64,000 nucleotides of DNA from Staphylococcus sp. MI 10-1553 (GTDB lineage Bacteria > Bacillota > Bacilli > Staphylococcales > Staphylococcaceae). This document shows positions 1 through 64,000 of the stretch, piece after piece (position 1 is the stretch's first letter; the number at the start of each line of letters is the position of its first letter). The stretch spans positions 1,116,001-1,180,000 of the forward strand of contig NZ_CP048279.1 in assembly GCF_010365305.1 (NCBI RefSeq), in the 5' to 3' direction. The notes beneath the pieces are model-generated. The model searched no databases. It had not been told where the DNA came from and worked only from the letters and a program-made list of their open reading frames with translations. The position numbers and the translations under genes are program-made.

Positions 1-1194
1 AATATCTCATCATTTACAAAAACAAATGATGTATATTGGGCTATGGATGAACATAATTTTAGCTTAGAAGAAGTAGTGAATAAATTAATTGAGTTGTCTA
101 AAATGTTCAATATACAAGCAATTACAACAAATAATGAACTATTTGTTGAGCCAGTAGCTGTGGCTAGTAAAAAGTTGGATTTAAAAGGTGCGGGGTCAAA
201 AGGCGCGAAAAATGCAAGGGATAAATTTTTGATGAGGCAATGTTTTAATAATTCGAAAGCTAGGACGGTTAATTGCAAAAAAGTAGATGATCTTAATGAC
301 TTAATTATTGCCTCAAAAGAATTAGGATTCCCCTTTATATTGAAACCAACATACTTAGCCAGCTCTTTGGGTGTAACTTTGTTCAAGGATAGTAGCGAGT
401 TAGAGCAAAAATTTAATGAATTAAAAAAGTTTGTAGATACTCTTACTGTTCCAAAATCGGTTAAGCCATCATGTATATTCATAGCTGAAGAGTATTTAGT
501 AGGAAATTCTAGCGAATGGTATGGTGTGGAAGGGTATGGGGACTATGTAAGTATAGAAGGAATAATGAAAGATGGTCAATACTATCCCATAGCTATAACA
601 GATAAATCACCTCAGATAGGATTTACTGAAACTTCACATATTAGCACAAGTGTATTAAGCGCAGATAAGCAAAAATTAATTATTGAAGCTGCAAAATATG
701 CAAATGAAAGCTTAGATTTGGAAAACTGTGCTACTCATACAGAAATGAAACTGCTTCCTAATTTAGAAGTTGGTTTGATTGAAACAGCTGCTCGTTATGG
801 TGGTTGGAATATAATTCCTAATACATCTAAAGTTCTTGATATTAATTATCCAAAACTACTAATAGATGTACTTACTTCAAATGTAAGTGATCAATATCTA
901 GAAAATATAATAGCCAAAAAACCAAAAAAATTTATTTCTGATTTTCATATTTACCTAAAAGATGGTGAAAATGTAAATACAGATATTATATTTGAAGGCT
1001 TAGAAGATACAAGTCAATATATCAATCAAGATGTGAAAGTTAATAAATATGATGAGATACCTAAAAAGACAATTCTTAAATATGAAGATTTTACTGCATT
1101 TAATAGTGTTGCTTTTTATGAATTAGAGAGTGCAAATAGTAATTCATTAGTACAGACTATTAATAATATTAGAAAGAATATTAATTTTAAATGA
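1..1194 (+). CDS. bacD: BacD-like L-amino-acid ligase (ATP-grasp), 5' partial
   Basis: The reading frame is open from base 1, so the gene starts left of the window; the ATG at 43 is internal. The protein matches what I know of Bacillus BacD, which joins L-alanine to anticapsin to make the dipeptide antibiotic bacilysin. Shared blocks are VYWA..DHN, AITTNNELF, GAG...NARDK, ILKPTYLASS(L/I)GVTL, the IAEE motif, SIEGIM, IGFTETSHI, and NCATHTE followed by a LIE(T/S)AAR block holding metal/ATP-binding acidic residues. By comparison with the 472-residue BacD about 70 N-terminal residues are missing. The next gene, an exporter, starts 12 bases after the stop, behind AGGTGAT. Base composition is far more A+T-rich than in the core genes from 4.5 kb on. 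The family call is firm; the exact dipeptide product is unknown. Confidence 0.88.
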   Translation, partial: NISSFTKTNDVYWAMDEHNFSLEEVVNKLIELSKMFNIQAITTNNELFVEPVAVASKKLDLKGAGSKGAKNARDKFLMRQCFNNSKARTVNCKKVDDLNDLIIASKELGFPFILKPTYLASSLGVTLFKDSSELEQKFNELKKFVDTLTVPKSVKPSCIFIAEEYLVGNSSEWYGVEGYGDYVSIEGIMKDGQYYPIAITDKSPQIGFTETSHISTSVLSADKQKLIIEAAKYANESLDLENCATHTEMKLLPNLEVGLIETAARYGGWNIIPNTSKVLDINYPKLLIDVLTSNVSDQYLENIIAKKPKKFISDFHIYLKDGENVNTDIIFEGLEDTSQYINQDVKVNKYDEIPKKTILKYEDFTAFNSVAFYELESANSNSLVQTINNIRKNINFK

Positions 1195-1206
1195 GTAGGT
1201 GATTAA

Positions 1207-2346
1207 ATGAAATATAATTCAAGGAATATGCTTTGGGGACAATCTTTGTCTTTTATGGGTGATTATTGTATACTTCCAGCATTACTCATTATGTCAACTT
1301 ACTATGAAAATAAATGGATGACTTCTGGTGTGGTTATTGCCAGGAGTCTTCCCCTAATTATTCAGCCATTCGTTGGTCATTTTATTGATAGGATGGATAA
1401 AATAAAAATTATGGTTATAACAGACATAATCAGAGCTATATTATTTTCTATACTATTGGTAATACCATTAGGTGAAAATCCTATTCTATTTATATCCATA
1501 CTGTTTCTATCGTATTTTGCGGGTATATTTTTTAATCCAAGTAGACTTGCGACCATGTCTCTACTAGGTGAGGATATTAAAATAGTTAATATATTATTTG
1601 CACGCTATACATGTGTATTTATAACTGTTGGAGCATTATTAGGTGTATTATTTGTCTATATTGGTAACATAAAGTTATCAATTTTGCTTAATGTAATAAC
1701 ATTTTTAATTTCAGCTTTTTTTCTATACAATATTAAAATACCAAAAACAAAAAATAGAATTGAGTCGATAACTTCTAGGGAATTATTTAAGGGGTTTAGC
1801 CATATTGTAAATAATAAATATATATTTAATGCTATATATACTATGTTTTTAATGGCATTAATGTGGGGGATTATATATAGTTGGTTTCCCATTATTGGTA
1901 GTAAATTAGATGAAGATATAGGAACTTTTCTAATAACTATAGCTATTGGAATTGGTGGTTTATTTGGATCTATAATTGTCTCTAAAATTGGGTTTAATTC
2001 TAAAAAAGGTATCATATTATTTTCACTATTTAGTATTGGATCGTTATTATTTTTTATATTAAGTCCAAATTTTTTGGTTGGGTTTTTAACGGCTATAATA
2101 TTTTTCGCTAGTATGGAGTATGGTGAAGTAATTGCAAAGGTAAATGTTCAAGAAAATGCGGAAAGTATTTATCAAGGTAGAATATTTTCTGTTTCGGAAT
2201 CTATAATAGGGATTTCTATTTCAATGGGTTCTATTCTGATAAATATATTTACGACTAAAATAGTAAGTATAATGGTTGTAATATTAGTGTTATTTTATTT
2301 AGTAAATTCAATCATTATATATAGAGAGAAGATTATAAATGAATAA
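1207..2346 (+). CDS. bacE: BacE-like MFS efflux transporter
   Basis: A 379-residue polytopic membrane protein of the major facilitator superfamily. It resembles Bacillus BacE, the bacilysin exporter and self-protection protein: the N-terminus carries GQSLSFMGDYC followed by LPALLIMSTYY, and later blocks are a FNPSRLA motif, MEYGEV(I/L)AKV, VQENA and QGRIFSV. About ten to twelve hydrophobic segments are visible. The start has AGGTGATTAA before the ATG. Its stop overlaps the next start by eight bases, so ligase, exporter and aminotransferase appear to form one transcription unit. Unlike the next two genes it is intact, so it could still give resistance if the pathway is dead. Confidence 0.85.
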   Translation: MKYNSRNMLWGQSLSFMGDYCILPALLIMSTYYENKWMTSGVVIARSLPLIIQPFVGHFIDRMDKIKIMVITDIIRAILFSILLVIPLGENPILFISILFLSYFAGIFFNPSRLATMSLLGEDIKIVNILFARYTCVFITVGALLGVLFVYIGNIKLSILLNVITFLISAFFLYNIKIPKTKNRIESITSRELFKGFSHIVNNKYIFNAIYTMFLMALMWGIIYSWFPIIGSKLDEDIGTFLITIAIGIGGLFGSIIVSKIGFNSKKGIILFSLFSIGSLLFFILSPNFLVGFLTAIIFFASMEYGEVIAKVNVQENAESIYQGRIFSVSESIIGISISMGSILINIFTTKIVSIMVVILVLFYLVNSIIIYREKIINE

Positions 2347-3479
2347 TTTAACATTTTCTGACTATTTTTATGAGATATCTTCAACTTCTTATGATGGAGA
2401 AAAAAAATTAATAAATTTAGGACAGGGTAATCCACATATTAATATTGAAAAAGAAGCATTGCAGTTGCTTAAAAGATTAATAGACAATCCTAAATCACAT
2501 ATATATCCTCAAGCAAGTGATGAGAATATATTAAGAGAATCTTTAATGAAAAGGTATAATAGCTTATATAATATAAATATAACTACCTAAAGATATAACA
2601 ATAGTTAGTGGAGCTAAAAAAGCATTTTACTTAATATGTAATGTTTTATTGGACGACAGATCTAAAGTTTTACTTATAGATCCAGCATATCCTGATTATC
2701 AGAGAGCTATATTAAATTTCACTCAAAATATATATAAATTAGATGCCAATAATAGACTACCTAATGTATCTGATATTGAAGAAATGGTGAGATCTAAAGG
2801 AATAAACGTCATTATTTTTAACTATCCTAATAATCCAACAGGTACAATAGCTAATACAGATTTTTGGGAAAGAGTTCATAATTTATCAAAAATATATAAC
2901 TTAAAAATAATAAATGACTTTACATATAGTGACTATGTCTATACAGATACATCTAGCAGTATGTTTAGTTCTTTAAATAATGTAAGCAATGATTATATGT
3001 ATGAAATTTATTCATTTTCAAAGAATTTTACTATTCCTGGATGGCGAATAGCAGCAATAATATGCTCACAAAGAAATATAGAAAAAATTAATTTTTTAAA
3101 CAATATAATGGAATCTGGGATATTCACACCAATGATTATAACTCTCAATCAAATGATCTTATCTAATCAAAAAAGAGTAAAAGTTAGTTTATACCATAAG
3201 AAAGCTAAGTTACTTTGTAAGAAAATACAAACACTAACAAATTGGGAATGTAGTGTACCTGATAGTGGAATGTTTCTATGGATAAAATTAAAAAATATTA
3301 ATTCTTGGGAATTTTTTAAGGAAAAGATGGAAAATGAGAATTTAATTATATTACCAGGTATACTGTATGGTGAAAAATATATTAATTTTATAAGATTATC
3401 ACTAAATTTTAATTTACACGAAATAGATGAAATTATCACTAGATTAGTAAATGGAGAAAAATATGATGAGATTAGCTAA
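2339..3479 (+). pseudogene. bacF: BacF-like PLP aminotransferase, frameshifted
   Basis: A class I/II fold-type I aminotransferase split over two frames. The first part (2339-2590) holds INLGQGNP and stops at TAA 2588. The second frame picks up at once with PKDITIVSGAKKAFYL and runs to 3479, carrying the conserved NYPNNPTG block, the PLP-lysine block SFSKNF followed by PGWR, and the C-terminal IRLS. Skipping one base near 2585 restores a continuous protein of about 379 residues, so the gene has one extra base (or two lost). This corresponds to BacF, which transaminates the anticapsin precursor. The frameshift is not in a homopolymer, so a genuine mutation is plausible, but a sequencing error cannot be excluded. 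A low level of ribosomal frameshifting is another possibility without visible support. Confidence 0.8.
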
Positions 3480-3695
3480 TATGAGAGAGAAAATAAATGA
3501 AATAGATGAGGGTATAATTCATTTGCTGAATGAAAGAATGAATATATCCAAGATGATTGGAATAGAAAAAAAGATAATAATATTAAAGTGGAAGGTAGAT
3601 TTAGGGAAGATGCTATTATTGAAAAGCTTTTAAATATTAATAACTTAGATGATGATTTTATTAAAGATATCTATAAAGTCTTATTCAAATGTTAA
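3463..3695 (+). pseudogene. AroQ-type chorismate mutase, frameshifted and cut by IS end
   Basis: The N-terminal half reads MREKINEIDEGIIHLLNERM, the typical AroQ helix with Arg/Asp/Glu contacts, then ISKMIGIEKK. The frame is lost in a run of seven A at 3566-3572. With eight A the protein continues as DNNIKVEGRFREDAIIEKLL to a stop at 3693, matching the second half of the domain (RE..II..L). GGAG at 3453 favours the ATG at 3463, inside the end of the aminotransferase gene. The enzyme turns chorismate into prephenate, the precursor of bacilysin's anticapsin, which fits the neighbours. The last codons TGT TAA seem to belong to an IS21-type end, so the original C-terminus is probably lost. Homopolymer slippage could partly rescue expression. 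Confidence 0.72.
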
Positions 3696-3858
3696 TAGCG
3701 GTTTGAATATGATGTTTTATGGCGGTTTGAAAATGTCGTTTTTTAGCGGTTTAAGAATGATGTATGTTTAAACTTTTTGCGCTTTTATAATCTTTAAGTC
3801 GGTATGAATCCCCTGTTATTTTAAATATTTTTGAATGATGAATGAGTCTATCAATTTA
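3690..3858 (-). mobile_element. IS21-family end with istB 3' relic
   Basis: Reverse-strand bases 3858 to 3751 translate as IDRLIHHSKIFKITGDSYRL then KDYKSAKSLN and a stop at 3751. This is the characteristic C-terminus of IstB, the ATPase helper of IS21-family transposases. Between it and the chorismate mutase lie three repeats of AGCGGTTTGAATATGATG type at 3697, 3721 and 3745, spaced exactly 24 bases apart. IS21 elements are known to carry multiple terminal repeats. An in-frame stop precedes the relic and no istA is present, so the element is dead and mostly deleted. Confidence 0.7.
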
Positions 3859-3873
3859 ATAGTCAATGATAAA

Positions 3874-3916
3874 TGATATGATTATCAAAAAGCACCACAC
3901 TAATGAAATCATATCA
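3874..3916. repeat. Perfect 10-bp inverted repeat
   Basis: TGATATGATT at 3874-3883 is exactly complementary to AATCATATCA at 3907-3916 with a 23-base loop. No T-tract follows on either strand, so it is not a standard terminator. It may be left over from the inserted element. Confidence 0.35.
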
Positions 3917-4017
3917 TCAAATACATCATAACACCTTATTCAAAAAAAGAAAATTGAACGGTATAGTTCAGTGATGTCAATTTTAATTAACATGCCCTTG
4001 ACAAATCGTATTAAGAG

Positions 4018-4046
4018 ACTGGGACATGACGCTATCCCAGTTTTTT
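4018..4046 (+). terminator. Rho-independent terminator
   Basis: ACTGGGA pairs with TCCCAGT around a ten-base loop, followed by six T. No gene now reads directly into it; it may once have ended the island transcript. Confidence 0.6.
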
Positions 4047-4154
4047 ATACATAGATTAAAATAATATTGATTTAATTTAGTGAAATATTTTGATGAATCT
4101 TATATCAGAACTAGCTTTCATTTGGTGTATTTGATGGCATGTTGCCTAATGGCT

Positions 4155-4420
4155 GAGACTCCTGAGGGATAAATCAAAGGCTTAAATGTGGTTTCTGATT
4201 ATTAACAGAGACTACTGTTTAACGCAGTAGCTGCCTGACTTCTCAATGCTCGTGCTTTTGAGAAGTCTAGTCAGCCTTGCGGGGGCAGTACTACGAAATC
4301 TTTGTTACACATGAGATTTCTGTACTGCTCCCGAAAATCCAATTTGCCTTCACTTTAATTTATCAAACTTAGGCAAATCTAGTTGAAGCTTCAGCGCCTC
4401 GGAGAGCGAAGTCATAATGG
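4155..4420 (+). repeat. Structured dispersed repeat, copy A
   Basis: One of four copies (others 16524-16782, 23730-23994, 30743-31004). It starts GAGACTCCTGAGGGATAAA and contains GACTTCTCAA paired with TTGAGAAGTC, then CAGCCTTGCGGGGGCAGTAC with a long hairpin closing on GTACTGC, then a stem of TTTGCCT with AGGCAAA, and ends near CGCCTCGGAGAGCGAAG. It lies downstream of the FUSC gene on the minus strand. It has no coding potential. I do not recognise a named family. Confidence 0.75.
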
Positions 4421-4503
4421 TAATCATGAAAATCAAAATTGTTATGAGAGCAATTGCAGAAATATGAAACGTAAGATCATATAAATTTTTTATATCAACG
4501 CTG

Positions 4504-5502
4504 TTACTTCACTTTATAACGCAACAGTAAAATACGATAAATCAACAAAATCTCATAAATGGTATGACTTTTAACTTGGTTGTCATCAAACTCATTCAAA
4601 CCTTTAACCGAATTCTTCAATGTCGAAGCTGCTTTTTTCTCCGGTTTAAACGTGCCGCAATTAAAAATTTGGTCCATCCGCTGTGATATCGAAATCATCG
4701 CTATTTTCTCTTCGTCTGTAAAAATCATCATCGCATCATTTGGTAAATAAATAATATTCGACAAATGTGTAATCATCAGTCGATTTTCATGCGCACGATT
4801 CGTCAAACGTCTTAAACGCAACCATTCATCGGATTGACTGCGACTTTTATGATAATTTAATTCATCTTTTTGATATCCCAGTAATTCTTCAATACGTGAG
4901 TTCAATACATGTAACTTTTGTACCGCTTGATCACTTTTTTTAGAGTGAAATAATCCGATGACAAGTTCTTTCATACGCGTATCAAATAAATGATAAATTT
5001 CACGTTCTGATTTTTCGATAAGGACATCGATTTGATCGTAGTATTTCGGTGGCAAAATGATAAAGTTCACCAGTCCGGCTGTACCTAATCCTATGAAGGC
5101 TGTTAATAAGCGTGAAAAAAAGTTAAAATAATAATCTTCGTGTATATCTGGAATCATTGCTAAAGCGGTAAGTGTCGCAACCGTTATCCCGACGTGTAAG
5201 TTCAAGCGAATACAAAGTAAGATTGTCAAAGTTGCAGTTAAACCATAAGTGAGCGCTGAGTCATCACCTAAAAAGTAAGTACAGACGACAGCGATAAATG
5301 CACCAATGACTGTTGCTGGAAGTCGTTTGTAACCTTTTCGAATGGAAGCTTTAACTGTAGGTTCTATTGTCACTACTGCTGATAATATAGCAAAAATGGG
5401 GTTAAGATTCAGTGATAAGCAAAATAATGCAGTTAAAAATGTAGCTAAACCGGTTTTAATCGTACGGGCACCTACTAAATTTTTGTACCATTTTTCCTTC
5501 AT
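4504..5502 (-). CDS. FUSC/aromatic-acid-exporter family membrane protein
   Basis: A 332-residue protein whose first half has about four to five hydrophobic segments, typical of bacterial FUSC/ArAE_1 (DUF939-like) proteins, and whose second half is soluble, charged and helical. The N-terminal segment ARTIKTGLATFLTAL and the block TVKASIRKGYKRLPATVIGA are typical. A weak paralogue of 364 residues sits at 31248-32342. The family is linked to export of aromatic acids in other bacteria, but the substrate here is unknown. GGAG lies just before the start. It is divergent from map, leaving about 100 bases for promoters. Confidence 0.75.
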   Translation of the reverse strand: MKEKWYKNLVGARTIKTGLATFLTALFCLSLNLNPIFAILSAVVTIEPTVKASIRKGYKRLPATVIGAFIAVVCTYFLGDDSALTYGLTATLTILLCIRLNLHVGITVATLTALAMIPDIHEDYYFNFFSRLLTAFIGLGTAGLVNFIILPPKYYDQIDVLIEKSEREIYHLFDTRMKELVIGLFHSKKSDQAVQKLHVLNSRIEELLGYQKDELNYHKSRSQSDEWLRLRRLTNRAHENRLMITHLSNIIYLPNDAMMIFTDEEKIAMISISQRMDQIFNCGTFKPEKKAASTLKNSVKGLNEFDDNQVKSHTIYEILLIYRILLLRYKVK

Positions 5503-5575
5503 AATTCAAAATCTCCTGTTCCATACTTCATTATTAGTATATCAAAATTTTTTTGTTATAATAAGGACTGTATAA

Positions 5576-6361
<786 letters not shown>

Positions 6362-6366
6362 TTTCG

Positions 6367-6376
6367 GACTTAAGTC
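6367..6376. promoter_or_regulatory. Candidate VraR box upstream of vraU
   Basis: GACTTAAGTC is a perfect palindrome with the form ACT-TA-AGT, like the ACT-Nn-AGT sites described for VraR autoregulation in S. aureus. It lies about 60 bases upstream of a possible -10, TATAAT, at 6426. It begins right after the map stop codon. This is a candidate only. Confidence 0.35.
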
Positions 6377-6385
6377 TTAATGGGA

Positions 6386-6426
6386 AATGGTTCTGTAGCC
6401 TATTATCAAGGTTATAGAACCATTTT
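6386..6426 (+). terminator. map terminator
   Basis: AATGGTTCTGTAGCC pairs almost fully with GGTTATAGAACCATT, followed by a short T run. It separates map from vraU. Confidence 0.6.
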
Positions 6427-6458
6427 ATAATAGGGGTAACGTTAGAGGTGATTCTAAA

Positions 6459-6848
6459 ATGTTACAACTATTAAAAAGCTATTTCGAAAGGTTTTTTCAT
6501 GATGTTTATCAACAACTGTTTCATCAATACTTGAATCGATTAGATATAAAAATTCAAAACATTGACTGTGCTATGGCTTATATCGAACGCAAAAAATGTC
6601 AAATGCGGATGATGATTGACAGAAGAACGATTGAATTGGAAAATAAATATATCGACTTAATGAATGAATATCATCTCTCAAGTGCGAAAGTGATTGAGGG
6701 TGGAGACATCAATTCGATTAAAAGTGATTTGAATGACATTGAAAAAGAGTATGCGCAATTGGAAAATTACTTCCTCAAGTTAAGAGAAGATAAAGGTTTG
6801 ATGAAAAAGGAATGTGATTTTGTTCAATCTTTAATGTATGCATACTAG
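6459..6848 (+). CDS. vraU: VraU, first gene of the vra operon
   Basis: A 129-residue hydrophilic protein, rich in charged residues and predicted mostly helical, with no signal peptide or membrane segment. It occupies the place of vraU (SA1703 in S. aureus), the first gene of the cell-wall-stress operon vraU-vraT-vraS-vraR. Its biochemical role is not established. AGAGGTG lies before the ATG, and vraT follows 12 bases after the stop, so co-transcription is expected. The identification rests mainly on position and size. Confidence 0.8.
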   Translation: MLQLLKSYFERFFHDVYQQLFHQYLNRLDIKIQNIDCAMAYIERKKCQMRMMIDRRTIELENKYIDLMNEYHLSSAKVIEGGDINSIKSDLNDIEKEYAQLENYFLKLREDKGLMKKECDFVQSLMYAY

Positions 6849-6860
6849 AAAGGTGGAAAT

Positions 6861-7562
6861 ATGACACAAAAATATATTTCGACCGAATTACTCATTATTT
6901 TTACTGCACTGATGATTATTGCGAACCTTTACTATATCTTTTTTGAGAAAATTGGGTTCCTCTTCGTATTATTATTAGGCAGTATTTTAATGTATGTCGG
7001 TTATATTTACTTTCATAAAGTGCGTGGATTACTATTCTTTTGGATTGGCGCATTAATGATTTTATTTACATTATTATCAAATAAATACACACTCGTCATA
7101 CTGTTCTTATTTATGATTATCGTTGCGGTGCGCTATGTGATTTACAAAAGACGACCACTTGAAATATTATCAACAGAAGACACTACGCAAACACCTTCAT
7201 TCATAAAACAAAAATGGTTTGGCGAACAAAAAACACCAGTCTATGTTTATAAATGGGAAGATTTGCAAATTCAACATGGGATTGGTGATGTTGTTGTGGA
7301 CATGACCAAAGCGGCGAATTTAAAAATGCAAAACCATGTCGTCATTCGTCATGTTGTAGGAAAAGTGCAAGTCGTGGTACCACTCAATTATAATGTGAAT
7401 TTGAATGTGGCTGCATTTTACGGCAATGTCACTTTAGATCAACAGCGTTTTAAAGTTGAAAATAATAACATTTTGATGCAATCACGGTATAAACCAGAAA
7501 ACTATACCGTCAACATCTTCGTCTCAACATTTATAGGTGATGTTGAGGTGGTTTATCGATGA
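6861..7562 (+). CDS. vraT: VraT, membrane regulator of VraSR (LiaF-like)
   Basis: A 233-residue membrane protein homologous to YvqF/LiaF. Four hydrophobic segments fill residues 8 to about 90. A soluble C-terminal domain from about 125 ([13 protein letters not shown]...FIGDVEVVY) is the beta-rich LiaF C-terminal type. VraT is required for full VraS signalling and methicillin resistance in S. aureus. AAAGGTGG precedes the ATG; the TGA overlaps the vraS ATG (ATGA), which suggests translational coupling. Confidence 0.9.
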
Positions 7563-8602
7563 ATCACTACGTCCGAGCGATAGGTTCGATGCTAATTCTT
7601 GTATATAGTATGCTCACAGCGTTTTTCTTTATTGATAAAGTGTTTACAAATATTATTTTCTTTCAAGGCATGTTTTATACACAAATTTTAGGAATTCCTG
7701 TTTTTATCTTTTTGAATTTAGTCGTCATTTTTTTATGTATTATTGTGGGCAGTGTGTTAGCTTATAAAATCAATCAACAAAATGATTGGGTCAAGCAGCA
7801 AATCGTTCGTGCTTTTGAAGGCGAAACAGTAGGAATCAATGACCAACAACTTGAGCTGTACAATGAAACGATTGAATTGTATCAAGCACTCGTCCCATTG
7901 AATCAAGAATTGCATAAAATGCGGATTAAAACACAAAATTTAACGAATGAAACGTATAACTTAAATGATTTAAAGGTGAAAAAGATTATTGAAGATGAAC
8001 GACAGCGTTTAGCACGAGAATTGCATGATAGTGTGTCGCAACAACTTTTCGCGGCAAGTATGATGTTGTCTGCAATCAAGGAAACGGATTTAGCATCACC
8101 GTTAGATCAACAAATTCCAACGTTAGAAAAAATGGTTCAAGACTCACAACTTGAAATGCGCGCACTGTTACTTCATTTGAGACCTATAGGATTGAAGGAC
8201 AAATCGTTAGGTGAGGGGATTAAGTCGCTCGTGACGGATCTACAACGCAAAGTGCCCATTAAAGTTGTTCAAGAAATTGATGAGTTTGAAGTGCCTAAAG
8301 GAATTGAGGATCACCTCTTTAGAATTACCCAAGAAGCGATTTCCAATACGTTACGACACGCTGAGGGGACGCAAGTAACGGTAGAATTACTTAACCGCAA
8401 TGATTATTTATTGTTGCGTATACAAGATGACGGCATTGGATTTGATGTCGATGATAAGTTAGAACAAAGTTACGGATTAAAAAATATGCGCGAACGTGCA
8501 ATAGAGATTGGTGCCACGTTTCATATCGTCTCATTACCTGATGCAGGGACGAGAATAGAAGTGAAAGCACCACTTGAAAAGGAGGAACAGCATGACAATT
8601 AA
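7559..8602 (+). CDS. vraS: Sensor histidine kinase VraS
   Basis: Cell-wall-stress sensor kinase of 347 residues, the S. aureus length. Two N-terminal membrane helices (about 10-30 and 45-68) enclose a very short outer loop. Then follow a linker, a HisKA_3 dimerisation domain with the phospho-acceptor histidine in [14 protein letters not shown] near residue 156, and an HATPase_c domain with the N-box ([10 protein letters not shown]) and GIGF. It phosphorylates VraR in response to beta-lactam and glycopeptide damage. It overlaps vraT by four bases, and vraR starts inside its last codons. Confidence 0.96.
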
Positions 8603-9221
8603 AGTATTATTTGTTGATGATCATGAAATGGTACGTATAGGGATTTCAAGTTATTTATCAACACAACCCGATATCGAAGTTGTGGGGGAAGGCGCCTCAG
8701 GTAAAGAAGCGATCGCAAAAGCCCACGAACTCAAGCCTGACTTAATTTTAATGGATTTAGTGATGACTGATATGGACGGCGTTGAAGCGACAATGCAAAT
8801 TAAGAAAGATTTGCCACATATTAAAGTCGTGATGCTGACAAGTTATATTGAAGATAAAGAAGTGTATCGTGCATTAGATGCCGGTGTAGATAGTTATATT
8901 TTAAAAACGACAAGTGCAAATGATATTGCGGAAGCAGTACGTAAAACGAGTCGTGGTGAGTCTGTATTTGAAGCGGAAGTATTAGTGAAAATGCGCAATC
9001 GAATGAAGCAACGCGCGGAGTTATATGAGTTGTTGACTGAGCGTGAGATGGAAATTTTATTATTGATTTCAAAAGGCTATTCGAACCAAGAGATTGCAAG
9101 TGCGTCACATATTACGATTAAGACGGTGAAGACGCATGTGAGTAATATTTTAAGTAAGCTTGAGGTGCAGGATCGTACGCAAGCGGTCATTTATGCTTTC
9201 CAACACGGCTTGATTGAGTAG
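8592..9221 (+). CDS. vraR: Response regulator VraR
   Basis: NarL/LuxR-type regulator, 209 residues as in S. aureus. The receiver has the acidic pair D9/D10, phospho-site D55 (LILMDLVM) and a conserved lysine in YILKTT. The C-terminal HTH carries [18 protein letters not shown] and [14 protein letters not shown] frame extends upstream to 8574, but AAGGAGG ends seven bases before the ATG at 8592 and fixes the start there, still inside vraS. It activates cell-wall synthesis genes and probably its own operon. Confidence 0.96.
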
Positions 9222-9234
9222 GACAAATAAACAA

Positions 9235-9263
9235 AGGAGCTAGGATATGACGTCCCAGCTCCT
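9235..9263. terminator. Bidirectional terminator between vraR and carbonic anhydrase
   Basis: AGGAGCT and AGCTCCT close a hairpin between convergent genes. The T-rich flank is stronger when read on the minus strand (TTTGTTTATTT). Confidence 0.55.
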
Positions 9264-9275
9264 GGTCTATATTAT

Positions 9276-9857
9276 TTAATTTTGATATGTTTCAGCGCGT
9301 TCGTAACCGTTGTGCACAAGGTCTAATTCACCGGTATGCGGGTCAATGACAAGTCCATGAACAGGCACTTTATTATCAAATAGCGGATGTTCATAAATCA
9401 TTTCAATGTTGTGCTTCACGTTATCATAAACATCGTCAAAGCCTTTTAAAAAGTTGGAAACATCGATGCCAGAGTAATTAAGAATATCGATCACTTGTTG
9501 GTCGACACCGCGCTCTTGCATCGTTGTCATCACTTCCTCGACATTAATATTCCCCATGCCGCAATCTTTATGTCCCATTATAATAATTTCTTCTGCACCT
9601 AAAGCATAGATGCCTACGAGTAAACTTCTCATTGTTGAACCGAATGGATGGCTAATCGTAGCCCCTGCATTTTTAACGACTTTTAAATCTCCATTATTGA
9701 AACCGAGTGCTTTAGTTGATAAATCTTGCAAACGTGTATCCATACAAGTGAGTAATACCGCTTTTTTTGAAGGTGTTTTACTTGTTGTATAAGCTTCGTA
9801 CGCTTTATTCGCCACAAATTCTTCGTTGTATTCTAAAATGTGTTCTAGTAATGTCAT
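9276..9857 (-). CDS. Beta-type carbonic anhydrase
   Basis: Zinc enzyme interconverting CO2 and bicarbonate. It has the ligand and dyad motif CMDTRLQDL (Cys, with Asp-Arg) and the second motif GHKDCGM (His, Cys). The 193 residues fit the short bacterial beta class with the Rv1284-like pattern. The frame opens at 9872, but GGGAGG then favours the ATG at 9857. It may supply bicarbonate for biotin-dependent carboxylases; a specific partner cannot be read here. Confidence 0.88.
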   Translation of the reverse strand: MTLLEHILEYNEEFVANKAYEAYTTSKTPSKKAVLLTCMDTRLQDLSTKALGFNNGDLKVVKNAGATISHPFGSTMRSLLVGIYALGAEEIIIMGHKDCGMGNINVEEVMTTMQERGVDQQVIDILNYSGIDVSNFLKGFDDVYDNVKHNIEMIYEHPLFDNKVPVHGLVIDPHTGELDLVHNGYERAETYQN

Positions 9858-9889
9858 TAGACTTCCTCCCAAGATTTGTACAGCGTTGA

Positions 9890-11236
9890 TTAATCTTTTG
9901 TTGTTTTAATATGCTTTGAACGACCTGTATTCGTGCGTTCGACTTCTTCTGGTTCTTTGTATTGTGGTGCACGGTTTGTTGACGTTGTAGCTTCATGTTG
10001 TTCATGTATTGACTTAGAATCCGTGTCTTGTGCTTTATCGATATGGTGCGTGTCGTTCGTTTCTTTACGATCATCCACTTGTTTGTCTTCTTTTTCACCA
10101 TAGTTATTATGCGCTTCGGCTAACGCTTCTTCATCTTGAGCTTCAAGTTCATCATATGTTTCTTCTTCAGGTGTTTTTCCTTTAATGACTTTACGTTGAT
10201 GAACAATAGCGTTGATTTCAGCACCAATAATTAAAATAAAGCCAGTGATGTACAACCATAACATTAAGACGATAACGCCTCCGATACTGCCATATGTTTT
10301 AGAGTAGTTGGCAAAGTTTGATACGTAAAAACCAAATGCCAATGAACCTACAATCCATACAATCGTTGAGAACAGGGAACCAGGAATAACAGATTTAAAT
10401 CTAATTTTCACATTTGGTGCTAGTGTATAAATAATTGTAAAGACAATAAGTACAGCTAATACAGGAAGGGCAGTACGTAACAGGCTAAAGACCCAACGGA
10501 CTTGCTCGTCAAGGCCTAATGGTCCGAATAATAAGTTACCGATTTGCTCACCAAACGTAAATAAGACGAGTGTGAGTGGTAATGTCATACCAATTAATAA
10601 TGTGAAGAAAATAGCTAACAATTTCGATACGACAAAGTTACGACTATCTTCTACATCATAAGCGACGTTAAAAGCGTTCATCATCGCAGTCATCCCATTA
10701 GATGCTGTCCACAATGCTAAGATCAACCCGACTGAGAGTAGACCACCACTTGCATTACCCATGACATCATCAATAATACCCGTAATGATGGAAGCCGTTT
10801 CTGCAGGTGCATTGTTTGAAATTTGTGCTGTAATCGTATCGCGATCAATGTTAAAGAGCGGTACGAGTGATAAGATGAAAATCAACATTGGGAATAGCGA
10901 CAACATAAAATAATAAGCGAGTTGTGCGGCTAATCCAGATGCATCATCTTTTCCGATACGATAAATTAAATAGCTAAAAAAGCTCGGACGATCCGTATAT
11001 TTGGCTGGTTTGTTAATTCTTGAAACGAAAAATGTTTGATTTTCTTTTGGCGCTTCTTTAGATTGAAACGGTTGAGGCTTTACGAATTTGTGTTTTTTGT
11101 CCGTTTCACCTGTAGCATCTCCTTTTCGATCAGGAGAGGGCGCTTCTTCTTTTTGATTTTGATCATTATCGTCATTAGAAATTGTATTTTTGATTTTATC
11201 AATGAAGCCTTCTGACTGTTGTTCGTTTTTAGACAT
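9890..11236 (-). CDS. YihY/BrkB-family membrane protein with acidic tail
   Basis: A 448-residue membrane protein of the YihY/virulence-factor BrkB family (once misnamed ribonuclease BN). About 90 charged, disordered N-terminal residues precede six hydrophobic segments with the family signatures LAYYFMLSLFPMLIF, ALWTASNGM and YGSIGGVIVLMLWLYITGF. After about residue 350 comes a low-complexity Glu/Asp/Lys/Thr tail. Function is unknown across the family. The gene follows the hairpin at 11262-11312 and precedes carbonic anhydrase on the same strand. Confidence 0.82.
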   Translation of the reverse strand: MSKNEQQSEGFIDKIKNTISNDDNDQNQKEEAPSPDRKGDATGETDKKHKFVKPQPFQSKEAPKENQTFFVSRINKPAKYTDRPSFFSYLIYRIGKDDASGLAAQLAYYFMLSLFPMLIFILSLVPLFNIDRDTITAQISNNAPAETASIITGIIDDVMGNASGGLLSVGLILALWTASNGMTAMMNAFNVAYDVEDSRNFVVSKLLAIFFTLLIGMTLPLTLVLFTFGEQIGNLLFGPLGLDEQVRWVFSLLRTALPVLAVLIVFTIIYTLAPNVKIRFKSVIPGSLFSTIVWIVGSLAFGFYVSNFANYSKTYGSIGGVIVLMLWLYITGFILIIGAEINAIVHQRKVIKGKTPEEETYDELEAQDEEALAEAHNNYGEKEDKQVDDRKETNDTHHIDKAQDTDSKSIHEQHEATTSTNRAPQYKEPEEVERTNTGRSKHIKTTKD

Positions 11237-11261
11237 AGCTAAACTCCTTATCTTAAAAATT

Positions 11262-11312
11262 AAAAGGGGGCAATCTACAAGGCATCATAAAATGTGCATT
11301 GAAATTGCCCCA
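11262..11312 (-). terminator. Terminator downstream of the ptpA-ytxH-like pair
   Basis: Read on the minus strand, GGGGCAATTT pairs with AGATTGCCCC and is followed by CTTTTAATTTTT. It ends the unit that includes the gene at 11453-11740. The rest of 11237-11452 shows nothing else. Confidence 0.65.
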
Positions 11313-11452
11313 GGGTATGACAGACGACATCAAACATATGAACGACATATAAAGTCAATGCATTGAAATGTTAACGTATCAATGTGAGTCATATCAGGTG
11401 CTCGTACTAAAGATGTCATTGTCATCCAACGATTAATCTAACAATGTTTAGA

Positions 11453-11740
11453 TTAAAGACCAATTTGTTTGTTGTTTTTGCGTTCCATAAACGTATCTTT
11501 TGCATTGCGTAAAGAACGTTCTAATTCTGGATTATTACGACGAATTTCGTCAAACGTATTTTTCCAGTATAATACTTCATCTTTCACTTGAGTGAACTTA
11601 GAAGGTTGGCTTGAACGTTGACCCGTTTTAATGTTGTTCACTGAAGTTTTCACAGAACGGCGTGTGTTTTTGTCGATTAACGCAATCGCACCGCCAACTG
11701 TAGCCCCAATTAAGATTCCAGGTAATAATTTGTTTTGCAT
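11453..11740 (-). CDS. YtxH-like small protein
   Basis: A 95-residue protein with one glycine-rich hydrophobic N-terminal segment (LLPGILIGATVGGAIAL) followed by a basic, helical tail, as in YtxH-domain proteins of Firmicutes. The function is unknown; the YtxH family is linked to general stress in Bacillus. It follows ptpA by about seven bases on the same strand, behind AAAGGGG, so the two are probably co-transcribed. Confidence 0.65.
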   Translation of the reverse strand: MQNKLLPGILIGATVGGAIALIDKNTRRSVKTSVNNIKTGQRSSQPSKFTQVKDEVLYWKNTFDEIRRNNPELERSLRNAKDTFMERKNNKQIGL

Positions 11741-11747
11741 AATGATG

Positions 11748-12206
11748 TTACCCCTTTCGCGTGTCTTTAAGAATATGGTCTATTAAATGATCCGTTGATG
11801 ATTGTATCATTTCATAAACGCCTTCAAAATTATTTGTGTAATATGGGTCTGGAACGTCTGTTTCATCCATATCACTGAATTCAAGCAATTTGTACAACTT
11901 CCCTTTAAGATGAGGATTAATATCTTTAATATTATCTACATTGCTTTGATCCATTGCAATAATGTAATCAAAATCATCCGTTTGTGTAAATAATTCGCTA
12001 ATCATCCCATCGAAAGGAATGTCATGTGCTTTTAAAATATTTTGTGTACCTTGATGAGGGGGTTCACCTAAATTCCAGCGACCTGTCCCTCTCGAGTATA
12101 CTTCAATGTCGTCAATATTGCGATTCTTTAGACGTTGGCGCATGATTGCCTCAGCCATAGGAGATCGACAAATATTACCTAAACATACAAAAGCAACTGT
12201 TGTCAT
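11748..12206 (-). CDS. ptpA: Low-molecular-weight protein tyrosine phosphatase PtpA
   Basis: The N-terminus has the P-loop CLGNICRS with nucleophile C8 and its arginine, and the acid loop carries VPDPYYTN with the general-acid Asp. The 152 residues match staphylococcal PtpA, a phosphotyrosine phosphatase that S. aureus secretes during infection of macrophages. The frame opens at 12221, but GGAGG lies seven bases before the ATG at 12206. It is divergent from the UPF0435 gene. Confidence 0.9.
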   Translation of the reverse strand: MTTVAFVCLGNICRSPMAEAIMRQRLKNRNIDDIEVYSRGTGRWNLGEPPHQGTQNILKAHDIPFDGMISELFTQTDDFDYIIAMDQSNVDNIKDINPHLKGKLYKLLEFSDMDETDVPDPYYTNNFEGVYEMIQSSTDHLIDHILKDTRKG

Positions 12207-12338
12207 GTAGATAACCTCCATGTTCTAATCTATATGCCCATTTTAGCCTTTTTTAAAACAATTCGAAAGTGATAGCGACAAAAATTTTTCAAATATTCAT
12301 CACTTTGATAAAATATTGGAGACGAAAGGATGAGATAA

Positions 12339-12542
12339 ATGTCAAAAACTATTGAAGAAATGATTATAGAAATACGCGATCGTTTGAATTTAGTTAACCC
12401 GGGATTAATTGATCCAGAAAACTATAGTGAAAATGATCGTGAAGATATAGAAGATATACACGCGTTTGTCACTTCGAAACGTGAATTTACACCACGTGAA
12501 ATGACAGGTATTACTGAAGCATTAGGTGATATTCGCAAGTAA
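12339..12542 (+). CDS. UPF0435 (DUF1128) family protein
   Basis: A 67-residue acidic cytosolic protein matching the staphylococcal UPF0435 family: REKLN-like N-terminus (IRDRLNLVNPGLIDPENY) and a C-terminal TGITEALGDIRK. Function unknown. GAAAGGATGAG precedes the ATG. It lies 21 bases ahead of ampS and is probably in the same operon. Confidence 0.8.
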   Translation: MSKTIEEMIIEIRDRLNLVNPGLIDPENYSENDREDIEDIHAFVTSKREFTPREMTGITEALGDIRK

Positions 12543-12563
12543 TTCGAATGGGGAGGTTTTTAT

Positions 12564-13796
12564 ATGACAATTGAGAAACGATTACAACAATATGCTAAAT
12601 TACTCGTACGTGTAGGGATGAACGTACAACAAGGTCAACCTGTATATATTCGTACATCTGTAGAAACTGTTGACTTCACACGTTTAATTGTAAAAGAAGC
12701 TTATGCAGCAGGGGCATCAGATGTAAGAGTGAAATATGAGGATCCTCAAGTTAAGCGTCTGACATACGAAAATGAGCCGACATCATTTTTTGAACAAGAG
12801 GTCAAAGGCTATGATGTGGATGAACGCATGGATTACGTGAACCGTGGTGCATGTATGCTAGCGTTGTTATCAGAAGATCCAGATTTGTTGAATGGCATTG
12901 ATTCTGACAAATTAAAGGCGGCACAACGTCAATACGCAAAAGCTTTTAAACCTTATATGATTGCAGCACAAAAAAATAGTTTCCCGTGGCTTGTAGCAAG
13001 TTATCCTTCTCAAGCATGGGCAAACCGTGTGTATCCTGAGTTAAATGATGAAGAAGCGATGGCGCGATTTTTAGAAGATATTTTAAGTATTGTACGCGTT
13101 GATGGCAATGACCCAATCGAAAACTGGGAAAAGCATGCGAAAAACTTAAAATCACGTGCTGCGATGTTAAATGACAGAGCTTATACAGCGTTTCATTTCG
13201 TTTCAGAAGGGACGGACTTACATATTGGCTTACCAAAAGGCCATATTTGGGAAGAACCGATGAGCTATACAGAAAAAGGGCAAGGCTTTATTGCTAACAT
13301 TCCAACTGAAGAAGTGTTCACTGCACCTGATTGCAACAACGTAAACGGCTATGTCACAAATAAATTACCGCTCAGTTATAATGGCACAATTATTGACGGT
13401 TTCACATTGACGTTTAAAGATGGTGCTGTTGTTGATTTTGAAGCAGCACAAGGAGAAGCAGTTTTAGCGGATTTACTCGATACAGACGAAGGTGCACGTC
13501 GTTTAGGTGAGGTCGCATTAGTGCCAGATGATTCACCGATTTCAAATAAAAACACTATTTTCTTTAATACATTGTTTGATGAAAATGCATCGTGCCATAT
13601 CGCTTTAGGTGCCGCATATGCGTTTAATTTGCAAGGCGGGACTGAAATGACGGCAGAAGAACTGAAAGCCCACGGTTTGAACGATTCTTTAACACATGTG
13701 GACTTTATGATTGGTAGTAGTGATCTTAATATTTACGGCGTACTTGAGGATGGTACAGAAGAACAAGTATTTAAAGATGGAAATTGGGTTAATTAA
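12564..13796 (+). CDS. ampS: M29-family aminopeptidase AmpS
   Basis: A 410-residue thermophilic-metalloprotease (M29) aminopeptidase. The family's metal ligands are in the C-terminal half: Glu in [10 protein letters not shown], Glu and His in the [11 protein letters not shown] region, and His/Asp in LTHVDFMIG. It releases N-terminal residues from peptides in the cytosol. GGGGAGG precedes the ATG, and the length matches S. aureus AmpS. The thioesterase gene follows at 19 bases. Confidence 0.9.
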
Positions 13797-13814
13797 ACAT
13801 ATTGAGGTGACGAC

Positions 13815-14336
13815 ATGGCAAAAATAGATAAAAAAGCGATGCAAGATTCGAAAGTTTATAAATCGAGACAAGTGTTTCCACAAGATACAAATCATCTCGG
13901 GACGTTGTTCGGTGGTACGATGATGGCAAATATTGATGAAATTGCGGCAATTTGTGCAATGAAACATGCGAATCAAACTGTCGTGACGGCTTCTACAGAT
14001 TCAGTAGACTTTTTAAAACCGATTCGTAACGGCGACATTTTAACGTATATCGCGATGGTTTCATATTCAGGTAGTTCATCAATGGAAGTTTGTGTTCAAA
14101 TTTTAATTGAAGATATTCCGAACAATAAGCAAGAGTTAGCAGCACTCAGCTTTTTAACTTTTGTAGCATTGGATGATGATGGAAAGCCAACACAGGTGCC
14201 TGCAGTATATCCTGAAACAGATGCAGAAAAATGGTTTCATGAAACAGCTGAAGCACGTGTGGCACGCCGAAAAGCACGTCGTAAAGAAAGTAAACAAACA
14301 CTGCAATTTATTTCAGAATTAGAATTTAAGCAATAA
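13815..14336 (+). CDS. Acyl-CoA thioesterase, hot-dog fold (YkhA-like)
   Basis: A 173-residue single hot-dog domain with the family block FPQDTNHLGTLFGGTMMANID, carrying the catalytic Asn/Asp region, and TASTDSVDFLKPIRNGD. It likely hydrolyses short- to medium-chain acyl-CoA. The C-terminus is basic (ARVARRKARRK). GAGGTGA precedes the ATG. Probably co-transcribed with ampS. Confidence 0.85.
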   Translation: MAKIDKKAMQDSKVYKSRQVFPQDTNHLGTLFGGTMMANIDEIAAICAMKHANQTVVTASTDSVDFLKPIRNGDILTYIAMVSYSGSSSMEVCVQILIEDIPNNKQELAALSFLTFVALDDDGKPTQVPAVYPETDAEKWFHETAEARVARRKARRKESKQTLQFISELEFKQ

Positions 14337-14343
14337 TCAATAG

Positions 14344-14379
14344 AAAGGCTGGGAAACGTTGATATGCTCCCCAGCCTTT
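14344..14379. terminator. Bidirectional terminator
   Basis: AAAGGCTGGG pairs exactly with CCCAGCCTTT between convergent genes. Confidence 0.7.
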
Positions 14380-14401
14380 ATCGTACTCATGTATTGATTA
14401 T

Positions 14402-15544
14402 TCATGATTGATTAAAAAGTGTGTGCATGCGTGCTTCTTGTGCTTTAAAATCAACATTTGGATAGTACATATTTTTAACAAGAATGTTCGGTCCAAGACA
14501 TTCAAATTTTGGACAATGACAATTAATCGCCTGAGCTAACGGACTATCCAACCATCTTTGGAATACATCAGTCAATTGATCATGACGAATATTAGAAATC
14601 GTTCCTGTTTCATCACCAAAGTCTGTCACAATGACGTTCCCTGTAAACACATTCACATTTAAACGACTGCGACCATCTGGATCATTACGTATCGTGACGT
14701 TCGGTGCTTGTTTTAACTTTTGACGTAACTTCGCATCTGCTTCATCTTGCAAACAAGGGAATATCGGCAGTGTTCCAAACAACATCCATGTATTTGGATT
14801 ACGCACATCTAATAAATGCGAAATGGCTTCTTTCATCGTTTTCAAATCGAGTACTTCCAATTGGCTCGCAAAATCAGCAGGGTACATCGGATGAATTTCA
14901 TGGCGTTGACATTTCATATCGTTCACGACTTCGCGATGAATAGACGTGAGATGTGGATAGGTACTTTTGTTTAACATCGTTTCTGCTGAGACGAACATGC
15001 CTTGCTCACTTAAAGTACGTGCGTTTGAAATCATTTGTTCATACAATTTCAATTTCGCTTTTAATGGCGGTTGCTTTTCCATCGCACCGAAGCCGACTTC
15101 AGTAAATGTATCAATCGTGCCCCAATTGTGTGAAATATGTAGCACATCAATATATTCTGCAATATCCAAGTAACGGTCTAACGGTAAAGTTAAATTCGAA
15201 TTTAATTGGACGTATATGCCACGTTGATAAGCGTACTTTAATAATGGTTTAACCACTTCACGAATTGATTTTTTTGAAAACACGGGCTCGCCACCTGTAA
15301 TAGAAATCGTACGTAACGTTGGAATCTCATCTAAACGTTGTAAAATTAATGACATCGGTAATGTATCGGGGTCTTTCGTTTGTAATGTATAGCCCACAGC
15401 ACAATGACTACAGCGCATATTACACAGATTCGTTGTCGTGAATTCAACGTTGCTCAGCGTCAATTCATCGTATTGTTCTATATCTGTATAAGGCTCCCAC
15501 GGGTCATTAAGTATTGAAATAGGCTCCTTTTGGGTCGTTAACAT
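14402..15544 (-). CDS. YfkAB-type radical SAM protein
   Basis: A 380-residue radical SAM enzyme with the Fe-S/SAM motif CNMRCSHC (CxxxCxxC) near residue 42 and the ITGGEP motif. Further cysteines lie at the C-terminus (CHCPKFECLGP), as in the YfkB-like CxC-motif extension that may hold an auxiliary cluster. It matches Bacillus YfkAB. The substrate is unknown. GAGGAG precedes the start. Confidence 0.85.
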   Translation of the reverse strand: MLTTQKEPISILNDPWEPYTDIEQYDELTLSNVEFTTTNLCNMRCSHCAVGYTLQTKDPDTLPMSLILQRLDEIPTLRTISITGGEPVFSKKSIREVVKPLLKYAYQRGIYVQLNSNLTLPLDRYLDIAEYIDVLHISHNWGTIDTFTEVGFGAMEKQPPLKAKLKLYEQMISNARTLSEQGMFVSAETMLNKSTYPHLTSIHREVVNDMKCQRHEIHPMYPADFASQLEVLDLKTMKEAISHLLDVRNPNTWMLFGTLPIFPCLQDEADAKLRQKLKQAPNVTIRNDPDGRSRLNVNVFTGNVIVTDFGDETGTISNIRHDQLTDVFQRWLDSPLAQAINCHCPKFECLGPNILVKNMYYPNVDFKAQEARMHTLFNQS

Positions 15545-15659
15545 TATTAAAAACTCCTCATCTTAAAATACATGATCATTTGATATTTACCATTGAGGAA
15601 AATCAAATTCATGTTAATATAACTATGACAACTGCAATTATAAAGGAGAATCATAAAGT

Positions 15660-15821
15660 ATGAAAGAGCCACAAACTATGAATCAAGTGAAAGAGAGACT
15701 TTCTCAATTTTTAGAAGAGATTGAACATGCGGATCCGAACGAGGTTGATGTCGCGGATATCGACGAATGGATTCACCTATTAGACCAACTTGAAGCGAAA
15801 GTGAATCAATTACGTAAATAA
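15660..15821 (+). CDS. Small conserved protein (SE1561-like)
   Basis: A 53-residue acidic protein beginning MKEPQTMNQVKERLSQFLEE and ending in a coiled helix with LLDQLEAKVNQLRK. AAAGGAGAA precedes the ATG by a normal distance. It resembles the short staphylococcal SE1561 family as I remember it. Function unknown. It is divergent from the radical SAM gene. Confidence 0.6.
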   Translation: MKEPQTMNQVKERLSQFLEEIEHADPNEVDVADIDEWIHLLDQLEAKVNQLRK

Positions 15822-15899
15822 ATATGGGTCAATATGTTTGAACGATATACTTTGGGGTATACAGTGAAATAGATATTGAAAAGAAAGGTGATGCAAATT

Positions 15900-16412
15900 A
15901 TGGCAAAAGTAGCTGTATTATTAGCAGACGAATTTGAAGATGTTGAATTCACTAGCCCCAAAGAAGCACTTGAAGAAGCGGGCCATGAAACGGTAGTGAT
16001 TGGTACAACTGCCAATGCTGAAATTGTAGGTAAACATGGGACTAAAGTGACTGTGGACCTATCTATTGCTGATGCAAAACCAGAAGATTACGATGGTTTA
16101 TTATTACCAGGTGGATTCTCACCAGACTTATTGCGTGGTGATGCAGAACAAAGATTTGGTACTTTCGCGAAATATTTCTTAAAAGAAGATTTACCATCAT
16201 TCGCAATTTGCCACGGACCACAAATTTTAATCGACACAGACGAGTTAAAAGGTCGTACTTTAACTGCTGTGCTTAATGTACGTAAAGACTTATCTAATGC
16301 AGGTGCAAACGTTGTTGACGAATCAGTTGTTGTAGATAAAAAATTAGTAACAAGTCGTACGCCTGATGATTTAGATGACTTTAACAGAGAAATTGTAAAT
16401 CAATTTAAATAA
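15900..16412 (+). CDS. DJ-1/PfpI-family stress protein (YfkM/SAV1875-like)
   Basis: A 170-residue DJ-1/PfpI protein with the nucleophile elbow FAICHGPQ (C104) and the acidic residues of DEFEDVEF. It is closely similar to S. aureus SAV1875 and Bacillus general stress protein YfkM. Members act as chaperones, deglycases or glyoxalases; which applies is unsettled. The frame opens at 15876, but AAAGGTGAT favours the ATG at 15900. Confidence 0.85.
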
Positions 16413-16428
16413 TAAATGGTTGATTGAG

Positions 16429-16463
16429 AGCGAGCGCTAGAGTTTCTAGTGTTCGCTTTTTTA
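16429..16463 (+). terminator. Terminator of the DJ-1/PfpI gene
   Basis: AGCGAGCGCTAGA pairs with TCTAGTGTTCGCT, followed by six T. Confidence 0.7.
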
Positions 16464-16523
16464 GCTTTTTAATACATATCTTTACATCGGTATTGTATGA
16501 GGCATTTCCGAATGCAGAATTAA

Positions 16524-16782
16524 CCCTCGCGTTCTTAGGAACCTAGCCTCAACTAAACTCAGCTTGATTGTAGTGTACATTAGAAGGAAGCTGAATTGGA
16601 TTTTCGGGAGCTGTACAGAAATCTCATGTGTAACAAAGATTTCGTAGTACTGTCCCCGCAAGGCTGACTAGACATCTCAAAAGCGAACGCATTGAGATGT
16701 CAGACAGCTACTGCGTTAAACAATAGTCACTATCAAAGTGGAAAGTGATTACTTCAGTTAGCATATATCCCTCAAGAGTCTC
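16524..16782 (-). repeat. Structured dispersed repeat, copy B
   Basis: Same element as 4155-4420 in reverse orientation. The first stem here is GACATCTCAA/TTGAGATGTC, where copies A and C have GACTTCTCAA/TTGAGAAGTC, a paired change. The last stem is TCAGCTT/AAGCTGA. It lies between the convergent DJ-1/PfpI and pyruvate-oxidase genes. The remainder of 16413-17087 holds only the two terminators. Confidence 0.75.
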
Positions 16783-17034
16783 GGAAAGTTCTTGCAATCT
16801 ATAGTTACACCTCAAGTGTTAGATTTAAGCGTATTAAAAATACTCATTTCTCATTTTTAAATAGTCTCAAGAGCTTGCTAGGACTGTGTGATGTTTTACA
16901 GGTCGCTTAAATTTTGCCAGTTCTTACATTTTTGGTAAAGTCATATGAACATGAAATAATAAACTTTACGCTAACGCATACTTTCTTAAATATAAGATTA
17001 AACGTAAAAGTGGAAATCCGAACTCAAAACAGCC

Positions 17035-17072
17035 ACAAAAAAACAGCACAGGTAATTTCACCCATACTGTTT
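17035..17072 (-). terminator. Terminator of the pyruvate oxidase gene
   Basis: On the minus strand AACAGTATGGGT pairs with ACCTGTGCTGTT, followed by seven T. Confidence 0.65.
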
Positions 17073-17087
17073 GAATATGAAACGCTC

Positions 17088-18833
17088 TTATAAGAAACGT
17101 CTAACTGCAGTTGTTAATGATGGCATTTCGTTAAAGATAAATTTGCGATCTTCTGTTAAACTACGGTATGCCCATTTTGCATAATTAATCGCTTGTTCAG
17201 GTACGATTTTACCTGGAAGTGGCGCAGCATTTTTATCTACATACACATTGACGATTGTCGGTTTGTGTTGTTGTACAGCAGTTTGTACGATTGAATCGAT
17301 GTCTTTCGGATCTTTCAATGTATAACCGACACCGCCACAAGCTTCTGCAAATTTCGCGAAGTCAATATCACTAAAGTCGATACCGTACTCTAATTCGCCA
17401 GCTTCTTGTTGTTCATATTTAATAAATGAAAGTTCGCTGTTATTAAGGACGAACAACACCATTGGTAAATTGTATTGTACCGCTGTTGAGAAGTCTTGCA
17501 TAACCATTTCGAACGCACCGTCACCTGTAATACCAATCACTTGACGGCCAGGGAAGGCGATACGTGACGCAATAGCTGTTGGAAGCGCACAACCCATCGT
17601 ACCGAGCCAGCTTGAAATGATGAAGTGGTTGTTCACACCTAAATTCAAGTAACGTGTTGACCAAACAGTTGATGTACCAACGTCAGCTGCAATGACCGTA
17701 TCATCAGTCATGACTTTATTAATCGCATCCATCAATCGTTCAGGACGAATAGGTATAGCATCGTTATTTTTATCCTCAGTCATCCAACCTTTCCAAGTTT
17801 CACGATGGTCTAACATTTCATTTAAGAATGGTCGTTTTTCGACAGGTTGAATTGCGTCTGTTAATGCGCGTAATGCCAGTTGACTGTCCCCAACGATAGG
17901 TGCATCGACATCGAAGCGGTGACCGATTGCTTCTGGGTTTTCATCGATTTGAATCGCTGGAATGTTTTTCTTCGGTAAATAATCAATATACGGATAGTTC
18001 GTACCTGCTAAAATGAGCAAGTCCGCATTTTGCATTGCTTGGTAAGATGGTTTTGAACCAATTTTACCGAGGTTACCGAGATTATAAGGATGGTCATCAC
18101 CTACAATAGTTTTGGATGGCAACGTCACGATAGTTGGAATTTTACCTTTTTCAATGAATTGACGTACTTCTGCTTTTGCATGGTCTGTCCCTTTACCGAC
18201 TAAAATGACAGGGCGCTTACTTTCATTGAATAATTGTGCAGCGCGTTGAATTTCGTGATTTAAGGGTTGACGACGTTCTGGTACGTAAGGGTCAACTTCT
18301 GTAGGGAAATTGTCCTCAACTTTTGTATTTAAAATGTTGTTTGGTAAAGTCAGCACTGCAACACCTTTTTCACGGTATGCGGTACGAATCGCTTCGTCAA
18401 CAATTTCGAAAATACGTGTAGCATCACTGTCTTTCAATTGATAGTTGTAAACCGCAACATCTTCAAACAATTTTGGTAAATCCACTTCTTGGAATGCTTT
18501 TGTGCCAAGTTTATGACTATCTGCTTGTCCTGACAATACAAGTTGTGGCACATTATCCATTTTTGCATCGTACATCCCGTTTAATAAATGGATGGCACCA
18601 GGTCCACCGATTGCAAGTGAGACTGCAATTTTACCAGTTAACTTAGTATAAGCGGCTGCTGCTAGACTTGCGACTTCTTCATGACGCACGTGAATAAAGT
18701 CAATATCGTTTTCAGCTGTTTTTAATCCATCGACAACAGCATCGATAGAGTCACCTGGAATACCATATACATGATCAATATCCCATGCTTTTAATGCTCT
18801 TACTAAAGCCATATTTGCTTTTACTTTTCCCAT
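17088..18833 (-). CDS. cidC: CidC-like pyruvate oxidase
   Basis: A 581-residue thiamine-diphosphate enzyme. The catalytic glutamate is in HVRHEEVASLAAAAYTKLTG, the FAD-binding middle domain follows, and the TPP motif is GDGAFEMVMQDF...LPMVLFVLNN. Closest to S. aureus CidC, a membrane-associated enzyme that oxidises pyruvate to acetate and CO2 and passes electrons to menaquinone. The conserved end ITEDRKF...AVRRFL fits the C-terminal membrane-binding part. In S. aureus cidC lies in the cidABC operon; here it stands alone with its own terminator. Confidence 0.85.
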   Translation of the reverse strand: MGKVKANMALVRALKAWDIDHVYGIPGDSIDAVVDGLKTAENDIDFIHVRHEEVASLAAAAYTKLTGKIAVSLAIGGPGAIHLLNGMYDAKMDNVPQLVLSGQADSHKLGTKAFQEVDLPKLFEDVAVYNYQLKDSDATRIFEIVDEAIRTAYREKGVAVLTLPNNILNTKVEDNFPTEVDPYVPERRQPLNHEIQRAAQLFNESKRPVILVGKGTDHAKAEVRQFIEKGKIPTIVTLPSKTIVGDDHPYNLGNLGKIGSKPSYQAMQNADLLILAGTNYPYIDYLPKKNIPAIQIDENPEAIGHRFDVDAPIVGDSQLALRALTDAIQPVEKRPFLNEMLDHRETWKGWMTEDKNNDAIPIRPERLMDAINKVMTDDTVIAADVGTSTVWSTRYLNLGVNNHFIISSWLGTMGCALPTAIASRIAFPGRQVIGITGDGAFEMVMQDFSTAVQYNLPMVLFVLNNSELSFIKYEQQEAGELEYGIDFSDIDFAKFAEACGGVGYTLKDPKDIDSIVQTAVQQHKPTIVNVYVDKNAAPLPGKIVPEQAINYAKWAYRSLTEDRKFIFNEMPSLTTAVRRFL

Positions 18834-19033
18834 AATAATGATTACTCCTTCTGTTTCGATTCTCTTTATGACAGTTACATACCCATTTTTCCACGTTCAG
18901 TAACAATCTTCAATGTTCGTGCTCAAGCTCGTTCTACAGACTGATTTTTGCCGAAACATATAGCATATTTTTGAAGGACTTGGTAAACTCACATTATTAA
19001 GTGATTTGAAAATGAGAAAGTAGGTCATCATGT

Positions 19034-19840
19034 ATGAAAAGAAGAGACCGAATAGCCAAGCAGTCCAAGCACTCACCTCACAATGAGCCGCATCACAATA
19101 CGTATTACCAGCCTGTCGGACAACCGCCTAAGAAACAAAAGCCACGCCGTATTTTTCGCACGTTATTGTTGCTGATTGTTTTAGCGGGTGCGTTATTTAT
19201 TGGCATGATGTATTTTATGGCACAGCGCGCGGATATAGATGCGTTAAAAAGTATCGAACAAAAAAGTGGTTATGTCAGTGCTTCCCAAATGCCAGATTAT
19301 ACAAAAGGGGCATTTATCGCTGTAGAAGATCGTCGTTTTTACAAACATTCAGGTGTAGATTATCGAGGAAGTTTACGTGCGATTTTTGCATCGGTACGTG
19401 ACCGCGATCGTCTGCAAGGTGGGAGTACGATAACACAGCAACTTGCCAAAAACTATTATTATGACAATCAACAGACCGTGACGCGTAAGTTAAAAGAAAT
19501 GTTTGTCGCAAAACGGATTGAACGTCATTACGATAAAGATGAAATTTTAAGTTACTATATGAATAATATTTATTATGGTGACAATCATTATACAATTGAA
19601 TCTGCTGCGAATTATTATTTTGGTGTCACAACAAATGAACAAAATTATACATTACCGCATATTACTGTGTTACAAAGTGCAATATTAGCAAGTAAAGTCA
19701 ATGCGCCTTCTGTATACAATGTGAATGACATGTCACCTTCATTTATTAATCGTACAAAAATGACGTTAGAAAAAATGAAGCAACAAGAATTTATTAATGA
19801 ACAACAATATACTGAAGCGTTGCAACAACTTGGTGCTTAA
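19034..19840 (+). CDS. sgtB: Monofunctional peptidoglycan glycosyltransferase SgtB
   Basis: A 268-residue GT51 enzyme polymerising lipid II into glycan strands at the outer membrane face. It has a basic N-terminal tail, one membrane helix (about 45-67), then the catalytic block [14 protein letters not shown] with the essential Glu, [12 protein letters not shown], and the KEMFVA..IE motif. Length equals S. aureus SgtB/Mgt. The start ATG at 19034 has only a weak ribosome site. Confidence 0.93.
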
Positions 19841-19945
19841 CGTATGAATATGGCATAATAAGGTCATGAAGTGTAGAGGGAATACGAGGCAACTTGTTAT
19901 TTTTATGACTGCACAGCTTTAATGTTGGTCACGATGCTATCATCA

Positions 19946-20004
19946 GAGTGGGGTAGAGCATTGGAATCTAATTTCATTTTTAGATTTTAGCTCTACTCTT
20001 TTTG
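19946..20004 (+). terminator. Terminator between sgtB and recX
   Basis: GTAGAGC..AATCTAA pairs with TTAGATT..GCTCTAC, followed by TCTTTTTG. Most likely ends sgtB. Confidence 0.65.
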
Positions 20005-20024
20005 TTATTTAAAGGAGTGAAACG

Positions 20025-20828
20025 ATGTCAAAAATCACTAAAATTGAAGTGCAAAAATATAATCATGAGCGTTTTAACATTTATATTGATAATGCATTTG
20101 CGTTGGGCATTTCAATAGATACGTTAGTGGCATTTAATATTAAAAAAGGCGATGAAATGGACACAGCGGAACTCAAAGCATTGGCCCAACGTGAGCATCA
20201 ACAACAAGCGAACAATCATGCCATTCAATATTTGTCCTACCGTAAGAGAACACGTAAAGAAATTGCCACACAGCTGAGAAAAGAAGGTTTTGAAGAAGAC
20301 ATCATTCATGAAGCAATCGCCTATTGTGAGCGTCTCAAACTCATTGATCATCGCGATTATATAATCAGTTTAAAAAATACAATGCTACGTACGACGGATA
20401 AAGGACCGGAAGTATTTCGTCAAAAGTTACATCAAGCAGGGATTGAAGCGGATTTGATAGAAGAAGGAGTCCGTCTATACGAAGAAGAACAACCATTCGA
20501 ACGTATTGTAGAAATTGGTCAAAAAATAATGGATCAAAAGAAAGGACCCACTTCAAAAGTAAGAGTGAAAGTACAACAATCTTTACAGCAAAAAGGATTC
20601 TCCCTAGACACGATATTTAAAGTGATTGATGCATTAGATTTTACACAAGACCCAGAAACTGTGGATAATTTATTGCAACGTGATTTAGAGAAAGTCTATA
20701 ATAAATATCAGAAGAAATATGAAGGAAAGCCTTTATATATGAAAACGGTTGAGGCATTATTAAGAAAAGGGTATCCGTATGACGATATCCAACGAAAACT
20801 GACAGAAAGTGGTATTGATCATGATTGA
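20025..20828 (+). CDS. recX: Recombination regulator RecX
   Basis: A 267-residue protein made of repeated three-helix RecX modules (for example YLSYRKRTRKEIATQLRKEG and its echoes near 185 and 240). It binds RecA filaments and limits recombinase activity. AAAGGAG precedes the ATG. The TGA overlaps the next start, so it is coupled to the YfhH gene. Confidence 0.92.
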   Translation: MSKITKIEVQKYNHERFNIYIDNAFALGISIDTLVAFNIKKGDEMDTAELKALAQREHQQQANNHAIQYLSYRKRTRKEIATQLRKEGFEEDIIHEAIAYCERLKLIDHRDYIISLKNTMLRTTDKGPEVFRQKLHQAGIEADLIEEGVRLYEEEQPFERIVEIGQKIMDQKKGPTSKVRVKVQQSLQQKGFSLDTIFKVIDALDFTQDPETVDNLLQRDLEKVYNKYQKKYEGKPLYMKTVEALLRKGYPYDDIQRKLTESGIDHD

Positions 20829-21135
20829 AAAACGTTTAAGCGACATGGATAGACAAGAAATTTTACATGTCATCCAGACGAGTAAAGAGAAAATGCGAAA
20901 AGCTGAAATGAACGGCATCATGAATGAATATGATGTTTATGCGAATAAAGTAGTCATTGCAGAAAGCTATTTAATCGACACGAATGAAATTGAACTTGGT
21001 AAAATTTACCACCTAAAAGATGGAACAGGAAATGACTTTAAAGTCGAACGTCTCAAAGGCGTATTCGCATGGGGCTACCGCATTAATGGGGCGGAAGCTG
21101 AAGAAGGTTTACCAATTTCATTATTACAAATATAG
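20821..21135 (+). CDS. YfhH family protein
   Basis: A 104-residue protein of the YfhH/DUF1811 family: helical N-terminus (LSDMDRQEILHVIQ) and a small beta domain (YHLKDGTGNDFKVERLKGVFAWGYRI). Function unknown. A frame opens at 20809, but the ATG at 20821 (overlapping the recX stop by eight bases) gives the normal N-terminus MIEKRLSD. Same operon as recX. Confidence 0.82.
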   Translation: MIEKRLSDMDRQEILHVIQTSKEKMRKAEMNGIMNEYDVYANKVVIAESYLIDTNEIELGKIYHLKDGTGNDFKVERLKGVFAWGYRINGAEAEEGLPISLLQI

Positions 21136-21150
21136 AAGGGACTTTAGCGC

Positions 21151-22680
21151 ATGGGGAGTTCAATTGTCTTGAAGATGATTAATGTCACACATTATTATCG
21201 TAATCAAAAAAAGCAAAATGTGCTTAAACCTTTTAGTTATCAACCAGAAGATATTGAGTTGAACAACATTTCTCTACATATTTATGAAGGTGAAGCGTTA
21301 GGGATTATCGGTGAGGCTGAATCATCTAAATCATTAATTGGTGAAATTTTAGCTGGAACTGTCGAACCTGATAAAGGAAGAATCGCACGTGCAGCATCAA
21401 TGTTTTATGCGAATATGAATCAAAAATCAGTTGAAAATATTTTAGTGATTGACTATGTAAAAGATGTCATTCAACTGTATCCTTACGATGCACCTGAACA
21501 TAAAGCAACACAAGTGATTAAGTATGCGCATTTAGATGGTGTGCAAAATCAACGGGTCAAAGATTTAACAGATACACAATATGCGCAGTTGTTATTCAGT
21601 TTAGCACGCGCATCAGAAGCGAAAATTGTGATTTTAAGTCATATATTGAGTGATTTAGATGAAGGTTTTTTTGAAAAAGCAAAAGTGATGGTAGAAGATT
21701 ATATCGACCGCGAATGGACTTGGATTGCGATTGACAATGATGTAGAAAAAGTGAAAGCAGTGAGCAACTATTTAGCATGGATTTCACACGGTCAAGTGCG
21801 TAAAGAAGGCTCGATTAAACAAGTGCTGCCTTATTTTCTGTCACATCAACGTGATATGGCATCGTTAACGACAGCAGAAGAACGTGAACACTTTGATGAA
21901 GATTGGAAGCGGAATCGTTCACGCATGCCAGAACTTACATATAATTTTAGACGTATCGAACGTTATCGACACGCGCAACCCCCAGCCTTTTTATCGCGGA
22001 TATGGACGTGGTTGGCACTGTTTTTTATTGGCATGTGTGTGGCAGGTGTATTGATTTTTACCAATTTAGGCAAAATTGCGAGCGCACCATTGGCCACACA
22101 AGCAACAATTTCGAAATCGACATCTGATCCATACGTTGATAAATTAGCTTATGGCATTGTAAACGACAGTGAAATGAATATTACGCCATTAGACAATAAA
22201 GGTAAAGAAGTGCAGTTACCACACTATGCAGTAGCGTCGATTACGGGTGAGAATAAAACGACGTACCGTATTGAAGTGGATGGCAAAAGTTATAAAGCAA
22301 ACAAAGATAAATTTCTTTATTTAAATCCGGCAGCACTTTATAAAGAAGTCGATCGTAAACAGTTAGAACCTTATATGAAGGATAACTATATTAACTATGT
22401 CGATTACTTTAACAGTGCACTTCATCAATCACATAAAAAGGTGAATGAAACACTTGTGCCTGAACATCAACAACGATTTGTAGAACCGATTGTAGAACAG
22501 CCGATTTCAATGTTGTTTGATGACCGCGATCATTTACTCGGCTTTACATTTCCAATCGTGAAACAAGACAAATTTAGAGATGAATTTAATATTAAAACCG
22601 ATATTTGGATGAGCAAAACAGATGCAGGTTATTTAATTGCCGATCTCAAACATTCCAAATGGATTTATATCGAATTGTAG
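21151..22680 (+). CDS. TagH-like ABC protein with degenerate ATPase motifs
   Basis: A 509-residue protein: an ABC ATPase-like domain (1-240), a linker, one membrane helix (about 287-307) and a probable external domain. This is the long TagH layout seen in Bacillus teichoic-acid exporters. Every catalytic motif is altered: Walker A is GEAESSKS (two glycines lost), the signature is LTDTQ instead of LSGGQ, Walker B reads KIVILSHIL without the Asp-Glu pair, and the switch histidine is replaced in WIAIDND. ATP hydrolysis is therefore doubtful. It is followed directly by a permease gene and probably forms a complex with it. The substrate is unknown. Confidence 0.72.
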   Translation: MGSSIVLKMINVTHYYRNQKKQNVLKPFSYQPEDIELNNISLHIYEGEALGIIGEAESSKSLIGEILAGTVEPDKGRIARAASMFYANMNQKSVENILVIDYVKDVIQLYPYDAPEHKATQVIKYAHLDGVQNQRVKDLTDTQYAQLLFSLARASEAKIVILSHILSDLDEGFFEKAKVMVEDYIDREWTWIAIDNDVEKVKAVSNYLAWISHGQVRKEGSIKQVLPYFLSHQRDMASLTTAEEREHFDEDWKRNRSRMPELTYNFRRIERYRHAQPPAFLSRIWTWLALFFIGMCVAGVLIFTNLGKIASAPLATQATISKSTSDPYVDKLAYGIVNDSEMNITPLDNKGKEVQLPHYAVASITGENKTTYRIEVDGKSYKANKDKFLYLNPAALYKEVDRKQLEPYMKDNYINYVDYFNSALHQSHKKVNETLVPEHQQRFVEPIVEQPISMLFDDRDHLLGFTFPIVKQDKFRDEFNIKTDIWMSKTDAGYLIADLKHSKWIYIEL

Positions 22681-23487
22681 GTGATGAGCGTGTTAGAAAA
22701 CTTAATTCATTTTTTCCATAATCGAACAAGATTGTTTAGACACAGTAAATATCGCCTTCAAAAACATCGTAAATGGACAGCATTAACTTTTTTAATCGCA
22801 TTCGGTTTAATGGTTTTCACCGCGATTGCTTTTCAATTTTTAGATATCGTGGAAGTGACACAAGCGACCTTTGATTATCGCCTGACAGGGCTCGTCGCTT
22901 TTGGTGTCATATGGGTTGCGATTTATATTCATTATCGCTTCTTTCCTAGAGATTATTATGTGACGCGTCACTTTAATATGAGTCCATTTTTCCATATTGT
23001 TTTGTCGAGCGTGATGAATACCGTCATATTAACTGTATTAATGAGCGTCATGGCTTGGTTAAAACCTTTGAATACAGATACGACGTGGGTAGGCGTATTC
23101 TTTTATAGTGCGATGTCGTTCATTTTTATCTTCATCATGTCATATTTACTTGGTTTAGTGTATGTGCTCTATCCAAAGTTAGACCGCGTTTTTATATTGA
23201 TCATGATTTTGACATTTTTACTCGTGCCAATTCTTTATATTCCACCTAATAGTAACGGTTGGGTGACACATATTATGATGCTGAACCCGATGTATTATTT
23301 AGTCAATGGGATGCAACAAGCTGTTATCGTTGGCCATGAAGCCATGAATCATCTCGGTTATCATCTTTATTTCATGTGTTTCATTGGACTAATAATTGTC
23401 TTCTGTTATGCATTAAAAGATTATGTATCACAATTAAGACCAAACGAACACCATCAATCAGAAGGACAAAAAGAAAAAGCAGAGTAA
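22681..23487 (+). CDS. ABC-2-type permease, TagG-like
   Basis: A 268-residue membrane protein with six hydrophobic segments and the ABC-2/TagG order, including LNPMYYLVNGMQQAV before the last helices. It starts immediately after the stop of the TagH-like partner; GTG 22681, ATG 22684 or GTG 22690 are all possible starts. Presumed to transport a cell-envelope polymer or lipid, but this is inferred only from the family. The real TarGH of staphylococci is a separate locus. Confidence 0.7.
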   Translation: MMSVLENLIHFFHNRTRLFRHSKYRLQKHRKWTALTFLIAFGLMVFTAIAFQFLDIVEVTQATFDYRLTGLVAFGVIWVAIYIHYRFFPRDYYVTRHFNMSPFFHIVLSSVMNTVILTVLMSVMAWLKPLNTDTTWVGVFFYSAMSFIFIFIMSYLLGLVYVLYPKLDRVFILIMILTFLLVPILYIPPNSNGWVTHIMMLNPMYYLVNGMQQAVIVGHEAMNHLGYHLYFMCFIGLIIVFCYALKDYVSQLRPNEHHQSEGQKEKAE

Positions 23488-23492
23488 AACAA

Positions 23493-23537
23493 TAAGCTGT
23501 GAAACAACGACATCACATCGTTGAACACAGCTTTTGT
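23493..23537 (+). terminator. Terminator of the TagGH-like pair
   Basis: AAGCTGTG/CACAGCTT with an inner CAACGA/TCGTTG stem, then TTTGTTTG. Confidence 0.65.
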
Positions 23538-23729
23538 TTGATGTTATATACATGATAGGGGGAGGCACATTTTTAATTATAAGATAAAGGGATATGAAGC
23601 TTTAACGAAGCACCATGAATACAAGTTGTTATTTGAATTAAATAAATGTGCATTGTTGCGATATTCAAAGATTGTAAGAACAATTCTTCAATTTCAAAAT
23701 AAAAAGCCTTTTAAAATTGCAAATCAGGC

Positions 23730-23994
23730 GAGACTCCTGAGGGATAAACCAAAGACTTAAATATGATTTCTGATATTTAACAGCGACCACTGTGTATCGC
23801 AGTAGCTGTCTGACTTCTCAATGCTTGTACTTTTGAGAAGTCTAGTCAGCCTTGCGGGGGCAGTACGACGAAATCTTTGTTGCACACGAGATTGCTGTAC
23901 TGCTCCCAAAATCCACCAACGCTTCAATTAATGTAACAGTAAAATCAAAGCGTTAGTTGAAGTTTCAGTGCCTAGGAATGCGAGCCTAAAATGG
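23730..23994 (+). repeat. Structured dispersed repeat, copy C
   Basis: Same element as 4155-4420, same orientation. The last stem is AACGCTT/AAGCGTT in place of TTTGCCT/AGGCAAA in copy A. It lies between the convergent permease and YfhP genes. The rest of 23488-24098 has no gene; an open frame from about 23560 lacks a start codon. Confidence 0.75.
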
Positions 23995-24098
23995 CAATTA
24001 AAAAAGGCTATGAATCGATATTGTAAAGAATTGTGCTTTCAATCGTAAGGTTGTATCTGAACATCATGCAACTTTAAATGATTCTATACGACTCTGTA

Positions 24099-25076
24099 TT
24101 AATGTGCGAGTAATTTTTTCAATAACTTCTCCTCACTAAACACCCAGCCTGTATACGAATGCTTCACTTTCAACTCTTGATCAAGATGTAAAACCGCCAC
24201 AAACTGATAATGACCATCCTTCAAATAACGCAAATCAATAAAACGCAACTCAGTCGTATAAGAATCAACCTGTCTCACATGCCAACGATAGATAGAAGAA
24301 AAGTTCAGAAAAGCTTTCACATTTTTATCATATTGCGCATATTTCATAATCGCATCACTTGGAAAAGGCTGACGCTCCACCTTGTCACTAAACACAATAT
24401 TACGTCCATAACTGCGACCGACATAATCGTATTTTTCAGTTTGAATTGCAATACGCCATTGCATAAAGCGAAGGGTCGGCGCTACAAAAACTTTAATCGG
24501 TGTACCGAGATGTTCCACTTGATTTAAAGCTTGTTTTTTTAACCAACTGCGCATTTGAAATCTTAAGATATAATACACAATGAGAATGATTAAAACTGGA
24601 ATAAATACGACATAAGGGTGTACACCTATGGCCCAAATGGCGATACCAATGAGCAAAATCATAAAAATAATCGGATCAAATGTATTAATGACACTCAGTT
24701 GAATCCATTTACTCGAAAAAGGCCGCAATGCCTGTGTGCCATATGAGTTGAAAATATCAACAAACACATGGAGAAATACAGCGAGTTGTGCCCATAACCA
24801 TACATGTAAAGGGTCGACTTGTTTGAAAAAACTATAGACTAGTAAAGTTAACAATAATGGCCAAAGTAAAGTAAAAGGAATAGAATGTGTAATGCCTCTA
24901 TGATTTGAAATATATGTTGCATTATCTTTTAATTTTAGTACAGTATCACTATCAGGAATTAATGAACTCGCAATCAGTACAGTTGCCGTTGCAGCGAAGT
25001 TTCCGCTCATGGCAGCATCCGTCGTTGCGATTGCTGTAAGTCCAACGCCTATCGCGATGTGTGTGGCTGTATCCAT
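24099..25076 (-). CDS. YdjM/YfhP-type membrane-bound metal-dependent hydrolase
   Basis: A 325-residue protein. The N-terminal half has four to five hydrophobic segments with the family motifs TATHIAIGVG, SLIPDSDT and NHRGITHS (His/Asp metal ligands). The second half is soluble. The family is annotated as metal-dependent hydrolase and linked to LexA-regulated YdjM; the substrate is unknown. It is divergent from mutY. Confidence 0.8.
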   Translation of the reverse strand: MDTATHIAIGVGLTAIATTDAAMSGNFAATATVLIASSLIPDSDTVLKLKDNATYISNHRGITHSIPFTLLWPLLLTLLVYSFFKQVDPLHVWLWAQLAVFLHVFVDIFNSYGTQALRPFSSKWIQLSVINTFDPIIFMILLIGIAIWAIGVHPYVVFIPVLIILIVYYILRFQMRSWLKKQALNQVEHLGTPIKVFVAPTLRFMQWRIAIQTEKYDYVGRSYGRNIVFSDKVERQPFPSDAIMKYAQYDKNVKAFLNFSSIYRWHVRQVDSYTTELRFIDLRYLKDGHYQFVAVLHLDQELKVKHSYTGWVFSEEKLLKKLLAH

Positions 25077-25166
25077 AATGTCTCACTCTTTTCAATATAA
25101 CGTAACTTTATTATAGTCGATAATTGAAATGAACAAAAATCATTAATATGTACAAGGAGAATTGAA

Positions 25167-26210
25167 ATGTTAGATGAACTTACATTCAAGCCACATTTAT
25201 TGGAATGGTTTGAAAAGGAACAACGGCAAATGCCTTGGAGAGAAACGAAAAATCCATATTATATTTGGATCAGCGAAGTGATGTTACAACAAACACAAGT
25301 CGATACGGTCCGAGATTATTATCATCGTTTTGTTGAAGCGTTTCCGACAATTGAAGATTTGGCAAATGCGCATGAGGACGATGTATTAAAACTTTGGGAA
25401 GGTCTCGGATATTATAGTCGTGCACGTAATTTTCATACTGCCGCAAAAGAAGTCGTCGCATTTCATGATGGAAGCATGCCGCAACATCCGGAGACATTTT
25501 TGAAATTGAAAGGTGTCGGTCCATACACACAAGCAGCTGTGATGAGCATTGCTTTCGATTTACCGTTAGCGACAGTGGATGGGAATGTCTTTCGTGTATG
25601 GTCGCGTTTAAACGATGATGCACGTGATACAGCGCTTCAGTCGACAAGAAAAGCTTACGAAAATGAGTTGGCGCCTTATGTTGAACAGCAGTCAGGTGAT
25701 TTTAATCAAGCGATGATGGAGTTAGGGGCACTCGTGTGTACACCTAAAGCGCCACTTTGTATATTTTGTCCAGTTCAAATGCATTGTGAAGCCTACGAAC
25801 GCGGGACAGAATTAGAACGTCCTGTGAAAACGAAAAAGTTGAAGAAAAAAACATTGAATTTTGATGTGTATGTCATTCAAAATCAATCAGGAGACTATTT
25901 AATAGAACAGCGTACAGCGTCATTATTAAAAGGCATGTGGCAGTTTCCAATGGTTGAATATGGTGCGACTCAAGCTATAGAAAAAACGTTAGACGTCAAT
26001 AATTTAACGATTCAACGTAAAAATGTTTTGAAAGTGAAACATCAATTTACACATTTGACATGGTATTTAACTGTACATACTGCAACGGTGGATGAAGCAG
26101 CATCGATCATCGCAAAAGGAAGACGATGGATGGCACCCGCTGAAAAGGATGACTACTCTTTTCCAGTTCCAATGACTAAAATATTTAACGCTATAAATGA
26201 ATCGGAATAA
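25167..26210 (+). CDS. mutY: A/G-specific adenine glycosylase MutY
   Basis: Removes adenine mispaired with 8-oxoguanine. The 347 residues carry the catalytic Glu in EVMLQQTQVDTV, the helix-hairpin-helix LKGVGPYTQAAV with catalytic Asp in ATVDGNVFRV, the [4Fe-4S] pattern C-x6-C-x2-C-x5-C in CTPKAPLCIFCPVQMHC, and a C-terminal NUDIX-like 8-oxoG recognition domain. ACAAGGAG precedes the ATG. Confidence 0.95.
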   Translation: MLDELTFKPHLLEWFEKEQRQMPWRETKNPYYIWISEVMLQQTQVDTVRDYYHRFVEAFPTIEDLANAHEDDVLKLWEGLGYYSRARNFHTAAKEVVAFHDGSMPQHPETFLKLKGVGPYTQAAVMSIAFDLPLATVDGNVFRVWSRLNDDARDTALQSTRKAYENELAPYVEQQSGDFNQAMMELGALVCTPKAPLCIFCPVQMHCEAYERGTELERPVKTKKLKKKTLNFDVYVIQNQSGDYLIEQRTASLLKGMWQFPMVEYGATQAIEKTLDVNNLTIQRKNVLKVKHQFTHLTWYLTVHTATVDEAASIIAKGRRWMAPAEKDDYSFPVPMTKIFNAINESE

Positions 26211-26275
26211 TTAAGTAATAGGATTGGAATATGATATAATAACGAGGTGAATTTTTAACAAGGTGGTGTGAGAAG

Positions 26276-26818
26276 TTGGTCAAATCGTGTATACCTCGCG
26301 AAGGGGAATCGATTAAAATTCAATCTTATAAACACGATGGCAATATACACCGTGTATGGTCCGAAACTACAATTTTAAAAGGAACAGCAGATGTCGTCAT
26401 CGGTGGTAATGATCATACGCTTGTGACCGAAAGTGATGGCCGCACTTGGGTAACGCGCGAACCTGCAATTGTCTATTTCCATTCAGAATATTGGTTTAAT
26501 GTCATTTGTATGTTTCGTGAAGATGGCGTTTATTATTATTGTAACTTATCGTCGCCTTTTGTTTGCGATGAAGAAGCTTTAAAATATATCGACTATGATT
26601 TAGATATTAAAGTTTATCCAAACGGCAAATATCATTTATTAGATGAAGATGAATATGAACAACATATGAATCAAATGAATTATCCAAAAGATATTGATAT
26701 GATTTTAAGACGCAATGTTGATATTTTACAACAATGGATTGAGCAGAAAAAAGGACCATTTGCACCTGATTTTATTAAAGTGTGGCGTCAACGATTTCAA
26801 AAGGTGAAAAACTTTTAA
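26276..26818 (+). CDS. Nucleoside tri-/diphosphate phosphatase Ntdp (DUF402)
   Basis: A 180-residue DUF402 protein nearly identical in length and blocks to S. aureus SA1684 (Ntdp): [24 protein letters not shown], and [11 protein letters not shown] with acidic metal ligands. It hydrolyses nucleoside tri- and diphosphates. The start is TTG at 26276, behind AAGGTGGTG. Confidence 0.88.
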
Positions 26819-26873
26819 AGTATCATGTCGTATGTAATTGAATAACAACACCGATTGGCAATGACAATGTAAT

Positions 26874-26911
26874 ACGGGAGTGAGACAACTGATATTGTTC
26901 TTACTCCCGTT
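26874..26911 (+). terminator. Terminator
   Basis: ACGGGAGT pairs with ACTCCCGT downstream of the Ntdp gene; the following T run is short. Confidence 0.5.
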
Positions 26912-27004
26912 CAATTCGTCATTCAAAGAGACGTGCGAAACTTATTTTATACATGATACATATGTGAGCAATGATGACGTAGGATAATACTGGGGGGCGT
27001 TTTT

Positions 27005-28741
27005 TTGATAAGACGATATTTAGAGTTTGTAAAGCCGTATAAATGGCTGATTGTTGGCACGATTATAGTCGGGATATTGAAGTTTGGTATTCCGTTGCTG
27101 ATTCCATTATTAATCAAATATGTCATTGACGACGTGATTAATAATGCGGCTTTAACAGTAGATGATAAGTTAATGCGTTTAGCTGTGTCTATGCTCATTG
27201 CGGCGTTTATTTTTGTAGTGGTACGCCCACCGATTGAGTTTTTTAGACAATATTTAGCACAATGGACAAGTAACAAAATTTTATATGATATTCGAAAAAA
27301 ATTGTATGATCATTTACAAGCATTAAGTTCAAAGTTTTATGCGAACAACAAAGCAGGTGAAGTGATTTCACGTGTCATTAATGATGTTGAACAAACGAAA
27401 GATTTCATTATGACGGGTCTCATGAATATTTGGCTTGACTGTATTACGATTATTATTGCGTTATCGGTCATGTTTTTCTTAGACGTTCAACTGACATTAG
27501 CAGCGATAGTCGTCTTACCTTTTTACATTTTAACGGTCTATTTCTTTTTCGGCCGTTTAAGAGCACTGACTCGTGAACGTTCACAAAAGCTCGCTGAAAC
27601 ACAAGGCTTCCTTCATGAACGTGTCAATGGGATGGCAGTCATTAAAAGTTTTGCGATTGAAGCGAACGAAGCGAAAAATTTCGATCAACGCAACACAAAT
27701 TTTTTAAACAAGGCCTTTAAACATACACGTTGGAATGCTTATTCATTTTCGGCTATCAATACTGTGACAGATATTGGTCCATTAATTGTTATAGGTTACG
27801 GTGCTTATTTAGCCATTACGGGATCCGTGACAGTGGGGACACTTGCGGCATTTGTCAGTTATCTCGAACAACTTTACGGACCTTTACGCCGTCTCGTGTC
27901 TTCTTTTACAACATTAACGCAAAGTTTTGCATCAATGGACCGTGTTTTTCAATTGTTTGATGAGCCTTATGATATAAAAAACACACCACAAGCTAAAGCG
28001 ATTCCGATTCGTGAAGGGCATATCGAAATAGAAAATGTGTCATTTAAATACAATCCAGAAGAGCGGAATGTACTGAACCATTTGAATTTAGATATACAGC
28101 ATGGTGAAACAGTCGCATTTGTCGGTATGAGTGGGGGCGGAAAGTCAACCTTAATCCATCTTATCCCTCGCTTTTACGATGTGACAGAAGGATATATTAA
28201 AATTGATGGCCATGACATTAAAGATTTCGATACGGCAAGTTTAAGACGACAAATCGGCATGGTGCAGCAAGACAACATTTTATTTTCCGATACAGTGAAA
28301 GAAAATATTTTGCTCGGCCGTCCAGATGCGTCATTTGAAGAGGTCGTGGAAGCGGCGAAACTGGCAAATGCCCATGAGTTTATTATGGCATTGCCTCAAG
28401 GTTATGATACGGAAGTCGGTGAACGTGGTGTGAAGCTTTCAGGTGGGCAAAAACAACGATTATCGATTGCACGTATTTTCTTAAATGATCCGCCGATTCT
28501 GATTTTAGATGAAGCAACAAGTGCGTTAGATTTAGAAAGTGAAGCAATTATTCAAGAAGCGTTAGAAAAGCTGAGTCATGACCGGACAACGATTATTGTA
28601 GCGCATCGACTTTCAATGATTACCCATGCAGATAAAATTGTCGTCATTGAAAATGGTAAAATTGTTGAGCAAGGTTCTCATGAGGCGTTAATGCAACGAG
28701 AAGGCGCATACCGTCGACTTTACTCTATTCAAAATTTATAA
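27005..28741 (+). CDS. Sav1866-type multidrug ABC exporter
   Basis: A 578-residue half-transporter, the length of S. aureus Sav1866. Six membrane helices (1-320) precede a nucleotide-binding domain with Walker [11 protein letters not shown]-loop, signature LSGGQ, Walker [13 protein letters not shown] and H-loop AHRLS. It works as a homodimer exporting lipids or drugs. The start is TTG at 27005 behind GGGGGGCG, giving [14 protein letters not shown] as in Sav1866. Confidence 0.94.
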
Positions 28742-28765
28742 ATGAATCATAAATCTATGAGTAGT

Positions 28766-28803
28766 AGAGGCTGGCAAAACTTAATTTCTAGCCTCTTTTT
28801 TTG
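28766..28803 (+). terminator. Terminator of the Sav1866-type gene
   Basis: AGAGGCT pairs with AGCCTCT, followed by seven T. The rest of the gap to 29067 shows nothing recognisable. Confidence 0.75.
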
Positions 28804-29067
28804 ATATTTGTTATCTATAATGTGACTGCTAAAAGAAAATTGATAAAATTAAATTTGAAATCAAATGGAATAATCTGAATGCGCAACGCAATAAGAACAA
28901 ACAAGTTTTAAAATTATCTTTATTAGAAAAATCAATAAATGGAATGTTTGAACTGAGCATGTGCCTAGCGGTTATCAATCAAGTTATTTCCAACTTAAAT
29001 CGGTCATCTCAGTCAATGTCGTCCTATATTTCATGTATAATGACAGAAAAAGGGAGTGGGGGTTACA

Positions 29068-30645
29068 ATGACTTTTTTAACTGTACTTCAATTAATTATC
29101 AATGCTTTATTAGTAGGTATATTAGTCATTGCATTTATCGCATTTATTGCGTTTTTAATTTTTGATAAACGACAAAAGCAGCACAGTGTATTACGTAATT
29201 ATCCTGTGCTAGCACGTGTGAGATATTTTTTAGAACATATTGGACCAGAGATGCGTCAATATTTATTTTTAAATGATAATGAAGATAGGCCTTTTTCGAG
29301 AATGGAATATCAAAATATTGTCATTGCGGGCAAATACAACTCAAGAGGGGCGAGTTTTGGAACTCAGAAAAATTACGACACCGGTTATTTTATTAATAAT
29401 GCCATGTTTCCAACGCAAAAGCATCAGTTAATGGTCGACAATGCGGAGTGGATTTCCACATTCATTTACCAAATTAAAAGTGAAACATTGTTTAATCGTT
29501 CAGAGCATATTCGTGCGAAAGAAATTGAACCTTTTTATTTGGCGCCCGAACATTATGTCAAAATAGGGGAACATGTAGCACATCCATTTTACGTTAAACG
29601 TTTAGTTGGACAGTCAGGCATGAGTTACGGTGCGCTAGGTAAAAATGCGATTACAGCACTTTCGAAAGGGTTAGGAATGGCAAATACTTGGATGAATACA
29701 GGTGAAGGGGGCTTATCCGACTATCATCTTGCCGGTGATGTTGATATTATTTTCCAAATTGGTCCTGGTTTGTTTGGTGTCAGGGACGAGCAGGGACAAT
29801 TCGACCCGAATCATTTCATGGAAGTTGCACAACGTCCTCAAGTTAAAGCATTTGAAATTAAGCTGGCACAAGGGGCTAAAACACGAGGCGGTCATATTGA
29901 GGGTAAAAAAGTGACAGAAGAAATTGCCAAAATTCGTAAACTTAAACCTTATGAAACTGTCGACTCGCCGAACCGTTTTGACTTTATTAATAACGCGTAC
30001 GATTTATTAAATTGGATTGATGAACTGCGAGAAATGAGTCAAAAACCAGTGGGCTTTAAAATGGTACTCGGTAGAAAAGACGACTTTAAACAATTGATTG
30101 ATGCTATGCAAACATTAAACATTTATCCCGACTTTATTACAATTGACGGTGGTGAAGGTGGGACAGGTGCAACGTTCCAAGAATTGCAAGATGGCGTGGG
30201 ATTGCCATTATTTACAGCCCTTCCTATCATTGACGGTTTACTAAAAGCGCATCAGTTAAGAGATAAAGTGAAAATTTTTGCATCTGGAAAATTAGTTACA
30301 CCTGATAAAATTGCCATCGCGTTAGCATTAGGGGCTGACCTTGTGAATGTTGCAAGAGCGATGATGATTAGTGTCGGTTGTATTATGAGCCGTCAATGCC
30401 ATAAAAATATTTGCCCAGTTGGTGTTGCAACGACGGATCCTAAAAAAGAAGAAGCCCTCGTAGTCGATGAAAAACAATATCGTGTAACGAACTATATTAC
30501 GAGCTTGCATGAAGGGTTGTTTAATATCGCTGCAGCGGTCGGTGTGAAAAGTCCAACTGAAATCGGTCCTGAACATGTGACGATTAAATATCAGAACGGC
30601 GAAATTGAATCGATTCATCAATATCAATTAAAGTTGATTGATTAA
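29068..30645 (+). CDS. FMN-binding glutamate synthase-family protein
   Basis: A 525-residue protein with one N-terminal membrane anchor (about 1-30), then a GltB-type (alpha/beta)8 FMN domain: GQSGMSYGALGKNAI, NTGEGGLSDYH, ITIDGGEGGTGATFQEL. Cysteines in the block CIMSRQCHKNICPVG match the 3Fe-4S site. It lacks the glutaminase domain, so it is not a full glutamate synthase; Bacillus YerD is the nearest type. The frame opens at GTG 29056, but GGGAGTGGGGG favours ATG 29068. Confidence 0.85.
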   Translation: MTFLTVLQLIINALLVGILVIAFIAFIAFLIFDKRQKQHSVLRNYPVLARVRYFLEHIGPEMRQYLFLNDNEDRPFSRMEYQNIVIAGKYNSRGASFGTQKNYDTGYFINNAMFPTQKHQLMVDNAEWISTFIYQIKSETLFNRSEHIRAKEIEPFYLAPEHYVKIGEHVAHPFYVKRLVGQSGMSYGALGKNAITALSKGLGMANTWMNTGEGGLSDYHLAGDVDIIFQIGPGLFGVRDEQGQFDPNHFMEVAQRPQVKAFEIKLAQGAKTRGGHIEGKKVTEEIAKIRKLKPYETVDSPNRFDFINNAYDLLNWIDELREMSQKPVGFKMVLGRKDDFKQLIDAMQTLNIYPDFITIDGGEGGTGATFQELQDGVGLPLFTALPIIDGLLKAHQLRDKVKIFASGKLVTPDKIAIALALGADLVNVARAMMISVGCIMSRQCHKNICPVGVATTDPKKEEALVVDEKQYRVTNYITSLHEGLFNIAAAVGVKSPTEIGPEHVTIKYQNGEIESIHQYQLKLID

Positions 30646-30742
30646 ATTTGAATATGAGACATAAAAATTTTTGATGCTATTGATGTAGCATTGTGTAACT
30701 TGCCCCTTCTTCCTTCGATTTGTGGGTTTTGATTGCTTCATG

Positions 30743-31004
30743 GCTTCGCGTTTCCTAGGGGCTGATCCTTCAACTCACTAACGCTTGATTAAACTTTTAT
30801 ATTTGTTGATGCGTTAGTGGATTTTGAGAGCAGTACAAAAATCTCATGTGCAACAAAGATTTCATCGTACTGCCCCGCAAGGCTGACTGGACTTCTCAAA
30901 AGCATGCTTTTGAGAAGTCCAGTCAGCTACTGCGTTAAACAGCACCCATTATTAAAGTAAAGAAGAGACTGTTAGCAGTATGCACACATTCCCTCAGGAG
31001 TCTC
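30743..31004 (-). repeat. Structured dispersed repeat, copy D
   Basis: Same element as 4155-4420, reversed. The first stem is a nearly uninterrupted palindrome (GGACTTCTCAAAAGC with its complement). The last stem is CACTAACGC/GCGTTAGTG. It lies between the convergent glutamate-synthase-like and FUSC genes. The gap 30646-31247 otherwise holds only a terminator. Confidence 0.75.
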
Positions 31005-31195
31005 CATCTTCTGGGCAATCTTACATCGAAATATAGTAAACTAAGGGCAAGTTTATGAAATCAAGAAAAGTAATAGCATCAATTTTTGTCTCCAATTCAT
31101 CCTCATTTTTCGACTGTTTTATAATCAATCATGAATCATAAGTATATGTGAAGATAGAGGCAGAGAAAAGTGAATCTCTCAGCCCTATCAATGTA

Positions 31196-31240
31196 GAAAA
31201 AGCTCGAACAAGGTGATGTTCAAATCATCTTGCTCGAGCT
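31196..31240 (-). terminator. Terminator of the second FUSC gene
   Basis: On the minus strand AGCTCGAGCAAGATGAT pairs with ATCACCTTGTTCGAGCT, then TTTTC. Confidence 0.65.
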
Positions 31241-31247
31241 TTTAATG

Positions 31248-32342
31248 TTATAAATCAAAATCCTCTTCAATAATATCGATATCAGGATCAGTGTTATGGT
31301 ATTTAAAATAACTGACACGTAAACGATCCAAATGCTCTATATTGTAGCGATACTCTTCTAAAGCTGAAATGATATGCATAATGTTAGCGTAAGAAAAGTT
31401 TTTAGGCTCTGAATCTGTCACGACTTCTTCTTTAAAAGCAGTCATGATGTCTTTTTTTAACGGATTGGGAACAAAACGTTGATCTAACGTGGCATCAAAC
31501 TTCGCCTTTTTCGTAATACTAATTAAAATCTGTTCATGAAATTGTGTGAGTTCATCAATTTCTAATTTAATTTGTAGTAACAACGCATGATTTAAATGCA
31601 CCAAATCATTTTGATAACGATTCATTCTTCTGAGCACGTCATATGCATCACGTGTCGACAAGACGATTTCTTTAAATAAAATCTTCTTACGTGTTTGTGC
31701 GAAGACTTGTTTCTTTGTATAGACACGTTCTTCTTTATAAAATTCAAGTAACTGCTCAAGTTTTACAATACGTTGACGTAAATTTTCTAAATCTTGCTTC
31801 ACATAATTAAATTCTGTCGCATCATTTAACACTAAATTAAACCACTTAAAAATATCAGTCGAAATGTTCAATGAGTTGTAATATATTTTCGTCTCAAACT
31901 TTGGTGGTAGAAATGTGAGATTAACGATGAATGAGCTGATGACTCCAATCATCACAAGTGAAAATCGGTAAAAGGCTGAGATATAAAAAGAGCCGTCATG
32001 TTGTCCCATAATGACCAGTGCTGTCACTGTAGCTAACGTTGCAACATGCGCGATTTTCATTTTAAAGAGTAATGCGATTAACAAAATGACTGTCGCACCC
32101 ATAATAATGATATTGTTACCGAAAATGGTCACCATAGCTACAGCGAGGAGGGCACCAATGACATTACCTTGGAATTGGTCGACAATCGTTTTAAACGTCC
32201 GGTAAACGCTAGGCTGCATGGCGACGACCGCTGCAATTCCTGCGACAGTCACCATCCCAGCGCTATGAGGTAACAGTGAGGCAATCGAAACCGCAAGTAT
32301 AATGGCGATACCTGTTTTTAAAATTCTAGCTCCCAGTTTCAA
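31248..32342 (-). CDS. FUSC/aromatic-acid-exporter family membrane protein (second)
   Basis: A 364-residue paralogue of 4504-5502: five to six hydrophobic segments in the first 150 residues (LGARILKTGIAIILAVSIAS, then the QPSVYRTFKTIVDQFQGNVIGA block), followed by a long charged helical domain. Presumably an exporter component; the substrate is unknown. GGAG lies before the start. Divergence from the first paralogue is considerable, so a recent duplication is unlikely. Confidence 0.75.
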   Translation of the reverse strand: MKLGARILKTGIAIILAVSIASLLPHSAGMVTVAGIAAVVAMQPSVYRTFKTIVDQFQGNVIGALLAVAMVTIFGNNIIIMGATVILLIALLFKMKIAHVATLATVTALVIMGQHDGSFYISAFYRFSLVMIGVISSFIVNLTFLPPKFETKIYYNSLNISTDIFKWFNLVLNDATEFNYVKQDLENLRQRIVKLEQLLEFYKEERVYTKKQVFAQTRKKILFKEIVLSTRDAYDVLRRMNRYQNDLVHLNHALLLQIKLEIDELTQFHEQILISITKKAKFDATLDQRFVPNPLKKDIMTAFKEEVVTDSEPKNFSYANIMHIISALEEYRYNIEHLDRLRVSYFKYHNTDPDIDIIEEDFDL

Positions 32343-32435
32343 ATCATCGCGCTCCTTTGGTTAAATTAAATCCTGAATAGTGAATAGGTTTAATCATGTT
32401 ATACACTGTTACATTGCAAATTTCAATAGCGAAGT

Positions 32436-33722
32436 TTACAATTGGCTAAATGCATAATCCGCAGCAGCAATCGTTTTGTCGATATCTGCTTCAGTATGCT
32501 CTGTCGTTAAGAACCACGCTTCATATTTCGATGGTGCTAGGTTAATACCTTGGTGTAACATCAGTTTGAAAAATTTCGCAAATTGTTCACCATCAGAAGC
32601 ATCGGCTTGTTCATAGTGTGTAACTTTTCCATCTGTAAAGTATACTGTTAACGCACCGTATACACGATTGATAGTTGCTTTGACTTGATATTTATCAATG
32701 GCAGCTTGTAATCCGGCTTCTAATTTTTCACCGAGTTGATTTAATTTTTCATATACACCAGGTTGTTCTAACACTTCTAACAAGGCAATACCAGCTTTCA
32801 TTGATAATGGATTACCTGCCATTGTCCCTGCTTGATAGGCGGGGCCGAGTGGTGCTACTTGTTCCATAATATCTTGACGACCGCCGTAACCACCGATTGG
32901 AAGGCCACCACCGACAATTTTACCGAAAGCTGTTAAATCAGGATAAACACCTAGTAAATCTTGTGCGGCACCGTAGTGAAAACGGAATGCAGTAATGACC
33001 TCATCGTAAATGACTAAGCCGCCATATTCATGCGTCACACGGTTTACTTCTTCTAAAAATCCAGGTTGAGGTTCGACCATACCAAAGTTACCAACAATTG
33101 GTTCAACTAACACGCCAGCTACTTGATTGCCCCAATGTTTCATTGCTTCTTTAAAAGATTCAATATCATTAAATGGCACCGTAATGACTTCTTGAGCCAC
33201 ACTTTTCGGTACACCTGCTGAATCAGGAGAACCAAGTTGAGACGGACCACTTCCTGCAGCAACAAGTACTAAATCAGAGTGACCGTGATAACAGCCAGCA
33301 AATTTGATGATTTTATCTCTATTTGTATAAGCACGTGCAACACGAATCGTAGTCATCACTGCTTCTGTCCCTGAGTTTACAAAGCGCATTTTTTCTAATG
33401 AAGGAATGGCAGCTCTCAATTTACGTGCAAACGCTATTTCTAATTCTGTTGGTGTACCGAATAACACACCAAGGGCAGCTTGTTCTTGGATTGCTTCAGT
33501 AATATGTGGATGGGCATGTCCAGTAATAATAGGACCATATGCTTGTAAGTAGTCGATATATTCATTGCCATCAACGTCGTATAAATAAGCCCCTTTACCA
33601 GACTTCATCACAACAGGCGCGCCACCACCGACAGCTTTATATGAACGAGACGGTGAATTGACACCCCCTAAAATATATTCATTGGATTGTTCTTGTAATT
33701 CTTCGCTTCGATTAAAATTCAT
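32436..33722 (-). CDS. hemL: Glutamate-1-semialdehyde 2,1-aminomutase
   Basis: A 428-residue PLP enzyme converting glutamate-1-semialdehyde to 5-aminolevulinate for haem. The PLP lysine is in [19 protein letters not shown], with [19 protein letters not shown] and GGVNSPSR as substrate motifs. In S. aureus this position beside bcp and perR holds the second aminomutase gene, gsaB, outside the main hem operon. It is divergent from bcp. Confidence 0.92.
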
Positions 33723-33804
33723 AAATCAACCAACCTCTTTTAATTTAATATTTTTCTCTATTATCGTATCATAAAATGAGAAGATATTAGAAAGAAGGGT
33801 TGTT

Positions 33805-34263
33805 ATGTTAAAAAAAGGTGACACATTTCCAGACTTCCAATTAGAAAATCAAAATAGCGAACAAATTTCAAAAGCTTCATTAAAAGGACAAAAAGTAATT
33901 CTCTATTTTTACCCACGAGATAACACACCCACATGTACTACAGAAGCATGTGACTTTAGAGATAATATTGCATACTTCAATGATTTAAATGTGCAAGTTT
34001 ATGGTGTGAGTGGCGATTCAAAACGCAAACATCAAAATTTCATCGAGAAACACCAACTAAATTTTGATTTATTGGTCGATGAAGATTTTCAACTTTCAGA
34101 AGCGGTCGGTGTCTATCAACTGAAGAAATCTTTTGGTAAAGAATCAATGGGCATCGTACGGACAACTTTTGTCATAGATGAAGAAGGTAATATTATTGAT
34201 GTCATCGAAAAAGTAAAAGTCAAAGAACAAATGGCACAGTTAAAAGAAATCTTGGAAGGGTGA
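33805..34263 (+). CDS. bcp: Bcp-type thiol peroxidase (peroxiredoxin)
   Basis: A 152-residue thioredoxin-fold peroxiredoxin. The peroxidatic cysteine is in TPTCTTEACDFRD and the resolving cysteine five residues later, as in BCP/PrxQ. It reduces hydroperoxides with thioredoxin. GAAGGG precedes the ATG. The dehydrogenase gene follows at seven bases, and perR is the third gene of the run. Confidence 0.93.
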   Translation: MLKKGDTFPDFQLENQNSEQISKASLKGQKVILYFYPRDNTPTCTTEACDFRDNIAYFNDLNVQVYGVSGDSKRKHQNFIEKHQLNFDLLVDEDFQLSEAVGVYQLKKSFGKESMGIVRTTFVIDEEGNIIDVIEKVKVKEQMAQLKEILEG

Positions 34264-34269
34264 TCGTCC

Positions 34270-35220
34270 ATGTTAGTCGTAAGCTTAATGCGTTTAGATG
34301 ATCAAGAAGTAAAGTTACAAGAAGCATTTCCTAATGTTGACTTCAAATTTTATAAGCATCCCTCTCAACTGCCTGAAGAAGTACAACAACAAATGGATGT
34401 GCTGATTTCATATCATCCAGAAGTTGATGAGGCTTTTATCGAAAATGCACCACAATTAAAATGGATTGCTTGGTATGCGACAGGGGTCAATCCTTTACCA
34501 TTTGAAATACTCAAGAAAAGAGAGATTCAATTGACCAATGCAGGTGGTGTACATGCACAACAACTTACGGAATTTCTGTTTGCGTACATATTAGATGATT
34601 ACAAAGAACTGAAAGCAATTTATGAAGAACAGCAAGCGCGCATTTATAACCATAAGCGTGTTACACCATCCGTTAAAGATCAGCACATCTTATTTTTAGG
34701 TACCGGAAAGATTCCACAACGCGCAGCTCAAGTAGCGCAAACATTAGGAATGAAAACGATAGGATTAAATACAACAGGTCATGCGGCAGACCATTTTGAC
34801 GAGACATATGCCATTTCAGAACGTCAACATGTCTATGAAAAAGCGGATATCGTTGTGAATTTGTTACCGGAAACTGTAGACACACGTTATTTATTAACAG
34901 CAGAAGATTTTAAAGCGATGAATCAACGTACATTATTTGTCAATTTAGGTCGAGGTACGATTGCAAAAGAAGCGGTCATTGTCGATGCCTTAAAAAATAA
35001 AATGATTCGTAAAGCATATTTAGATGTATTTGAAAAGGAGCCGCTTGAATCTAATTCAGAACTCTACCAGTTGGATAATGTATTTTTAACACCACATATT
35101 TCAGGCAGTCACGTAGATAACAAAAAATTAGCTACTGATATTTTTTCTAACAATTTAAAATCTTTTCTCAATAACGGCGATTTGATTGAGAATAATGTTA
35201 ATATTGATAGAGGATATTAG
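34270..35220 (+). CDS. D-2-hydroxyacid dehydrogenase family protein
   Basis: A 316-residue NAD(P)-dependent oxidoreductase with a Rossmann glycine block (LFLGTGKIPQRAAQ), catalytic Arg in NLGRGTIAKE, Glu in EKEPLESNS and His in TPHISGS. The substrate cannot be read. The start ATG follows the bcp stop closely with AAGGGTGAT before it, so it is co-transcribed with bcp. Confidence 0.85.
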   Translation: MLVVSLMRLDDQEVKLQEAFPNVDFKFYKHPSQLPEEVQQQMDVLISYHPEVDEAFIENAPQLKWIAWYATGVNPLPFEILKKREIQLTNAGGVHAQQLTEFLFAYILDDYKELKAIYEEQQARIYNHKRVTPSVKDQHILFLGTGKIPQRAAQVAQTLGMKTIGLNTTGHAADHFDETYAISERQHVYEKADIVVNLLPETVDTRYLLTAEDFKAMNQRTLFVNLGRGTIAKEAVIVDALKNKMIRKAYLDVFEKEPLESNSELYQLDNVFLTPHISGSHVDNKKLATDIFSNNLKSFLNNGDLIENNVNIDRGY

Positions 35221-35227
35221 ATAAATA

Positions 35228-35257
35228 TTGACAATAAAAAGGTAAACCATATATATT
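35228..35257 (+). promoter_or_regulatory. perR promoter
   Basis: TTGACA at 35228 and TATATT at 35252 with an 18-base spacer. Confidence 0.65.
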
Positions 35258-35263
35258 ATTAAG

Positions 35264-35278
35264 TAAGAATTATTCTTA
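35264..35278. promoter_or_regulatory. PerR box (autoregulatory)
   Basis: TAAGAATTATTCTTA is a perfect 7-1-7 inverted repeat of Fur/PerR type, placed just after the -10 where it would cover the start of transcription. PerR is known to repress its own gene in S. aureus. Confidence 0.75.
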
Positions 35279-35300
35279 ATAAGAAAGACGGGTGAACCTA

Positions 35301-35759
35301 ATGACTGCTGGATTGGAATCTCATGATCATCAATTAAAAGAGTCAATAGCGTCTTTACGTGAAGCAGGCGTGCGTATTACACCGCAACGTCAAGCAATAT
35401 TAAATTTCCTCATCAAAGCGGAATCACATCCGACTGCTGACGAAATTTATCAATCATTATCACCTGACTTCCCAAATATAAGTGTTGCAACAATTTACAA
35501 TAACCTTAAAGTATTTAAAAAGACAGGCATTGTTAAAGAGTTAACATATGGTGATGCTTCAAGTCGTTTTGATTTCGACACACAGAATCATTATCATGTC
35601 ATCTGTGAGAAATGTGGTAAGATTGTTGACTTCCACTATCCATTGCTCCATGAAGTTGAACAACTCGCGCAACATGTAACAGAATTTGACGTCACGCATC
35701 ACAGAATGGAGATATATGGTGTTTGTCAATCGTGTAAAGAGGCTGAAAAAGAATTATAA
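35301..35759 (+). CDS. perR: Peroxide-responsive repressor PerR
   Basis: A 152-residue Fur-family metalloregulator. The winged helix carries [11 protein letters not shown] and [15 protein letters not shown]. Structural zinc sites are CEKCGK and CQSC. Regulatory Fe/Mn ligands lie in SHPTADE, the [10 protein letters not shown] block and the HHRMEIYG motif. It senses H2O2 by iron-catalysed histidine oxidation and represses peroxide-defence and iron-storage genes. The frame opens at GTG 35292; ATG 35301 after GGGTGA is preferred. Confidence 0.93.
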
Positions 35760-35768
35760 GTGATTGAA

Positions 35769-35821
35769 GGCTTATTCAGAAAGCGTATGAATGATACGTT
35801 TTAATGAATAAGTCTTTTTTG
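35769..35821 (+). terminator. perR terminator
   Basis: GGCTTATTCA/TGAATAAGTC with an inner AAGCGTAT/ATACGTTT stem, then six T. Confidence 0.75.
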
Positions 35822-36125
35822 TTTTTAAGTTTTGGTAATTATTTTCGGCTAATGATGAATTGATTGTCTTGAAAAGCGATTGTTGATTTAGATGATAAAT
35901 CTTACAATGGCTGACAACATAGTGAAAATGTTTATGATTATGGTTGAAGAAAAATATAGGATATGTGAGTCAGCCGCTATAGAATTGGGTGGAGATATAA
36001 TTGTTTAAATTGATTCAAAAGATAATACAATCACTGTTTAAAATGTTTTGATGTAAAAATAACTCTATACGTGTTAGTTTTCAAAAACATAGTAAATTTG
36101 ATTAAAAATAACGGCTATTTTTGTG
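35822..36125. other. Gap between perR and the rRNA promoters
   Basis: No gene recognised. Only short reading frames such as a 33-codon one starting near 35908, without a ribosome site. Confidence 0.5.
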
Positions 36126-36154
36126 TTGACGATGGTGGTTCTACTTGGTAAGAT
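36126..36154 (+). promoter_or_regulatory. Candidate rRNA promoter P1
   Basis: TTGACG at 36126, 17-base spacer, TAAGAT at 36149. It lies about 350 bases ahead of 16S; tandem promoters are usual for rRNA operons. Confidence 0.5.
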
Positions 36155-36332
36155 AAGGAAGTCGTTTCAAGGAGATTGTTAAAAATAATTCTTCCATGTT
36201 GAACGCATGTAAATGAATGATTAAAAGTGTAAAATTAACGCTTGAAACTTTCTTCACAACATTATAAGATAATAAATGTTGAATAAGACAACAACTTATT
36301 AACAAAGAATTAAAAAAACTTTAAATTAAATC

Positions 36333-36361
36333 TTGACACAGAATTTTGTTTGAAGTATAAT
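36333..36361 (+). promoter_or_regulatory. rRNA promoter P2
   Basis: Consensus TTGACA at 36333 and TATAAT at 36356 with exactly 17 bases between. Confidence 0.85.
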
Positions 36362-36392
36362 GAATTCTTGTAACAGCAAAAAGCGAACATTG

Positions 36393-36414
36393 AAAACTGA
36401 ATGACAATATGTCA
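36393..36414 (+). other. 16S processing stem, 5' arm
   Basis: AAAACTGAATGACAATATGTCA is complementary, with one bulge, to 38103-38123 behind 16S, forming the precursor stem cut by RNase III. Confidence 0.7.
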
Positions 36415-36501
36415 ACGTTAATTCCGATAATTTGAGTACTTCAAAAGTACTTTCAAGAGTGATTGACTTAAACAATCAACGAGCTATATCAAGCTTACTT
36501 C

Positions 36502-38059
<1,558 letters not shown>

Positions 38060-38157
38060 ATAATATACGGAATATCACCATTAGGTGATAAGCGGATTAA
38101 CGTGACATATTGTATTCAGTTTTGAATGCTCGTTCATTGAGAATTCAAAATTCAAAT

Positions 38158-38234
<77 letters not shown>

Positions 38235-38256
38235 TTTAAAAGTTAAATAATATTTT

Positions 38257-38332
38257 GGGGGCTTAGCTCAGCTGGGAGAGCGCCTGCTTTGCACGCAGGA
38301 GGTCAGCGGTTCGATCCCGCTAGTCTCCACCA
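38257..38332 (+). tRNA. tRNA-Ala (TGC)
   Basis: Cloverleaf with anticodon TGC and encoded CCA, in the 16S-23S spacer. An identical copy is at 42448. Confidence 0.95.
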
Positions 38333-38622
38333 TTTATATCATTTGTACATTGAAAACTAGATAAGTAAGTATAGATTTTACCAAGCAAAACCGAGTGACA
38401 AGCGTTTAAAAGCTTGAAACAAAAATTATCGCTAGTCGTCATTTGACGACTCACATAATTAATAACTGGTGATGGTAAGCATCGTATTTTGATTGCACAA
38501 ACGTTGATGAAAACGCTTGTCAGTCAACGCATTTCTTGATGAGCGCAGTGAAGTTTACTTTTCGTAAATGAACAAGCAAAGAAAGAAATAAGGAAGAATG
38601 CGAGCGTTTATCATAACGTTTA
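38333..38622. other. tRNA-Ala to 23S spacer
   Basis: Holds the 23S leader. AAAACTAGATAAGTAAGTATA at 38353 pairs, with one bulge, with 41578-41597 after 23S, forming the 23S processing stem. No gene. Confidence 0.7.
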
Positions 38623-41545
<2,923 letters not shown>

Positions 41546-41622
41546 ATAATGGTTCATAAGGTAATGCTTGTGATAAATATACTTACTATCTAGTTTTGAA
41601 TGTATAACATTCTACAACTTAA

Positions 41623-41737
41623 TCTGGTGCCAATGGCAAAGAGGTCACACCTGTTCCCATGCCGAACACAGAAGTTAAGCTCTTTAGCGCCGATGGTAGT
41701 CGGACTTACGTTCCGCGAGAGTAGGACGGTGCCAGGT
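41623..41737 (+). rRNA. rrf: 5S ribosomal RNA
   Basis: 115 bases; TCTGGTGCC pairs with GGTGCCAGG; contains CCCATGCCGAACACAGAAGT. Confidence 0.95.
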
Positions 41738-41749
41738 TAATACATAATC

Positions 41750-41825
41750 GGAGAATTAGCTCAGCTGGGAGAGCATCTGCCTTACAAGCAGAGGGTCGGC
41801 GGTTCGATCCCGTCATTCTCCACCA
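41750..41825 (+). tRNA. tRNA-Val (TAC)
   Basis: GGAGAAT acceptor, loop CTTACAA, CCA encoded. Confidence 0.95.
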
Positions 41826-41848
41826 TTTTAAAAAAATGAATATGAGTA

Positions 41849-41924
<76 letters not shown>

Positions 41925-41928
41925 TGAT

Positions 41929-42001
41929 GAGCCATTAGCTCAGTTGGTAGAGCATCTGACTTTTAATCAGAGGGTCAGAGGTTCGAATCCTCTATGGCTC
42001 A
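41929..42001 (+). tRNA. tRNA-Lys (TTT)
   Basis: GAGCCAT acceptor, loop CTTTTAA; CCA not encoded. Confidence 0.95.
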
Positions 42002-42005
42002 CTTT

Positions 42006-42087
42006 GCGGGTGTGGCGGAATTGGCAGACGCACTAGACTTAGGATCTAGCGCCTTACGGCGTGGGGGTTCGACTCCCTTCACCCGCA
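42006..42087 (+). tRNA. tRNA-Leu (TAG)
   Basis: Long variable arm, loop CTTAGGA; CCA not encoded. Confidence 0.93.
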
Positions 42088-42090
42088 TAT

Positions 42091-42165
42091 GCAGAAGTAG
42101 TTCAGCGGTAGAATACAACCTTGCCAAGGTTGGGGTCGCGGGTTCGAATCCCGTCTTCTGCTCCA
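42091..42165 (+). tRNA. tRNA-Gly (GCC)
   Basis: Normal D and T loops (GGTTCGAATCC), loop TTGCCAA, CCA encoded. Confidence 0.95.
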
Positions 42166-42171
42166 TTATTT

Positions 42172-42260
42172 GCCGGGGTGGCGGAACTGGCAGACGCACA
42201 GGACTTAAAATCCTGCGGTGAGAGATCACCGTACCGGTTCGATTCCGGTCCTCGGCACCA
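42172..42260 (+). tRNA. tRNA-Leu (TAA)
   Basis: Long variable arm, loop CTTAAAA, CCA encoded. Confidence 0.94.
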
Positions 42261-42264
42261 ATAT

Positions 42265-42338
42265 GCGCCCGTAGCTCAACTGGATAGAGCGTTTGACTAC
42301 GGATCAAAAGGTTATGGGTTCGACTCCTATCGGGCGCG
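42265..42338 (+). tRNA. tRNA-Arg (ACG)
   Basis: GCGCCCG/CGGGCGC acceptor, loop CTACGGA; CCA not encoded. Confidence 0.94.
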
Positions 42339-42351
42339 CTACATTACCTTA

Positions 42352-42425
42352 CGGGAAGTAGCTCAGCTTGGTAGAGCACTTGGTTTGGGACCAAGGGGTC
42401 GCAGGTTCAAATCCTGTCTTCCCGA
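42352..42425 (+). tRNA. tRNA-Pro (TGG)
   Basis: CGGGAAG/CTTCCCG acceptor, loop TTTGGGA; CCA not encoded. Confidence 0.94.
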
Positions 42426-42447
42426 TATCTTTTAAAATTATTTATAT

Positions 42448-42523
42448 GGGGGCTTAGCTCAGCTGGGAGAGCGCCTGCTTTGCACGCAGGAGGTCAGCGG
42501 TTCGATCCCGCTAGTCTCCACCA
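42448..42523 (+). tRNA. tRNA-Ala (TGC)
   Basis: Identical to the spacer copy at 38257. Confidence 0.95.
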
Positions 42524-42560
42524 TTTAAATTTAATACTAATACAATTTACAACTACATAA

Positions 42561-42634
42561 GGCGGCGTAGCTCAGCTGGCTAGAGCGTACGGTTCATACC
42601 CGTGAGGTCGGGGGTTCGATCCCCTCCGCCGCCA
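42561..42634 (+). tRNA. tRNA-Met (CAT), probably elongator
   Basis: GGCGGCG/CGCCGCC acceptor, loop TTCATAC. Resembles the Bacillus elongator tRNA-Met in the same cluster position. Confidence 0.85.
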
Positions 42635-42659
42635 CTAATTTTAGTTGAAAACATTATTA

Positions 42660-42733
42660 GGACCTTTAGCTCAGTTGGTTAGAGCTAACGGCTCATAACC
42701 GTTCGGTCGCAGGTTCGAGTCCTGCAAGGTCCA
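42660..42733 (+). tRNA. tRNA with CAT anticodon, probably tRNA-Ile2
   Basis: GGACCTT/AAGGTCC acceptor, loop CTCATAA. By resemblance to Bacillus it is the isoleucine tRNA whose C34 TilS changes to lysidine; elongator Met is the alternative. Confidence 0.75.
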
Positions 42734-42741
42734 TATAATTC

Positions 42742-42834
42742 GGAGGAATACCCAAGTCTGGCTGAAGGGATCGGTCTTGAAAACCGACAGGGGCTTAACG
42801 GCTCGCGGGGGTTCGAATCCCTCTTCCTCCGCCA
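42742..42834 (+). tRNA. tRNA-Ser (TGA)
   Basis: Long variable arm, loop CTTGAAA, CCA encoded. Confidence 0.94.
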
Positions 42835-42851
42835 TTATTATTTTCTATTAC

Positions 42852-42925
<74 letters not shown>

Positions 42926-42939
42926 TATTATTTATAAGT

Positions 42940-43016
42940 GGTCCCGTAGTGGAGCGGTTTAACACGCCTGCCTGTCACGCAGGAGATCGCGGGTTCGATT
43001 CCCGTCGGGACCGCCA
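42940..43016 (+). tRNA. tRNA-Asp (GTC)
   Basis: GGTCCCG/CGGGACC acceptor, loop CTGTCAC, CCA encoded. Confidence 0.94.
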
Positions 43017-43026
43017 TTATTAAAAT

Positions 43027-43099
43027 GGTTCAGTAGCTCAGTCGGTAGAGCAAAGGACTGAAAATCCTTGTGTCGGCGGTTCGATTCCGTCCTGAACCA
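43027..43099 (+). tRNA. tRNA-Phe (GAA)
   Basis: GGTTCAG/CTGAACC acceptor, loop CTGAAAA; CCA not encoded. Confidence 0.94.
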
Positions 43100-43106
43100 C
43101 TTTTTT

Positions 43107-43182
<76 letters not shown>

Positions 43183-43188
43183 TGTCTT

Positions 43189-43272
43189 GGAGGGGTAGCG
43201 AAGTGGCTAAACGCGGCGGACTGTAAATCCGCTCCTTCGGGTTCGGCAGTTCGAATCTGCCCCCCTCCACCA
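43189..43272 (+). tRNA. tRNA-Tyr (GTA)
   Basis: Long variable arm, loop CTGTAAA, CCA encoded. Confidence 0.94.
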
Positions 43273-43279
43273 TATCAAT

Positions 43280-43353
43280 AGGGGCATAGTTCAACGGTAG
43301 AATAGAGGTCTCCAAAACCTTTGATGTGGGTTCGATTCCTACTGCCCCTGCCA
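43280..43353 (+). tRNA. tRNA-Trp (CCA)
   Basis: AGGGGCA acceptor, loop CTCCAAA, CCA encoded. Confidence 0.94.
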
Positions 43354-43354
43354 T

Positions 43355-43428
43355 GGCGGTTGTGGCGAAGTGGTTAACGCATCGGATTGTGGTTCCGACA
43401 TTCGTGGGTTCGATTCCCATCAACCGCC
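43355..43428 (+). tRNA. tRNA-His (GTG)
   Basis: Extra G at the 5' end before GCGGTTG, typical of tRNA-His; loop TTGTGGT. Confidence 0.93.
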
Positions 43429-43443
43429 TTTATTTAAAATTAA

Positions 43444-43515
43444 TGGGCTATAGCCAAGCGGTAAGGCAACGGACTTTGACTCCGTCACTCGCTGGTTCGA
43501 ATCCAGCTAGCCCAG
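43444..43515 (+). tRNA. tRNA-Gln (TTG)
   Basis: TGGGCTA/TAGCCCA acceptor, loop CTTTGAC. Confidence 0.93.
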
Positions 43516-43523
43516 TTACTTTT

Positions 43524-43598
43524 GGCGGCATAGCCAAGTGGTAAGGCCGAGGTCTGCAAAACCTCTATTCACCGGTTCAAATCCGGTTGCCGCCTCCA
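43524..43598 (+). tRNA. tRNA-Cys (GCA)
   Basis: GGCGGCA/TGCCGCC acceptor, loop CTGCAAA, CCA encoded. Confidence 0.94.
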
Positions 43599-43612
43599 TT
43601 GATATGAAACAT

Positions 43613-43687
43613 GCGGGAGTAGTTCAATTTTTAGAACACTTTCCTTCCCGGAAAGAGGTATAGGTGTAAGTCCTATCTTCCGCTCCA
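43613..43687 (+). tRNA. tRNA-Gly (TCC), atypical cell-wall type
   Basis: Cloverleaf with anticodon loop CTTCCCG (TCC). The D loop AATTTTTA lacks the conserved GG, and the T loop TGTAAGT replaces TTCGAAT, so the normal D-T loop contact and EF-Tu binding should be weak. Staphylococci are known to use such glycine tRNAs as donors for the pentaglycine bridge (FemX, FemA, FemB) rather than for translation. Confidence 0.88.
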
Positions 43688-43693
43688 TTTTTT

Positions 43694-43716
43694 CCAATAA
43701 CATATTGGTTTTTTTT
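43694..43716 (+). terminator. Terminator inside the tRNA cluster
   Basis: CCAATA-ACA-TATTGG followed by eight T, between tRNA-Gly and tRNA-Leu. Confidence 0.7.
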
Positions 43717-43723
43717 GTATTAT

Positions 43724-43807
43724 GCCGGTGTGGCGGAATTGGCAGACGCGCGGGACTCAAAATCCCGTGTCTTCACAGACGTGTCGGTTCGACCCCGACC
43801 ACCGGTA
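43724..43807 (+). tRNA. tRNA-Leu (CAA)
   Basis: Long variable arm, loop CTCAAAA; last tRNA of the cluster; CCA not encoded. Confidence 0.93.
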
Positions 43808-43841
43808 TTCATAACCGTTATTTACACATCATAGCACATCA

Positions 43842-43870
43842 GAAACCCTGTTATTACGGGGTTTCTTTTT
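43842..43870 (+). terminator. Terminator of the tRNA cluster
   Basis: GAAACCC pairs with GGGTTTC, followed by five T. Confidence 0.75.
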
Positions 43871-44434
43871 ATGAGGCGGCACCCAAATGGCACAGGCTTG
43901 ATTCTCCAATGGCACGTGCTAATCATTCACTCTTTCCCTTGTGGCAGTAAAGGCGAGAACTATTATGATTATGTAATGAATGAAGTCAATTTATTTCCTT
44001 TTTCTTGATCTTTCTTAAATATGTAGTGAAAAGATAGACGTACAAGGTCCGAGCAAGTTACCTACATGAACTTTTTTAGATAAACAACAATACACATCTT
44101 GGACACGTTAGCGATTTCGCATGTCCATGTGTCCAAAAAAACAATGTTTATTTAACCGTAGTTTCCATTATACATAGCAATCACATCGAATCCTGCTTTA
44201 AAACTTCTTAATTCTATGTCTAGTAAAGAACCAGTAGTAATTCTTGGTTTTAAATTTACTGCTACTAACATTAAACCCATTTCATTTTATCTTAAAAATC
44301 TCAATAAAAATAAACCATCAATCATAACCCTTTAAAGTATTGACGAATATTTTAAGAAATTTTCAGAATAATGTTGTGCCATAAGTTCACTTATATTATG
44401 ATTAACCTATTCTTATAAGCGGAGGGTTGCGTAG
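43871..44434. other. Gap between the tRNA cluster and the PTS IIC-like gene
   Basis: No firm gene. It contains a TTGGACAC/GTGTCCAA hairpin (44099-44136) and a 42-codon reading frame on the minus strand (44152-44280). No integrase or attachment repeat was seen beside the terminal tRNA-Leu. Confidence 0.5.
44152..44280 (-). CDS. Possible small ORF or gene remnant
   Basis: 42 codons beginning MGLMLVAVNLKPRITTG and ending AMYNGNYG. A stop lies just upstream of the ATG and no good ribosome site is present. I do not recognise it; it may be chance or a degraded gene. Confidence 0.2.
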   Translation of the reverse strand: MGLMLVAVNLKPRITTGSLLDIELRSFKAGFDVIAMYNGNYG

Positions 44435-45493
44435 ATGGCGACAAATCAAATTAACAGCAAGCAATTTTTTAGCGTTATTTTAAATGCGGTAGGGGCTGGT
44501 GTTGTAATTGCGTTACTTCCTAATGCCTTTCTAGGTGAATTGTTGAAGTTTTTTAAAGACGGTCAACCAATTCTTGAAATGATTTATCAGGTTGTTTTGG
44601 TCATCCAATCATTTATGGCATTTATTATTGGGGCACTCGCTGCACATGCCTTCAAATTTTCTGGGCCAGGGGTAACATTTGTAGGAACTTCTGCGATGAT
44701 TGGATCAGGTGCGTTACAGTTTAAGAATGGTGCGTTTGTATTACATGGTATTGGTGACATAATTAACGTCATGCTGATTGTTATGATAGCGTGTCTCATG
44801 TTTATTCTATTGTCAGGCAAATTAGGATCATTAGAGATTATCGTGTTACCCGCGTTAATTCCTGTGACTTCTGGAATGATTGGTCTCATGACATTACCTT
44901 ATGTGAGTAAAGTGACACAATCATTAGGGCATTTAATTCATACGTTTACAGAACTTAATCCATTAATTATGAGTCTTTTAATTGCGATTACATACGCATT
45001 ATTGATGGTGACACCGATTTCACTTGTAGCAATAGCAACGGCAATATCTTTAACAGGTTTGGGAAGTGGTGCTGGTAATATGGGTGTTGTAGCGGCTTGT
45101 GTTACGTTTTTAATGGGATCGATGAAGGTCAATAAACTGGGTGTGAATATCGTGTTATTGTTTGGTGCGGCTAAAATGATGATTCCTGTTTATTTCAAAC
45201 ATCCTATTATTATCATCCCGTTAATTGTTAATGGTTTCGTAGCGGGTCTGATTGCATACTTTGTGGGGATACAAGGCACACCGATGTCAGCAGGTTTTGG
45301 CTATTCAGGACTCGTTGGACCGATTAATGCGTTCAACCGTTTAGAAGGGGATCCAATCATGAATATTTTCTTATTATTGATTGCTTATTTCGTAATTCCT
45401 TTTACAGTGGGGTGGTTTGTGCATCAATTGAGTAAAAAAGTGTTACCAGGTTATCGAGATGACATTTATCATTTTGAAGTACTAAAAGAATAA
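44435..45493 (+). CDS. PTS EIIC-like membrane protein (PTS_EIIC_2 family)
   Basis: A 352-residue polytopic protein with about nine to ten hydrophobic segments and the glycine-rich TGLGSGAGNMGVVAACVTF and GTPMSAGFGYSGLVGPI blocks of the PTS transporter subunit IIC family PF13303-type. No IIA or IIB domain is attached or adjacent, so sugar transport is only an annotation-level guess. GGAGGG precedes the ATG. Confidence 0.72.
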   Translation: MATNQINSKQFFSVILNAVGAGVVIALLPNAFLGELLKFFKDGQPILEMIYQVVLVIQSFMAFIIGALAAHAFKFSGPGVTFVGTSAMIGSGALQFKNGAFVLHGIGDIINVMLIVMIACLMFILLSGKLGSLEIIVLPALIPVTSGMIGLMTLPYVSKVTQSLGHLIHTFTELNPLIMSLLIAITYALLMVTPISLVAIATAISLTGLGSGAGNMGVVAACVTFLMGSMKVNKLGVNIVLLFGAAKMMIPVYFKHPIIIIPLIVNGFVAGLIAYFVGIQGTPMSAGFGYSGLVGPINAFNRLEGDPIMNIFLLLIAYFVIPFTVGWFVHQLSKKVLPGYRDDIYHFEVLKE

Positions 45494-45543
45494 ATGTTGA
45501 ATCGTCATACATGTATTTGAAATTAATAATAGCAAAATGAATA

Positions 45544-45584
45544 AAACATCAAGCAACGATACAAAGTTGTTTGATGTTTTTTTG
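45544..45584 (+). terminator. Terminator
   Basis: AAACATCAAGCAAC pairs with GTTGTTTGATGTTT, followed by a T run. Confidence 0.8.
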
Positions 45585-45679
45585 ATATTTACAAGGCTAC
45601 CGAAAAATTTTCAAAATATTATTGCATAAACTTACATATAAATGTATAATAATCGATAATATAGGAAGGAGGCAATGTA

Positions 45680-47140
45680 ATGAAGTATTTGGGGAAAATG
45701 ATGACAATCATGTTAATAGTCGTATTTTGTATTTCGGGAATTCCCGCGAAGTATGATGCCCAAGCTGCAAGTGAGGATCAGTGGGATGTCATTAAAGATC
45801 GTGGAGAATTGAGAGTGGGGCTATCTGCAGACTATGCGCCGATGGAATTTGAAAGAACAGTGAATGGTGAACGAGAATATGCAGGTATCGATATTGAATT
45901 AGCCAAAAAAATTGCGAAAGATAATGGGGTTAAATTAAAAATCGTCAATATGCAATTTGATAGTTTGCTCGGTGCGTTAAAAACTGGAAAAATCGACATG
46001 ATTATTTCTGGGATGACACCGACAGCTGAACGTAAAAAAGAAGTGGACTTTTCCGATAACTATATGACGGTAGATCAAAAAGTTGTTGTTCGAAAAAAGG
46101 ATAAAGATAAATTTAAAACGTTGAAAGATTTAGCGCATCATCGTATTGGGGCGCAAAAACAAACGACACAAGAAGAATTAGCGCAAAAGGAAATTGAAGG
46201 TGCGGATATCCAATCGTTAACACGTTTGCCTGAAGTGATTTTATCTCTTAAAAGCAACAAAGTAGATGCGATTGTCATGGATAGTGCAGTAGGTAAAGCT
46301 TATTTAGCACAAAATGAAGAATTAACGTTCTCAGATGCTTCATTTGCAGATTCTGAAAAACCAACTGCCATTGCTGTTCCGAAAGATTCACCCAAGTTAT
46401 TAAAACGTGTAAATCAATCCATTGCAGACGTCAATGATCACAATTTGATAGCGAAATATGAAAAAATCGCTGCTGATGCGATGCAAGATGATGGTAGCTT
46501 TTTAACAAAATATGGCGCATTTTTCTTAACAGGTATTAAAAGTACGATTGTCATTTCGCTTATCGGTGTGATATTAGGGGCAGTATTTGGTTCAATGTTT
46601 GCGTTGATGAAAATTAGTACAATTCGACCGTTAAAATGGTTTGCATCAGCGTATATCGAATTTTTACGTGGCACACCGTTACTTGTACAAGTCTTTTTAG
46701 TATTTTTTGGTACAACAGCAGTGTTAGGTTTAGATATTTCAGCATTTATTTGTGGAGCCATCGCATTGGTGATTAACTGTTCGGCCTACATTGCAGAAAT
46801 TATTCGTGCAGGGATTAATGCCGTAGATAAAGGTCAAATGGAGGCGGCACGTAGTTTAGGTTTAAGCTACAGTCAAACGATGAAGTCAGTCATTATGCCT
46901 CAAGCGATTAAAAAGATTTTACCTGCATTAGGAAATGAGTTTGTGACAGTGATTAAAGAGTCTTCTATCGTCTCTGTGATTGGTGTCAGTGAAATTATGT
47001 TCAATGCACAAGTTGTACAAGGGGCGTCATTTGATCCATTCACACCATTATTAATTGCCGCTGTGCTGTACTTTATTTTAACATTCACGCTTTCACGTTT
47101 AATGAGCTTTTTAGAAGGGAGAATGAGTATCAGTGATTAA
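45680..47140 (+). CDS. Amino-acid ABC transporter, fused binding protein and permease
   Basis: A 486-residue fusion. A signal peptide (1-30, ending AQAA) leads to an SBP_bac_3 domain (about 35-265; [34 protein letters not shown]), followed by a BPD_transp_1 permease (about 280-480) with the EAA loop [22 protein letters not shown]. Such fusions import polar amino acids, often glutamine. AGGAGGC precedes the ATG. It overlaps its ATPase gene by eight bases. Confidence 0.9.
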
Positions 47141-47858
47141 AATTTCAAAGTTAAATAAATCGTTTGGTCAAAATGAAGTGTTAACAGGTATTGATTTAGA
47201 AATTGCACAAGGTGAAGTGGTCGCTATCATTGGTCCTTCTGGAAGCGGGAAAAGTACATTATTACGATGTATGAATTTATTAGAAGTTCCTACATCAGGG
47301 CAAGTCATTTTCGAAGGACGTGATTTGACAGATAAGGGCACTAAAGTGGATGAATTACGTCAAAAAATGGGCATGGTATTTCAAAATTTCAATTTATTTC
47401 CACATAAAAAGGTCATTGATAACATTATGCTAGCGCCGCAATTATTGAAAAAAGGGGATGCACAACAATTAAAAACGCGTGCACTAGATTTATTATCGAA
47501 AGTAGGTTTGGAAGATAAAGCAGAAGCCTATCCGAATCAATTGTCGGGTGGACAAAAGCAAAGGGTTGCGATTGCTCGTGCGTTAGCGATGGATCCTGAC
47601 GTGTTGTTATTTGACGAACCTACATCAGCATTAGATCCTGAAGTGGTAGGAGAGGTATTAGCAGTAATGAAATCACTCGCTAAAGAAGGGATGACAATGG
47701 TTGTGGTGACGCATGAAATGGATTTTGCGAAAAATGTGAGTGACCGCGTAGTATTTATGGCAGATGGTGTTGTCGTAGAAGATGGGCCACCGCATGAAAT
47801 TTTTGAAAATCCACAACATCAACGTACACAAAACTTCTTGAAGCGTGTGTTAAACTAA
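47133..47858 (+). CDS. Amino-acid ABC transporter ATP-binding protein (GlnQ-like)
   Basis: A 241-residue ATPase with intact Walker [11 protein letters not shown]-loop [10 protein letters not shown], signature LSGGQ, Walker [15 protein letters not shown] and H-loop VVTHEM. The start is GTG at 47133, inside the end of the permease gene, giving [12 protein letters not shown], so translation is probably coupled. Confidence 0.93.
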
Positions 47859-47869
47859 ATTTAAACGAC

Positions 47870-47907
47870 AAAGAGCTAGGAATGTAATTGATTCCGGCTC
47901 TTTTTTA
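47870..47907 (+). terminator. Terminator of the amino-acid ABC operon
   Basis: AAAGAGC..GGAAT pairs with ATTCC..GCTCTTT, then a T run. Confidence 0.7.
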
Positions 47908-48013
47908 GTTGAAGTATCAAATGATGTTTATGAGTTTCCGAGCTTCAATGGAATAATTCCACGCAATGACAGTCAGATATGTTAAAATAACATGGTGATT
48001 TTAAAGAGGTGAC

Positions 48014-49147
48014 ATGATGAATGTACGGGCATTGAAAGAAGAGATAATCGCATATGCACATACAATAGGCATCAATAGTATTGGTTTTACCACAGCAGAT
48101 CCTTTTGATGAATTGAAACAAAAGCTTGTCGATTATCATGCAAAAGGATATGCGTCAGGTTTTGAGCCGTCTGTTATCGCTTTACGCACAGCGCCGAAAT
48201 TATCTTTACCGACTGCACGTTCAATTATTGCGATTGCTGTTGGATATCCGAATAAATTAAAAGGTGCGCCTAAAAGTGTTCGTGGTGATCGTCGAGGCAT
48301 GTTTGCACGCGCTTCATGGGGGCAAGATTATCATTCGATTATGCGGCGACGTTTAGATGATTTGGCAGCTTTTATTCAAAGTAAAGTACCAGATGTAGAG
48401 CTCATGTCAATGGTGGATACTGGTGTGCTGTCTGACCGTGCCGTTGCAGAACGTGCGGGGCTTGGCTTTGTAGGACGCAACGGCTTTGTCATTAATCCTG
48501 ATTTAGGTACGTGGTCGTATTTAGGAGAAATGTTAGTGAGTATTCCATTTCCACCTGATGATCCTATTATGGATAGTTGTGGCGATTGTACAATTTGTGT
48601 TGATCGTTGTCCTACTGGCGCGCTCGTTGGTAATGGGCAATTGAACAGCCAGAAGTGTATCAGCTTTTTAACACAAACGAAAGGCTATTTACCGGATGAA
48701 TATCGTTATAAAATCGGTAATCGTCTGTACGGTTGTGATACGTGTCAACAAGTGTGTCCGAAAAATCGAGGTATTAATACGGAACAAGACGATATACATC
48801 TAGAGCCAGAAATTTTAAAACCACGATTAGTACCATTACTAAAAATGAATAATAAGACGTTTAAAAATACATTTGGACATCTTGCAGGCGCATGGAGAGG
48901 TAAAAAGCCGATTCAACGTAATGCGATTCTTGCACTGGCGCATTTTAAAGAAGAAACGGCAATACCAGACTTAAAAGATATGGCTGAAACGGATCCGAGA
49001 CCTATGATTCGTGCAACGGCATTTTGGGCAATTGGTCAAATTTTAGGTGATGCAGCAAAAGATTATGTGATGTCACATTATGACAATGAACTTAAAGAAG
49101 TCCAAGTCGAGATGATTAAAGGATTAGAAATGAGGAGAGATGAATAA
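48014..49147 (+). CDS. queG: Epoxyqueuosine reductase QueG
   Basis: A 377-residue cobalamin and Fe-S enzyme for the last step of queuosine synthesis in tRNA. Two [4Fe-4S] motifs, CGDCTICVDRCPTGAL and CDTCQQVCPKNRG, are followed by a C-terminal HEAT-like part with short repeats. ATG 48014 and ATG 48017 are adjacent; GAGGTGA lies closer to the first. The stop shares a base with trmL. Confidence 0.93.
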   Translation: MMNVRALKEEIIAYAHTIGINSIGFTTADPFDELKQKLVDYHAKGYASGFEPSVIALRTAPKLSLPTARSIIAIAVGYPNKLKGAPKSVRGDRRGMFARASWGQDYHSIMRRRLDDLAAFIQSKVPDVELMSMVDTGVLSDRAVAERAGLGFVGRNGFVINPDLGTWSYLGEMLVSIPFPPDDPIMDSCGDCTICVDRCPTGALVGNGQLNSQKCISFLTQTKGYLPDEYRYKIGNRLYGCDTCQQVCPKNRGINTEQDDIHLEPEILKPRLVPLLKMNNKTFKNTFGHLAGAWRGKKPIQRNAILALAHFKEETAIPDLKDMAETDPRPMIRATAFWAIGQILGDAAKDYVMSHYDNELKEVQVEMIKGLEMRRDE

Positions 49148-49617
49148 TGCCAATTCATGTAGTTTTATATCAACCAGAAATTCCTGCTAATACAGGGAAT
49201 ATTGCACGTACATGTGCAGCGACTGACACACATTTACATTTAATTCGTCCGTTAGGTTTTAGTACTGACGATAAAATGTTGCGACGTGCTGGTTTAGATT
49301 ATTGGAAATATGTATCGATTACATATTACGACAATATTGAATCATTTTTTGAACAAACAGAGGGCCAATACTTTTTACTTACAAAGTTTGGTTCTAAAAG
49401 TCATACGTCTCAAGATTTTTCAAATGTTGATGAAAACTATTATTTTATTTTTGGGAAAGAAACAACAGGATTACCAGACTGGGTGAAAGATAAGTATGAT
49501 AATACAGCGTTACGTATCCCGATGAACGAAAATGTACGTGCATTGAACCTATCTAATACTGCAGCGATTTTAGTTTATGAGGTATTAAGACAGCAAAATT
49601 ATCCAAATTTACAATAG
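49147..49617 (+). CDS. trmL: tRNA (cytidine/uridine-34 2'-O)-methyltransferase TrmL
   Basis: A 156-residue SPOUT methyltransferase: VLYQPEIPANTGNIARTCA at the N-terminus, FGKETTGLPDW, and RIPMNENVRALNLSNTAAI forming the knotted SAM site. It methylates the wobble base of leucine tRNAs. The ATG overlaps the queG TAA by one base, so two tRNA-modification genes form one unit. Confidence 0.93.
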   Translation: MPIHVVLYQPEIPANTGNIARTCAATDTHLHLIRPLGFSTDDKMLRRAGLDYWKYVSITYYDNIESFFEQTEGQYFLLTKFGSKSHTSQDFSNVDENYYFIFGKETTGLPDWVKDKYDNTALRIPMNENVRALNLSNTAAILVYEVLRQQNYPNLQ

Positions 49618-49619
49618 AT

Positions 49620-49751
49620 ATGGACGAATTTCATAGCATTGTTCATAGTTTGGGGTTTGGACAAGAACAATTGCGTAAAAAAGGTTATAATTACGATAAC
49701 GGAGAACCTTTCGAATGTTCCTCATTTTTTAATGTTTTAATTGATGTTTAA
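49620..49751 (+). CDS. Possible small ORF or remnant
   Basis: 43 codons beginning MDEFHSIVHSLGFGQEQLR and ending FFNVLIDV. It starts two bases after the trmL stop without a clear ribosome site. The composition is protein-like, but I do not recognise it; it may be the end of a decayed gene. Confidence 0.3.
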   Translation: MDEFHSIVHSLGFGQEQLRKKGYNYDNGEPFECSSFFNVLIDV

Positions 49752-49809
49752 AATGGGTATGTAATTATTAATGTAAAAGACGAGTAGGACAATAGAGGAG
49801 TGTACGATA

Positions 49810-50409
49810 ATGGCAATGAATTTTAAAGTATTTAAAGATGCAGAAACAGCAGCAACTTTCACAGCAGATATCTTAAGAAAACAGTTAAATAATAATCCGA
49901 CATCCATTGTAGGCGTTCATTTAAATCAAGAAGAAGCACCGGTATTAGATGCATTAAAAAAAGATGTCGATCGTCATAGGGTTGATTTTAGTCAAATTCA
50001 TGTATTGGATTACGATGCGCAACCATCATATTATCAAGCATTAGGTGTCCCAGAAAAACAAATTCACCACGTTCCAGAAGATGAAAAAGTGGAAGAATTT
50101 ATTAAACATCACGCAAAAACAAAAGATAATAAAGGTAAATTGACGTTACAAGTCGTGACAATCGATACAGAAGGTCAAATTGGTATTCCTATGAATGATG
50201 CATTATTACCAGCGCGTGAAATTATTGTTGTCGTGACAGGTGCGGTGAAAGCGGAACAAGTGAAGAAATTATACGAAGAAAATGGTAATACGACATTTAT
50301 TCCGTCAACATTAAAATCACATCGTATGGTTACTGTAGTCCTTGATGAAGCGGCTGCACAAGGTTTACCTGAAGATGTGCGCAATTACTTTACTTCATTG
50401 TATGCATAA
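49810..50409 (+). CDS. NagB/6-phosphogluconolactonase-like protein, probably inactive
   Basis: A 199-residue protein whose C-terminal half matches glucosamine-6-phosphate isomerase (LLPAREIIVVVTGAVKAEQV, ... VTVVLDEAAAQGL). It is about 40 residues short, and the catalytic G-x-D-G-H block of NagB is absent, so isomerase activity is doubtful. A similar gene stands here in S. aureus. GAGGAGTG precedes the ATG. A small acidic protein gene follows. Confidence 0.65.
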   Translation: MAMNFKVFKDAETAATFTADILRKQLNNNPTSIVGVHLNQEEAPVLDALKKDVDRHRVDFSQIHVLDYDAQPSYYQALGVPEKQIHHVPEDEKVEEFIKHHAKTKDNKGKLTLQVVTIDTEGQIGIPMNDALLPAREIIVVVTGAVKAEQVKKLYEENGNTTFIPSTLKSHRMVTVVLDEAAAQGLPEDVRNYFTSLYA

Positions 50410-50429
50410 GAGAAGAGGTGAAGGGCATA

Positions 50430-50591
50430 ATGAAAGAAGAACAAAAGCATTATGACAATGAAATGGTTGATAGTTTTGATGATGTCGTGGAGCTCGGGAA
50501 AGAAATGGAACAAATTTCTGAAGCGAACGATGAAGACAAACTCGATCAATCACATGATTCAAAAGTGCGTTCTGATAAAGACACAAAATAG
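50430..50591 (+). CDS. Small acidic hypothetical protein
   Basis: 53 residues, MKEEQKHYDNEMVDSFDDVV to SDKDTK, hydrophilic and very acidic, without hydrophobic segments. GAGGTGAAGGG precedes the ATG and a terminator follows at 50604. Probably co-transcribed with the NagB-like gene. Function unknown. Confidence 0.55.
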   Translation: MKEEQKHYDNEMVDSFDDVVELGKEMEQISEANDEDKLDQSHDSKVRSDKDTK

Positions 50592-50603
50592 AAAAATAAT
50601 GAG

Positions 50604-50639
50604 AAGGCTGGTTTATCATAATGATGGTCCAGTCTTTTT
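50604..50639 (+). terminator. Terminator
   Basis: AAGGCTGG pairs with CCAGTCTT, followed by a T run. Confidence 0.65.
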
Positions 50640-50713
50640 ATTTTCTTTAGTGTACGTTGAGACAAATATGATAAAATGGGAGCGTGTTTAAAAAATGATG
50701 AAAGGTGACATAC

Positions 50714-51157
50714 ATGAAGTTACATCAGAAATGGATTATGTTAATTATTATTTCCACAATCATCAACTTGTTATCGATTAAAGCCTTCCCATTGGTGTTA
50801 GGGACGTTATATTTACCGGTATTATTTAAAATTGTGCAACTCCAACTGAACTTATCCAATGGTTTAGTCGACGATGCACAATCACACGTTCAAACCTTTG
50901 TGAAAACGAATCAAAAAGGTATCGTCATTAGTGTCATTTGTTGTATCGCGATGACTGTCGCATTGACGATTTATTTAGATGATTTTTACAATCAATTCAG
51001 TGGCTTTTTAGGTGTGTTAATCCGAATCAGTCCGGTCACAATGGTGATTGGCCTCATTTTGTATATTTTAGCAGCTATTGCAGTCGTACAAGCTGTGAAA
51101 CACAAATTTATGCATACTGAAATGGAAAAAGTTAAAGAAACACCTTCAAATGAATAA
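50714..51157 (+). CDS. Small membrane protein, unknown
   Basis: A 147-residue protein with three to four hydrophobic segments (about 7-45, 75-95, 105-132) and a polar C-terminal tail. A GTG at 50705 is in frame, but AAAGGTGAC favours ATG 50714. I do not recognise the family. It lies alone between two terminators. Confidence 0.6.
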   Translation: MKLHQKWIMLIIISTIINLLSIKAFPLVLGTLYLPVLFKIVQLQLNLSNGLVDDAQSHVQTFVKTNQKGIVISVICCIAMTVALTIYLDDFYNQFSGFLGVLIRISPVTMVIGLILYILAAIAVVQAVKHKFMHTEMEKVKETPSNE

Positions 51158-51243
51158 ATTATGGATTGTTTTCATTGAATCATGCCTTTGTAGAGACGAT
51201 TGATTTTATATTTCAATATTTTACTTTCACTCATTGTAGGAAT

Positions 51244-51277
51244 AAGACTGGGAAATTAAGTTTTCTCAGCCTTTTTT
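51244..51277 (+). terminator. Terminator
   Basis: Hairpin of AAGACTGGGAAA with TTTTCTCAGCCTT, followed by a T run. Confidence 0.6.
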
Positions 51278-51386
51278 ATTTAGAGAAAAAACGCAATTGC
51301 ACGCCAATGTTCATTGAATGGCGATTTCGTTTAATGCTATAATTTAAGTGACAAGAATATTCAAAAATTAAAGGGGAGCGAGAGAT

Positions 51387-52772
51387 ATGTCAGTAAGAAT
51401 TGAACATGATACATTTGGTGAAATTGAGGTACCTGCAGATAAATATTGGGGCGCTCAAACACAAAGAAGTAAACAAAATTTTCCAGTTGGCAAAGAAAAA
51501 ATGCCAATTGAGGTTGTATATGGTTTCGCGCAATTAAAGCGTGCAGCTGCATTAGCCAACAATGAGTTAGGAAAGTTAAGCGATGCGAAAAAAGGTGCGA
51601 TTGTATATGCTTGTGATCGTATTTTAGCAGGTGAATTAGATGAACATTTTCCATTAGTTGTATGGCAAACAGGAAGCGGTACACAAAGTAATATGAATGT
51701 GAATGAAGTTGTGAGCTATGTGGCGAATGAATACTTAAAAGAAAACGGTAGTAACGAAACAATTCACCCGAATGATGATGTCAACAAGTCACAAAGTTCT
51801 AATGATACATTCCCAACAGCAATGCACGTTGCACTGTATCATGAAGTGGAAAAACGTTTAGAACCTGCATTAAGAGGATTGCGTGAAACGTTCTACAAAA
51901 AAGAAAATGAGTTTAAAGACATCATTAAAATTGGTCGTACACACCTCCAAGATGCGACACCGATTACGTTAGGCCAAGAAATTAGTGGTTGGCGCTATAT
52001 GTTAGACGTGTGTGAAAATTTATTGGCAGAATCTAAAAAACATATTTTAAACTTAGCCATTGGTGGCACTGCAGTCGGTACTGGCATTAATGCACACCCT
52101 GATTTTGGTACAAAAGTTGCAGGCTATATTGCAGAAAATACTGGTTATCCATTTGTATCATCTGAAAATAAATTCCATGCGTTAACTGCACATGATGAAG
52201 TGGTTCAATTACATGGTTCACTCAAAGCACTCGCGGGTGACTTAATGAAAATTGCGAATGATGTGAGATGGTTAGCTTCTGGCCCTCGTGCAGGTTTAGC
52301 AGAGATGTCTATTCCTGAAAACGAACCAGGTTCATCGATTATGCCAGGTAAAGTGAATCCAACACAATGCGAAATGTTAACAATGGTCGCTGTACAAGTC
52401 ATGGGTAACGATACAGTAGTAGGATTCTCAAGCTCTCAAGGTAATTTCGAATTAAACGTCTTTAAACCTGTCATTTTGCATAATACGTTACAATCCATTT
52501 ATTTATTAGCAGACGGTATGGAAACATTCAATCAAAACTGTGCAGTAGGTATCGAACCTATTCCTGAAAACATTGATAACTATTTGAACCGTTCATTGAT
52601 GCTAGTGACTGCGCTTAACCCACATATCGGTTATGAAAAAGCAGCAGCCATTGCGAAAAAAGCGCATAAAGAAGGATTGACATTAAAAGAATCTGCAATT
52701 CAGTCAGGTTATGTGACAGAAGAACAATTTGAGGAATGGATTAAACCAGAAAATATGGTCCATCCGAAATAG
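51387..52772 (+). CDS. fumC: Fumarate hydratase class II
   Basis: TCA-cycle enzyme interconverting fumarate and malate. The 461 residues carry [14 protein letters not shown], the active-site [16 protein letters not shown] block ([15 protein letters not shown]), [16 protein letters not shown] and the superfamily signature [22 protein letters not shown] precedes the ATG. Confidence 0.96.
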
Positions 52773-52792
52773 TATGGAGGCAAGTTTTAAAC

Positions 52793-54319
52793 ATGGAACG
52801 TAACGGTTTAATAGATATAGGTTCAAACACGATTCGCTTAGTGATTTTTCAATACGATCCGAAAACAGGATTAAACGAAATTCAAAACATTAAAACACCG
52901 GCACGATTAAGTCAATATTTAGATGATGAACAAAATATGACGCAAGAAGGAATCGATGTTTTAACGACAGCACTTAGAAGTTTTAAAAAGGTAGCGACAG
53001 ATTTTGAAGTAGAACATTTGTATCCGATTGCGACAGCAGCTATGCGTCAATCCAAAAACCAAAAAGCGATTTTAAAACATATTCAACAAGAACTTGACCT
53101 TGAAATTATTATGATTCCTGAAGAAGATGAAGCTTTTTATGGATCTTATGCAGTCACGCACACGACAAGTATTCGAAATGGGATTACTGTCGATATTGGT
53201 GGGGGCTCAACAGAGTTAACGCTATTTATAGATAAAAAAATTAAAGAAGCCATCAGTTTTCCGTTCGGTGTTGTGACATTAACGCGGCAGTTCTTTGAAG
53301 GAAAAGAGCATAATGATAAAGATGCGATTAAGAAAATGGAAAAGTTTTTGAAAAGTGAATTTGCCAAAGTGTCATGGATACAAAATCAGCACATTAATTT
53401 AGTCGGTATTGGTGGTTCTGCGCGTAACTGTGCTCGCATTCATCAGTCTTTACATCAGTATCCTATCGCGGGTGTCCATGGCTATACGATGGAACAAAGT
53501 GATTTAAAAGAAGTATTTCAAATGCTCAAAAAATTTTCACGTGATACTTTAACGACTTTAGATGGGTTGAGTCGTGATCGTGCAGACATCATTTTACCTG
53601 CCGTATCCGTATTTAATGTGTTATTCGACATGATTGATGCGACAGCGTTCACTTTTTCAAGAAAAGGGATACGTGAAGGTTTCATTATGAATCAAATTGC
53701 TAAAAAGTATCCAAAAGAATTTAATAAAACCAATGTTCTACAAGATGCGTTACGTCATTTAGCCAATGAGTATAAAATCGAGGAAAGTGGCGCCAATCAA
53801 CGTGTGAAGCTAGCCGAATCACTATTAGAACAGTTGGCGAAAGAGAAAAAACTTAAAATTGATCAAGATTTAAAACAAGTTTTTCTTGAAGCGGCGTATA
53901 TTTATTATTTAGGTCGATTTATTGATTCAGATTCGAGTTCACAACATACGTATTACATTATCGCAAATTCAGGGATTAACGGCTTATCACATAAAGAGCG
54001 TGTGCGACTGGCATTACTCGCAAGCTTTAAAAATAAAACGTTACTCAAATTGTATAGCGAAGAGACAAACTGGTTTTCTGATGGTGAACTGTCTGACATT
54101 CAAGCGTTAGGGGGCATTATCAAATTTGTAAATGCATTAAATATCTCTAATACGAACAGTGTCCAAGAAGTGAAATTACAGCCGTCAAAAGAAGGTTACG
54201 ACTTGTTTGTCAATCATCATGATGAATCGATTGCCGAATCTTATCAATCTAATCGACAAAAGAAACATATCGAAAAAGTACTCAAAACAAAGGTTAATAT
54301 TATTTTTACAAATGCTTAA
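52793..54319 (+). CDS. ppx: Exopolyphosphatase (Ppx/GppA family)
   Basis: A 508-residue ASKHA-fold phosphatase: N-terminal DIGSNTIRLVIF, the GITVDIGGGSTELT and VGIGGSARN nucleotide loops, then a long helical HD-like C-terminal region. It degrades polyphosphate (or pppGpp) from the end. TATGGAGG precedes the ATG. It is paired with ppk 75 bases downstream, so breakdown and synthesis of polyphosphate are probably co-regulated. Confidence 0.92.
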   Translation: MERNGLIDIGSNTIRLVIFQYDPKTGLNEIQNIKTPARLSQYLDDEQNMTQEGIDVLTTALRSFKKVATDFEVEHLYPIATAAMRQSKNQKAILKHIQQELDLEIIMIPEEDEAFYGSYAVTHTTSIRNGITVDIGGGSTELTLFIDKKIKEAISFPFGVVTLTRQFFEGKEHNDKDAIKKMEKFLKSEFAKVSWIQNQHINLVGIGGSARNCARIHQSLHQYPIAGVHGYTMEQSDLKEVFQMLKKFSRDTLTTLDGLSRDRADIILPAVSVFNVLFDMIDATAFTFSRKGIREGFIMNQIAKKYPKEFNKTNVLQDALRHLANEYKIEESGANQRVKLAESLLEQLAKEKKLKIDQDLKQVFLEAAYIYYLGRFIDSDSSSQHTYYIIANSGINGLSHKERVRLALLASFKNKTLLKLYSEETNWFSDGELSDIQALGGIIKFVNALNISNTNSVQEVKLQPSKEGYDLFVNHHDESIAESYQSNRQKKHIEKVLKTKVNIIFTNA

Positions 54320-54394
54320 ATTATAGCCCATTTATTTTATGTTACGCTAAATAGGGACTTGCGCTATGTTTTGTAGAATATTAATGGGGTGACA

Positions 54395-56563
54395 ATGAAA
54401 GTGACTATTGAAAAAGGAAATTTGGACCTGAACCATCCAGATTATTATAACAATCGTGAAGTCAGCTGGTTAGACTTCAATTACAGAGTATTACAAGAAG
54501 CCTGTGACGACCAAAACCCATTACTTGAGCAACTTAAGTTTATTGCGATTGGGAGTGCAAATTTAGATGAATTCTTTATGGTGCGCGTGGCAGGATTAAA
54601 AGACCAAGTTAAAATGGGATTCGATAAACCTGAAAATAAAGCGCAGTTAACACCGCAACAACAGTTAAAGACTATTGAACAGAAAAATTGCCAGAACGTT
54701 GCTTTTCAATACCATCGTTTCAATGCGTTAGTTGAAGCATTGAAAACGTATGATGTGTATTTATGTAAACCGGATGTATTAAATGAAGATATGCGGAAGC
54801 AACTTGAACGCATCTTCTTAAATGATATTTTGCCGACATTAACACCGTTAGGCATTGATGCATATCGACCATTTCCAAAACTGAACAATAAAACATTAAA
54901 CATTTTTGTCGATATTGATACTGGTGATGAAATTAATTCAGCAATCGTTCAAATTCCGACATTATTAAACCGTTTTATTACAATTAATGAAGGAAATCGT
55001 CAATATATCGTTTTAATCGAGGATATGATTTCCTTTTTCATGGGTCATCTTTTTAAAGGATATGAAATTCTGAATACGTATGCGTTCAGAATTACAAGAA
55101 ATGCCGATTTAACGATTCATGAAGATGGTGCCGAAGATTTGTTGATAGAAATTGAACGCTTTTTAAAAGAGCGTAAAAGTGGTGCAGCGGTGAGGTTAGA
55201 AATCGATTATCGTGAACAACAAGAGATGCAAATTGATTGGTTGATTGATACGTTAGAATTAGAACCTCAAGATGTATATTATACGAATGGTCCACTTGAT
55301 TTAACGATGGTATTTGAGTTGGTTGATCATTTATCTCATAAATTGAAAGACTTGACATACGAGCGCTATACACCACAAGTGCCGCAATCTTTAGGTAATG
55401 ACAATGTGTATGATTTGGCGTTGAAACGTGATATTTTCTTCCACCACCCGTATGAATCGTTTGATCCGATTGTTGATTTTATTACGGAAGCATCTGAAGA
55501 TCCGGATACATTGGCAATTAAACAAACGTTATACCGTGTCAGCAGTGATTCGCCGATTATTGAAGCACTTAAAAATGCCGCTGAAAATGGTAAACAAGTC
55601 ACGGTATTAGTGGAGTTAAAGGCGCGTTTTGATGAGGAAAACAATGTACACTGGGCAAAAATGTTGGAAGAAGCGGGTTGTCACGTCATGTATGGAATGA
55701 CGCATTTAAAAACGCACAGTAAAATTACATTGGTCGTTAAACGTGTCAATGGTACGCTCGTTCCTTTTGTGCACTTAGGTACAGGGAATTACAATGATAA
55801 AACAGCCAAATTGTATACGGATATGGGAATTATTACAACAAATCGAGAAATTGGAGAAGACGCGATGAATTTCTTCAATTATTTGAGTGGTTATTCCATG
55901 AAACCGGATTATCAACAATTGATCGTGGCACCATACGAAATACGTGACTTATTTATTGAACGTATCGACGAAGAAATCGAAAGCCATCGTCAACACGGAA
56001 ACGGTAAAATGATGATGAAAATGAATTCATTGACGGATAAAGCGTTGATTAAAAAGTTATATGAAGCATCACAAGCAGGTGTACAAGTTAAATTAATTAT
56101 TCGTGGGATTTGTTGTTTGAAACCTGGCATTCCTGGTATTAGCGAAAATATTGAAGTCGTCAGTATCGTCGGACGCTTGTTAGAACATTCTCGTATTTAT
56201 TACTTCTATAACAATGGCGATGAGAAAATATATTTATCTTCTGCCGACATGATGACGCGAAATATGATTAAACGTGTTGAAATTTTATTCCCAATTTTGG
56301 ACAAACGTATTGCGAAAAGATTGGTAGATTTTATGCACTTACAACTTTCTGACAATCAAAAAGGGCGCTATCAAGATGCTTCAGGTGTGTATCATTATGT
56401 TAAAAATGATTTAGCACCGATCAATTCACAAAAATATTTAATGCGTGAAGCACAAGACTTTGGGTTAGCATTGTCCAAGCAAAATATGATTGAGACAGGA
56501 CAACCCGTACGCGCAAAAAGAAATTGGATGGACCGTGTTAAAGGGCATCTGAAGCGGAAATAA
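54395..56563 (+). CDS. ppk: Polyphosphate kinase 1
   Basis: A 722-residue PPK1 building polyphosphate from ATP. N-domain ([16 protein letters not shown]), head domain, then two PLD-like catalytic domains with the phospho-histidine region [24 protein letters not shown], and [19 protein letters not shown] places the start at ATG 54395 rather than the in-frame GTG 54389. Confidence 0.95.
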
Positions 56564-56575
56564 TGAACAGTATAA

Positions 56576-56611
56576 AAAGGGGCTTGGACATGGGCGTTGT
56601 CTAAGCCCCTA
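56576..56611. terminator. Terminator between ppk and the pseudouridine synthase
   Basis: AGGGGCTT pairs with AAGCCCCT; the T run is on the minus-strand side. Confidence 0.6.
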
Positions 56612-56751
56612 AAATATTTAAACCTTTGAAGATATAACAAAAAATGTGAAACCCTAATAGCAATTATTATTTTCAGAATTGTTATCAATAAGGCAATAGT
56701 CTAAAACGATAGCATGTAAAACAATTAAAACTTTTCACCTAGATTCATCAT

Positions 56752-57582
56752 TTATTGTTCAATATCATCAATCGTCACAGAAATAGGCTGTTGTGTGATT
56801 GGATGCGTCATTTCAATTTGATAACTTTCAAGCTGTAATTGACGTAATTTCGAATCACTATATAATGGATCACCTAGTACAGGATAACCAATTTCAGCGA
56901 GATGCACACGAATTTGGTGTGTACGACCAGTATCTAACTTTAACATCACTTCACAAACACCTTCTTTAATCATTTCAGAAGACAAGATATGTGTGACTGC
57001 CCGCTGACCGGTAGGAGAGACACGACGCTTATTCGGATGGAATTTATCCTTGCCAATCGGTAAATCAATCGTTTGTGGTTTAATTGGCAACAAACTTTTC
57101 ACTTGTGCTTTATAATTACGATGAATGTCATTATTTTCCAACATACGATCTAATATTTTTTTAATCATCGGATGTTTCGCCACAATAAGTAAGCCGACTG
57201 TCTCTTGGTCAAGACGATGAATAGGCTCAACATAGGGGTGATTCAAAGTATAAATGACATGATTCATTAATGTATTACTTTCTTTTAAATCGTTCGGATG
57301 TGTTTTAACGCCCTTAGGTTTGTAGACAATTGCTAAAAAGTCGTCTTCATAAGCGATTTGCGCATAACGATAGCTCGGTAAATATTGACTTTTTGCGTCT
57401 TCATCAGGAATATAAATTTCGTCACCTGTATGGACGATTGTTTGTAAATTTGCAGTTTCATCATTCACTGTGATAGATTTTGACATATTCAACGTATGCA
57501 ACTCTTTTTTGGGCAATTGTAATGTTTTAAATATGTCACGAATGGATTGTTCATTAAATGTATCGGCAACTTTAAATTTCAT
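56752..57582 (-). CDS. RluD-family pseudouridine synthase
   Basis: A 276-residue RNA pseudouridine synthase with the catalytic Asp block EPIHRLDQETVGLLIVAKH, the GRTHQIRVHLAEIGYPVLGD motif and the KPKGVKTHPN motif. The frame extends to 57687, but AAGGAGG lies just before ATG 57582. Target site (23S rRNA or tRNA) cannot be told. Divergent from airS. Confidence 0.88.
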   Translation of the reverse strand: MKFKVADTFNEQSIRDIFKTLQLPKKELHTLNMSKSITVNDETANLQTIVHTGDEIYIPDEDAKSQYLPSYRYAQIAYEDDFLAIVYKPKGVKTHPNDLKESNTLMNHVIYTLNHPYVEPIHRLDQETVGLLIVAKHPMIKKILDRMLENNDIHRNYKAQVKSLLPIKPQTIDLPIGKDKFHPNKRRVSPTGQRAVTHILSSEMIKEGVCEVMLKLDTGRTHQIRVHLAEIGYPVLGDPLYSDSKLRQLQLESYQIEMTHPITQQPISVTIDDIEQ

Positions 57583-57735
57583 AAAATCCTCCTTAATTTC
57601 TTTTATCATAACACAAATCGAATGGCTATTGATGGTTTTATTCATTGAAACAACGTGTATAATAGAGTTAAATGAACATTCATGCACGAATAGAAATAGG
57701 ATGATTGATGTGAAGCAAAGAGTGGAGTGACAATA

Positions 57736-58860
57736 ATGGAAAAACCAACAAGATTGGCGCTATTAAAGGAAATTGCCGAGTTCCTTAACGAAGAAACTGA
57801 ATTACAATCCATGCTAGACGGCGCATTAGACTCTTTAATTAAAGGAAGCGATTTTACGACAGGATGGATATTTTTTATTGATGAAGAAGGTCACCATACA
57901 TTAGAGTCACAGTATTCATTACCTTCAGCTTTAACGAATCGCCAATGCCATTATATGAAAGAGGGGACATGTTGGTGTGTGCAAGCGTACCATAACCACA
58001 AATTAACAAAAGCCTCCAACATCATCAACTGTTCGCGCATTAATTTAGCCAGTCGTGAATTTGTGATAGAAACTGAAGATATTACCCATCATGCGACGGT
58101 ACCTTTACGATCTGGTAATGAACAATTTGGACTGTTGAATGTCGCAACGCCCTTTACAACACATTACTCGGATGAAGATCTCGAATTGTTAGAATCTGTC
58201 GCATTTCAAATCGGTTCTGCGATAAAACGAATTGATTTGAACAATCAAGAGAAAGAAGCGGCACGAATTAATGAACGTAACCGCTTAGCTCGAGATTTAC
58301 ACGATTCGGTTAATCAAATGTTGTTTTCTTTAAAATTAACCGCACACGCAGCAGGACAAATGACGCAAGAGGAAACGTCGCAACGTGCGTTTATGCAAAT
58401 TGAACAAACGAGTCAAAACGCTGTGAATGAAATGCGCGCGTTAATTTGGCAGTTAAAACCTGTGGGCCTAGAAAAAGGGCTTGTTCATGCATTAAAAAAT
58501 TACGCAAGTCTCATAGGTCTAGATATTGATGTGACGGTAAAAGGGCTCATTGACTTGGAAAATAAAATTGAGACCCATCTGTATCGTGTCATGCAAGAAG
58601 CGATGAATAATACAAAAAAGCATGCGGAAACGAATCATATGGATATTGTGCTGAACCAAACGGACGAATATCTGATTGTAGAATTAAAGGATAACGGTGT
58701 TGGTTTTGATGTGACTCAAATTGATTCAGCCGAAAAACACGGATTGTCGAATATGCGACAACGGATTAAATTTTTAAAAGGAACAATAAATATGACAAGT
58801 AATCAAGGAACAGAAATTACAATACGACTACCACTTCAACAGCCAAGGGAGGGACAATAA
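57736..58860 (+). CDS. airS: Redox-sensing histidine kinase AirS
   Basis: A 374-residue cytosolic kinase. A GAF domain (about 20-165) holds four cysteines (C71, C79, C81, C99) which in S. aureus AirS bind a [2Fe-2S] cluster that senses oxygen and redox state. Then come HisKA_3 with RLARDLHDSVNQML and HATPase_c with EAMNNTKKHA and GVGF. No membrane helix. GGAG favours ATG 57736 over GTG 57727. It partners with AirR directly downstream. Confidence 0.9.
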   Translation: MEKPTRLALLKEIAEFLNEETELQSMLDGALDSLIKGSDFTTGWIFFIDEEGHHTLESQYSLPSALTNRQCHYMKEGTCWCVQAYHNHKLTKASNIINCSRINLASREFVIETEDITHHATVPLRSGNEQFGLLNVATPFTTHYSDEDLELLESVAFQIGSAIKRIDLNNQEKEAARINERNRLARDLHDSVNQMLFSLKLTAHAAGQMTQEETSQRAFMQIEQTSQNAVNEMRALIWQLKPVGLEKGLVHALKNYASLIGLDIDVTVKGLIDLENKIETHLYRVMQEAMNNTKKHAETNHMDIVLNQTDEYLIVELKDNGVGFDVTQIDSAEKHGLSNMRQRIKFLKGTINMTSNQGTEITIRLPLQQPREGQ

Positions 58861-59486
58861 TGCCTAAAATTGCACTTGTGGATGATCATTTTATAGTTAG
58901 GCAAGGATTAGAATTTTTACTTTCGACACAACCAGAGATAGAAGTTGTAGGAAGTTTTGGGGAAGGGCAAGCACTTTTAGATGCATTAGCAACAAATCAA
59001 ATCGAACCAGAACTCATCCTTGTCGATTTGGTAATGCCTGAAATGAACGGAATTACGTTAATTCAAAAACTGAAGGAACAGCATGCAGACATTAAAATAT
59101 TAGTACTCACAAGTTATGTAGATGAAGAGCATGTCATGTCGGCGATGCAAGCAGGTGCAGACGGTTATGAAATGAAGGATGTCGAACCGGAAGCATTAAT
59201 GACCTCTATTGAGATGGTTTTACAAGGTGACAAAGTGATTCATAAAGATGCGCAACAGGTGATGGATACTGTCATTACGAAGCCTCATATGTTGAATAAA
59301 TTGTCCAAACGGGAAACCGAAGTGCTGAAAGAAATGGCGAAAGGGAAGACGAATAAAGAAATTGCTGAAACATTGTTCGTATCAGAAAAGACGATTAAAA
59401 CGCATGTGAGTCATATTTTCTCTAAATTGGAAGTGACTGATCGTACACAAGCAGCCATATATGCCATGGAGAATCATTTAGTGTAA
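58860..59486 (+). CDS. airR: Response regulator AirR
   Basis: A 208-residue NarL/LuxR regulator: receiver with DDHF, phospho-Asp in LILVDLVMPEMNG and the lysine in YEMKDV, and HTH with LSKRETEVLKEMAKGKTN and TIKTHVSHIFSKL. Its ATG shares one base with the airS stop. AirSR controls respiration, cell-wall and staphyloxanthin genes in S. aureus. It is a paralogue of VraR in this window. Confidence 0.92.
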   Translation: MPKIALVDDHFIVRQGLEFLLSTQPEIEVVGSFGEGQALLDALATNQIEPELILVDLVMPEMNGITLIQKLKEQHADIKILVLTSYVDEEHVMSAMQAGADGYEMKDVEPEALMTSIEMVLQGDKVIHKDAQQVMDTVITKPHMLNKLSKRETEVLKEMAKGKTNKEIAETLFVSEKTIKTHVSHIFSKLEVTDRTQAAIYAMENHLV

Positions 59487-59599
59487 TGAAAAAGCATTTA
59501 TCTAAAATTAAAAAGCAGCTATCTTAAAAAGTTGTCGTTAATTTTGTTTTTGTCAAATAGCGTTAATAAATTTTTCTCCCAATATAAAAGGAGTAAATT

Positions 59600-59639
59600 A
59601 AAAAACCAACATTTCTAGTTATCTTTAGAAACGTTGGTT
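59600..59639. terminator. Bidirectional terminator between airR and the symporter
   Basis: AACCAACATTTCTA pairs with TAGAAACGTTGGTT; a T run follows on the minus strand. Confidence 0.7.
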
Positions 59640-59650
59640 CTTGTATTATT

Positions 59651-60937
59651 TTATTCTACATGCATATTGCCTTTAAGTTTTTTACCTTCACGTTCTGATA
59701 AAATCAACGCACATGCTGCATCACCAGTAATGTTTACTGCTGTACGTGTCATATCTAATAAACGGTCAATCCCTAAGATAATACCAATAGCGGCAGGATT
59801 TAAACCTACTGCAGTCAACACCATCGCTAACATGATGAGTCCTACACCAGGGACGCCGGCTGTTCCGACAGATGCAATAACGGCTACAGCAACAACGGTA
59901 ATGAGTTGTAGAACTGTTAAATCCGCACCAGATAATTGCGCAATGAAAATCGTAGCGACACCTTGCATAATGGCTGTTCCGTCCATATTAATTGTTGCCC
60001 CTAAAGGTTGAACGAAAGATGCAATTTCTGGTTTTACACCCATTTTTTTCGTACATTCCATTGAAACAGGAAGTGCTGCGTTTGAACTTGAGCCCCCGAA
60101 ACCAACTGTAATTGCTGGGAAGAAACCTTTGAAAAATTCAATTGGGCTACGACCCGCTAAAAACTTCACTGCGCCACCATATACGACAAAGAAATGAATA
60201 AAGAGCGCGGCTAATACAACGATAAAGTATAAACCGAGTTGTCTGATTGCACCAAAACCTGCTCCAGTAAATGCATGTGCCACGAGTCCAAATGTACCGA
60301 TTGGCGCAAAAACATTCATTACCATTGATATAATATACATCAGGACTTCATTAAATTGTTCGAAAAACTGATGTACAATTCGTCCTTTTTCACCTACCAT
60401 CATAATACCGATACCGATGAAAATCGCAAATGTGATAATCTGAAGCATATTTCCTGTTGTCATTGACTGAATCGCATTTTTCGGGAAGAAATTAATTAAA
60501 GTTTGATCAAATGTTTGGTTGATTGGAGAAGCCCCGGTCGCCTTTTGATCATCCAATTTCTTTTGATATGTCGTAACTTCCTCTGTCTTTAATAAGTCTG
60601 AATGGCCAGCACCTGGTTTAACTACTAATGCTAAACACATCGCTAAAGTTATCGCAATAGCTGTTGTCGATAAGAAAAAGACTAGCGTTTTTAAGCCAAT
60701 GCCGCCTAATAATTTTGGATCACCGACACCAATCACACCGAGTACAATCGACACGAATACAACTGGTACTACAAGCATAAAGATCAGATTTAAAAAGATT
60801 TGACCGATTACATTAAAAATATATTGATCGATAAATCCGACAACCTTAGATCCGACATAGAAATTGAAAATCGAACCTAACGCAATCCCTAAAATTAATG
60901 CTATAATAATTTTCACTGTTAATCCTTTAAATTTCAT
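59651..60937 (-). CDS. Dicarboxylate/amino acid:cation symporter (DAACS family)
   Basis: A 428-residue GltPh-like secondary transporter: eight helices, hairpin HP1 with GGSSSNAALPVS, TM7 NMDGTAIMQGV and HP2 with SVGTAGVPGVGLIML, and the substrate-binding DMTRTAVNITGD. Likely carries glutamate, aspartate or a dicarboxylate. GGGG before ATG 60937 makes it the better start than GTG 60943. Confidence 0.9.
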   Translation of the reverse strand: MKFKGLTVKIIIALILGIALGSIFNFYVGSKVVGFIDQYIFNVIGQIFLNLIFMLVVPVVFVSIVLGVIGVGDPKLLGGIGLKTLVFFLSTTAIAITLAMCLALVVKPGAGHSDLLKTEEVTTYQKKLDDQKATGASPINQTFDQTLINFFPKNAIQSMTTGNMLQIITFAIFIGIGIMMVGEKGRIVHQFFEQFNEVLMYIISMVMNVFAPIGTFGLVAHAFTGAGFGAIRQLGLYFIVVLAALFIHFFVVYGGAVKFLAGRSPIEFFKGFFPAITVGFGGSSSNAALPVSMECTKKMGVKPEIASFVQPLGATINMDGTAIMQGVATIFIAQLSGADLTVLQLITVVAVAVIASVGTAGVPGVGLIMLAMVLTAVGLNPAAIGIILGIDRLLDMTRTAVNITGDAACALILSEREGKKLKGNMHVE

Positions 60938-61106
60938 ATTCACTATCCCCTTTATTGTTATAACAACATTATAGTCTGAAAATTAACAATATTGCAATCA
61001 TTATTTTATAGTTTTTACTAGATTTATCCCACTTTTCATAGGATAATAGAAAAGTTAGAGAATTACAGTTTTAAAACTTTATCAATTATTTTTAGAGGTG
61101 TTTTCG

Positions 61107-62015
61107 TTGCAATTAGAATATAAAATTTCTCAAGCTAAAAAAGGCGCAACACTAAGCATCATTACTTATACATTTTTAACAATATTAAAAATTGCATACG
61201 GATGGTTAGCAAATAGTCATGGTTTAGTGGCTGATGGTGTTAACAACGCGACAGATGTTATTAGTTCTATTGCTATACTTATCGCACTTCAAATTTCCAT
61301 GAAGCCCGTGGATAAAAATCATCCTTATGGTCATTATCGTGCGGAATTTATCGCATCACTCATTGCTTCATTCATTATGTTTGCGGTGAGTATTCAAGTT
61401 ATTATTACCGGAGTAAAGCATTTTTACCTAGGAGAATTCGTTCAGCCAAGCCAATCTGCCATTATCGTCGGTATGATTTCAAGTATTGTCATGTTTGCTG
61501 TATTTATTTTTAATCGTAATCTTTCTAAAAAAGTAAACAGTAGTGCTTTGAGAGCAGCAAGTTATGATAACCTTTCGGATGCGCTTGTGTCGATGGGTAC
61601 AGTGATAGGCGTTTTAGGCGTTTATATGGGGGTGCCAATGCTCGATACGATTGCAGCGATTGTGATTGGTTTGCTCATTATGAAAGCGAGTATCGATATT
61701 TTTAAAGAGACGGCTGTCACGCTCACTGATGGCTATGATGAGGAAGAACTGGCACAAATTCAACATATCATTTCTTCAATTCCTGGCATTAAAGAGATTC
61801 GTGATATTAAAGCGAGAAGTCACGGTGTTATTTCATTTATTGACGTCACGATAGCTGTTGATCCAAATTTAAATGTCATCGAAAGTCATGAAATATCAGA
61901 TCATATTGAGTCAAAATTACAGGCACGGCTAGGTGAGGTTGAAACGATTGTACATATTGAGCCTTATTTAATCACTGATGTTGAGAAAAAGAATATTCAT
62001 AATCGAGAGTTATAA
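61107..62015 (+). CDS. Cation diffusion facilitator metal exporter
   Basis: A 302-residue CDF protein: six helices, metal-site residues in HGLVADGVNNATDV and ASYDNLSDALVS (Asp/Asn), HPYGHYRAEF, and a cytosolic C-terminal domain with HEISDHIESKL and VHIEPY. It exports divalent ions such as Zn, Mn or Fe. The start is probably TTG 61107, six bases after GAGGTG; GTG 61098 is the alternative. Confidence 0.88.
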   Translation: MQLEYKISQAKKGATLSIITYTFLTILKIAYGWLANSHGLVADGVNNATDVISSIAILIALQISMKPVDKNHPYGHYRAEFIASLIASFIMFAVSIQVIITGVKHFYLGEFVQPSQSAIIVGMISSIVMFAVFIFNRNLSKKVNSSALRAASYDNLSDALVSMGTVIGVLGVYMGVPMLDTIAAIVIGLLIMKASIDIFKETAVTLTDGYDEEELAQIQHIISSIPGIKEIRDIKARSHGVISFIDVTIAVDPNLNVIESHEISDHIESKLQARLGEVETIVHIEPYLITDVEKKNIHNREL

Positions 62016-62045
62016 GCAAAGTGAACCATTTTTAATAGCAAAATG

Positions 62046-62082
62046 AAGGGCCTAGCGAATTGAGTTGTTAGAGCCCTTTTTT
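62046..62082 (+). terminator. Terminator of the CDF gene
   Basis: AAGGGC pairs with GCCCTT, followed by six T. Confidence 0.6.
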
Positions 62083-62868
62083 ATTGTATTTTAACGAAGA
62101 ATCGTATAAGGAAGCTCTTCATTTTTAGAATGTATTTGAGTTCGACTGTTGTTGAGCTAGCCCTTTATTTATCTGCTTATACAAGTTTATATTCACTATT
62201 TTAACGAGTTTACTTTTGAAAAGAAGCGGTATATACTATAAAAATTAGTTATCACAAGCAAGAAATAGGATAATAAGTTTAACTAAAGATTTCCTAATAC
62301 TTTTACGATATAACTGAATCTTGTATGATCACATCTTAGTCACTACTTATATCTTAAGTTAAATATGTGTAATAAATCGTAATCCCTCCAAATTTTCAAT
62401 AGCAGTACACTCGATTTGTGGTATACTATAATTCTTGAACTCATATTTACGGTACAAGCCTGTTTTATTAATCATATTCATCTATCGTACACGGATACAC
62501 ATATTCATCATTGAAATCTAATAAAAATACATAAAACTATTTTAATATAGATTTGATTGTCTTATTAAAATAACACTGGTTATTGTAAATTGTGTTTAAG
62601 AAATGAATTAAATGTGAGATAAAGCATTCTTGATTTTTTAAGCTTTATGGTGCATTAAAACGCTTTGATTTACTGTTTAAGTGTTCTAATAAAATAAGTT
62701 GAATTTTTGCGACAATTGCGCATTTTTCTGATTTGAGATGGTTTTTTTAAATGTCACTTTTCATTTGTCGCATTTTGTATTAATATGTAATTTGTGTTTC
62801 AAGAATTGTGTAGAATTGCAATGCTTGTGTGCGGATAAATTTTTATTTAAGAAAGGTAGTCATAATAA
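62083..62868. other. Long A+T-rich gap before the XRE regulator
   Basis: No gene seen over nearly 800 bases. A possible promoter-like TATACTATAAT lies near 62422, and TGCGACAA (62708) faces its complement TTGTCGCA (62765), a candidate operator ahead of the regulator gene. A small RNA could lie here but none is recognised. Confidence 0.4.
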
Positions 62869-63333
62869 ATGGATAGACAAAGTTTTACTGAATTAATTCA
62901 AAGCAAGTTCAAGATGGTACGTATTGAGGCAGGTTATACACAAGATACAATGGCTCAAACGATCGGCCTATCTAAAAAAACATTAGTACAAATTGAAAAA
63001 GAGCGTGTGTTACCAAATTGGACAACATGTGTATCTATTTGTGCATTATTTAGAGATTCTGAAGTATTGAACGGTACATTCGGTTGCGATCCTTTAGAAA
63101 TCGTTCAAACTATTTCAAGAAACCAAGCAGCTTACCCTAGATATTCAACAGTAAGTGATATTTATTGGGATACACTTGCAAGCAAAAATGGTTACATCTT
63201 ACAAACAAACAAAGTAAGCGAACTTTACCGTATTCTAGATGCAGATAAACAACCTATTTTTGCATCACCAAAATTGAGAGAAGCTGAAACTTACTTCCAA
63301 CGCAACGTGAAAGAAGAGCTTATTCGTGCATAA
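62869..63333 (+). CDS. XRE-type regulator, SA1665-like
   Basis: A 154-residue protein with an N-terminal helix-turn-helix (YTQDTMAQTIGLSKKTLVQI, residues about 25-45) and a C-terminal half of unknown fold. It appears orthologous to SA1665 of S. aureus, which binds the mecA promoter and modulates beta-lactam resistance in MRSA. In S. aureus the gene likewise lies next to airSR. AAAGGTAG precedes the ATG. The orthology is recalled, not computed. Confidence 0.72.
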   Translation: MDRQSFTELIQSKFKMVRIEAGYTQDTMAQTIGLSKKTLVQIEKERVLPNWTTCVSICALFRDSEVLNGTFGCDPLEIVQTISRNQAAYPRYSTVSDIYWDTLASKNGYILQTNKVSELYRILDADKQPIFASPKLREAETYFQRNVKEELIRA

Positions 63334-63356
63334 TTTAAAATAAATGATAAAATGTG

Positions 63357-63394
63357 GGAGCATCAACAAACGAACTGTTGCGTGCTCCTTTTTT
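63357..63394 (+). terminator. Terminator of the SA1665-like gene
   Basis: GGAGCA..CAACA pairs with TGTTG..TGCTCC, followed by six T. The group II intron begins two bases later. Confidence 0.75.
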
Positions 63395-63395
63395 A

Positions 63396-64000
63396 GTGCG
63401 CTCGGCATGGGTAACACCTTGACGGTGAAAGTCCGTTACAGGCTTGGTAGTAGGAACTGTTAGCGAAAGACAAGGGTGTCCATTGTGAAGTGGAATCTGA
63501 AGGAAGTCGGACGCAAACACTCGCACTGACGAACAGAAACATCATACTAAGGCTATGTGGAATGGATGAATCTGCTAAACAAGATGAAGTCCTATACTAC
63601 CCGAGTTCTATATAGTAAATGATGCGGTGACATGAGTGGAAAGGGGTTACACCTTACCCGGGGAGGTCTCATCAGCGGTATTTCTACCGTAGTAACAACG
63701 AATGATGAGAAGTCAGCAGAAGTCATAGTAGGGAAAATGTACCGAAGGACTGAACAATATTCAATACAAAGTAAAGATTGGAGGTTATAGATTTACGACG
63801 TACAGAATACGGTCTTAACCGGCAACTTATGGAAGGATAAGTAGTGGAACGAAAAAGAATACATAAGTGTGTACAGTAAATCTTAGGTGAAATGAAAGAA
63901 ATGTATCGTAAGTCTTCATCTCTGATGGAGCTTGTTGTAAGACCTGACAACATAGAAAAAGCTATCAAGAAGGTAAAGAAAAACAAAGGTGCTCCTGGAA
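63396..64000 (+). mobile_element. Group II intron (likely IIC), 3' part outside window
   Basis: Starts GTGCGCTCGGCATGGG with the GTGCG 5' consensus and has a long structured RNA leader, then a reverse-transcriptase start. It stands immediately behind a terminator, the preferred target of class IIC introns. Domain V, the 3' end and the maturase body lie to the right. Confidence 0.8.
63892..64000 (+). CDS. Group II intron reverse transcriptase/maturase, 3' partial
   Basis: The first 36 codons read MKEMYRKSSSLMELVVRPDN then IEKAIKKVKKNKGAPG, the N-terminal RT0/RT1 block of intron-encoded proteins (KNKGAPGVDG type). AGGTGA is too near ATG 63892 and better placed for ATG 63901, so either may be used. 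The frame is open at the window end. It drives splicing and retrohoming of the intron. Confidence 0.8.
   Translation, partial: MKEMYRKSSSLMELVVRPDNIEKAIKKVKKNKGAPG

Follow-up and report, generated by a model that had tools for sequence, protein, structure and literature searches.

The window, by which we mean the whole 64,000-nucleotide stretch analysed, comprises bases 1,116,001-1,180,000 of a single 2.9-Mb contig. Its positions 1-3695 hold the 3' half of a bacilysin-type (bac) cluster. The 5' half was read in a locus taken 15 kb leftward of the window (L002), in which the window position equals the L002 position minus 15000. With this extension the gene order, on the + strand, was bacG-bacA-(IS21)-bacB-bacC-bacD-bacE-bacF-chorismate mutase, and the following features were found:

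L002 ~10065-10799, + strand: BacG-like short-chain reductase (Bac protein matches; PDB 3u49)
L002 10796 to ~11276, + strand: BacA-like prephenate-dehydratase-fold protein (PF00800; BacA relatives)
L002 11473-13008 (istA) and 12998-13741 (istB): IS21 element, inside bacB
L002 ~13843-14059, + strand: last third of a BacB-like bicupin (Bac protein matches; PDB 3h7j)
L002 14061-14813, + strand: BacC-like short-chain dehydrogenase (Bac protein matches; PDB 5itv)
Window 1-1194, + strand: 3' part of a bacD-like alanine-anticapsin ligase gene (NF053745; PDB 3vmm; tree)
Window 1207-2346, + strand: intact bacE-like MFS exporter gene, 379 residues (48% identity to Bacillus BacE)
Window 2339-2590, + strand: 5' piece of a bacF-like aminotransferase gene, frame ending early (30% identity to Bacillus BacF residues 17-91)
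Window 2592-3479, + strand: 3' piece of the same gene in another frame, first listed ATG/GTG/TTG start at 2649 (BacF identity; PDB 6l1l)
Window 3451-3633, + strand: 5' piece of a chorismate mutase gene, AroQ type (PF01817 positions 1-31 of 80)
Window 3573-3695, + strand: 3' piece of the mutase gene in another frame (three-frame reading; own profile match; stretch open in the mutase P0053)
Window 3689-3855, + strand: remnant of another IS21-type element at the right edge of the island (93-94% identity to genomic copies)

The original prediction had described a unit of ligase, exporter, aminotransferase and mutase genes. These regions do lie on the + strand in that order, with a 12-base gap (1194/1207) and two overlaps (2339/2346 and 3451/3479), and their identities held. 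The unit itself is not intact: two of the four genes, those for the aminotransferase and the mutase, are broken, and the mutase does not form a single frame ending at 3695, since that end point spans a frameshift (3451-3633 versus a second frame to 3695). The proposed bacilysin-type identity was upheld by the leftward extension, in which bacA-, bacB- and bacC-like genes were all found upstream of the ligase gene, together with a bacG-like gene, and by the position of the ligase inside the BacD group.

The start of bacD lies upstream of the window, at L002 14791 (window -209) from the open reading frame or at L002 14806 (window -194) from a length of 462 residues. The best family for the protein was NF053745, alanine-anticapsin ligase (E 4e-166), with 553 bits, which is under the NCBI cut-off of 850 and indicates that the ligase is a clear but divergent BacD member. 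Its best PDB match was 3vmm (BacD; E 7e-140), and it is ~45-49% identical to most Bacillus BacD proteins. A quick tree with 45 rows placed the ligase, an S. saprophyticus protein and three other proteins in a group of five rows (support 100), nested in a 25-row group with Bacillus BacD (support 98). ATP-grasp enzymes of other kinds, among them those found in other staphylococci, fell outside the BacD group, in agreement with the predicted placement of the ligase. Three Paenibacillus-type proteins labelled BacD-like were also outside this group in the drawn tree, for which the program warned of long branches meeting.

The remaining products were compared directly with the Bac proteins of Rummeliibacillus and Bacillus mojavensis. 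BacG showed 32-33% identity to its Rummeliibacillus and Bacillus counterparts (residues 7-259 of 259 in Bacillus), with YwfH (3u49) as best PDB match (E 2e-38). A 31-residue open reading frame with a strong ribosome site is located immediately 5' of bacG. BacA was 38-45% identical over 158 residues, with 22-24 C-terminal residues missing; a PDB search with BacA gave no significant match, so that its assignment rests on PF00800 and on its BacA relatives. For BacB, identity (61%) was confined to 66 residues of the last third, beginning at residue 160 of 227, and the remnant best matched BacB in the PDB (3h7j; E 7e-29). BacC was 43-46% identical over its full length, and its best PDB match was dihydroanticapsin 7-dehydrogenase (5itv; E 3e-63). 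The identity of BacE to Bacillus BacE extended over 387 residues (4-390 of 393), and its closest named relative (57%) was from S. saprophyticus. Counterparts of BacD, BacA, BacC, BacG, BacE and BacF are present, BacA being truncated, BacG lacking a usual start and BacF lying in two frames.

The aminotransferase belongs to class I, and its open reading frames (2339-2590 and 2649-3479) are in different frames. The two pieces match residues 17-91 and 96-384 of one Bacillus BacF; the 3' piece is 22-26% identical to residues 96-384 or 96-385 of two Bacillus BacF proteins, and its best PDB chain was 6l1l, labelled 'Aminotransferase' (E 2e-26), which we take to be a Bacillus BacF. At 22-30% identity to Bacillus BacF, the gene could encode another transaminase of the same fold. 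This distance, the divergence of BacD, and the terminal mutase and bacG-first arrangement, which are unlike Bacillus, might reflect a different product, a related dipeptide or a non-proteinogenic amino acid made by a ligase of other specificity. Such a product seems improbable, as none of the seven bac genes is without a homologue or remnant in the cluster and the best family model of the ligase is that of the alanine-anticapsin ligase, though at a score below its cut-off.

The last gene of the cluster encodes a type II chorismate mutase by profile (PF01817); its first frame is lost in an A-rich stretch after position 31 of the profile. The mutase P0053, from one other contig, shares 90% identity with the cluster copy across 73% of the query, and its frame is open across the site where the cluster mutase breaks. 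In this protein search only two candidates shared words with the query, which makes it uninformative on the S. saprophyticus contig. The genome has a second mutase domain, full-length, in an intact 365-residue frame, presumably a DAHP synthase fusion, and PF01817 matches were found in 15 of the 18 BacD-bearing genomes searched.

A small model built from the cluster pieces, P0053 and two Tumebacillus mutases was used to search 24 other BacD loci (L023-L045 and L109) at E <= 1. A mutase near BacD was detected in one locus, that of Tumebacillus, and not in the other 23. The bac locus of Tumebacillus lacus DT12 (L038) resembles the Staphylococcus cluster in having a monofunctional chorismate mutase near the bac genes. 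There, the mutase, a DAHP synthase-mutase, a chorismate synthase, an aroB-like gene (named by eye) and an EPSP synthase precede bacA, and the bac order is A-B-G-C-D, unlike that of the Staphylococcus cluster. The Tumebacillus case mildly supports the suggestion that the mutase would provide a dedicated supply of prephenate; the 23 loci of 24 without a mutase and the frameshift in the cluster copy speak against it.

Only bacC, bacD and bacE are intact, their frames being open throughout. Followed back from L002 10065, the bacG frame reaches a stop at 10035-10037 without passing an ATG, GTG or TTG, and a possible BacG N-terminus was seen in another frame. BacB lacks ~160 N-terminal residues and BacA is ~22-24 residues short, which points to a deletion between bacA and bacB. 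The IS21 element is located at this site, with the 5-base repeat GCCTG on both sides, and has three other genomic copies, listed as 100% identical over 2482-2543 of 2561 query bases; the intact element was not found on plasmids, where a near mode search matched 3% of the query in two records. A few bases left of IS21 can be read as BacB codons, from which we infer that the deletion occurred first and was followed by a simple insertion. The frame of the aminotransferase changes at window ~2581-2592 and that of the mutase in an A-rich run at ~3566-3573. The frameshifts, the deletion and IS21 leave the pathway without intact reading frames throughout, and a working antibiotic operon was not supported, bacG, bacA, bacB, bacF and the mutase gene all being damaged. 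With A, B, F and G damaged, the strain should make no bacilysin by the bac route.

Frameshifts in A-rich runs can be sequencing errors, in which case the cluster might still work and the strain might make bacilysin: pieces of bacF and of the mutase gene are present on both sides of the frame changes, and the mutase frame is open in P0053. Base-calling errors cannot account for the deletion or for the 2.5-kb IS21, and the bacG-bacA part (L002 9587-11276) was not found a second time in the genome. The completeness rating of the genome, 100%, also speaks against an assembly with errors throughout. A working cluster is thus hardly credible.

The restriction of intact genes to bacC, bacD and bacE could also mean that production was lost and that bacE, with bacC and bacD by polarity, has been selected for protection from the bacilysin of neighbours. 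A comparable pattern occurs in Bacillus sp. V3-13, in which bacD and bacE are whole and bacC and bacF are fragments, as is bacA by eye. BacE is described as a host resistance determinant in a review (PMC9147277), and the bacilysin variant chlorotetain, from B. subtilis, is reported to kill S. epidermidis (PMC7413532). Four separable lesions would spare the C-D-E half by chance with a frequency of ~0.06 by length proportion, a weak departure; moreover, bacE is separated by IS21 from the promoter presumed to precede bacG, and after IS21 no promoter stood out, a scan giving 71 sites against a shuffle mean of 65.6, no excess. We consider selection for immunity rather unlikely, and put forward as a hypothesis that the retained BacE might protect the strain from bacilysin made by others.

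The G+C content of the island without the insertion sequence was 27.3%, versus 38.1% for window positions 4501-64000, which bears out the A+T richness claimed for the cluster relative to the genes that follow. The left edge (L002 9586) lies inside a truncated ABC-transporter ATPase gene, a relative of which, elsewhere in the genome, continues past the edge and is 83% identical up to that base. At the right edge, the remnant consists of end repeats and the C-terminus of an istB-like frame, antisense and named by eye, its identity to the copies elsewhere in the genome extending over 166-167 bp. Concerning the insertion site, gatD and map were both present in 12 of 12 other genomes of the genus, among 20 relatives searched. 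The gatD-map interval was read in three genomes: it holds one gene only in G036 and G038, and additionally a lactococcin 972-type bacteriocin operon in G070, so that the site may take up antimicrobial genes.

BacD was found in one of 84 genomes of the genus (counting the full-length own match only), in one of 157 genomes of the order, the other 156 giving no match at E <= 1e-60, and in seven of 398 genomes of the class (E <= 1e-80, own genome included). At E <= 0.001, 31 of the 84 genus genomes, with the own genome among them, gave ATP-grasp matches; those other than the own BacD were rejected as other enzymes, the best outside the own genome being 32% identical over residues 89-360. A BacD search of 72,556 plasmid records revealed no bac plasmid; the five records matched at E <= 1e-20 were all actinobacterial ATP-grasp enzymes with a query coverage of 53-60%. 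In viral contigs, a pattern search for BacD hit 45 stretches, none of which was confirmed. The 90% cluster of the own BacD has two member sequences, so there may be one more nearly identical protein. Across GTDB species genomes, a scan retrieved 42 BacD loci: in the 23 better ones (L023-L045) BacA was matched in 18 and BacE in 11 (1e-3), and the other 19 were weaker, mostly actinobacterial matches.

The composition, the absence from the other genomes of the order, the truncated gene at the left edge and the insertion sequence remnant at the right edge are all in line with the predicted horizontal acquisition. Considering the gene content and the lesions together, the locus is very probably a horizontally acquired bacilysin-type cluster, now decayed.

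The nearest relatives of the cluster come from S. saprophyticus and from 'lgn' contigs (P0002-P0005 and P0045-P0048), with BacD 59-61% and BacE 56-60% identical. The longest contig is of 22,777 bases for both the BacD and the BacE of S. saprophyticus, which are probably encoded on the same contig. That the closest BacD and BacE are from these sources suggests a staphylococcal bac lineage. More tentatively, this lineage could be old and mobile, with a built-in mutase and possibly a secreted peptide switch, for which the 31-residue frame ahead of bacG would be the candidate, working copies existing in other staphylococci and only BacE immunity remaining here.

All seven genes of the B. subtilis-group bac operon (bacABCDEF and bacG) have homologues or remnants in the Staphylococcus cluster, and the A-B-C-D-E-F order is common to both. 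The bacG gene of the B. subtilis-group loci is found downstream, on the opposite strand, whereas here it comes first, on the same strand; the cluster also differs in the mutase gene after bacF and in that most of its genes are broken. Among the matches listed from literature titles and abstracts, with most subscription journals outside their scope, no bac cluster in Staphylococcus was found. In the accessible part of a survey of Bacillales (PMC5100339), B. subtilis, B. amyloliquefaciens and B. pumilus are given as bacilysin producers.

In the pathway review (PMC9147277), BacA decarboxylates prephenate, BacB isomerises, BacG reduces and BacF transaminates; anticapsin is then formed by BacC and coupled to alanine by BacD, and BacE serves for export and protection. 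From the family assignments and lesions, both read from sequence, we infer the chemistry, the product and the loss of production in the decayed cluster. The ancestral unit would have been bacG-bacA-bacB-bacC-bacD-bacE-bacF-chorismate mutase. By analogy with Bacillus, the mutase would have supplied prephenate for decarboxylation by BacA, BacB, BacG and BacF would have led to dihydroanticapsin, BacC would have oxidised this to anticapsin, and BacD would have joined anticapsin to L-alanine, with BacE exporting the product and protecting the cell. Synthesis would have been stopped by the bacA-bacB deletion, by IS21, and by the loss of the start or of the frame in bacG, bacF and the mutase gene, so that BacC, BacD and BacE are the only proteins that could still be made whole.

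Bacilysin is known from Bacillus and kills staphylococci. The presence of a bac cluster in Staphylococcus would imply present or past production of the dipeptide by some members of this genus, and the Staphylococcus cluster provides a testable case of the decay of an antibiotic cluster with its exporter kept. It also points to clusters with their own prephenate supply, which may be of use in finding or producing anticapsin-type compounds.

The chromosomal gatD-map site, which holds the bac island in Staphylococcus sp. MI 10-1553, is occupied in another member of the genus (G070) by a lactococcin 972-type bacteriocin operon (L096). In MI 10-1553, a broken DUF1430/ABC remnant was found at the same site, upstream of the window, at L002:6390-9586 (L002 includes 15 kb to the left of the window; window position equals L002 position minus 15000). 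This remnant resembles part of a lactococcin 972-type operon, and the bac island starts inside its ATPase gene. To the right of the island, window positions 4109-4455 form an intergenic repeat; of the first 40 matches listed, about 33 are partial copies at other places in the genome, so this number is a lower bound.

Broken bac genes may be common, since bacC appears as two ORFs in one Bacillus genome (L031) and bacD likewise in two others (L033 and L043). As a separate observation, the bac cluster of Bacillus sp. V3-13 (L028:8464-11894) has decayed too: bacD and bacE are whole, and fragments of other bac genes are present.

The following features were located ahead of bac genes:

L002:9935-10030, MI 10-1553: 31-residue ORF (MKMKLFF...NHLW) with a strong ribosome-binding site, immediately ahead of bacG
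L028:7320-8299, Bacillus sp. V3-13, divergent: regulator with helix-turn-helix and RNPP domains, upstream of bac genes
L109:4188-5549, one genome of the class, divergent: regulator with helix-turn-helix and TPR domains, upstream of bac genes
L038:926-6631, Tumebacillus lacus: mutase, DAHP synthase-mutase, chorismate synthase, aroB-like and EPSP synthase genes, ahead of the bac cluster

The two divergent regulators hint at control of the bac genes by peptide signalling, and the 31-residue ORF could encode a signal peptide or leader.

Four Paenibacillus loci (L039, L040, L042 and L044) carry divergent BacD-like ligases (34-39%) adjoining a second ATP-grasp enzyme; no bacA-C matches were found beside these ligases, and the loci perhaps represent a different dipeptide system. 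Genes resembling glmM and glmS, named by eye, flank the bac cluster of Rummeliibacillus suwonensis (L029:4112-15227); GlcN6P synthase is named as the anticapsin target in PMC7413532. The genes ahead of the Tumebacillus lacus bac cluster look like a dedicated shikimate supply.
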